64,000 nucleotides of DNA from Crambe crambe (lineage: Eukaryota > Porifera > Demospongiae > Poecilosclerida > Crambeidae): contig OZ004598.1 of the NCBI GenBank assembly GCA_963924555.1, positions 4,116,501 to 4,180,500 of the forward strand. Direction: 5' to 3'. Under the pieces are notes generated by a model, which was not told the DNA's origin, searched no databases, and saw only the letters and a program-made list of their open reading frames with translations. Positions 1 through 64,000 of the stretch are shown in pieces. Position numbers and translations under genes: made by a program. Numbering within the stretch: the first letter of the stretch is position 1; each line of letters begins with the position of its first letter.

Positions 1-1316
1 AGAATAGTTCTCCAATAGCACAGCAGCCCAATCATTATTAATTGTATCAACCAGTCAAGGTGTTGTGTCATTGTTGAGCTATACTTGGAGGTCGAAGATG
101 CTGAAATAGAGTCTACCGGTAGATGGATTGGTGAATCTAAATCTCCGAGTTGATAGTAGTCTATCATCATTATCTAGAGCTAGTTAGCTAGCTAGCTAGA
201 CAGCTGAGTAATATTATAATTTCGAATAATTGGATATCAAATTGTATGCGCATGCGTATTATAGAAAAGATGGCTTCCACTAATTGAATTAGTCGAGTGC
301 TGTGCTCCGTAGTGTCTCCTTTTTCATCGACTCTTTCGAGGATCAACAGGTAGAAAAGATCGTAGTTTGTAGAATTTGGAGTGGATTTATCCAGAAATCA
401 TAGCTGTAGCTTGAGTGGTCCGAGAGATATGGTTGTCTAAGAAGAATAATAATAAGAATAAGGCCACTATTTGTAGAATCCTAGTTTCCTGTCCAAGAAG
501 ACATCCACAAGTGCTGCGGGCGGGCGGTTATTATAATTATTCTATTACTGGTTCGTTGTTTGTCTCAAGAGTCCTGTCTTTATTATTCACTAGTCTCGCG
601 GGCCACGAGACTAGTCATTCACCACGGGCTTTCCCAAAAAGAGCTGCGTGAAGCCAGCTCTACTGCGCGCATGAGCAATGGCAGGCGCTAGGCAGTAATA
701 ATATTTTTTGATGCGGTGACATTTTCAATACGCGGGCGATGGACAGGAAACAATCATTCTATTAATAGTGGCCTTAAAGGTCCTTTCTCACCTTCCACAA
801 GAGCTATGTAGCTATTAAATTAATATTATTTTCATATTAAAGGTCCTTTCTCACCCCCCACAAACTCCACCACTTCAACTATCTCATGTAAGTCACAGTT
901 GCTGAGTACAATAACCTATTGCTACAACCTATTTGAGCCTTTTCTACACCACACAACCAAAGTCTACTAACAAGAGAAACCTCAGCTCTACTTTTTAAAG
1001 TCAAATATCCCTAGCTACCTATTAAAAGTTTACATTAGTATGCATTACTGAAGTCCACTCCCCAATTTTAGCTGCCTCACCACATTTACCTTACTACTTC
1101 TGCTACTTCACTACTGAAGCCAGGATTATTTGCTCAAAAATGTGTTGGATGGGGTGGAGTGAAGTATTTCTAGTAGGGCTATGGGGTAGCAGGTAACAAC
1201 AGTATATAAAAGGGACTCATTGATACTACAGATACTGTAAAGTGCTTACCTGGCCATAGTTTAAGTTGGTTAATGCCCTCAGCTTCTGAGTTTAGAACCT
1301 TTCAGCTGTTGCTATA
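1..1316. other. Region without recognised gene; short palindromes
   Basis: I see no convincing coding exon here on either strand. The open frame at 415-651 has no ATG at its start (it opens at GTG) and no recognisable domain. Two local symmetries stand out: a GCTAGCTA-type palindromic run around 178-200, and a near-perfect inverted repeat at about 589-616 built on ACTAGTCTCGCGG and its complement. The second resembles the tips of the foldback elements found elsewhere in the window. The stretch may be an intron or upstream region of the NHL gene that follows. Confidence 0.4.
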
Positions 1317-1449
1317 ATGATGGCCCTCGGGTGGGCTGTGCCCTTGGTCATCATGATAGCAACAGCTCTCAGGTTCCTAAACTCCTTGACTTTGTGCAAT
1401 AACCTACACTTCTTTTACACATGTCTCTTGGTTTCCTCTCCCTGTCCAG

Positions 1450-1536
1450 ATGCACTTTCTGGAACTCTGATCGCAGGGATTACCATGGTTAATGTCATCA
1501 TTCTACTGATACAGATTATCGTTTACTTGACGAAAG
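1450..1536 (+). CDS. Candidate transmembrane exon of the NHL gene
   Basis: This is a possible exon upstream of the NHL exon. It has a pyrimidine-rich acceptor ending in CCAG just before 1450 and a GTTAGT donor after 1536. Its frame encodes a hydrophobic run of about 22 residues (GITMVNVIILLIQIIVYL) followed by a lysine, as expected for a membrane helix. Both exon ends are in phase 1, and its 3' phase joins exactly to an acceptor at about 1717 (TTACCAG), giving a continuous frame into the NHL repeats. If right, the NHL domain would sit on the cytosolic side of a membrane protein. The open frame continues upstream to 1317, but there it overlaps a DNA hairpin and may not be coding. Confidence 0.4.
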
Positions 1537-1680
1537 GTTAGTCAGTTGCCACGGAGATTAAACATTATTTTCCATGGACTATGGGCAGTATGACTTTTAT
1601 ACCGCCCACGCATGGGATATAAAATCCGCAGTACAATTTATAAATAGCACAGATTTATAAAACGTACCCAACAGCTACAT

Positions 1681-2496
1681 ATGAATTGCTTACTTTTTAA
1701 ATTTATCATTTTACCAGTTATACGTCCTGATATGGTGGTAGTGATTGGTGATATGATAGTCACAGTGGGAGATTCTGACAAACATGTCAACATCTATTCT
1801 AAAAAACTGTGGAGGAAAATAAGATCCTTCAAACTAGAGAAAAAAGGGGGAAAAGAACCATGTCCACGAGGAGTATCAACAGATGGTAAATATCTATTCA
1901 TTTCAGACAAAGCATATAAATCTATCACAAAGTACACAATTGAAGGTGAAAAAAAAGCTCAAACATTAAATTTTGATGGTTGTTGTGGCATTGCAATTGA
2001 CAAAGAGGAGAAAAGAGTATATGTAGCACATCAATCTGCTCATAAAATTGAAGTGCTGGGCTTGGATCTTAAATCGGTCAGCCTCGAATTTGGTGAAGAA
2101 GGTGATCAAAAGAAACAGTTCAAGCAACCTCGTGATGTGGCAGTGGCCAGAGTTGATGGCACTGTTTATGTTTATGTATCAGATACTGGCAATAACCGTA
2201 TACAAGTTTTCAAAGCTGATGGAGAATACGTCACAGAGTTTGGTAACACTGGTGATGACAAGCTTAGCGCACCTGCAGGAATATGCGTCGATCATGATAA
2301 CCGTGTATTGGTTGTTGATCATAATAATCACCGAGTATGTATCTTCAACTCCGGTGGAGAGTTACTCAAGTCATTTGGTAAAAACGAAGAAATCAAAGCA
2401 GATTTCAAAGACCTTATTGGCATAGCAGTTGGCCGTGATGGAAAGATCTACACAACAGACTATGCTGGTAACAGTCTGCAAGTTTTTGAACACTAA
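1681..2496 (+). CDS. NHL-repeat (beta-propeller) protein
   Basis: The frame encodes about 271 residues dominated by NHL repeats. Four are easy to see, each with the usual pattern of P-x-G-[IV]-x-V-D, a strand reading V-[VLI]-D-x-x-N-x-R-[VI]-x-[VI]-F, and a short G-turn. Examples are VYVSDTGNNRIQVF and VLVVDHNNHRVCIF; the last repeat ends IYTTDYAGNSLQVFEH just before the stop. Such repeats form a beta-propeller and occur in TRIM2/3- and TRIM71-like ubiquitin ligases and in many stand-alone animal proteins, where they bind RNA or protein. No RING or B-box is visible upstream in the window, so a TRIM identity cannot be claimed. The first ATG is at 1681, but an acceptor at about 1717 suggests this is really the last exon of a longer gene whose preceding exon encodes a membrane helix. 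Confidence 0.85.
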   Translation: MNCLLFKFIILPVIRPDMVVVIGDMIVTVGDSDKHVNIYSKKLWRKIRSFKLEKKGGKEPCPRGVSTDGKYLFISDKAYKSITKYTIEGEKKAQTLNFDGCCGIAIDKEEKRVYVAHQSAHKIEVLGLDLKSVSLEFGEEGDQKKQFKQPRDVAVARVDGTVYVYVSDTGNNRIQVFKADGEYVTEFGNTGDDKLSAPAGICVDHDNRVLVVDHNNHRVCIFNSGGELLKSFGKNEEIKADFKDLIGIAVGRDGKIYTTDYAGNSLQVFEH

Positions 2497-2880
2497 TATA
2501 ATGACTGCAACACATTAATTATTGAGTGCATATGATCAAATATTTTTTTTGAATATTACTATTAGTGTAGTTACTAGTATTAAATTTTTGTATTCAAGTT
2601 TTACTTGATAACATTATGAAATCAAGACTATATACATAGTTTCTTGCTGCATTATTCTTTCTTCTATTTTCTAATTTATACGTGTGCTTACAATCCTGTG
2701 GTTATAAATTTGTTGTTTTTTGAATATTACCATTAGTGCTACTGTAGTTACTAGTATTAAATTTTGTATACATGCATATTCAAGTTTTTATTTGATACAA
2801 AATCAAGACTTATGTACGTAGTTTTTTCTTACTGTATTTTTCAACAAGTAATAATTTCATGTTTTCTATTTTGTTGTTAC

Positions 2881-3076
2881 TACGGTGGAACCTCATTTAT
2901 TGTTTATCATCGGGACTTGGATTTGGAGAGAGTGCAATGCACTACAAGCATGAGTAATGGAGTTAACATTATTTTTGCTAGCTATGAATTATAATTATGC
3001 TTCAGTTACCCGGACTATCAAACTGGCAGCCTGGGAAAAAAGTTTGTGTCCAGATAACCAAAAGGTTCCACTGTAA
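2881..3076. mobile_element. pogo/Tigger-like MITE (copy 1)
   Basis: A non-autonomous element with inverted ends: the left end reads CGGTGGAACCTCATTTAT and the right end, read on the minus strand, ACAGTGGAACCTTTTGG. TA dinucleotides flank it, as expected for Tc1/mariner-pogo insertion. Other copies with the same CAGTGGAACC tips occur in the window. There is no transposase. Confidence 0.6.
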
Positions 3077-3082
3077 TTATTA

Positions 3083-3196
3083 CACCAGTCTCTTGTACAT
3101 CGAGTGTCTACTACTGCTAGCTACTGCTTTTATGGTCACTGCCTCTACTCTCACTCTGTCGGCTTGACGAGGAGGATCTTCCCCCTGCAGCAGGCA
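3083..3196 (-). pseudogene. Duplicated copy of VIRMA last exon (copy 1)
   Basis: About 110 bp nearly identical to the last coding exon of VIRMA at 13626-13775. It includes the serine-rich tail, the terminal codons for MYKRLV and the stop. A small insertion in the serine run distinguishes it from the other copies. No other VIRMA exon lies nearby, so it is a stranded fragment. It marks the left edge of the first unit of the tandem segmental array. Confidence 0.75.
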
Positions 3197-3801
3197 GAAG
3201 GCTTATCTAAGTGGATTGTAGGCACTAAGCTTATCTAAGTGCTTTGAGGTAAGCATTACAGCTTTCTAAGTTCTATGTATGCAGCTGCCTGTCACTTACA
3301 TATAAACTCACAGCAAAATCTTCTAAGGAGTTGAAGCACAAATGAATATCAGCACAAGAGCCTAGGAATAACTTGCTTGCTCGCTTGCTGTGACTCAAAT
3401 GTTGTACATTGCCCTAGTAAAATATCAAGTCTATCACAAACATATATACATTCGTACCTGCAAAGATTTAAACCTCTCGCAAATACTGGATATAAGTGAA
3501 CATGGAATACATCTAGAATTTAGATGAGAATTCAAAGAAGCAAGACTCATACTGGATAGTTCATCCTCCACTTCCTTCAGCTTTTCGATGAGATTCTCTC
3601 TAATTTTTTTCCTTTTGGAATATTAGCTACTTACCAAATTCTCGAGCTCTAAAAACGAGATAATTTGTGAACATTCTGTAGTGAGCAATCCGACACTTAC
3701 ACTGTTTTCCTGTTCTTTGCTAGGTAAGTGAAGGAGTTTACATGAAATTCACACACTGGAATGCTACAGAAAAATATGCTATGCTATGCTACTATAATAG
3801 G

Positions 3802-3960
3802 CCTTGCCCCTTGATCATTCATCAATTCTTAACCAAAATTCTAGTTTAATGCATCAACAGAGAGCTGATTATCCACTCTCTCTGCCGGTATTTTGTAATT
3901 TGAAATTAGGTTAAGAATCGAGAAAGTTATAGCAATTATAGTGAATGATAAGGGGCAAGG
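3802..3960. mobile_element. Long-TIR foldback element, family GATCATTCA (copy 1)
   Basis: A nearly palindromic 160 bp segment. The left arm reads CCTTGCCCCTTGATCATTCA and continues with TTCTTAACCAAA; the right arm is its reverse complement with a few changes (GGTTAAGAATCGAG, then TGAATGATAAGGGGCAAGG). The loop holds an AGAGAGCTGATTATCC motif. Two further copies at about 15258 and 35960 share arms and loop, so this is a dispersed MITE family. No coding capacity. Confidence 0.75.
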
Positions 3961-4489
3961 TGAATGCAAATAGACTTTAGGCACTGTATCATGCTATACA
4001 TGTGGAATCAAAGAGGACAACCTCTGATATAACAAGAACAACCTCTGACATAAGGACAACCTGAATAGATGTTCACATTCAAAAAATAAGAATGCTGGCC
4101 AGAGTATAGCTACATTTTTTACTCCAATAGCTTAATTGTTGGCTAATTCTCCTTAAGTGCTCTCTGTGAGTGATATGGAGGAAATTGTGGACGTATGGCA
4201 GTTTGACATAAACTAGCTACACTCCAGCTTTGCTTCACTTTGAAGTTTCTTGGGGCTGGAATTTCTGCCCCAAGCTTCCCAGCTGAAGAATCCTCTGTCC
4301 TAATGCGAGATCAGAACTCTTGTACATACCAACACTGCAAGCTGCAGCTACCACAATTATAAGGCAGCTCCTGCATACCTTGTGAGTTAGCCAACTATAT
4401 CATTCACCTTCTGCAATTAATTGTAAAATTGTTATGTTAAGCAGCTATCCAGCCTTACAGTGGAACCTTGAACACACTTGGGACTCGAC

Positions 4490-4493
<4 letters not shown>

Positions 4494-4550
<57 letters not shown>
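4494..4550. repeat. (CT)n microsatellite
   Basis: About 57 bp of perfect CT dinucleotides followed by a short (AC)n run, in intergenic DNA of duplicated unit A. Open frames reading SLSLSL or REREER across it are artefacts of the repeat. Confidence 0.95.
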
Positions 4551-4567
<17 letters not shown>

Positions 4568-4702
4568 GTCCCTTTTAGACATTGCAGCTGCTGTGAAAGA
4601 ATGATCGCTAAACACATGCGCACGCATGCTTGTTCATTCCTTAGGAAGTGTGCTCTGGTGTAATTATTACATTACTTAGAGTCATCATCTAGCTGGCTAC
4701 AA

Positions 4703-5611
4703 CTAACTATTTCTTGCACAACATGTACAGCATTTGTTTTTGCAGACGGAACAGAACTTCTTAATAGCGTCCCTAACTGGCTTCAGCACTATTATAGTGG
4801 CAATAGGGGTGCAAAATGCCACGAAGACGAGCACAGACTGCAGCAACTGTCTGCCTATGATGCCAGCCAGTGAGTCGAAGGTCTTCTTTTGAGCCAGGGG
4901 GGAAAATGTAGACACTGAATTCAAAATTACATTCAGGATAGCACCAGATGTGAGAATGATTGAATTCTTAGCAATGGCTTTTTTAATCTCGATGCTTCCT
5001 TCCAACACAGCTTTCTTCACATAGCATTGACTAATGATGGTGAAGGTAATAATGATAATCATACATCCAAGCACTATGACTGAAACCGTAATACTTTGTG
5101 CGAAAAATAACGGAGAAAGCTTAGTTCCACAAAATCCGTTCAATTCGAATGTTTTAGTATCAGCAGCATAGGACATTCCAAATAGAACTGCCACTACCCA
5201 ACTTATGGATATGTATGGAATGATGACATACCACTTGAGCTTTTTGGTGCCGTATTTCATAAATATATACACCATGATAGCATAGAGAGTGATAGATGGC
5301 ATGTAGGCCATTTTACTCACATTGAGCATAATGAATATCACTTTACATAGAGCTGTAGAATCCACTTCATCATCCGAGAGGATGATAATTGGGTAGCTGA
5401 GTAGAATAAAGGCCCGGGCAGTCAGCTGAACAATTTTAGCAGCAAAGATATTGAGGAGAGTTGCTCTCACTTTCCAGTTAATGGCATTGGCTAGGGGAAA
5501 AGCAATGATGCATAATATGCAGAGAACCATAGCAGGAAGTATGGCGAAAAAGAACAGCACTAACTGAAGGGCAGAATTTGCCAATTGAACTTGTGTCAGA
5601 TTGGATGACAT
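4703..5611 (-). CDS. Divergent seven-transmembrane receptor, paralogue A
   Basis: An intronless gene for 302 residues starting at the MSSNLT methionine (5611); a GTG four codons upstream is not needed. Seven hydrophobic segments are visible at roughly residues 15-40, 50-76, 86-112, 123-145, 162-190, 208-232 and 248-274. A cysteine at the start of segment 3 (STALCK) and one in the second outer loop (GFCGTK) could form the usual class A disulfide. DRY and NPxxY are not conserved; the last helix instead reads FCTPIATIIVLKPVRDAIKK, with a helix-8-like basic stretch. The tail ends in a cysteine cluster (CCTCC) that could be palmitoylated. Family-level homology to rhodopsin-like receptors is likely and the ligand is unknown. 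A paralogue about 90% identical by eye lies at 9998-10906 in the neighbouring duplicated unit. Confidence 0.82.
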   Translation of the reverse strand: MSSNLTQVQLANSALQLVLFFFAILPAMVLCILCIIAFPLANAINWKVRATLLNIFAAKIVQLTARAFILLSYPIIILSDDEVDSTALCKVIFIMLNVSKMAYMPSITLYAIMVYIFMKYGTKKLKWYVIIPYISISWVVAVLFGMSYAADTKTFELNGFCGTKLSPLFFAQSITVSVIVLGCMIIIITFTIISQCYVKKAVLEGSIEIKKAIAKNSIILTSGAILNVILNSVSTFSPLAQKKTFDSLAGIIGRQLLQSVLVFVAFCTPIATIIVLKPVRDAIKKFCSVCKNKCCTCCARNS

Positions 5612-5939
5612 GGTAATAGCCACAGACTACCTCTTTATTAGCTAGAATTGGCCAACAGTTAGAGAGCTCACTGATAGGTATAGAGCTAGAACTAATAATT
5701 CACACTGGAAAATGTAGAAACTTTTTACCACTTGGTGTCTCAGGAGTTAAGTTTTTGCATTACTGTCATTTACACTTCACATTCTGACCATTGACAGATG
5801 CTAGTTGAATGTGCATGCATGGGCATGTCATGCAGCCATGCATCTGGTACATTCAAATTCATGCTTCCATACATAATAGTCCTTGCATGGTTGTATTAAC
5901 AGCCAGGTTGTGGTGATAAAACTTATGGCAAGTGACTTC

Positions 5940-6680
5940 TCATCTGAGATTGTATAAACTCCAAGTTGGGCACCAGCACTGCATGCAAATGCGATTGCAA
6001 ACAATCCGCTTGAAATGGGTCACTATAGCTTTAATTGTTTGCTAGTTATTTAACTTCCCCGACCTACCTGAGCTCCAGAATACCATCAGCTACCTCTGAT
6101 GTACAGATCGTTTATGATAGTGTGTCCAATCTGATTCTCAACACATTCAGTAGAAAAAGCAGCATCTGAGAGATAGGGCAGTTCTTTCAGGAGGATATCA
6201 GAGGAGCTACTTCTGTCTCTGATGATTCGATACAAGTGTGGCTTGGTCTCTTCCCTGCCACCATTGCTAACCTCATAGGAAACGATTCATTCACATTGAT
6301 CATTAGAGGAATAAAGAAGAATCAAGTCCAGTTTCGATTTGGAGCTGATCGTGACATGGTCACCTTCATATTTTGACCACACTACCATGAAATCCACATC
6401 ACACGACAAGCAGCTGCTGTCACCAAGACACATGAAGTGTGTGGTGCTGTTCGAGAAATCATTGAGTCAGCGATCAAGACAGTCACCTCTCGCATGAACT
6501 ATGCCTTCACTGTCAGCTATCAGCTTGCATTTGAGTGTCCCACTCACCCTGGGAGGGACCACCTTTGTGTGGTGGACAACAGAGAGACCTCTCCCCACTT
6601 AATGGACTGTCTGTACGATCTCAAAGATCCCCAACCTATAGAAATGCGGAGTCAACACTTAGTGTGACTCGGGAAGGTAA
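5940..6680 (+). pseudogene. Decayed C-terminal domain of an immune-receptor-like protein, unit A
   Basis: From about 6229 the plus strand reads a conserved segment beginning LFPATIANLIGNDSFT, passing RNRVxFRFGAD-type residues, hitting an in-frame TGA at 6374-6376, and resuming as PHYHEIHITRQ, then CGAVREIIESAI and YQLAFECPTHPG, up to LMDCLYDLKDP. This pattern resembles the C-terminal part of large cnidarian and sponge proteins that combine death domains with NACHT-, Roco- or ankyrin-type modules (family assignment from memory, moderate). The stop codon and lack of upstream domains make it a relic. The same segment with the same stop occurs in unit B at about 11500-11950. Confidence 0.6.
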
Positions 6681-7005
6681 GATGGTGTGTGTGTGTGTTT
6701 AGTGTGCATAATTTATTGATACATGATATCATGATCATATCCATGCATTCCACTGATATAATTATAGGCATCCTTATTTTCTCTGTAGCCTATGACATTG
6801 TATGGACCAAACCCTTTATCTCAGTCACGTGAGTTATTTGTAACCTTTTGCTCCTTCAATGCTGCACCAGTGTTTCAATGTCCTCAGGGGTGTAGGAAAG
6901 GGGAGGGGAGGGGGAGCAAGCAATCACTTGAGAAAGTTAGTAACTAAGAGCAGAGGTTAAATACTGCGCTGGGAGCAAAAGAACCAGCATGAAAACTAGT
7001 CTGGC

Positions 7006-7078
7006 ATCGCCAGCCCAGCTTTTCTTCTTTTTTGGGAGAAAAGAAGAAGAGCTGGGCTGGCGATGCCAGACTACATGA
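7006..7078. mobile_element. Foldback element, TAGTCTGGC family (copy 1)
   Basis: A tight hairpin with 30 bp arms: TAGTCTGGCATCGCCAGCCC on the left and its exact complement on the right, separated by about 14 bp. A second member with the same TAGTCTGGC tips but a different interior is at about 53815-53908. Probably a MITE; no coding sequence. Confidence 0.7.
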
Positions 7079-7799
7079 AAACCAATTAATATAGAGTACA
7101 AAGCTTAAAATTTTTTTGATCATCTGAAAAGGCCTCAAACAAGAAAGCCTTGAACAGCAACAGCTAGAAGCTACAAGTAAGCTTGAGAAAGCAGCAAGAA
7201 AGCCACCAAAACCATCAGCAGCAAGAGTGAAGGATAGGAACTAAGCAAACAAGCTATGACCACAGTAAGCAGTATAGTACTGGCCGGCCGGATCCTTAAT
7301 CTGACATCATAATCACACGCACAATGTTGCTCAAGCAGATCTGGCTTTGAAAAGGGTTATCTTGGAGAGTGCTGAATTGTTGGGCTACAAGCAGTATGAA
7401 TGCAAAAGCTGTGACTGTACTTTTGTACCATTACCCACAGGATATCTTGAAGCCACACCCCATTATGAAATATGACGTGTTACGTACATCCATCCAGAAA
7501 AAATCTGGACACTCACAGAACAACTTGACCATGCGAGTTTGACCAGACCCTTATTTTTTCAACCGCCCTGCGAAAAAAATAAGTGGGCTGGCTCCTTTTT
7601 TAAAAATTTGTTAAACAGATTCTAATCATAACTGATACCGTATCTTATCCTCAAAAATGTAGCTAAAATAATACAACATTTTATGTAGTTCCATAGTCTT
7701 TCACTTAATTCCAGTGTCTTGCCTTCCTCCAACCGTGATGGACATCCTGTGTTTCCCGCTAGCTACAAGACTCTAAAGTGAACTTGGCTCAATAAAATA

Positions 7800-8015
7800 C
7801 TCTGAATTTGGAACGTTATTCCTTGAGGATAAAACTGGTGCCCAAATCGGTGCCTTTAAATTCAAATATCACATGGATGTCCAAAGTATCAACTGCCAAG
7901 TATTTCAAGAGTGGTTTAGTGGGGTGGGAAACAACCTGTGTCCTGGGAGACTCTGATTTCCATACTGGAAGATATTGGATTAAACCAACTTATTAGAAAT
8001 GTTTAAGTGTAGAAT
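7800..8015 (+). pseudogene. Death-domain relic, unit A
   Basis: Read across one frameshift, the plus strand gives a death-fold pattern: DKTGAQIGAF, then SINCQVFQEWFSG, then PVSWETLISILEDIGL and NQL. The W-x-x-L-I-x-x-L-x-x-I-G-L signature is typical of helices 5 and 6 of death domains. A single missing base just before the VSWET segment breaks the frame. It lies downstream of the decayed C-terminal-domain fragment, so both may come from one gene. The equivalent in unit B (about 12600-12815) keeps this position in frame but is broken elsewhere. Confidence 0.6.
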
Positions 8016-8808
8016 TATGTTTTGTACCTACTCTGTTTATAATCTTTTTGTGAAGGGTGGGGCTGAGCTATCGGATACAACTGTCACAGGGAAGTGCTCT
8101 GCAGGAACCATCGGTGAGCAAGAAACACTGTGTACCTGTCTTTGGATATTATTTGGTGATAGTTTACATAAGAAATTCTTATATCAGTAATAGCTTTTAG
8201 CTTTATAAAGATCATACCCATCATGGCTTCCCCAGACTCACTAACACACTACTGTATGTCCCAGGTAAAAATCAAAATTCATTTTTTAGCACTCCATACT
8301 TATATAGTAAACTTAGGGGCTGGAACTTAGCGTGGAGACAATACAACCATCACAGGTGATTGCCCTCCCTTATTCCTTATTTTCATAAACCTAGTAATTT
8401 CTTAGCATAGTTGGTTGTGCCATATATGAACACATGTATTAGCTATAATTACCAACATGTAAGACATTAATAGAGCACATGATGATGTAATAGGATAGGC
8501 TAGTGAGCAGCTGTCTCAGTTCAATTTTGAGTCAAGATATATAATATTACATTGGTAGCAGAGAATGGTTGTTGAAGCAGTAACAAGCTATACAGATGGC
8601 CACCCACCGTCATATCAGCCTACCCAGCCTTTGTCCTTTGTAGAGGTTGTCCTCTTTTGGAGAGTGTATATACAAAGATTGTTGAGTGAGGCTATTGGAG
8701 ATAACTTATACAAACTGTTTGCTCTAATTATAGCTACCATGATTGGTCAAATTATTACATAGCTACCAAGTAGGAAAAAAAAAAATCCTGCATGTATAGC
8801 CAGTTTCT

Positions 8809-8928
8809 ACACCAGTCTCTTGTACATCGAGTGTCTACTGCTGCTACTGCTTTTATGGTCACTGCCTCTACTCTCACTCTGTCGGCTTGATGAGGAGGAT
8901 CTTCCCCCTGTAGCAGGCAGACTGGAAT
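8809..8928 (-). pseudogene. Duplicated copy of VIRMA last exon (copy 2)
   Basis: Near-identical to the VIRMA terminal exon: serine/arginine-rich tail, MYKRLV codons and stop. It sits at the junction between duplicated units A and B and has no other VIRMA exons beside it, so it is not expected to be expressed as VIRMA. Confidence 0.75.
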
Positions 8929-9385
8929 GCTACATAAAAATATGCTATGCTACGCTACTATAATAGGATGCAAGCAGCTATGACAAATGTGTTGAAGACT
9001 GATCTCCTTTACGTGTTACATTGGGTTACAAACTCGTCATTTCTATATGGGTACCTGTGGCAACTGAAGATGTCGCATGTTGGCTTCAACTATATTGGAA
9101 ATCCTGCAGCTTTCCAGCACAGATGTTGACAAGAGGTCATTCTGAATAATTACTTCCAGGATCCATTTCTGGATTGATACCTTTTCATCTGGAGAAACTG
9201 TTTAACTTTTGCCGACTGAGCTTCTGTCAGCCAATGCACTTACCACTGAAAACAAGTGAACCTCGTGCAACTAGCAACAGACACTAAACTTACACTCGTA
9301 CTCGTCACCTAAATCCATTTTTTTTCTGGCAGTCAGCATCACATGAACATGTACAGTGCCTAGTGTACTAAAGTCTATTTACAAG

Positions 9386-9890
9386 AATGCTGGCCAGAGT
9401 ATAGCTACTCCAATAGCTTGTTGGCTAATCCTTAAGTGCTCTCCGAGAGTGATATGGAAGAAATTGTGGACGTATGGCAGTTTGACATAAACTAGCTACA
9501 CTCCAGCTTTGCTTCACTTTGAAGTTTCTTGGAGCAGGAATTTCTGCCCCAAGCTTCCCTCCTCTGTCCTAATGCGAGATCAGAACTCTTGTACATACCA
9601 ACACTGCAAGCTGCAGCTACCACAATTATAAGGCAGCTCCTGCATACCTTGTGAGTTAGCCAACTATATCATTCACCTTCTGCAAATTAATTGTAAAATT
9701 ATTATGTTAAGCAGCTATCCAGCCTTACAGTGGAACCTTGGGACTGGCCAGAGTATAGCTACATTTTTTACTCCAATAGCTTGTTGGCTAATTCTCCTTA
9801 AGTGCTCTCTGAGAGTGATATGGAGGAAATTGTGGACGTATGGCAGTTTGACATAAACTAGCTACACTCCAGCTTTGCTTCACTCGCATG
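9386..9890. repeat. Internal tandem duplication in unit B
   Basis: A block of about 145 bp (starting near GGCCAGAGTATAGCTAC and including GTGGACGTATGGCAGTTTG) occurs at about 9386-9525 and again at 9743-9888. Unit A has it once, at 4097-4242. Unit B therefore suffered an extra local duplication of about 357 bp after, or during, the segmental duplication. Confidence 0.8.
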
Positions 9891-9997
9891 CTCGTTCATT
9901 CCTTAGGAAGTGTGCTCTAATGTAATTATTATATTACTCAGAATCATTATCTAGCTGGCTACAACTAAGCTATAGCTAGCTAGCTGGCTATGTGTAG

Positions 9998-10906
9998 TTA
10001 TCCACCTTCTTGCACAACATGTACAGCATTTGTTTTGCAGATGGAATAGAACTTCTTAATAGCGTCCCTAACTGGCTTCAGCACTATTATAGTGGCAACA
10101 GGGGTGCAAAATGCTACCAAGATGAGCACAGACTTCAGCAACTGTTTGCCTATGATGCCAGCCAGTGAGTCTGAGGTCTTCTTTTGAATCAGGGGAAAAA
10201 ATATAGACACTGAATTCAAAATTACATTCAGGATAGCACCAAATGTGAGAATGATCAGATTCTTACCAATGGCGTTTTTAATCTCGATGCTTCCTTCCAA
10301 CACAGCTTTCTTCACATACCATTGACCAATGACGGCGAAAGTAATAATGATAATCATACATCCAAGCACTATGACTGAAACAGTAATACTTTGTGCGAAA
10401 AATAACGGAGAAGGTTTAGTTCCACAAAATCCAATCAATTCGAATGTTTTAGTATCAGCAGCATAGGACATTCCAAATAGAACTGCCACTACCCAACTTA
10501 TGGATATGTATGGAATGATGACATACCACTTGAGCTTTTTGGTACCATATTTCATAAATATATACACCATGATAGCATAGAGAGTGATAGATGGCGTATA
10601 GGCCATTTTACTCACATTGAGCACAATGAATGCCACTTTACATAGAGCTGTAGAATCCACCTCATCATCCGAGAGGATGATAATTGGGTAGCTGAGTAGA
10701 AGAAAGGCCCGGGCAGTCAGCTTAACAATTTCAGCAGCAAAGATATTGAGGAGAGTTGCTCTCACTTTCCAGTTAATGGCATTGGCTAGGGGAAGAGCAA
10801 TGATGCATAATATGCAGAGAACCATAGCAGGAAGTATGGCGAAAAAGAACAGCACTAACTGAAGGGCAGAATTTGCTGATTGAACTTGTGTCAGATTGGA
10901 TGACAT
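9998..10906 (-). CDS. Divergent seven-transmembrane receptor, paralogue B
   Basis: A second intronless 302-residue 7TM gene, colinear with the one at 4703-5611 and differing at scattered positions. The membrane segments, the two candidate disulfide cysteines and the FCTPVATIIVLKPVRD end of helix 7 are kept, suggesting that the membrane part is under constraint. The C-terminus differs: one T fewer in a T-run near 10030 shifts the frame, so the tail ends KTNAVHVVQEGG in place of the cysteine cluster seen in paralogue A. The start is the MSSNLT methionine at 10906. Function and ligand are unknown; a chemosensory or other lineage-specific receptor is a reasonable guess only. Confidence 0.82.
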   Translation of the reverse strand: MSSNLTQVQSANSALQLVLFFFAILPAMVLCILCIIALPLANAINWKVRATLLNIFAAEIVKLTARAFLLLSYPIIILSDDEVDSTALCKVAFIVLNVSKMAYTPSITLYAIMVYIFMKYGTKKLKWYVIIPYISISWVVAVLFGMSYAADTKTFELIGFCGTKPSPLFFAQSITVSVIVLGCMIIIITFAVIGQWYVKKAVLEGSIEIKNAIGKNLIILTFGAILNVILNSVSIFFPLIQKKTSDSLAGIIGKQLLKSVLILVAFCTPVATIIVLKPVRDAIKKFYSICKTNAVHVVQEGG

Positions 10907-11279
10907 GGTAATAGCCACAGACTACCTCTTTATTAGCTAGAATTGGCCAACAGTTAGAGAGCTCACTGATAGGCATAGAGCTAGAACTAATAATTCACAC
11001 TGGAACATGTAGAAACTTTTTACCACTTGGTGTCTCAGGAGTTAAGTTTTTGCATCACTGTCATTTACACTTCACATTCTGACCATAAATTAGGCACCAA
11101 ATGTGTGGCCTGCATTGAAACAATACAGTACATGTTAAAAGATAATCAGATGAGACCCCAACTAAAATTAATTAGAAGTAATAAAATGCCACCACGCTGT
11201 GTGCTCAATGGTTTGGAAGTGATTCCCATACCAGTTGAGTTGACTAGATCAGACGAGGGATGCTGATGATGATCCTGAT

Positions 11280-11960
11280 AAAGTCTTACAAGCAAGAACT
11301 AGGATAAATGACAATGTAGTCAATGGGCACCAGAAGGGCTACCCTGCTCCAACTGGTAAAGCTGCTCAAGCACCTCAACATCATGGCTGTTATCAAGCAG
11401 TCTGAACCTGATCTATCACATGCTAAGAGTTCTAATATTTTATGCCCCATGTTGCTCCAAATAAAGATCTTCTCGTTTTCCAAGAGAACAATTCCGACCG
11501 ACCCAGCTTCTCTGATGATTCAATACAAGTGTGGCTTTGTACCGATCGGTCTCTTCCCTGCCACCATTGCTAACCTCATAGGAAACGATTCATTCACATT
11601 GATTATTAGAGGAATAAAGAAGAATCGAGTCTGGTTTCGATTTGGAGCTGATCGTGACATGGTCACCTTCATATTTTGACCACACTACCATGAAATCCAC
11701 ATCACACGACAAGCAGCTGCTGTCATCAAGACACATGAAGTGTGTTGAGTCAGAGTCACCTCTTGCATGAACTATGCCTTCACTGTCAGCTATCAGCTTG
11801 CATTTGAGTGTCCCACTCACCCTGGGAGGGACCACCTTTGTGTGGTGGACAACAGAGAGACCTCTCCCCACTTAATGGACTGTCTGTATGATCTCAAAGA
11901 TCCCCAACCTATAGAAATGCAGAGTCAACACTTAGCGCCGTGGTTCAGGAAGGTAAGATA
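11280..11960 (+). pseudogene. Decayed C-terminal domain of an immune-receptor-like protein, unit B
   Basis: Colinear with the unit A relic but extended upstream: an open stretch reads ATLLQLVKLLKHLNIMAV and then PIGLFPATIANLIGND, up to the same in-frame TGA (11677-11679) seen in unit A. Beyond the stop, about 37 bp around the CGAVREIIES segment are deleted relative to unit A before the frame resumes at MNYAFTVSYQLAF and LMDCLYDLKDP. The shared stop shows that the gene was already broken before duplication. The upstream LLQLVKLLKHLNI segment adds evidence for a larger signalling protein. Confidence 0.6.
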
Positions 11961-12208
11961 GTGTGTGTGTTTAGTGTGCATGACTTATTGATACATGATA
12001 TCATGATCATATCCATGCATGCATGAATATCTTCCACTGATATAATTATAGGCATCCTTATTTTCCCTGTAGCCTATGTATGGACCAAACCCATTATCTC
12101 AGTCACGTGAGTTATTTCATGTATCAAAGTTCTTATCTTTCAGTTTGATTGATGTAACCTTTTACTCCTTCAATGCTGCACCAGTGTTTCAAGTTTCAAT
12201 GTCCTCAA

Positions 12209-12209
12209 G

Positions 12210-12238
<29 letters not shown>
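12209..12238. repeat. poly(G) run
   Basis: Thirty consecutive G residues in noncoding DNA of unit B. Unit A has only a short G-rich stretch at the same place (about 6890-6920), so the run expanded in one copy. Confidence 0.95.
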
Positions 12239-12240
<2 letters not shown>

Positions 12241-12599
12241 TTGCAAGCTCTCCACTTTTAGATGTTAGCCAGTACATAATGATAATAGTGCCACATACCA
12301 TAGGCACCAGGATGGGGGAAGCCTTGAACAGCAACAGAAGCTACAAGTAAGCTTGAGAAAGCAGCAAGAGCAAAGGATAGGAATTAAGCAAACAAGCTAT
12401 GACCATAAATGCTAGCTGACTGCAAATTAATCATCAATCTTCAGCATTACTCAAAAAAATAACTGATATTGTATCTTATCCACAAAATGTGATATTTTAG
12501 TTTCATGGTCTTTCACTTAATTCCACTATCTTGCCCTCAACCATGATGGACATCCTGTGTTCCCCGCTATAAGACTCTAAAATGAACTTGGCTCAACAG

Positions 12600-12815
12600 A
12601 TTGGGATAAAATACTTTGAATTTGGAACTTGACGATAAAACTGGTGCCCAAATCAGTGCCTTTGAACACAAACATAACAAGGATGCCCAAAGTATCAACT
12701 GCCAAGTATTTCAAGAGTGGTTTAGTGGGGGTGGGAAACAACCCGTGTCCTGGGAGACTGATTTCCACACTGGAAGATATTGGATTAAACCAACTTGCTA
12801 AATCTATAGAAATAT
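12600..12815 (+). pseudogene. Death-domain relic, unit B
   Basis: The plus strand reads DDKTGAQISAF, SINCQVFQEWFSGGGKQPVS and then WET before a 2 bp deletion (CT lost relative to unit A) shifts the frame. In the shifted frame it continues as LISTLEDIGLNQLAKSIE, the hallmark of the last two helices of a death domain. Lesions differ between the two units here, so decay went on independently after duplication. Confidence 0.6.
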
Positions 12816-13625
12816 GAATTATATTTTGTACTACTTTGTTTATAATCTCTTTGTGCAAACATGTGCACATTGTGTTTGAAGGGTGGGGCTGTCTGGTGGA
12901 CACAACTGTCACGGAAAGTGCTCTGCAGGAACCATCCGTGATCATGAGCAAGAAACACTGTGTACCTGTCCTTGGACATTATTTGGTGATGGTTTATGTA
13001 AGAAATTATAATAGCTTTATAAAGATCATACCCATCATGGAGCTAGCTAATGATATAACTACTGTATTGACTGAGTGTGTCTGGGGAGGACACTTATGAT
13101 AGGAAGGACTCCAGTTTGATAGGTATGTCTTTCCAATTTCCTATTTATAGACCTGAACTTCTCATAGCCTATATATACCACTGTCAGTTCTTAGCCAGAT
13201 ATTTTACTGTGATGACCTTTACCATATCGGAAAGAAGACTTGATATGGGTCATTGTAGCTTCCCCAGACTCACTAACGCACTATGTCCCAGGTAGAAATC
13301 AAAATTCAATACATCATATTTTATTCAAGAGTACTATAATTAATATAGTAAACTTAGGGGCTCAAACTTAGCATGGAGATAATACAACTATTACAGGTGA
13401 TTGAACTCCCTAATTTCTTGGCATAGTTGACTTGGGACCCAGCCTTTGTCCTTTGTAGAGGTTGTCCTCTTTTGGAGGCTACAAAGATTGTTGAGCGAAG
13501 CTATTGGAGACAACTTATACAAACTGTTCGCTCTAATTATACCACGAAATTGAGAACCTTTTGTCGAAAAAAAAATTACATACCAAGTAGGAAAAAAAAT
13601 CCTGCATGTATAATTTAGCCAGTTT

Positions 13626-25712
<12,087 letters not shown>

Positions 25713-25863
25713 GGTCGTCTAGCAGATCCCAGAGCTAGCTGAACTCAGGACACTCCGCTCTGCGCGCAGTTCAGGATAAATTCTAATCAAAGCACACCAC
25801 CATGGTACCAATCTCTAATTAGCGCGCACTTAGAGATAACAAAATCGGAGGGAGCGCAGGGGT
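25713..25863. promoter_or_regulatory. Bidirectional promoter region, VIRMA / CFAP418
   Basis: Only 151 bp separate the start codons of two divergent genes, so both promoters and 5' UTRs must lie here or overlap. I see no TATA box. The segment contains GCGCGC-type GC-rich clusters (CTCTGCGCGCAG, TTAGCGCGCAC) that contrast with the AT-rich surroundings, consistent with a housekeeping promoter (inference). Confidence 0.55.
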
Positions 25864-27102
25864 ATGGGGGACGACCTTGATGACTTCCTGGATGAAATAG
25901 AAGGGGAATTATCCCGGCCCCATTCTTCCAGCAAAGATGAGAGTTCCGGTAGTACATCCAGATTGAAATCCTCAAAAACAGAAAAGACAAAGAGGTTAGT
26001 ACCTGCCTCTTAAGAAATGTGAATTCCTAGTCTAAATTATAAACTTTCTTTTGCTGTAGTTCAAAGGATATGGATGATTTGGACTCTGTCATCCAGGAAA
26101 TCTGTTTGACTACCGACAGTGGCATAGATCTAAAGAAGAGGACTACCAGGGATGGTGTTAAAGATGTGCCACGTAATCCTGGACCATCAGTTCTCAAGTA
26201 AGAATAGATTTTATGTGCACTGATGAGTGAGATGATCATCCATTGCAGTTTCTAGCCATATAGGACTAGCTCTTGGTAGTTAGACTATATTTATTTTCAT
26301 GAAACCCATCATATTTTAGACCTACCCTCCAGTCTATAGGAGTAATGCAGGTTCCTGCACACAAGGGGTCAATAGGACCTGTTACATATGCAGTAAGGAC
26401 TATGAGTTGGCCTGATTGAAGTAGGTACAGGGTAGTCACAAGTTAAAACTTGAGTTGTGTGCTGACCCTGCATTTTTTCAAATGAGGGTCCCTTCCCAAT
26501 GACAGAGACCAGATCATAAGAACAACGGCTGGATAATGTAGTACATTTGTTTCTAGGTGCTGTCCTGTGATGTTAGGTGGGAGCACGGTTGCCATGGGAC
26601 ATTCCACTCCAGGCTCTTCAAAGTACGTAAGACGGGGAAAGGAAAAGCACATAGTTATACAAACAAACAAAAATAACTCTCCCACTGCTATAGTTATGAA
26701 AAACATTCTCAGAAAGTTATTACATTTATGTAGGGCTTGTGATCGTTTACGCTGCACATCATGTGACTTTCGTGTGATCTATTTTGATGACCACATCTGG
26801 CACTCCCACAGTGATTACCTCTTCTTCAGAAATTGTGTACCTGATCATAAGCGTCTGAAGAAAAACCTCATTGAAAAGAAAGGCAAGCCAAAGAACTTGG
26901 GCACTTGACCTGACCTTCCTTTTGGCCCCAGCTGTATGCATACTTGACCTTTCTATGACCTTCCTTTGGCCACTTATACTTGACCTCTTAATATTATGAT
27001 ATTAGGTTTCAGAGCCTATGCCTGCCAATGTCAGTGGGAATCTGTACAGGAGAAAATTGAGGTTTCAACCAAGTTAAAGTGGGTTTGTGCCAAACACTCT
27101 TA

Positions 27103-27103
<1 letters not shown>
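25864..27103 (+). CDS. CFAP418 (C8orf37) orthologue, ciliary protein
   Basis: Five exons: 25864-25994, 26060-26197, 26557-26622, 26734-26882 and 27006-27103. The protein starts MGDDLDDFLDEIEGEL, like the acidic N-terminus of vertebrate CFAP418, has the DDLDSVIQEI motif in exon 2 and the MLGGSTVAMG segment in exon 3. It ends in the highly conserved C-terminal domain: CDRLRCTSCDF, SDYLFFRN, then FRAYACQCQW and LKWVCAKHS. The four CxxC-type cysteines are kept. In vertebrates the protein is needed for photoreceptor and ciliary membrane organisation. The fourth intron appears to use a GC donor (AAAG|GCAAGC), because only that junction gives the conserved KKG-x-RAYACQC reading and the frame otherwise stops after LGT. 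Length about 193 residues, close to the vertebrate 207. It shares an upstream region with VIRMA and converges with the hydrolase gene, which ends 200 bp away. Confidence 0.95.

Positions 27104-27110
<7 letters not shown>

Positions 27111-27171
<61 letters not shown>
27111..27171. repeat. (CT)n microsatellite
   Basis: About 61 bp of CT directly downstream of the CFAP418 stop codon, in its 3' UTR or the short convergent intergenic space. Confidence 0.95.
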
Positions 27172-27177
<6 letters not shown>

Positions 27178-27303
27178 TATTTTTCCAATGAACACATTTG
27201 TACATGAACTCATTATTTTTGATAAAAAAAATCTTTGTGATAAAAATTAATTATTAAAAATAGTTCCATAGGTACCTGTGTTCTGTACACATCATCTTCC
27301 TTA

Positions 27304-30300
27304 TTAGCATTTACATGGACCTTTACACACATTCCTTATCACACCACTTCTGATGAATTCCTCCTGTTTAACGTTTGTTGTTACAATATGATGCAGTTTT
27401 TCATTGTGATGACCCTTTACCCACCACACTTACAATTTGTTGCTGAGCCAGAGGGGAGCGACGCGGTCTCTCATGTGTATCATGGTCAGGGTCAGGTGGA
27501 GTATTACCCTGTAGTCAAGGAGTAGGATTAATTTTTTAATAGGGGGAGGGGGTAATCAAAATTGACTGCACAGCTAGCTAACCAGGGCTGCATTTAATAG
27601 GATTCGGGGGATAAAATAGCTACTTGGTATTTTGAGGGGAGGGGATGAAGCTGACATAATAATACCTTAATCAAATGAGGTAACAGGTTACTAAATCTCG
27701 GGGGGAGGGAACAACTGGTCCCCCTCACTCCCTTCTAAAATGCAGCCTTGCTAACCCCAATTAATCTCATGTCATGTGGTCAGATCTTTTATGGAAGAAA
27801 AGATCGCTGGGAGATATATCTGGCATGGAAGACTAGCACACACTACCCTTGGTTCAGGAGGAGCACCACAGTCAAATCCCATGGCCACGGAATCCTGCGT
27901 CACTGTGACACTATCAGGAATCTTTTTCAGCCCAAAGAGAGTGTCGGTCACAAGACCTGAGCCATTTGGGAAGACGTATTGGCAGTGAACATTGCTTTCA
28001 AACATGACAGCACCAGCTGAGCGAGCAATTGAATACAGCCCCTGCATGATTACAAGGAGGAGGGAGAGGAGGACAATGAGACAAGAACTGATTAAGAGCA
28101 AAAAGTGAGAGAAATTTTCATGGTGGTTCAAATTTCATAATAATTAGGTAATTTTAAAAATGATGGTTAGAATTACATTGATAGAATTCCCCATCATAAT
28201 TATAAATTAAATTAAATCCTCCGAGTTAAAAGACTTTAATCCATGAAATCCCCTGAAAGAGCTACACTCAATAGCCCCTGAATTATGAAAGGAAATACAC
28301 ACAAAAAAATGTTCATATTAGCTTAGTCTTCAGAGAGGTTTGGATTTCCTTGGAATGTTATACTTAGAGAGTAATCATTGCTGGCAAGGTATATTTTCCC
28401 AGAACTATAAGGGGGGCCCCTAATCATTAGGTTCCTGTATTACTTCTTATAAGTGTACATACTATGAAGCTCAGACCACATGACCTTCTCATTGCACCAA
28501 CTGCTGTATTATTATAGCAGCAAAGCTTAGAACCGAGGGTGCTCAGTACTATACACCTGAGCCCACATGAAATATATATTAAGCTCACCTGTGCATAGGT
28601 TTCCTAGAATAATTGTTATTAGGGTGCTCAGTACTACACCTGAGCCCACACAAAATATTATTATAGCAGCAAAGCTTGGCTGTGTCACGGTTTTCCTAGA
28701 AATCATTATTATTATTATTAAGGGTGCCTCCAATACTAACAACTCAGCCCACACAACAATTAAGCCATAGATCATAGTATTATTATTATAATAATAATAA
28801 TAATCGTTATTATTATGGGGTACGTCCTACTAGTCTTTTGTGTGAAGCTTTATCAGGTGAGCTATAAGGTTACATATGTACTGTAATGTCTATTCTTGTT
28901 TTTCATTTTGTGTGTGTGTGTGTGTGTGTGGCTTGCTGAAGTCTTTGAAACATACGCAATTATGCTCTAGTGTGAATAATAAAATCAAGAAGAACTCATT
29001 CCCCTATTAATGTCATGTTGTAGAGCAACACAACAGAAGTGTGTAGAGCAACACAACAGAAGTGTGCGGAGCAAAAAAAAAAAAAATAGAGTTCAATGCC
29101 CTGCTTGGTTGAAGCATAATCCATGGCAACATCCATGGCAACATCCATGGCAACATCCATGGCAACCTAGGAGTGAGGTTAATCTAAATACACTTCCAGT
29201 TAATTAAGCCTTTCCAGCTAAAGCTCTCACTTTAAGTCTGCAGCCAGCCCTCCCTCAAAGCCACTGGTATGGTCATTTTCTGATCATTTCTTGGAAATGA
29301 GCCAACCAAATTTCAGAATTTTAAGCATTACAAGATACTTGAATGTCCCACCAAATTGAGTGTCTTATTTCTAGCTCTGCTCCCTTATGGTGACAAGCCA
29401 ATTAACCATATGAGGGTTAATATTAATTTACCCTGGAATTAATTTTTCAATACCACACTGGAAGACCATGAATTCTAGGTAATATTCTGACTTATCCTGA
29501 CCATAGCTAATTACAAACCAGTTCCAGGTGGTTAGCTAAATAGCTATCAATCCATATGAGTGCAAAAGGATTTCAGGTTAAGTCCAAACACTTATTCCTT
29601 CATAAAGGCAGTATCCAGATATTACCTGGAAAATCAGCATGCAGTTAAGTTGTGTGACATCACTTCCTTAAACAACATACTAAGCAGATTAACTGGGTAG
29701 GTCGATAGGTTCTGCAGGCAGTAATAGCTAGGTAGCATACCACTTAAAAATGGTACCCACTAGGTAGCTATAAGCAGCTGGTTCTTCCTCAGGGCAGGCT
29801 TGTCACTTAAGCAGTATATGCACAAGGTATACCCAGGGTTATTATAGCAGTGATGAATCTAGTATCCATATTCTATCCATGCAGTCCTGTACCATGCAGC
29901 TAGCTACTAATGGGAATAAGGCAGCTGGCCATACAGACTTAATTCTGTATCAGGTCCAGCTGCCAATAGGAATAAGGCAGCATCTTACCAATTGTACAAC
30001 ACAGGTACAGCTGCTAATAGAAAAGGCAGTCATATCCTCCAATGCAGCTGCTAAAAGGAACCGTTATGGTCTTATAAATAAGGTTGTAATAGGATTTTGA
30101 CCAGTCAGAAGGAAAATTGAAATGGAGGCTGTTATTTCAAGCACTATAGCTATAATTATTATAAGGGTACATGTCACTCTGGCTCAGTACTTGTGTTTTA
30201 CCCCACAGCTAGTATAGGTAAGTAGATCTAATTGGCAACTTCATGCATGGGAAAATTCCCACCCTCAAGATTTCTCTCATTCAAATATTTTGTGCCCACT

Positions 30301-30946
30301 TATGGCAGAAGATGCACGAAAGTGTCGTGATGGATCTGTGCCAGGTGTTTAACCAGGAATTGAGATCAACACTGTGCAGAAGGAGACCATATCGCATAAA
30401 CAAATCACTTAACACTCACCAAGTTCAATTAACTACAGAAGATAAGTTCCTCAGGGAGTGAAAGGCTTGTCCCTTAAGCAGTATAGGAAGCCTATCCCCT
30501 TACAATTAACATACTAATACCATAATGTCAAGCACTTCCTCTTTGGTCATTTTCCCACACATATCTGGCAGTCTGGTAGCTACCTTGAGTGCTCCTTTTC
30601 AAAATAAGTGCCAGCAGACTTGAACAGAGTGCATTATGCATGTATGTACTCACTGCCTGTTATTATGAATATGCAATTCTTCGGAATTGTGTGGCTCAGT
30701 GATCATGAACATGAACAAGCCATAACAATTCTCTATAAACTTCTACACCCAAAAAAGACTAATTACCAAACACAGTTATGTGTCAAGGGTTGGAGGCGCC
30801 TCCATTTGAAATTGGCTTATAAGGGCTACAGCTGAAATCCATTACAGCATAATTAACAAGCTGGTTTCTAATAATTCATTTAATAGCCCCTTCTTTGGTT
30901 AAGAGAGAGAAGCTGGACCATGGGTATTACTAGCTGCATCATCAGT

Positions 30947-31008
<62 letters not shown>

Positions 31009-34000
31009 CAGGTTTCAACAAGCATTACCACCAATGAAACTCACCAAAACATTCACCTGAGAGTCTCCCAAAGCATAATGATATAACACCTACAGAAAGA
31101 GAGATCATCATCATCATCATCATCATCAACAACAACAACAACAACAACAAATCACTTACCCTATGAGTTGGTGTATGTTTGAGAGGATTTTCAGTTATAG
31201 AAGACATGTAACCATTGGGATCCAACCTAAAATTATATCAAGGAATTCCATATCATAATGCTAGCCACAAAACAGTCTAGCTGGCAAGATCACCTTGACC
31301 ATACTACATTCCATAGAGCCAGAGTGAGAGAGAAGTCCACTGGGTCGGGATGCAAGACCCGCATGTCAACTCCAAACCTGTTCAAAAATCGAAAAATTAG
31401 AGGAAATTGTGAATCCAGACTCCCAAAATAAGAACAAAAAACAAACAAACAACAACAACAAAAACCCCATCAAAAGCAATGGTAATTGCCAATTAAGATA
31501 TCATGAGTGATTGGCCAGAATCAAGACCTTCTAATATAATGAATACATGAGACCCAGCAGTCACTGCCAGTCAGTCAGCCATGTACGCCTGCCCTATTGC
31601 AGGGCCTAGCGCCTAGGGGCTCTAACTGCCCACCACAAAAGAGGAAGAGTTGTTACAAATCTTTGAGGATAAACAGGCAGTTGCATAGCAACCACCCACA
31701 GTAACAAGACAACTTGTGTAGTGCTGTCTCTGTCTGGTTTTCACATACTAGGTATTAGCTACAGTAAGACCAGAAATTTTTGTGGGGATAATTTTTTGTG
31801 GAAGAAGTGTGCACCACACATCCAAAAAAACAACAACAAACTCTTCCCCCATGAAAAATTACAATGCAGCAGCGCTACTCTTCCCCCCTCATGACCCCTC
31901 CCCTCACCCCACCCACCTCCCAGCCACCACCCCCTTTTTGTTTTATTGGTGGTTGAAATGTCAGTGGAATCAACACTTAGAAGTGTCCTGTATAATTCAG
32001 AGTTACTATGGTAACGGGACACTATTCAGAGGTACTGATTTCAAGGAGCTCACCTTTTGGTGGCCCAGAGGTATATATAGACAGGTCTCACTGTATTTTA
32101 TTTAAACAAGAGAGGTGATCTCTTAATGGAGGTGGTCTCTTTATAGAAGTCAAACTCAATGGTACAAGCATTATTGGGACATAATAACCAAGAGAGAGGT
32201 GGTCTCTGAATAGGGTGGTCTTTTAATACAGGTTTCACTGTATTGCCAACTGAAGATACACATAAGAGTTAATGTAACATATACTAAGAAACAGCTGAAA
32301 AATATGGAAACCTCAATGATTACTTTAGTGGAAACATCTAACTTATGGAGCAAGTGCAGCAGTAAGTGCAGGCTCTAAGATAACAGTTATGTTATTAGTT
32401 ATTATAAATACAAGGTGCAGATACTAAGAAAAGAGCCTGGCTGAAAAATAACTTTTTAATGGAAACCTAATCAATGACATTTTAGTGGAAACCTAATCAA
32501 AGACTTTAATGACATAATTAGGAGCAAGTGCAGCAGTAAGTGCAGCAGAATATGCTGGGATCTCTAGAGCTGTCACTATATAAAAATAGTGCCCTCTGGA
32601 TGCAGCTGCAAAGGGTCATTTTGATAGGCTTCAGAATTATTATGTACTGCATGAGTACACAGACCATCCTGGTAAATTGTTTTTTAACCTTTTAGTGCTG
32701 TCCATTTCAATCGCGATGGACACAGAGTTAGGAAGGAAGGGAAAGAACAAAGCCTATCATTAAAGAAATCTAAGGCCATCAAAGAACAAATTTTCTCCAG
32801 AAACATTTAACTGAAACATAGGAACTACAAATGAACAGCATAATTCTCAGGTACTAGACCAGACAACGCCTAGCTAGCTAGCTGTCTTCTTAGAGGAAAT
32901 TGTTCTTGTATGGTTGAAGTATTTCTCCTTATCTCTGTGAAAAAACACTGAAAGACTTTATATATAGTTCATAGAGCACACTTTTCAGATGATCCGATTG
33001 GTCACAAGTCATGTGACCAGCAATAAATAGTTCTCTTTAATCAGGACACTTCTTTCCCTTTCTGTTATTGTGTATGGTTGAATTACTCTGTGAAAAGACA
33101 CTGAAAGACTTGCCTTTTGATATAAACTTCTCTCTAATTTTATCAGGACATTTCTTTCCCTGTCCTGTAAGGAGAGGTTCCATTGGGGTCAATAATAGGA
33201 CATTGTTGAAACCAATAAAAATAGGTGTCCTGATCAGAGGTGTCCTGATTAGAGGTGTCCTGATCAGAGGTATCCTGATTAGAGGTGTCAGGTGTCCTGA
33301 TCAGAGGTGTCCTGATCAGAGAGGTGTCCTTATTTCAGGGTTCAATAATAGGATACCAGAAAAAAAAGGTGACCTGATCGGAGAGGTGTCCTTATTTCAG
33401 GGCTCAATAATAGGACAATGTTGGGTCCAGAAAAAAGTGTCCCGATGTGATCAATAATCATTTCTTATTGAATTAAGTAAGCAAAATGGCTGACTCACGA
33501 TGGTGCAAAGTCTTTGCTCCTTGGTAGTATCAGGACAAAGGGTCCTCCAGCCACCCCCAATACTCCTGTAGGCAGTAGGAAAAGAGGGGTGACAGTCAAG
33601 TCAGGGGTTCATATGGGGGGGAGGGGGGGGGGGGGAAGGGAGAGGTGGGTCCCATATGACTTGCAATCAGTGTTTCAAAGGGATTGAATTCTGTTTACAA
33701 ACCAACTTTACCCTGATATACCTCTGAACAGTTGTCCTCTCTCTAAAATTTACCTCTTTCAACATCAACTGAGGTGGCCATGTAGACTTCTCCCACCACT
33801 CCACCCAAGGAGTTACCATAGTAATGGGTCAGTCCTGGATCTATCTTGATAGTACCGTTTATCGTTACTACAGAGTCTGTGTACAGGGAGGTCTGCAAAA
33901 GGTTTATTCAGTTCTGTCACGTATTTTAAGCACACAAAGCTCGAAAGAGAATGTAATTAGGCGTGAAGGGTCTTCATCATTTCCCAGTTATCATAGCTAG

Positions 34001-37000
34001 GAGGTATGAAAGAGAATGTCTATGCAAGTGATTAGGAATATTAGCTTTTCCATGGCGATTGAGGGCATACTATTAGGTTAAGCTATTCACCAGTAGGAAT
34101 ATTTTTGGTGATTGGGGAATTTTTGTGGTTTTGTTATTACTTTTTCAAAACATAAGAGCCACAAAAATTTCCCATCCACGAAAATTTCCCAAGTGTATGC
34201 AGAGGTAATCGAGTGTGCCAGCTCCTGGAGATAACGAATGAGATCATTTAAACTATGCAGCTACGTAGCTCTTCATTCATCAGAGCAAACTTCCCAGTCA
34301 TACAAGGAGATCTATAGAGGCAATTGAGTGTGCAGACAAGCTCTTCAATAGAGTCAATGGTCCATGTCCAGACCTGTACAAACAACTCCTGTGAAATGAT
34401 CGAGCTTCAGATAGAATAAATTCGGGAGAAGTAGTCTCCAAGGTCTCTTTCGCTCAATACTTTAGCTCTCCATGACTCATACATACATAATTTAGCTAGT
34501 AGCTTTGTGGCAGGAATTTGGTCCAACCACCACATGACAGAAGTTTGGGACATACTGAGCCCATGATCACTAGTAAGTAGCCTTGGGGCTGAAATTTAGT
34601 GTTGTAAATTCAGAGAATATGACAGAAGCTCGGGACAATTATTTTCATCACAAAGCATGCAAAAACTATTAAGCCAAATTAAGATGATTTCTAGAATGTG
34701 ATAATGTTTAATTTCACAACAGAGGTGAGAACACCTCTGTTGTGTGTTTTGACCACACTCACCTTCATTAGTCTCATAAGGACATGGGCATTGACCACGC
34801 CTTGTGTCAATCGGTCGGGAATAATGTCAAAACTGGACGGATCAAAATTGAGAGCAAAGACAATCGAAGGAACGTCGTATTCTGCCATCCCCCACCAATC
34901 GCAGGCAAAGAGGATGTAGCCGTGGGTATTGGCCTGGGCTGTCAGGTACCCAGTCTCCACTTCCTCCTGGGACCCAAAGAGACCATGGCCGTACTGCAGG
35001 AGGAGTGGTTGGGGGGCAGAGCCATTGGCCACACTGTATGGGATGAGGACCTGAGAGAGGGAGGGAGGGAGGGAGGGAGGGGGGAGAGGGGTAATGTAAG
35101 GACGAGAGAAGGGGTCGTAAGGACAAGGGTAGGAGGATCAAGGGAAGAGAGGGAGAGAAGAAGCAGAGTCGGGAGATGAGCAAGGAAGATTAGGGAAAAG
35201 TAGTGCATAAAGACTATAAAAAATAACTTTCCCTCTTACAATAACTAGGAGGGAAAAGAGAAACCACATCCATTCATCCACATATTGAAAATCAAATAAG
35301 TGAGCCGTAAGCCCATAGCTAGCAAGTCACTCCATAACACAATAGAGCGTGTGTGTGTGTGTGTGCGCGCGTGTGTGTACGTCTGTGTGGAATTATTCCT
35401 TAAAGGGAAGTGAAAATTCAGCTAGCTGGGTCCATGTTTGCTTTATGACTTGAGCTATTGATTGCCTGTCTATACAATCACATCTCTAAAGGAAAGTGAA
35501 ATCGTTGTCAGTCACACACATAATGGAGTGCTAGTAGCACAATAGTACTTTGATAAAGTATATACTACTGTGCTATACTAATGTAGTATACTAAGTATAC
35601 ATGCAGTATACTAATGTAGTATATACTAATATACTAATGTAGTATACTATACACATCAGTACACTCTTAGTATCATGTATATACACTCACATACATACTT
35701 GGTATACTAATATGCATATGCAGTCTATACAAGCTAACCAGGAGATAAACACAGATGCACGGATGTTATTTTTCCTGGAATATGTCCATGATCTAATCAA
35801 GATGGGTCATCCTATCATGATTGGAATGGTCGTTTTAAGGGAATAAGGAGTGATAAGAAAAACTTTCTTGAAAACATAAACATATTTACTGGCTAGCTGG
35901 ATCAGCCACAGGTGCTTTACTGCTTAACCCAGCAGCTGCTATAGCTAGTAATGCATTCACCTGACACCTTGATCATTCGCTATAACTTTCTCAATTCTTA
36001 ACCAAATTTCAAATTTCAGACACCAGTAGAGAGAGTGGATAATCAGCTCTCTGTTGATGCATTAAACTAGAAATTTGGTTAAGAATTGAGAAAGTTATAG
36101 TAGTTATAGTGAATGATCAAGGGGCAAGGTGAATCCAAATAGACTCAGAGAAATTCACTAAGGTACATTACAGGTTGTTCTAATATTGCATTGGCTTCTA
36201 AAGAATTAACAGGAGACACCTCTGGACCAGCCTAAATTAACAGGAGACACCTCTGGATCAGCCTAAATTAACAGGAGACATCTCTGATTTTTTACATGTT
36301 TAGCTAGCTATTAGACATGCAACAGAAGGCAATTTACTTTCTAATTAACCGTGTATTGCATGCATAGTAACCTCTAGATAATTAACAGACACCCCTGGAT
36401 CAGCCATTAATATTTGTATTTGACACGTAGCATAAGGCAATTAGTTTCTGATTAACCAGGGGTCACTCATGTAACTGCTCAGTTGGTAACCTTAACAGGA
36501 GACACTTCTGGACCGCTAGGTAACCTCTAGAGAATTAACGGGAGACACCTTGTACGTGTATCTGACATGCCAACGTAAGTAACCAAGGGTCACTCTAACT
36601 GCTAGGTATCACCTCTGGACCGCATCCATGTATCTGACACGCAGCATAAAGGCAATTACTCTCTGATTAACCAGGGGTCACTCGTGTAACTGCCAAGTAA
36701 ATGCACCCATGTGTAACCTCAAGAATAGGCCATTGGACATAGCTATAGTAGCAAGCTTCATTCTCAGAACAGGTCGGTTCATGGTAGTTATATGAGTGTG
36801 ACCCCTAGCTATGAAATTAGGAATACTATCAAAATGGCTGGTCTCCTGTTACACTTCCTCCAGGGAACCTAACATATGCAAATGTCTCCTCGAATAAAGG
36901 AACCCAAGCAAATCACTACCTACCCAAGTTGGTTTAATTACAGGCATCAGTAACCTAGGGGCACACACCTACACCTCTCCAGACCAGCTTGATTACATAA

Positions 37001-40000
37001 CTGCTCTTATCAGGTATTGATGCATTTTAAACTTTATCCAAGTTCCCTCCTACACTTCCAGAGGTACTGTATTTTCCATGGGTTCCTTTCAGCCATATAG
37101 ATGATTGATTATACTGGACACCTTTCTTGGAAGGAACATGAATACAAGCTATTTGTATTGGCGGAATCTCTCAATTCATCTAGTCCTTCCCAATATTGAA
37201 TATCTAAATTTCTGAGAGGACATTGAGAACCTTATGTTTATGAAGGACCAGACATTCTTCTAATCCTTTCTTCCTGGGGGACATTGAACTGTGACCCCCC
37301 CCCCCTCCCACCCCCCACCCCCATGCACTACTATATATACTATGGCATGCAATGGAATTCAGTGAGACCTTCAATCCTTCCAGACATTGAACCAATCCTT
37401 TCTGAATATTGATCCTTCCTGGGGGGACATTGAACTAGCTGTGACCCCTGTGCACTACTATGGTACGCATGCAATGGGACCTCCAATTCATCTTCATCCT
37501 AATCCTTCCAGACATTGCAATTCCTGGGAGACATTAAACTGTGACCCCCCATGCACTACTATGCACCACTACTACTACCTGGTGAAGGTGTGGCTGGGGT
37601 TATCAGAGAGGGAGGGGAGGGGGGAGAAGGGAGGGGGAGGGGGAGGGGACGGGGGGAGAAGGGAAAAAAAGGGAGGGGGATGGGGAGAAAGGGGAGGAGG
37701 AAAAGAAAGGGAGGGAGAAGGTCAAAGGGAGGAGGAGAGGAGAGAGGAGGAGGAGGAGGGAGGGAATATACCGTGAAGTCAGCAGGAGCTAATCCTTGAT
37801 AGAGTGGAAGGCCTGTTGTGTTATCAATGACCAGTTGCATCCCTGGCAGTGGAGCACGAAGGTAGAGAGGGACCAACATGGTACCCTTTATCCGTCTGCA
37901 AAGAGAGAGAAGAGGGGGGGGGGGGGGGGGGGGGGGGAGGCATAGTACAGGGTTTTGCAGAATATTTGTAACAGAGCTCGAAGACTGAAGACCCAACTTA
38001 TTTGGAAGTGGTAACAGAGTAGAACAACAAGCTCTGGGCCACAGCAGTATAGCTCAATCACAACAATTTGAGCATAATTATTCTTGCTGTAAAGATTCTG
38101 CAAAACCCGTAGCTATAAAAGGAGTTGATCAGATTACATTCACAGGAAATGCCCTGTCTGAGAAACCCATTACCTAGACTGAGTAGACTCCTATACATTC
38201 CTGTACAACATAATATTCAGTATCATAAATTCTTCCTGGTGAGAGAGCCTTCACCAGTAAATAATTTCTCCCCACCAATTCCAGGAAAAAATATTTCGGG
38301 TTGCACTGGAACCGGTCACAGCATGGCATGCCCGCCACACATATGGCAATTTTACAACTATGTATGTAAGGTGTTCCTATTCTTACATAATTCAGTTACA
38401 ACCCAATCCCTGGAAAGTCTGTAGACTGATATGCTAGTTAAGATTTTTCTCCCTGCCTCACACACCCATTCCAAGAAAGCTCTATCCCAGCTAGTAGCAG
38501 AGGTGTCCACATATTTTAAGATAAGTAGTACTTTATGATAAAACACCAGAGAGGGAATCCCTGCTAATAATAGCTAATTAGTTCATCCTGTTTAACAATT
38601 CTAATAACCAGACTCCTAGAAAAGAGCACATAAATGAAGGAATGCTAGTGCTCAATTTTAGTCCAGCATTATCGGAACTGTATATAGTACATAGCAACCC
38701 AGCACTGCAGTTGGCAACAGATGATTGATTTGACAATATTTGACACCTGTAATTACCATACGCATGCATGCCTTCCACCAAAAGAAAGAAAAGCAATTCA
38801 TCTTGTTACTTTACTGTGTTTTCATACCTCCATTAGAGAGCAAGGAGAAATGTATTGTGTGAAGTTTATACAAGTATTTTCCAGTGACAATGGACAGTAT
38901 TCCTCTGACTTCAATTTTTCAAAGTTAGAAATTTTTACGAGAAAAAAAGTGGGAATTTTTGTGGTTTTGGTCATAAAACCATAAAAACATATTAAAAATT
39001 TCCCTCCACCAAAAATTGTTTTTACATGAGTCTTGAACCTAGGAGATAAACACACACAGACAAAGAATGGTCTGCTTCTAGAAAATTAAGTTAGAAGGAT
39101 TCTATAATATTTATTAGCCAGCACCTCTGAGACTCTGGCCAAGTTGAAAGATCTAGGTCAAAAACAGCTCATTAAAATAGCGAACTATTTCCAGGCCCTC
39201 CTCTCTCACTAGATACGTGAGAGAGGAGGGCCTGGGAACGAGGCTAACCTCACCTCTCAACAAAGGATAATCTAAAAATACCTTTGTATATAACACTCTA
39301 TACTCCAAAAGAGGACAACCTCTTTACAGAGGATAAAAAGGCTGGGTGCAGTAGAACCTCCATTCTGAAAGAGGATAATTCTCTCATAAAATACCCTTAA
39401 AAAGAGTACGACCTCTCTTTACAGAGGACAAAAGGCTGGGTCCCAAGTGTGTCCATTATTAGGAGGTTCCTATCAACTGTAGAGATACATACATGCCTAC
39501 CTGTACACATTGGAGTTATAGTTGTCCTGCACTTCCCTAACCAAATAAGGTGGACCAGTGTTGCCTACCCGAAACAAAGCATCATCTCGTGCAAACACCA
39601 GCCTACAATGCAGAGAGAAACAGACAAAGACTTAGTGATGTACCATATTATAGCATGTGGGGTGAAAATTTTTGTGGGGTAAATTTTCATGGTTTTGATT
39701 CAAAAAAAAAAAAGGTGAACCACGAATTCTCCCACATGAAAATTTATCCCATGAAAATTTCCCACCAGTATAGCTTGCTATCTCCCACCTCTTTGTAAGG
39801 CAGTCCAGACTGGCAGTAGTGAAGTCCCAAGCTAATTGAAGGGACTTCCTCTCAATTCCTGAGAACAATTATAATATTGTGTATGATTCATAATGATTGT
39901 TTCTATGCAAAGTCTCCCAGGCTAATTGAAGGGACTTCCTCTCAGGATAATATAATATTGTGTATGCATGATTCATAGTGACTGCAACATCCTGATTGAA

Positions 40001-40535
40001 GGGACTTTCCTCTCAATTTGAATAATACAATATTGTGTGCATAACCGTTGCTATGCAAAGTCCCAGGCTAATAATAATATTGTGCACACAGATATCCTTT
40101 TTATTTCCTTGGAGTGTGGTATTAGGGGAGATAGAGAGTTGGGGAAATCATATTTTTAGTTATCTTAACTATAGGTTTGATTTATCCTTTAAACATATCC
40201 GACCAACCATTCGTCAATAATAACCCACTAACCTCATAACCCCCCTTTAACCCACTCAATCAATCAACCCCTTGACCATAACTTCAAATACTCAATCCAA
40301 CCAACCACATAATTGATACTTTCAATATCCGAACCTTTAAACCATAAATTACTAATATCGTGTGTGTAAGTCATACTCTAATCATAGCATACCAATATTC
40401 TCAAGATGCTTGAAAATGTCTTCGAAATGTGGTCGTCTGGCCTCAAGATCAGGATCTCCAGAACTTATGTTATCCCTGCATTGCCAAACAAGCAAACAGT
40501 CCTAAACACACACACACACACACACTAACACCTTC

Positions 40536-40605
<70 letters not shown>

Positions 40606-43600
40606 ACCTCACTATGCACACGAAGACATTTCTAGCCGAAGTTAGCCTTGCACCAAGCTGAGGTTGGAATAGATTTTTAATCTATAACAATTTACCAGCG
40701 TAAGTACATATGGTCACCACAACCTCAATTCCTAATATACATCTACTGTCACAACAAAACATACTCACACTTGCATAATTATAATCAATCAACTCTGCAG
40801 AGTTAACACTCATGCATGACTGTGCAAGCTAGTTGCACAGGTAAGGCTAAGGTAGCTGCTCAAGATATGTCAAGTAATAAAAGTACAGCTGTTAGTCCTA
40901 ATCCCACAGCTGTTAATTTAAAATGATGGGGAAATTGTCGTAGCAAGAAGCTGGTGAGTTTGTACCTGTCTCAGACAGTCTAGTAATCTGAGTATACATT
41001 CAGTTGACATTCTCTAGTATAATCTCATACCCGATGATAGGGAACAGGGACAAAATTAATAGCTGGAAAAATGATATGCTATGTCCTGTTCCTAGCATAA
41101 TGTTCACTTAGTGACACGACACATGCATTCAGGTCCGACAAGATTCCTCGCCACAGAGTAATAATGGATAATGACAGCTGGATCATGAGACCCAATCTTG
41201 TAGTACAATCCATATGGTATTTTTTCATGCCGCAGACTGAAAGTGAATTGTATGTATATTGCATAGTAAGTATATCTTGCTTTAGGCATGAGTGGACTGT
41301 GGGGATACTATAGATACACTGAGCCTTGGGGCTTTCTCGGCAAGTTGAAAGTGAACCATGTGTGTATAAGCACTATAGGTACACTGAGCATGTAGTAAGT
41401 GGAATTGCTTTGAGTTTTCTCATCAATATTAGGCACCGTCATATGTTTTGATTTCCCGGAAGAGCCGGGTAAATAAAGTTATGATTGTATGAATCATGTA
41501 CACTGCTATTAATTGTACTGATTCGGACAACATGTACTAAACATTCTCTGAATTGAATCTTAAACTTCTGCAGATTGCGCCATTGGTAAGGCTTGCATTT
41601 GTGATCTGTTGTCAAACAGCAAGTTTCTTTTGGAGTCTCGGAAAGAATACCGCAATGTTTGAACACACAACATAACTCAATACAAACTTTTTATATAGAG
41701 GAAGTTAAAGCAAAGCTAGAGTCAGTATGTGCCTTACTAATAAGTCATAATTGCACGTACTTCAGTCAACAAACTAGGACCCACTTCCTAAGCAAAGTCA
41801 TGGATAAACCATTGCACATACTACACCTACTTCCTAAACAGACATGGTCCAGTTCAAGTTCCCACCTATTTCCCGGAAATGTGTGTTAATTATTTATGAT
41901 GAGCTCAATCTCAGTAAGGAGTTGACCTGATATACAGTATATAATACTGATTTCAAACACCTGCTCTCTTTTTTCTATAAGAGCTTGTGATAACAGCCGG
42001 ACACCTGGCCATTATTTGCTTATCAGGACAAAAGTACTGGTCAAAATGCATACTGATGCAATGTCCAGTTAAAAACTATACTTTGTGGGGACATCATGTC
42101 TGGTCAATATCATTATAAGCACTGTTAAAAAATAGTGTCAGGAAAACGGCTGTCCCTGGACATTTGTCCCAATCTAGTTACCCCTGATACCGACAGTCAT
42201 TCAAACACACCCACTGCTTCAACAATACACAAAATTTTCATGTTGAAAAATTCACATGTAAGATAATTTTTGCACATGTTTTATGCACTAGCCAGCTACT
42301 GAACTGTGAAAAATTTGCAGGTAAAGAAATTGCCCATGGTTTTTGAAGTTTGTACTTTTGGTAAAAGCACAAATATTTCCATCCTTTAAGTTTACATGCA
42401 AAAGAATCTTCCTCCCAGTAAATGAGTTTCTCTATGGGTTACTAGTTGTTCCCCAAACAAGGGAGTGGGAGCCACCTTTCTGGGAAATGTATGCAGCAAA
42501 TAAACCATACATTCCTCCAAGCTTTGTTTCCAGAAAACCCATTGTGTCAGCATAATTAGCTGTTTGGCTAAGGCTGGGGGTAGTCCATTGATAGAGGGGG
42601 TCCCCTCCTCCTCCCTCCTCCCCCACCCTCCTCCCCCGCCCCACCCTCCTCCTCCCCTCCTCCCCGCCCCACCCTCCACCCTCCTCCTCCCCTCCTCCCC
42701 CGCCCCCACCCTCCACCCTCCTCCCCCTGGAGAGTTAGAGAGAATGGATCAAAAGGTCAATCATGTTTGAAATTCAGAGTGCTATATGCCATCAAATGTT
42801 GGGTCAACTGAGATTAGCCCCCTGGACCCATTATGTCTGGCCCTGCATGGCTACCTACCTACCTGAGGTACAGAAAGGCTTGTGATGGCTGTATCTTCCC
42901 TCCCCCTGTGGTGCTGAGGTTTCTTAGAGCCACTATGTAACGAGAGCTGTCAACTAATCTCTGACTGGGCCAGAGCATCAGTGCTCGCTTTAAGAGAGGG
43001 AGCTAGAGGAAGGAAGGGGGGAGGCCGGGGAGGGAAGGGAAGGGAGGGGAGGAGGGGAGGGGAGGGGGGAAGAGGGGAGGAGGGGAGGGGAGGGGAGGGG
43101 GAAGAGGGGAGGGGAGGGGGGAAGAGGGGAGGAGGGAGGGGGAGGGAGATAGGAGATCAGGGAGCATAGGGAGAAAGACATGCAGTCATCAGCAAATTAT
43201 GTGCTTGTGACCAGTTGCATGAATTCACTCACACTGTTAAATTGGCTACCAAGCTACTCACATTAGAAGCAGTGTCCAACTCTCCAAAATGGGCGATCCT
43301 CTCTCCTACAAACAATAGCAAAAAAAAAAGAAAAAAAAAGAAATGAACACAATGAATGGTTAGACCAAATTCAATCACTTATTCACTGTCAACTAATCAA
43401 AAAACTTCACCAAGACATTTTTTCCTTAGCAATCGTTGCTTGTTATTTTTGCTATGAATTTGGTGCTACATATCCCTTACAGTTGTACACATACTCTGTT
43501 TTTACCTTTTTCGGCATTCATGAAAATGGTAGGTGAGTTAATCTGTAGAGACTTGGCCATGTCCCAGTGAGGGGGCAGATTGGCATCACTGAGGTCGGCA

Positions 43601-44579
43601 AAGTAGGTAAGAATGGAGGGGAAAGGACTGAACCCATCTATAATTGCAAAAATAGATTAAAGAAAGAGGTCAGTCATATAAAGGGTACCTTAAAATAGAT
43701 CCTATATTGAAAGGGTAATAAAATACATAAAATGGATTAAGTAGCAAAGATGTATATCTCTCGACTACTACTTAAGGGGTCACTCTCTCGAATTAAGATT
43801 ATTATATCCAAAAAAAAAAAAAAGAACTTAATTAAGCAACAGAGGGCTGAAGTAATGCTGATCTCCATCAATAATGTTAAGGTCCCCCTCAATAGAAAAA
43901 CGACTAGTCTAAACGTAACTTGCTCAATTTGTGACCAACGTTCCTGGCTACTCATAGAAAGTTGCCGGTCATTATTAGAAACTTGGAAATTTGAGGAATT
44001 ACAGCAATCATATGGGGTTTAATGCTATTCTGTGCCGGCTTCTTTACAATCATTATGAAACCAGGAAAAACAAAACCTTGTTTGATAATGCATGTGACAT
44101 CATTGCATTGATTTCGTTTCCTTCTTTATTTTTGTTGTTGCTTTTTGGTAGCTTCTAAACAGTGCTCACAGCAGTAATAATTAGATAGTCCTATCCCATA
44201 ACTATAGGAATTTGGCATCAATCGACTGGACAAATTAGGGAAATTGGCTTTAAAATGTCCTGGATACTATCAAAGTACTGCTGATATTAATTAAATGGCT
44301 GCATTATAATTATCTATTGCATAATTTAATACCAAATGTGTTCCACTTTTTGGGGTCCATAGGAACCCCAAGTGTGTTTCGGGGAAAGACCTCTTCGCTT
44401 AGATTCAGCTTGACCCCTGTGGTTGTCTCTTGGGATGGCACAGTGAAGTAGGCATTGGGAAAAGGCAAGCCACAGTAATCTGGAACCAAAGGATCACAGG
44501 CAGACCTTTTTTCCACACTTCCACTCGGGAAGGAGAAGACAACCAGGAGAGAAAAGACCGGATACCTTGATAATTTCAT
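27304..44579 (-). CDS. Secreted alpha/beta hydrolase-like protein, about 17 exons
   Basis: The first exon (44579-44333) encodes a signal peptide ([17 protein letters not shown]) and a motif [18 protein letters not shown]. Further exons lie at about 43637-43506, 43313-43259, 42975-42864, 40475-40393, 39858-39789, 39602-39495, 37896-37768, 35051-34763, 33893-33755, 33567-33499, 31378-31293, 31228-31160, 31092-31054, 28039-27847, 27509-27439 and 27362-27304, giving about 640 residues. The QYGHGLFGS segment looks like an oxyanion-hole motif, [12 protein letters not shown] is a G-x-S-x-G nucleophile elbow, and [12 protein letters not shown] supplies a candidate catalytic histidine. The end reads [17 protein letters not shown]. 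From memory this architecture matches uncharacterised secreted proteins of bacteria such as myxobacteria; the substrate is unknown (esterase or lipase is an inference). Introns are unusually large for the window and full of tandem repeats. Confidence 0.8.
28515..28765. repeat. Tandem repeat, about 105 bp unit, three copies
   Basis: Units contain AGGGTGCTCAGTACTA, CACCTGAGCCCACA and GCAGCAAAGCTT followed by TTTCCTAGAA-TNATTATT. Three diverged copies in an intron of the hydrolase gene. Confidence 0.75.
29107..29170. repeat. 12 bp tandem repeat with CCATGGCAAC units
   Basis: Four near-perfect copies of ATCCATGGCAAC. Each contains GGCAAC, the half-site of RFX factors, but the full palindromic X-box is not formed. 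Intronic in the hydrolase gene. Confidence 0.85.
29890..30065. repeat. About 50 bp tandem repeat, four diverged copies
   Basis: Units centre on CAGCTGCTAATAGGAATAAGGCAG; copies begin at about 29896, 29957, 30008 and 30043. Intronic, no coding pattern. Confidence 0.7.
30949..31004. repeat. (CT)n microsatellite
   Basis: About 56 bp of CT in a hydrolase-gene intron, followed 100 bp later by (ATC)n and (AAC)n runs at 31107-31151. Confidence 0.95.
32330..33440. repeat. Nested local repeats (GTGTCCTGATCAG units and larger duplications)
   Basis: A hydrolase-gene intron region. The 33 bp GAGCAAGTGCAGCAGTAAG block occurs at 32346 and 32522; the TATGGTTGAA...CACTGAAAGACTT block at about 32909 and 33074. 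At 33226-33335 a 15 bp unit (AGGTGTCCTGATCAG) repeats about six times, then twice more in longer form near 33345 and 33410. The last motif resembles the interior of the CAGTGGAACC MITEs. Confidence 0.7.
35052..35170. repeat. Polypurine (GGGA)n tract at a hydrolase acceptor
   Basis: On the gene strand this is a (TCCC)n pyrimidine tract ending in CTCTCAG, the acceptor of the exon that carries the GHGLFG motif (35051-34763). Confidence 0.85.
35947..36140. mobile_element. Long-TIR foldback element (copy 3)
   Basis: The best-preserved copy: arms TTGATCATTCGCTATAACTT and the complementary AAGTTATAG...GTGAATGATCAAGG, inner TTCTTAACCAAATT and AATTTGGTTAAGAA. The loop carries GAGAGTGGATAATCAGCTCTC. 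In an intron of the hydrolase gene. Confidence 0.8.
36190..36720. repeat. Diverged satellite-like tandem repeats
   Basis: TTAACAGGAGACACCTCTGG recurs at about 36207, 36238, 36270, 36493 and, changed, at 36380, 36535 and 36605. A second motif (AAGGCAATTACTCTCTGATT) alternates with it at about 36330, 36432 and 36650. Together they suggest a decayed satellite of roughly 100-150 bp units in a hydrolase-gene intron. Confidence 0.65.
37190..37560. repeat. About 115 bp tandem repeat, three copies
   Basis: Each copy carries AATCCTTCCAGACATTGAA, a GGGGGACATTGAACT-type block, GTGACCCC and a GCACTACTAT block. Copies at about 37195-37360, 37370-37480 and 37485-37570; intronic in the hydrolase gene. Confidence 0.7.
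37914..37937. repeat. poly(G)/poly(C) run at a hydrolase acceptor
   Basis: On the gene strand a poly(C) run followed by TCTTCTCTCTTTGCAG, the acceptor of the exon starting at about 37896. The donor side of the same exon is followed by another polypyrimidine stretch (37600-37765). Confidence 0.85.
39186..39236. mobile_element. CCAGGCCCTC hairpin
   Basis: A perfect hairpin: CCAGGCCCTCCTCTCTCAC and its complement around a loop of about 10 bp. The same CCAGGCCCTC/GAGGGCCTGG motif forms the ends of the larger element at 54321-54945, so this may be a solo end. Confidence 0.55.
39790..40095. repeat. Tandem copies that include part of a hydrolase exon
   Basis: The 5' portion of the exon at 39858-39789 (GAGAGGAAGTCCCTTCAAT on the gene strand) and adjoining intron (ACAATATTAT-type block) are repeated at about 39905-39970, 39985-40045 and, shortened, 40055-40095. 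The outer copies have lost a clean reading frame and are presumably spliced out. Confidence 0.7.
40538..40603. repeat. (CT)n microsatellite
   Basis: About 66 bp of CT preceded by a short (AC)n run at 40505-40525, in a hydrolase-gene intron. Confidence 0.95.
42596..43155. repeat. Polypyrimidine and polypurine tracts flanking a hydrolase exon
   Basis: 42596-42730 is (CCTCC)n-rich on the plus strand; 42996-43150 is (GGGA)n-rich, so pyrimidine on the gene strand, leading to the acceptor of the exon at about 42975 ([10 protein letters not shown]). The two tracts could form mirror-repeat triplex structures. Confidence 0.75.
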
Positions 44580-45137
44580 TCTCTCTGAATTTCCACACGA
44601 CTCATTTTAATACAAGATTGAGAATAAAGAAAGCCCCGCTCTCCTGAAGTAGGCTAGCCTGCGCTCTTCGCTTCTCGCCAAGGCTAGCTACAGCTGCTCC
44701 CTGGGGTCAGCCACAGATGGGCGGGGCTGGCAGCCTAGTGAAATTCTACAATGGGTAAGTGCCTTGCTTGATTGACGACGACGCGCGACAAGCAATTAGG
44801 TTTTCCTCCTTTACAGCGTGGTCGCGCGGCTAGGCGAAAGGCGGAAACACAATTCTCGGAAAATGAGACAATCAAAACATTAACACTAATAATGAATATG
44901 ATCAGAGAGAGAGGTTTGGAGTATAAAACCCCACTGCTAAAACCCCTTCATGGCTCTGCTAATTTTAGTTTCAAGTGAGCAACGGAGAGATAGTTGCGAT
45001 ACTTTGAAGAATAACTTATACAACAAGGAAGAAAATTATATTTATTTACTGTAAGTGGAGAGATATATGCTAGTTAGCTCTTGGTAACTTAGCTAGATAA
45101 CCTAGCAGAAACTCAGAAATCCGAACGGTTTTTTAAA
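44580..45137. other. Divergent intergenic region; possible short ORF or 5' UTR exons
   Basis: Lies between the hydrolase start (-) and the SH2 gene start (+). An ATGG followed by a strong GTAAGT donor at about 44755 can be joined to an acceptor at about 44799 to give a 60-residue frame (GRAARRKAETQFSENETIK ... ending 44977). I do not recognise the product. It could equally be untranslated first exons of the downstream gene, whose own start codon at 45138 has an in-frame stop shortly upstream. Confidence 0.3.
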
Positions 45138-47559
45138 ATGCAGCATCAAGATATGGAATTCGTTCCACAAACAAGTACTTCCACAGATCCAATCTTAATC
45201 GATTCAGACAGAGAATCGACAAAGTCTGACAGCGAGAGTGAACCAGTGACTCTGCCAGCCAAAGCACAGGACATGTTCATCTGGAATGCAAAATATGAGG
45301 TGAAAAAAATATTTACTACTATAGCTAATGTTATTATTGCAGTTTGGAAAATCATCCATGCATTGCAAGATCTTGAGCTTCTTCGATCTTTTAAAAGTCA
45401 ACTTATTATTTTTTTTTTTTAGAAATGGCATGAATGTTCTGTCTCTTTTCACCCACCTATGTTGCAAGTGGTGGAGTACGAAGACCAGAAACTGGAGGTG
45501 AGGAGTTTAACAACAATAACAATGATAATAGTTCAATAGAATTAGTTCTCATAAAATTAGCTTATGAAACAAACCACCAATGTTTCGACCAGAATACTCT
45601 AGCCTTCATCAGGGTGATGAGAATAATAAGCAGAGAATGATAATAGTATTAATCAACTGGCATGATTCACCTTCTTTCTTTCCTTTCTCACTTCCATCCA
45701 AAACAGATCGATGAAAATGTACTGAAACACTTGACTCAACCGTAAGTGTCACTATTAAACTAGTGTAATTATAGTATGTGACAGTGTAGGGAGGAATCTA
45801 ATCCCCCAATCCAGTTACAATTAGCCAAATGACGTATTTCCATTGCATATTTTCATTTTCCTCTTCTTGCGGTTATTGAGCAATTAATTTGGTAATCTTT
45901 TTGAAGACGCTTTTTTTATAAAATCTACACTATTATTTATTACCACTTATTTCGTTTTGTCACTTCAGTTGGTATCATGGAAATCTCTCAAGACGAGAGG
46001 CTAGAGTTACTCTCCACGATTTCAGTGGAGGGGAAGGATCTTTCTTAGTGAGAGTCAGTGAAAGTTTCCATGGAAAGTATGCAATTTCATTCATGTGAGT
46101 TAATAGACTTTAATAATGATATTGAAAATTCCACTAAATACATTAAAATGAAGTTTTTTAATAATAGGCTTTAGTGAACTATGAGACTACCATTGACCTA
46201 TAGCTAAAGACACAGTTTATTGTCAATAGTCCTTTGATGGGCCTATGGACACACCACTAGTCTGACCTGGTGCTAAGCAACAGTGTCTGTTGATAGATTC
46301 TTAGTAAAGTTATACTAGCTATATAGCCCCTTTGAGTTGAGCGGCTCCTGGAAAATGGGAAACCTTAAAATAGTTGATTTAATCACACATACTTGGAAGG
46401 ATGATATCATGATATGATGTCATAAACCTTTGAGTGTCAGTATGTGTTAGTTTACTGACAGGTACACTCATAGCATGACATCACAACCTTGTATACCAGA
46501 CAGAGTCTTTTTATCATAGCATAATGGAGTGAGGCTTGCTATTGTAATCCTAAAAACCTTTTAAGTTCTTTTGCTTGATTTTAATAATGCCTCCTCTTTT
46601 CCCTTCACTTGTAGTCACGAGGAAAGTGTGAAGCACGTTGTGATAGAGAGCAAGCGAGACCCAGTGGCTGGAGTTCTATACAACATCACTCCAAGTGGCC
46701 CTGTCTTCAACTCACTCTACGAACTCATCGAAGAGGCACAAAAGACACCTCTTATTCAAAATCACATGTTCAACATTCAGCTTACATGTTCCCCACCAAA
46801 GGTGACTTGCTTATTATTATGCTAATTACAAGAGCTTATAAGTGGGGGAGGACGTTCAGGTTCATTTCATAATACCTTGAAGACTACATTGGATTAATCA
46901 TTTATTTATTTATCTGCAGCCTGACATGGTGTGGTTGCACAAAGGCGTCAAATCTCTCTCGCAGGCCGAGCAAATCCTGAGGAAAGAACACAGGGACGGC
47001 GCTTTCTTCGTATACAAGACACAGTCCCAATACGCCCCCTACATTGTCGCTTATAGGTGAGTTATGACCTTTAAACTTTATACTATGGGTACCTTAAATA
47101 CAGTGGAGCCCCTGTGGACTCCCTTGAAACGAGGACACCTCTCTAATCAGGACACTTTTTTTCTGGTGCCTGCATGGAGAGGTTCAGGTAGCATAAATAT
47201 CCTTCTCCTTGAGGTTCAGGTGGCATGAATATCCTTCGGAGTGTGGTAATGCTGACAGAGTGATAAAAATGAATCTTGATATTTCCTTGAATGTTGTGAA
47301 TACACTCATAACAATATACACTACCACATTCTTCATTCTCAGAAAAATGAATAACTAGGAAAATAGCCCTTCCCCAAGGAAACCCGGCCCTTCCCCAAAA
47401 TCAGTCTATTTGTTGTCCTAAACCAAAAGTTGATAACTCTTGACATCTCCCAAAGGTAAATCCAGTCGTTATGATTGTGTGGTCAAGGATTTGATAAGTT
47501 ATCCTTATACTTTCAATATGTGCGTAATGATTATCATTGTACTCTCTGCCTCCCTCCCC

Positions 47560-47597
<38 letters not shown>

Positions 47598-49081
47598 CCT
47601 CTCTATAGGTCCGAAGGCAGTATCCGGCACAATCTGATCGTACACAATCAACAGAATCACAGCACCTGCTACACTCTTAATCACGTTTCTTCACAAGTAT
47701 TATACAAAGTCATCCATTACTTCATGGAAAACCCAATCAACGAAAAAACTGTGCTTAGATATCCCGTCCCAGATAGAACAGTAAGTCAAATAAATGATAC
47801 ATCAAGCATGCTTTGTGAAATTCTAAACCATCTCTGTTGCTACTAGAATTACTGAAGTGTATATATAATATGGTTTTAAAAAGTAGTCGAAAACATTGAA
47901 TAGGGTGTTTTTTTACAGATGTAATTTGTACTGAGAAACATTTCCAAGTATAGGCTGTTCCATTGTCAATAGGAGTTAGTGTCCCTTGAATGGGGGGAGT
48001 AGCCAAGGTGTGTTGGGATCTGTGTTGGCTTGATAAAGACAGGAATGTCATTAACCTTGTAAAAAATATATATAAAAAAAGGTGTGCTATTGAAAAGCAC
48101 AAGAGCGCCTCTTCTAGTTGGCATGAAGTATTTTTATAGTCAGGAAACCAACCCCACAAGTTTTTATCATAGCTACAGTAATAGCCACATTATAACTAGT
48201 TATGAAACTGAATCAAGTCCTTAGACACATCATTTCCTGCAATGCTGAAGTTCTATACTGTTCAGGAGTAGCCCCCCTTATGGAGATGACAACTCTAACA
48301 AATATCCTACAGCACATGATTTCCAGGAATTCCAATTTAGCTAACAGGAAGATTCATGTTGTCAACCCATATAAAGTTACCGCTACATGGTTGCTAATAC
48401 ACTATAGATAGGAATGAGCCATAGAGCCATAGGCGTATTTATGGTGGCTCAAACAAACCTGATCCTTTCATGTCCTATAATATAGGACTGTGCAGTTGTG
48501 TAAACCATAAATTGCATGACAACCAACCTACAATGGATGTGGCTTAGGTACTTTAAAGTGGACTCTTTGAAGAGTTGTAAAAAACATTATTTCTCTCTGT
48601 CCCAGTGGAATAAAGAGTTGACCTTTTTATCTATTCTCTAGTCCACCATCACTAATTGCGGGGTTGCCCTCAAGGATTGGCTGGGAGACAGAGAAATGAA
48701 TGAACTCCACTTCCACTACGGGGCACTCGTGACCAACATTCAGGATAAGACCAAGGAGTGGTCCCTGGGAGATCACAGAGGAGACAAACAGAAATACTTC
48801 AAAAGGAGTCACGTCAGACTTCTCACAAGAGACGAATTGGCTTATATCAATGAGATGGTGAGTTTCTTGTTCTTGGACAATACTGTAGACCCAACTTAAA
48901 TGTACCCACTATTAATGTCTATTGGGTCTTTGTTATCAATTGTGGCTGCCCAGTGTTGTACTTTCTGGTACTATGAATGGTCAAGATAAAGGCATCTTAG
49001 CAACCAGTTTGTTTGGTTACTGACATCAAAGTTTTAAAATGATAATGGGGTGAAGTAAGTAATTAACCATGAACAACTGTT

Positions 49082-49152
<71 letters not shown>

Positions 49153-50135
49153 CAGAGGAGAATACAGAGCAAACCAATTCTTTCTGATTCTACGTCAGAA
49201 GGAAACAATTCCACTCACGACTGCAATCAAACCATTGAGCTTTGTCTACGGAACAACTACAAAGTGGATTTCCAACAAAGAGAAGAACAGCACAGGTCTA
49301 CTGTTATCATTATTCGACCTTCGAACTTATCAGAGGAGAAATATCAAAGCTACAAGCTATCTTGTCCTTCAATTGAAGTAAGTATGAAATGGTTACCAGT
49401 TAGCTAACAAAACTGCTTCTAGATTTTGGCCCTCCTTCCTGCTAGGGATGAGCAACCTTAATTAATAGGGAGGTGGTGAAAGCCTCCTTTGTATAGGATT
49501 CAACAAAACCCAACCTGGTCAGGGAGGTTGAAAATAGCTGGGGTAGGTGCTGTTGTGGTGGAGTTGATAGAGAGATGGTATCTTTAAAGTGGAGTGGCAG
49601 AGAATAGGGTGGTCTGACATTAGAAGGTTGAGCAATCATGCTCCACTATAGACCCCCCACTTTAATAACACATTGGATAAAATTATACTCCTTTTTGAGT
49701 AGAGCAATAATTAGTGGGAGCCATAGAGCTAAGATGTTTCCTCCTAATTTCCTCCATTGAGTCAGGGCAATAACAGGAAAGATCACCTTTTGAGTTTCAC
49801 CCATACTTACTAGTATACTATCAATAGGAGGTTTCCTTCATACCCCAGGCCACTACATCTGATATTGGCTTTCTGAATTTTGATAGACCAGCTGTTGGTG
49901 GCTCCCCATTACTATAGACAATTTTTTTGGAGCCCAGCAATTTTGAATACTAAAAAAAATGAGTTGGTTTTGGAATTAAAAATTAAATAATGCTTTTTTT
50001 TTTCCCCTTCAGGATGTGGATTCTTGGTACCAATCACTTAGCAAAGCCAACTGCCTACCTAAAGTGAGACAAAGGTCATCCTATCAGTTCTCATCCAGAG
50101 TCTCAAAGCTGAACAACAGATGCACCATAAGCTAG
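45138..50135 (+). CDS. Stand-alone PLC-gamma-type regulatory array (split PH-SH2-SH2-SH3-split PH)
   Basis: Ten exons (45138-45299, 45423-45497, 45707-45741, 45969-46094, 46615-46801, 46920-47056, 47609-47780, 48642-48857, 49156-49377, 50013-50135) encode 484 residues. An acidic N-terminus is followed by what looks like the first half of a split PH domain (about 43-80, MFIWNAKYEKWHECS), an SH2 (92-190, WYHGNLSRREA, FLVR with Arg119), a second SH2 (200-290, WLHKG), an SH3 (305-360, MNELHFHYGALVTNI) and the second half of a PH (395-456, ending DVDSWYQSLSKA). This order is that of the gamma-specific array inserted between the X and Y catalytic halves of phospholipase C-gamma; the catalytic halves, EF hands and C2 are absent, and the gene ends with a stop and AATAAA at about 50165. 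The second SH2 reads FFVY where FLVR is expected. A signalling adaptor or competitor of PLC-gamma is the likely role (inference). Confidence 0.85.
47566..47594. repeat. (CT)n acceptor tract, SH2-array gene intron 6
   Basis: CT array immediately before the acceptor at 47608; acts as polypyrimidine tract. Confidence 0.9.
49086..49148. repeat. (CT)n acceptor tract, SH2-array gene intron 8
   Basis: About 63 bp of CT ending seven bases before the acceptor at 49155. Confidence 0.95.
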
Positions 50136-51502
50136 CACAAGTGACTCAATCCAGAACCTCACTTAATAAATACACTCTCTCCTCAATTGCCTTTTTTTTA
50201 AAACTACCTACTCATTGCAATGTCAACTTGAATGTGGAAATATTTTCATCAGATAAAGTTTCTATCATACAAATGTGTGGATTCTTAAATTTCTTTTCTT
50301 ATCTTTGCTCACATTATTTATTTCAATTTCAAGTTATTATTATGGAATGAAATTTCAATTTCAAGTTAATATGATGGCATGATAGACATGAGGTCACCTA
50401 ATTAATGTGAATTTAGGGGGGGGGGGGGGTCGGTTCTTTTCAAGCTGAAAAACCAATCCCCCACAATCTGACTATTCAGTACATGAAATGCCTTGGCAAG
50501 AATGCTACATGGCTGCATTGAATGGAACACCACAATCTGAAATGCCTGAATAGGGAGGTTGTAGTGGCTTTGACTCCAAGGCCAATGGCATACAATTATT
50601 AGAGATCCAGAGCCAAGGGCTGTGAGAGTTCCAGTCCATTTATGAGGAAGAGGAGGTTTTGGCAGACATGCACAGTCTAAGGCAGGTAGACTCCTCAGAC
50701 TACAGTGCAGCCAATAGTGATGAGGAGGGAGGTTTTTGGCAGGCATTGTCTAAAGGAATGTAGTCCTAAGACTACAGACTCAGCCAATAAGCAATGACTG
50801 CCAAATCTCACTATCATCTCTGTGGCTCCAGATTTTACTGCATCTATCGTCTGTCCTATTATGAGAGCTAAAGATGTAGCTAAATTGCAAATTTTAAGCT
50901 CTCAGATTTGAAACCACTGTTTAACTTCCAACAAAACTATAGCCAGTATAATATTATAAGGCCCAAAATTTTTTTGGTGATCAACATCAGGACCAGTCAA
51001 CTAGCTAGCAGGACTAATTCTTCAATGTTTGCTGATATCAGCTGCTTTTACATCACAACAGAATCAGGATCCGATATTCCAAGAACTACTCTTTCCTTAT
51101 GGAATTTTCATGACAAAGTAGTTATAAATGAAAGGAATCCCCCCTAAATTATTGAATTTCTCCTGAAATAAGCAGCCTTAGAAAAAACAAACACACTAGC
51201 TATGTGGCTGGGATCTTGAGAGCTTTACCGAGAATTGAGTCTACACTACAAGTCAACACCTGTGGTTGCTTAGGTTACCAAGTGTATTAATAAACATGTT
51301 TACGTTTGAAAATAGTATAGTTAATAGCCAAGTGCTTAATACTCTGTAAGTGTGCCCATTACCAGTCCAGTACTATATCTACCCTTTACCAAATCTCCAA
51401 CAGCTTATTGCACTCACTTAAAGGTCCTAACTTTCTCGTCTTGGCCTGGGTTTAAGGGTAATGGCTAACTATTAAATAAACCATGATAGAGTAGAGACGA
51501 AT
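50136..51502. other. Convergent intergenic region
   Basis: Between the 3' ends of the SH2-array gene and DGCR6. It holds the AATAAA of the former near 50165, a poly(G) run at 50416-50429, and a duplicated block around GAGGAGGTTTTGGCAGACATG (50645) and GAGGGAGGTTTTTGGCAGGCAT (50725). I see no gene. Confidence 0.6.
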
Positions 51503-52117
51503 TCATGTGCTGTTTTCAATATTCCTAAGTTGTGATAGTTTCTGGATGAATCTCAAAATCTGGATCTGAACTTGAATGTCAAATGAGTTGTTGGTGACCA
51601 TGAAGAGGGGCACAGCTGCTTGGCACAGCGTTGACTGCTGATCGCTCACAACCTGATCTAGTTCCAGGATTATCGCTTGATCTTTTGACTTCAACTCTTC
51701 AGCCAAAGTCTTCTCAAGAATAGATTTCTCCTTTTCATGGTCTGCCTTTAAGAGAGGCAATTGGTGTGGCTTATGTCTACAAAGCGCTATTTCTTCAAAA
51801 TGTCTCTTAGTCATTTCAAGTTTTCTCATTTTGTGCTCACCAACTACTTTCATCCGTTTATTTAACAAATTTCTTTCAGTGAGTGATTGTATATCTTCCA
51901 GTTCTTGGACAATTTCGAATACTGTATTATCCAATAGGGAGAGTGCCAAGTCTTTCATATGACGGTCTGTCATTCTCTGTTTTAGATTAGGAGCCAAGGA
52001 ATTGCGATACTTGCAGAGGTTGGCAAAGAAGAGGTCAAATTTAGCACGAGTTTCCTTGGGGAGCCTGTCAGCATCTGATGGGCCGTAGTTGATACCCTGA
52101 GGGTTTCGATGTGCCAT
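51503..52117 (-). CDS. DGCR6 / gonadal family protein
   Basis: A single-exon gene of 204 residues starting MAHRNPQGINYG. Diagnostic segments match the DGCR6 family: LALSLLDNTVFEIVQELEDIQ, LTERNLLNKR, a central helical region with HKPHQLPLLKADHEKE, and the hallmark ILELDQVVSDQQSTLCQAAVPLF followed by FxVTNN and a C-terminal QILRFIQKLSQL helix. The vertebrate gene lies in the DiGeorge region and the Drosophila relative gonadal is expressed in the germ line; the biochemical role is unclear. The protein looks largely alpha-helical and coiled-coil. Single-exon structure contrasts with its neighbours and may reflect retroposition or intron loss. Head-to-head with the PLA2G15-like gene 620 bp away. 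Confidence 0.93.
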   Translation of the reverse strand: MAHRNPQGINYGPSDADRLPKETRAKFDLFFANLCKYRNSLAPNLKQRMTDRHMKDLALSLLDNTVFEIVQELEDIQSLTERNLLNKRMKVVGEHKMRKLEMTKRHFEEIALCRHKPHQLPLLKADHEKEKSILEKTLAEELKSKDQAIILELDQVVSDQQSTLCQAAVPLFMVTNNSFDIQVQIQILRFIQKLSQLRNIENST

Positions 52118-52737
52118 CTAAGGGGTAACCATAGATATAGAACTCTTTGACTAATGGAAGGTGTTTCATAATGTTGCCTACCCTTTACCAAACTACACAT
52201 GGTGACTTAAACGGCATCGCTTTGGTTGCTTTAGGGAGCCCTTTGGACACGCACTGCAAGCTGAGCGAGTGTTGCCTAGCCTTGGAGTCACAGCAGTGCG
52301 CGAATAGTACGTCCCATACACCTAACGCTCGCTGCGCTCGCTCCCGGATCCTTTGCAGGAGCCCTAGCCCTAGCCCTAGCCCCTTAGTCTCGCGGGCCCG
52401 ACCCTTTAGGAGCCCCTAGCCCTAGCCCTAGCCTCGTGGTGCCGTATAAGTCACTTGATCCCAGATCTCACTTACTTTGAGCTAGAGCTAGTCCAGATTC
52501 ATTCTTTAGTCGGCAGACGTCCAGAATATGGTGTTAGTCGCGCGAGCGTTGCTCATTGTTATTGAGTGGGCTTTAATTAGAAATCATCACCTGATTTAAT
52601 TCGGAAGGTGTGTGGTTGGTGTGTGGCTTCAAATGGCATGTGTATGGTGTACGTGGAAATGTATACGTGGCGACAGTGTACTTTGTGAAGCTGCTATTCT
52701 CCGGTTTCGCTAAGACAAGTTGTTGAAGTTTTCTAAG
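52118..52737. promoter_or_regulatory. Divergent intergenic region with CCCTAG tracts
   Basis: Separates DGCR6 (-) and the PLA2G15-like gene (+), so it should contain both promoters. It is more GC-rich than its surroundings and includes two short runs of CCCTAG hexamers (about 52362-52384 and 52412-52433) flanking a TCTCGCGGGCCCGACCC segment. The hexamer differs by one base from the animal telomere repeat CCCTAA. Confidence 0.5.
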
Positions 52738-55267
52738 ATGATAAGGTTATTTGCACTGGTCTGCGTGGTAGTCAGCTTTACCCTGTGTTCCTGTCAAAAA
52801 GGCTCTCCACTAGTGCTAGGTAAGTGTACAATTTTTGTTACAGCATTGATGTAATTATTCATTTTGCTACCCAGTTACAATGTGAGTAAACTAATGGATT
52901 CTAAGAAAGTTCCATAAATGCACCCATTTCCCCTAAAGAATTTAGAAGTGACTTAAGGAATATAATTAATAATAAATGCTGACCATGCAAAGAGTGTGTT
53001 GAACATTGTGTTGAATGATCCAGTGTGAGTATGTGTGCACTTCCATAATGGACCTAGTCTTTCTTTATGATCAGGTGATTTGGCTGTAAGGCTGAGTATG
53101 TGTGCACTTCCATAATGCACCTAGTCTTTCTTTATGATCAGGTGATTTGGCTATAACATATTAAAGGCTCACTATATTTTGGCCTGCATCTGAAAGCAGT
53201 TATGGGAGTATGCATGTCCCCAATAGTGTCCCCATCGAAATCTGTAAGTGAATCCCTGAAATCGTCTAATCCGCTCTGAGAGGTTGTCTCTCCCAAAAAG
53301 GTTATCAACACCTGCTATCATGTGCTTGTTACTATGTGCTTTGGGTACTTGTAAACATAGTATTAATTAACCACAACCTTTTAAACTTCCTCAATTTGTT
53401 ATATCACATGGTATTGCAGCTCACTTTGTCAGCACCAAAGTGCCGAGACACAGTGCTGCCGAGAGATGAACGGTATGCATGGTTCAGTGCTGAGACACAA
53501 GTCTGAAATGAACTACGTACATAATGGTACATCTTCAAGTTCAAAGTTCAAACCACACACATGCACACACATGAAAGGTCATCATACAATATTGCACTTA
53601 CTGGAGTCCAGGCTTTCTTCAGGATTACAAGTTGGTGAATGACAATCTAGAACATAGCCAATAGCTAACTTAGCTTGTAGGCCATCCCCTACTTGTCCAG
53701 GAATTTAGCCAGAGAAGAAGCTATGAAGAGCGAAAACAGCCAGCTTCCAGGTAGTACAAAAAGTTATAAATGACTGAACTTTGGCATTTTCAAGTGTGCG
53801 GACCCTTTACTGACTAGTCTGGCGTTGCCGACCCTTTATCTCCCTAGCCCTAGCCCTTTCCCTTCCCCCACTCACCAATAAAAGGAAGGTAAAGGGTCGG
53901 CAGTACCAGACTATTTACTGACTTCAGTCCTTGAAAGAGTACCGCTTGCCCCAGTCAAGAACACTTATAGAAGCAATCAAGGCTAGCATGCAATGGCATC
54001 AAGGGAGCTATTGTAGGAGCCATTATTGTATAACTTATGCATCTCCAAACCACACAAGTATACCAATTTATAATAAGAAGTCGTGCTGAGACATTCTAGT
54101 CTTTAAAAAGACTTAACTTATTGAAGATATAAATTTAGAGCCATGTACAAAATTGCGGAAGCCTAAAAAGGGTGCTGCTCTTTTAATCTTTGTGTACTAC
54201 TACAAATTATTCGCATTCTCCTTTGAAAGGTTCTATACAAACATGTAACCGACAAGGAACATTGTGTCAGTCTACCACATCAATTAGAGTGGAAATGAGA
54301 GGGCTTCACTCATCCTTAAACTTGGCCTCGTCCCCAGGCCCTCCTTTTTAATTATGATTGTGGAGGGCCTGGTACACGAAAATATCACAAAACCATAGAA
54401 ACCCCATAGCGTGGGTGTGTCCAAGGAAATACATTCCCATTGCAAACGTCACCATGACAAATCGGTGCTACGACCACGCACGAGCACATGGCCCGGCCAG
54501 GCCTAAGAAAGAAGAGGCGTTGAGCCATTGAGCTGCCACTGAATTCGAGTTTTGCTACGCTTTGCTAACCTAGCAGCAGATAGTATCAGAGCTGCCTATC
54601 ATTAGATAGTAAAGCTATCAAGTAGTCTAGATTTTAGGCTTAGCTGGATTATAAATAGATCGGCCTCAGAATTCTTCACGAGTTTTAGTAAGTCCTTGGT
54701 TGTATAGCCATAGCGAATTGGTCTTTTTGTTGTAGCGAAACAGCAGAAGTTCTTCTGAACACCTGGTGCCTTTAGGTCGATCCTGTAGTCGCTCCAGTCC
54801 GTAGCCCAAATGTGTGGGCATGGTCATAATGCTCTCGTGCACTGCCCACGCCCAATTAAGACGGTTCTATCCCCCCATGACTTCGCGTACCAGGCCCTCC
54901 AATAACTAAAAAGAGGGCCTGGGGGAACGAGGCTACCTTAAACTATCAACCTTTATTATCCTGTTCGTAGTATATGGATGAATGACTGTGTTATTATAAT
55001 AGTTCGTTGTCATAATTACTGGGACACTAGTAACTGATCCAATAACTCAGTATGTGTCTCTCCATCACAGTACCTGGTATCTTGGGAAACCAACTGGAAG
55101 GGAAGCTGAATAAGACCTCTTCTCCCCACTACCTCTGCACTAAGCACACCAATGACTACATCACACTCTGGTTGGCTGTCACTGATCTTTTACCTGATGG
55201 AGAGGTCGACTGTCTTTCAGATAACTTAAGGTATGTATGATAATGATGATTTGGTGGATACAGTGAA

Positions 55268-55337
<70 letters not shown>

Positions 55338-56560
55338 GATTAGTGTATGATCCAGTCACTCATAAGTACAGTGATGCTCCAGGGGTTACAACTCGTATCC
55401 CTGGATTCGGAGATACAAGTAGCGTAGAATACTTGGATCCTGACACCAAGTGGTTTGAGGTCACCCAATATTTCTATGCTATGGTTACCCACTTTGTGAA
55501 CAAAGGCTATACCAGAGGCAAGGACATTGTAGGTGCTCCATACGATTGGAGATTCTCACCCAGTAAGTACAATGCTAATATCAGAGGATGCTGTAGCATC
55601 ATACCCAGGATTTGTGTGAAGGAGCCCAGATACAAGGCTAAGGATGATTTTGTAGAATTTCAGGGTCTTCTTGGCTTACCCCATAGCTACGTAGGGAACT
55701 AGAATGTCATAATGCTATTAAATTTGTGGTGTGGCATTCAAACCATGAAAATTTCACCCCTCAAAATTTTGTGCTATATCTCATTAACTATTATAGAGCA
55801 GTATGTTGAGCAGGACTACTATGGGAGACTGAAGACCCTTATTGAGACCACCTATGCTAATAATGATAACCAGCGTGTGGTGCTGATAGCTCACAGCATG
55901 GGTGCACCCACCACTTTATACTTCCTCACTAAAATTGTCGACCAAGAGTGGAAGGATACTCACATTAGAGACTATATTACTCTCTCTGGCGTGTGGCATG
56001 GTGCTGCCAAATCAGTCAAGGCGTTTGCTTCGGGGGATAATGAGGGGATATGGATTGTTCCTGAAAGCAAAGGCCGAGCAGGTCAACGTACGTATCCGGC
56101 AAATGCCTGGTTACTTCCTTTCCCATCTGATACGTGGCCCAAGGACACCATTCTTGTCAAAACTCCAAGTAGAAACTATAGCGCTTGGGATTACAAGGAT
56201 TTATTTACAGATATGAAGTACGAGAGAGGTTACGAGATGTTTGAAGAGATTGAAAACCTTACTGGCTCTCTTCCAGCCCCCAATGTTACCCTGCATTGCT
56301 TATATGGAAGTAATATCAAAACTCCCTTGCAGTTTATATACGGAGAAGGTGATTTCCCAGACACCCAGCCATCAGTTATTAACGGGGATGGTGATGGTAC
56401 TGTTAATATCCGAAGCCTAATGGCTTGTAGCAGATGGCAATCTATGCAGACGTATAAAGTGACCCTGCAAAATTTTAGTGGTGTAGAACACGTGCATACT
56501 ATCAAGAATCCTGATGCTATCAAATATGTGGACAATGTTGTATACAATTCATTTCACTAA
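52738..56560 (+). CDS. Lysosomal phospholipase A2 (PLA2G15/LCAT family)
   Basis: Four exons (52738-52819, 55071-55230, 55339-55562, 55797-56560) encode 409 residues, close to the 412 of human PLA2G15. Exon 1 is a signal peptide (MIRLFALVCVVVSFTLCSC); the mature protein opens with LVLVPGILGNQLEGKL, the oxyanion-loop region of the family. Then come HYLC, RLVYDPVTH, FGDTSSVEYLD and GYTRGKDIVGAPYDWR. The nucleophile is in AHSMG, the acid in NGDGDGTVNI and the histidine in GVEHVH, completing the Ser-Asp-His triad; a cysteine near HYLC probably forms the lid disulfide. Family knowledge: the enzyme hydrolyses and transacylates glycerophospholipids in acidic lysosomes. After the nucleophile the usual PWGG reads VWHGAAK, a small change near the active site. 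Intron 1 (2.25 kb) carries a tandem duplication and two TIR elements. Confidence 0.95.
53024..53158. repeat. 67 bp direct repeat, two copies
   Basis: GAGTATGTGTGCACTTCC to GGTGATTTGGCTRTAA occurs twice in tandem in intron 1 of the PLA2G15-like gene, nearly identical, so recent. Confidence 0.9.
53815..53910. mobile_element. Foldback element, TAGTCTGGC family (copy 2)
   Basis: Arms TAGTCTGGCGTTGCCGACCC and GGGTCGGCAGTACCAGACTA enclose a CCTAGCCCTAGCCC stretch. Same tips as the element at 7006. In intron 1 of the PLA2G15-like gene. Confidence 0.7.
54321..54945. mobile_element. Non-autonomous TIR element of about 620 bp
   Basis: The left end (GCCTCGTCCCCAGGCCCTCC, then a short hairpin closing with GGAGGGCCTGGTACACGA) is repeated in inverted orientation at the right end (GCGTACCAGGCCCTCC ... 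GGGGGAACGAGGC). Each terminus is itself a hairpin, so four copies of the CCAGGCCCTC motif are present. The interior (about 54380-54885) has no reading frame with recognised domains. Lies in intron 1 of the PLA2G15-like gene. Confidence 0.75.
55271..55334. repeat. (CT)n acceptor tract, PLA2G15-like intron 2
   Basis: About 64 bp of CT ending directly in CACAG, the acceptor of exon 3. The whole intron is about 108 bp, so the repeat is more than half of it. Confidence 0.95.
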
Positions 56561-56914
56561 GCATAGGAACAAATGCTAATCATGAATATCACACTGCCAT
56601 TATTGCTATTCATACAATCATAATATTAATTTTTGACAAAAATATAATTATCATGCTCCCCATTATTTATAGTACTGTACTTATTTATTACATCATTTTG
56701 AGACATCTATTTTCATTAGTTGGCTGTGTTATATGGAGACTTTTCTTGCAAAGATGCTATGTCCCTAAGCAGTTCCAATGCTGTGCTTTGAATCTAAAAG
56801 TGACCAAGAGAGCATCTCTTCACTAATTTCCTTAAAAAAAAAAAATTCACTGCAAGCCCAAGAGAATTCTAACTTTTATGATCTAGTGTGCTCAATTGCC
56901 ATGTATAATGTAAA

Positions 56915-59141
56915 TTAATTTCCTATAATGAGAAAATGCCACATCCTATAATCTATTCTGATTGCTCCCTTAAGGACAGGTTTCACTATTCTATTACATA
57001 CCTCTGGGTCAATATCAGTAGTTAAGTGCTGTATGAACAGAAAAGGTAAGGTTTGTAGTGTCTGTTGAGTGACCTCTGAACCCTCTGGTTCCAATACCAT
57101 TGACTGGATCAGCCTATTATAGGAACTAGTAATCACAATCAAGAGTTGTATAATGCATATACCTCAGGGTGTGAAGTCTGTTAGTAGTATCTCTTTCTTC
57201 TGAAGTAAATAAAACAAGTAAACACAAACAAACAAACAAACAAAGACAATAGTTCTCACACACCTTGAAGCAACCGCACCAGTTCAGAGAGCAGTTTAGG
57301 TTTACTGATGAGATATTGCACTCCTTTTTGGTTGATGCTGAAGATAAAATCCTCTTTTACATTTCAGGTCATGCAGCAACTAAAGTTACCTCAAGTTGTA
57401 CAGGGCCATGAGAATAAGATTTCGTAGTTTACAACTAGAGATGTGCATAACAATAATAGCATAACAGTTAAACTAACTTACTATTTGTGTCCAAGGGGTG
57501 CAGCTGTTATTACAGAACAGAATACATCAATTAACCCTCTGCCATCCTCACAGTTGGAGAGAAAATCCCGTCCATAAGTAGATGCTGCTATATCTGAGGG
57601 TAAGAAGGATATTGTAAAATGTTGTTAGAACATTATCACTCACTCGTAACAGTTCCACAGAGAGCCAACACGAACTGTACCTCTGGGTTAGTGTCTTCGG
57701 GTGGGGTGGACTCTTGGTAAGCTTCCATGAAACTGAGGAGGGTGCTACCAACCAGCTGAAGAAACTCACCAACTTTTGACTAGAATTTTTTTGGTTGTAA
57801 AATTATACATTAAGCTACAAGTTAGTGGGTTACAAAAGACAAAAGGCTGGGTCCCAAGTGTGTCCATTATTCGGAGGTTTCACTAGTTCACCTACTTACC
57901 CCACTTAGAATTGAATGCATACATTCTTCATGATGAGATACTCTCCATAGGAGCATGCAACAAGCTGAACCCATGGATGAACAGTACTCTGCCTGCTGAG
58001 TTAACATCCTTTGGAGCTCTCTGGTTTCATTCTAGAGAGGGAGGGAGGTAGGGGAGAGGAGAGGGGGGAGAGGGAGGGAGGGGAGAGGAGGGAGAGGGAG
58101 GGAGGGGAGAGGAGAGAGGGAGGAGAGATGGGGAGGAGTGAGGAGGAGAGGGAGAGGGAGGGAGGGGAGAGGAGAGGAGGGAGAGGGACAAGAACTAACT
58201 TCTTGTACAACAATACCTTAGCAGCATATTGCTCCTTTCTTTCCTGTTCACAATCTGCCATGAGTGCATAATTTTGTCGGCAAAGCTTATTGCACTCTCT
58301 CACCAACCTCTCCTTCTCCTCCGACATCTTCTCTAGCCTCTTTTCTAACACAGGGACTTTGTGTACACAAGAAACATAGAAGTTGTTCAATACTGTTGGA
58401 AGGAGCTCTTTCAGCATCAAAGCTTCAGTAGCAAGCCTGTCAAGATCAGACTTGTGGACTTGGACAATAAGTGAAAAGTCAGTTGTTTTTGTACTTCTTG
58501 GTGGAAGAGAATTATGACAAGTGGCTGAGTTAGAAGTAGTTGTGGATACTTGTATGGAAACTGGAGCATTGCTCATTGTCATACCAGTATTGTGCACTTC
58601 ACTATCACCTTCTCCTTTATAATCACCAAGTATTTGCATAATTTTGTTTCCCGTCCCAGCATTAAGAGAATCAAGTTCATCAGTGCTGAATGCATTAGTG
58701 GTATCCATTTTATCACTGTAGGCTGCATCGACAGTGTCAACTGGATTATCTAAACCAACTGCATCACCTGTACTTGAGCTTGTATCAATTACAGATGTAC
58801 AGCCTTCACCAGTTGCAATGGTGTTTGACACCAAATCAGCGACTGTGTCCACTGCACTACCTGAGATATTCTTTTCAGCTGCTACACTACTTGCATCGTC
58901 AATTTCATCTTGTGGCTGTAAATATGAGTCTATTTCTGGACAGGCTGATGGAGGTTTTGAGAAGACATGTTGGAGGTCCTTCCATTCTTGCACCAAAGAG
59001 TAAAGATTAGTCTTCACAGTCTTCACTAAGAGCTCCTAAATTGGAATGTATGGTAGTCTTATATTAGTGAGCTCACGAGTACTGGTGAAGACACAGCTGA
59101 AGACTTACCACTTCTTTTATCAGCTTTCTTTCGTGATTCAT
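56915..59141 (-). CDS. HSF2BP (MEILB2) orthologue
   Basis: Nine exons: 59141-59109, 59036-58217, about 58032-57903, 57781-57650, 57594-57482, 57440-57390, 57341-57265, 57202-57165 and 57113-56915. After MNHERKLIKEVELLVK and a Ser/Thr/Asp-rich stretch of about 130 residues that vertebrates lack, the conserved coiled coil begins with HKSDLDRLATEALMLKELLP. Then come QQAEYCSSMGSACCMLLWRVS, EVQFVLALCGTVTN, GRDFLSN, LILMALYNLSINQKGVQYL and LHTLRLIQSMVLEP, each clearly matching human HSF2BP. In vertebrates this armadillo-like protein binds BRCA2 and brings it to meiotic recombination sites. The C-terminal tail after the last helix pair looks diverged. The gene converges with the PLA2G15-like gene (355 bp between stops) and follows DECR1 on the same strand. 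Confidence 0.92.
58036..58195. repeat. Polypurine (GGGA)n tract at an HSF2BP acceptor
   Basis: On the gene strand (TCCC)n, ending in CTCTCTAG, the acceptor of the HSF2BP exon encoding NETRELQRML. A long frame over it (SLSLLSPPSLS) is an artefact. Confidence 0.9.
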
Positions 59142-59269
59142 GGCTAACGGGTTAGCTTACAGTGCAGTACAGCTGCATGAATCGCGCATGCTCAGAACTA
59201 TTATGTAATCGATTTGTAATCAGTATAGGTACAGTTTAAAATAGTGCTGCTTAAAATAGTGCAAGGCTA

Positions 59270-61450
<2,181 letters not shown>

Positions 61451-62079
61451 ATGGCGTTTTTGCGACGCAGATTGTTCTCTACTACTATCTTTCGTCGGGT
61501 GAATCTGGCCCACTACGAAGGTCCAGGTCCAACTCGAGCGACACCTTCTCCTACCAATATGGATCCACTGTTGAATAGCCCTGAGCTTCAACAGTTAGGT
61601 AAAAAAGCTAAGGGACCGTGGAAAGAATTCTCCAAGGAAGAGGCTGTTAAACGTAAGTACTTTAAACTCTTATACTGTATCTGTCTCTTTGGAGATGTTG
61701 TACTTTCTAAATAATGCCCACCGTTCATTCTTTTCTTTTCTCCTTCAGTGTACCGAGCTACTTTCCCGCATACATTTAAGGAGACAAAGGAAACAGGAAG
61801 TGGCCATTATAGGACTGTAGTGCCAATTGTAGTGGGTCTTTGTACATTTGCATACTTCTTGAATGTTTTCCTACGAGACAACTGTAAGTTGCAAACAACT
61901 ATTTATCTAGAACACTGTCTTTCTAACACCCCTTTTTATTCTCACTTGTAGTCGGCCCCGAAAAACCCCACACTTATCAAAACCCTGAATGGGAGGAGGC
62001 CAGTCGGCTAAGAAATATCGAGAACAAAATTAACCCAATCGCAGGAGTCAGTTATAAGTATGCAAAGCGCGAGGCATGA
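61451..62079 (+). CDS. Cytochrome c oxidase subunit 4
   Basis: Three exons: 61451-61652, 61749-61883 and 61951-62079. The start is the ATG at 61451, giving MAFLRRRLFSTTIFRR, a typical matrix presequence; a GTG upstream is not used. Family features: GPWKEFSKEEAVKLYRATFPHTF in the matrix part (split by intron 1), one membrane helix (VPIVVGLCTFAYFLNVFL), and after it FGPEKPHTYQNPEWEEAS and NKINPIAGVSYKY, equivalent to the conserved NPI-G motif of COX4. At about 154 residues it is slightly shorter than the human precursor (169). The subunit caps complex IV in the inner membrane and is an ATP-sensing regulatory subunit in mammals. Divergent promoter shared with DECR1; converges with the HMMR-like gene. 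Confidence 0.92.
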
Positions 62080-62389
62080 ACTCTTGACCTCTTCCTCAGT
62101 AGAAGCTGCATATAATTACAATGTACTTTAGAGGTAACTATTGAATTGTTGTATAGTACCAGTCATGGTAGCATAACTTCCTTTTGTGATAATTACGTCC
62201 TGTGTCACTACACACTAGCTGTATGTACTCACTTTTCTCTGTAAGCAAAAAAAATTTTTTTCTTCAGTCTTTCAAGTTTATGATTGAAGAGTACAGGTTT
62301 AGATTGGGAGGAAATTAATATAGCTAGATTCTCTCCAAAAAGTTAAGGAGTGATTGTGCACAAAGCACAAGCAACATGATCACAATGCA

Positions 62390-62620
62390 CCTCTGATCCT
62401 CCAAGAAAAGGACAACCTCTCAACAAAGGACGCCTTTTTGGGCCCCTTTCCCATAGCACAAGTACAATTTTAACCTCTGAGAAAAAGACAAGGAGGCTGT
62501 ACAACATGGCAGAATGGTCAAACTGGTTTTGAGTTGATACAGTGGAACTCGCGAGTAAAGGATCAGCCATTTTGTCCTTTGCAGAGAGGTCCAAATGCTC
62601 AAATTGGACTGATGACCAAG
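62390..62620. repeat. Dispersed repeat fragment (GGACAACCTCT family)
   Basis: Contains GACAACCTCTCAACAAAGG and TACAGTGGAACTCGCGAG with GTCCTTTGCAGAGAGG. Similar fragments occur at about 39295-39480, 57838-57885 and 32100-32240. They look like broken copies of larger CAGTGGAACC-tipped elements. Located between the COX4 and HMMR-like 3' ends. Confidence 0.55.
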
Positions 62621-62750
62621 ACACCAGCTCCTCTAAGGATGATGTCACCTACTCCATAGGTGCGCATGCCAGAATACACCAAATCTTCACTTATTACCAC
62701 AAATTTTATTTAGCCACATAAAATTTAATAATAATATGCTAAAATTCTAA

Positions 62751-64000
62751 CTATGGGGTGATATTCTCTTTTTGCTGTTGTTGATTTGCGTCATTGATAG
62801 TTCTGCCTTTTGATGACGTGTGTCTACTATTAGTGATTTCCAGTCCCTTCTCTGTCAGAATGTGTTGCAATTTATCGACCTGTTCCGTTTTTCTCCTCAG
62901 CCTACTATGCAGTTGAATCACTTCCTGTACAACACATTATATCATCATCACATCAGTGAGATTATGTGTAAGGAACCTTCCAATAATGACACTTGGGACC
63001 CAGCTTTTGTAAAGAGGTTGGAAGTTATATAGTCCACATAGAGTAAAAAGGTATTCCTTTGTTTGAGAGGTTTATCCTCTTTCTCTGAGTGTCATTAATT
63101 TTATCAGAGGTCCCACAATGTTGTAATTGCATACATGTACACACAAATACCTCTTTCAATTTTGCATTTTCTATTTTGACAGTCGCATGATACTGTATTC
63201 TCTGACGTATGTTGTGGTGCCCTGTTATGGCAGCATTTTCTTTGGCCAATTTCTCACACTCCTGCAAAAAATCACTAATGATCACAAAATCGCATGCAGA
63301 TACTATAACAACACACCTTGGAAAGCTTGGCTTTTTCTTCTTGAAGCATCTCCAGCTGAGATCTGATATTCTCTTTGGCCTGAAAGAGGTTTTCTTCGCT
63401 AGATTTGTACCTAAAACAGATTTTCCATTCAATAGAACATTCCAACATGAACAGACTCAAAGGTCAATGGGGGAACTGCTACTGAGGCATGAATGCTCAT
63501 CAATCAGAGGGCGTTGAAGGGGAGCCAGGGGGAAATTTTATATGAAACACTGAGTTGCATAAGGCAATAATCAAGCCCACCCCTCCTCCTCATTACCTAT
63601 CAATTTGCTCAGTGAGGCCAGCCATACACTCTTCATGATGCTGGCATTTCTCTGCGATCTCCAAATTCCTAGCAATTGCTATTTCCTTCTCGGTGATCAA
63701 AGCATCCCTCTCCTGCTGAAGTTGTTTGATCACGTCTGTGGAAGCTTGAAGTTGCGAAGACAATGAGTCTTCGTGCTCCTTCTCGTAACTCAACTTATAA
63801 TGAAGCTCAGCAATAGTAGCCTGCAAAGAATCGCACTCCTCTTTCAACTTTTCCACCATTGAGACTTGCTCCTATAATTTCGGATAATTTCACTCGTATC
63901 ACTTGTATTGGTGAGCAATAATGATCATCATTACCTTCATGCTTTGGAGTTCCTTGTTTTTCTCTTCTCTGGATTTCTCATAGCCTTCAATCATCTCAGC
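62751..64000 (-). CDS. HMMR-like coiled-coil protein, 3' end (5' end outside window)
   Basis: At least five exons are visible: from the right edge to about 63938, 63871-63596, about 63411-63316, about 63263-63150 and 62924-62751. All encode heptad-rich coiled coil (for example LKEECDSLQATIAELHYKL). The C-terminal part has GHHNIRQRIQYHATVKIENAKL, corresponding to the GHQNxKQKIxHVVKLKxEN block of HMMR (RHAMM), followed at the same spacing by EVIQLHSRLRRKTEQVDKLQ, and ends KENITP. KIF15 has a related tail, so that kinesin is the main alternative. HMMR organises spindle microtubules and centrosomes. The motor or N-terminal domain that would decide is beyond the window. Confidence 0.65.

What the first reader, a model, noticed from the sequence alone, without database searches (positions are those of the whole stretch)
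45138..50135. A free-standing PLC-gamma regulatory array without a lipase
Domain order split PH, SH2, SH2, SH3, split PH is, as far as I know, found only as the insert between the catalytic X and Y boxes of phospholipase C-gamma. Here it appears to be a complete gene with its own start, stop and poly(A) signal, with both PH halves retained. In PLC-gamma this array autoinhibits the enzyme and docks receptors, so a soluble version could compete for receptors, act as an adaptor, or inhibit PLC-gamma in trans.
Basis: partly seen in the sequence, partly recalled or inferred. Interest (0 to 1): 0.8.

Follow-up and report, generated by a model that had tools for sequence, protein, structure and literature searches.

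The report
Stand-alone PLC-gamma regulatory array gene
An animal genome carries, besides a normal PLC-gamma signalling enzyme, a separate gene that looks like only that enzyme's regulatory insert, with one phosphotyrosine-reading site that looks intact and the enzyme's off-switch parts worn away, so it is probably an adaptor or decoy rather than an enzyme.

Summary
Ten exons (45138-50135) with GT-AG introns give one 484-aa frame. A PLC-gamma profile aligns to it collinearly from the first PH half through SH2, SH2 and SH3 to the second PH half (387 columns, E 2e-23). No X/Y catalytic match lies in the window. The gene lies between a divergent gene (ATG 44579) and a convergent DGCR6 gene. A PLC-gamma gene with X, array, Y and C2 sits 1.36 Mb away on the same contig. 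The two share three introns exactly in position and phase, so this is a strongly diverged partial paralogue.

The nSH2 keeps its phosphotyrosine Arg. The cSH2 has lost its Arg (R to Y), and the Tyr-Arg pair whose double-Glu mutant is constitutively active in PLC-gamma1 reads Asn-Glu. The Tyr783-type linker is missing and the SH3 pocket is degraded. Trans-autoinhibition is therefore unlikely; an nSH2-driven adaptor or competitive decoy is likelier. The N-terminal PH half is not significant on its own; the C-terminal half is better supported. Expression, splicing and function are untested.

The parts
44922..44928 (+). TATAAAA, candidate core promoter element
   Evidence: consensus only
45138..45299 (+). 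exon 1: start codon, Ser/Asp/Glu-rich N-terminus, first strand of the N-terminal PH half
   Evidence: ends in a phase-0 intron at the same alignment column as the PLC-gamma gene
45423..45497 (+). exon 2: rest of the N-terminal PH half and acidic loop
   Evidence: not significant on its own
45707..45741 (+). exon 3: 35-nt linker exon
45969..46094 (+). exon 4: nSH2 first half with intact FLVR motif
46615..46801 (+). exon 5: nSH2 second half; shared phase-2 intron before it
46920..47056 (+). exon 6: cSH2 first half, FLVR Arg replaced (FFVYK)
47609..47780 (+). exon 7: cSH2 second half, NPINEK in place of this genome's PLC-gamma NPLYRR; shared phase-2 intron before it
48642..48857 (+). exon 8: SH3 domain, ligand pocket degraded
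49156..49377 (+). exon 9: linker and C-terminal PH half (strands)
50013..50135 (+). exon 10: PH C-terminal helix, tail, stop codon (50133-50135)
50165..50170 (+). AATAAA polyadenylation signal
   Evidence: consensus only

Best explanation
A partial, DNA-level (intron-bearing) duplicate of a PLC-gamma gene's regulatory array became a separate gene and then diverged a long way. Its product is a soluble non-enzymatic phosphotyrosine adaptor. The nSH2 binds phosphotyrosine sites on activated receptors or scaffolds, probably overlapping those used by PLC-gamma, so when abundant it competes with PLC-gamma for docking and damps IP3/calcium signalling, or delivers another partner through the remaining surfaces (cSH2, SH3 and PH folds no longer under their old ligand constraints). 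Shown: an intact gene structure, the domain homology, the absence of catalytic exons nearby, the separate PLC-gamma gene, and the loss or retention of key residues. Inferred: expression, folding, what the nSH2 binds, and competition.
For: Collinear PLC-gamma homology over the array. Three introns shared exactly in position and phase with the PLC-gamma gene (9 against 8 introns; chance of 3 or more 9e-6 under random placement; positions), plus two more in matching linkers in phase but not exactly alignable (compared by eye). The cSH2 groups with PLC-gamma cSH2s, support 95/95, on a long branch. No X/Y match in the window, against strong matches in the PLC-gamma gene. Boxed in by a divergent gene starting at 44579 and DGCR6 at 51503-52117. 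Open frame kept at 24-27% protein identity: unselected substitution of the 547-codon PLC-gamma array to 30% identity leaves 20 stops on average and never under 9 in 200 simulated runs, which argues for selection on the protein over most of its history. nSH2 pocket residues kept (alignments). In PLC-gamma1 the nSH2 is the kinase-docking domain (PMC7004563, passages), and a recombinant tandem SH2 fragment of PLC-gamma acts as a dominant negative in starfish eggs (PMC8508623, passage).
Against: No expression data, no orthologue from a second species, no binding data. nSH2 specificity is unknown; at 24-27% identity its targets may no longer overlap those of PLC-gamma. The nSH2 tree placement is unsupported (34/53), and trees with the two SH2s swapped are not rejected (AU p 0.25 and 0.11). 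The simulation ignores indels and this genome's base composition and assumes divergence from something like the present PLC-gamma. Recent loss of function cannot be excluded.
Confidence: 0.5

Rival explanations
1. Natural trans-inhibitor: the free array clamps the lipase core (split PH on the TIM barrel ridge, cSH2 on C2) as the built-in array does.
For: Same domain order; in PLC-gamma1 these two interfaces lock the array on the core (PMC7004563, passages).
Against: The cSH2 Tyr-Arg pair reads Asn-Glu, resembling the Y747E+R748E mutant described as constitutively active; cSH2 Arg lost; SH3 degraded; first PH half weak.
Confidence: 0.08
2. Generic SH2 adaptor or scaffold with no remaining link to PLC-gamma signalling: the nSH2 was re-targeted within this genome's large phosphotyrosine network.
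For: High divergence; the genome has at least 135 SH2 matches and a kinase-domain cluster on C16; the only pocket that looks intact is the nSH2.
Against: Array architecture kept whole, suggesting some constraint from the original arrangement.
Confidence: 0.3
3. Recently decaying or untranscribed duplicate (pseudogene).
For: Loss of several ligand pockets; no expression evidence.
Against: No stop or frameshift in 484 codons and 9 canonical introns at a divergence where about 20 stops are expected without selection; TATA-like and AATAAA signals.
Confidence: 0.08
4. Part of a larger gene: X/Y exons lie outside the window or are joined by trans-splicing.
For: The frame stays open for 15 codons upstream of the ATG and AG dinucleotides occur there.
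Against: A divergent gene starts 558 bp upstream and a convergent DGCR6 gene lies downstream; of the 13 X and 7 Y matches in the genome the only ones on this contig are in the PLC-gamma gene 1.36 Mb away.
Confidence: 0.04

Closest known systems
PLC-gamma regulatory array (gamma-specific array of PLC-gamma1/2; also the PLC-gamma gene at C21:5536088-5531077)
   Same: order split PH, SH2, SH2, SH3, split PH; three exactly shared intron positions with this genome's PLC-gamma; nSH2 FLVR motif
   Different: no X, Y or C2; 24-27% identity; cSH2 Arg, Tyr783-type linker, SH3 pocket and the cSH2 Tyr-Arg contact lost; own Ser/Asp/Glu-rich N-terminus
Recombinant tandem-SH2 PLC-gamma fragment used as dominant negative in starfish eggs (PMC8508623, passage)
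   Same: a PLC-gamma SH2 pair without catalytic domain
   Different: a laboratory construct; this is a natural gene in which only one of the two SH2 pockets looks intact
PRIP, PLC-related but catalytically inactive protein (search listing only; structure recalled)
   Same: a PLC relative without lipase activity
   Different: PRIP keeps X/Y in dead form and has no SH2 domains (recalled)
SH2/SH3 adaptors such as Grb2, Crk, Nck (recalled)
   Same: SH2 and SH3 domains, no enzyme
   Different: different order, no split PH, and their SH3 pockets are functional

Membership tests
PLC-gamma enzyme | catalytic X and Y boxes | tested here: not met
   no PF00388/PF00387 match in the window; tblastn of the PLC-gamma X and Y parts gives nothing better than E 1.3 in the window, against 6.5e-73 (X) and 4.6e-68 (Y) in the PLC-gamma locus
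PLC-gamma enzyme | array order split PH, SH2, SH2, SH3, split PH | tested here: met
   collinear hhalign over 387 columns, E 2.3e-23; first PH half not significant alone
PLC-gamma enzyme | cSH2 phosphotyrosine pocket and Tyr783-type linker tyrosine (activation switch) | tested here: not met
   FLIR/FLVR reads FFVY; linker short and without tyrosine (alignments; pocket rules recalled; role of Tyr783 from PMC7004563)
PLC-gamma regulatory array, as a homologous module | shared gene structure with PLC-gamma | tested here: met
   3 introns identical in position and phase
functional phosphotyrosine-binding SH2 (nSH2) | conserved Args and His | tested here: met
   SRREA, FLVRVSES, VKHVV in the alignment (residue roles recalled)
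functional phosphotyrosine-binding SH2 (nSH2) | binds phosphopeptide | not testable with these tools
   needs a binding assay
split PH domain | two halves fold together | tested here: inconclusive
   C-half PH-like; joined halves score no better than with shuffled N-halves; full protein not folded (see Tried and rejected)
SH2/SH3 adaptor | SH3 polyproline pocket (two Tyr, Trp, Pro, Tyr; recalled) | tested here: not met
   ALYDY reads ALKDW, FPANY reads FKRSH; first Trp kept

The most novel reading that the evidence does not exclude
The gene is not a broken-off copy but descends from a free-standing array that existed before it was inserted between X and Y to create PLC-gamma, so it would be a relict of the module that built the enzyme family.
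Probability: 0.03. Interest if true: 0.9.

Novelty: new variant of a known kind. Interest (0 to 1): 0.5.

Why it matters
PLC-gamma's array is both the recruiting and the locking part of the enzyme. A natural gene that keeps the array but drops the enzyme, with recruiting residues kept and locking and switching residues lost, separates the two roles and may be a natural version of the dominant-negative tandem SH2 construct used in the laboratory. If confirmed it would be a direct way to ask how an animal with a rich tyrosine-kinase and SH2 repertoire controls calcium signalling.

Tried and rejected
Rejected: missing catalytic exons nearby; retrocopy (introns present, some shared); recent copy of the PLC-gamma locus at DNA level (blastn gives only CT-repeat matches and pieces at E 0.77).

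Led nowhere: structure prediction of the SH3 exon alone, pLDDT 55.7, pTM 0.25, an all-helical and unusable model; scans of viral contigs and genome contigs, no relatives, as expected for collections of viruses and prokaryotes; a blind PDB search with the N-terminal 91 aa, only a bromodomain at E 1.1; a bacterial promoter/terminator scan of 44580-45137, not informative for an animal gene; a tRNA scan, 0 found. The joined-halves PH test looked good at first (E 0.003), but its control with shuffled N-halves did as well, so I do not count it. A script timed out and was rerun faster; early gene-model scripts had off-by-one exon ends, corrected; one search failed on a file name; misread loci of the minus strand, corrected.

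Literature: listings only, several of them capped, (15 of 24 papers listed; 13 of 13; 15 of 45; 1 of 1; 12 of 279; 2 of 2; 9 of 9; 6 of 33); passages of PMC7004563, PMC8508623 and PMC9097458. No listed title or abstract start described a free-standing PLC-gamma array; this is an open-licence library and no animal proteome could be searched.

Full report
What is there. The window lies at C21:4116501-4180500 of an unnamed 143-Mb genome, an animal by its gene content (inferred). Ten exons between 45138 and 50135, all introns GT-AG, give 484 aa. An in-frame stop lies 15 codons before the start; TATAAAA lies at 44922-44928 and AATAAA at 50165-50170. Pfam finds two SH2 stretches, with SH3 and PH below threshold. 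The best ten of 192 PDB matches are all PLC-gamma. A three-sequence PLC-gamma profile (this genome's own PLC-gamma plus mammalian PLC-gamma1 and PLC-gamma2 copied; alignment) aligns collinearly over 387 columns from the start of the first PH half to the last helix of the second, E 2.3e-23.

Is it more than chance? SH2, SH2 and SH3 are beyond reasonable doubt: 0 of 20000 shuffles reach the SH3 score. The second PH half is well supported in the alignment to PLC-gamma (3 of 20000), and a blind PDB search puts dynamin PH domains first, though only at E 0.1. The first PH half is not significant alone: 1583 of 20000 shuffles reach its score, a window at aa 274 scores higher, no PDB PH hit appears, only about 15 of its residues align well, and joining the halves does not beat joining shuffled N-halves. 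What supports it is position, collinearity, and a phase-0 intron at column 13 of the PH block in both this gene and the PLC-gamma gene.

Is it a separate gene? X and Y models find 13 and 7 matches in the whole genome and none in the window. A tblastn of the PLC-gamma X and Y parts gives nothing better than E 1.3 in the window, while the same queries give 6.5e-73 and 4.6e-68 in the PLC-gamma locus. Upstream, a minus-strand gene with a signal-peptide-like start begins at 44579; its first exon (to 44333) joins in frame to a second from 43637. Downstream, a DGCR6 gene lies convergently at 51503-52117 (PF07324, 1.4e-44). There is no room for neighbouring lipase exons; trans-splicing or very distant exons are not formally excluded.

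Where did it come from? The same contig carries a PLC-gamma gene at 5536088-5531077 on the minus strand, which I modelled from just before the X box to the stop (16 exons, one intron GC-AG; its upstream exons were not modelled). Pfam finds in it the PLCG EF-hand motif 2, X, two SH2, SH3, Y, C2 and a PH half. Against it, the array gene shares three introns exactly in position and phase (first PH half; nSH2; cSH2); random placement would give three or more with probability 9e-6. Two more lie in matching linkers in the same phase but cannot be aligned exactly; four array introns and three PLC-gamma introns are not shared (read by eye). A tree of 24 SH2 domains (the two of the array, six of PLC-gammas, and 16 others of this genome chosen from the 30 fetched of 135 matches) puts the array's cSH2 with PLC-gamma cSH2s at 95/95, on a long branch; its nSH2 falls with PLC-gamma nSH2s at only 34/53. 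Swapped placements are not rejected (AU p 0.25 and 0.11). Protein identity to this genome's PLC-gamma is 27% by BLAST over 337 columns and 24% to the profile by hhalign.

Is it alive? Random substitution of the 547-codon PLC-gamma array to 30% identity leaves 20 stops on average, at least 9 in each of 200 runs; the array gene has none. It was therefore probably protected by selection for most of its history, unless its ancestor was quite different. Transcription is untested.

How does it work? By alignment the nSH2 keeps the Args and His of a phosphotyrosine pocket (roles recalled). The cSH2 has Tyr in place of its Arg. PLC-gamma1 Tyr747-Arg748, whose double-Glu mutant is described as constitutively active (PMC7004563, passages), corresponds to Asn-Glu; I assigned this by the only Tyr-Arg pair in the domain. 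The stretch that carries Tyr783 in PLC-gamma1 is short and has no tyrosine. The SH3 has lost the Tyr, Pro and Tyr of its pocket but keeps the first Trp. So the recruiting site that starts PLC-gamma activation (nSH2 docks on kinases) survives, while the lock and the switch do not. The most economical reading is an adaptor or competitive decoy acting through nSH2; a tandem SH2 fragment of PLC-gamma is used as a dominant negative in starfish eggs (PMC8508623, passage). The genome offers ample phosphotyrosine context: 135 SH2 matches and 160 matches to the Tyr/Ser-Thr kinase model (both lower bounds, and the kinase model also matches Ser/Thr kinases).

Novelty. It is a known module in a new, enzyme-free setting: a new variant of a known kind. 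None of eight paper searches listed a report of such a gene (listings only, several capped), but no animal proteome collection could be searched, so how widespread it is remains open.

Noticed in passing
G000:C21:5536088-5531077 (L017): PLC-gamma gene of the same genome (EF-hand motif, X, array, Y, C2), with one GC-AG intron after the X-box exon that ends at 5534946.
   Followed up: yes
window 47542-47604 and 49085-49148; L017 about 7173-7241: Long CT dinucleotide runs sit just upstream of 3' splice sites in both the array gene and the PLC-gamma gene, apparently serving as polypyrimidine tracts.
   Followed up: partly
window 4703-5626 and 9998-10921, minus strand: Two very similar 307-aa frames that look by eye like seven-transmembrane proteins, no Pfam match at E 0.01.
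   Followed up: no
window 55703-56560 (+), 1648-2496 (+): LCAT-family acyltransferase exon (2.8e-50) and an NHL-repeat frame (1.4e-20).
   Followed up: no
window 44579-44333 and 43637 downwards, minus strand: Divergent gene with signal-peptide-like start ([20 protein letters not shown]...), two exons read in frame.
   Followed up: partly
G000:C5:1468041-1522148: Dense tandem cluster of SH2 domains, with two in some open frames.
   Followed up: no
G000:C14:3697948-3702252: Three weak SH2-like matches (E 6e-4) spaced exactly 2058 bp apart inside an open frame of 9513 aa: a giant repetitive frame.
   Followed up: no
G000:C16:4976850-6050423: 26 listed matches to the Tyr/Ser-Thr kinase model in about 1.1 Mb, most in open frames of several hundred aa: a large local expansion.
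   Followed up: no
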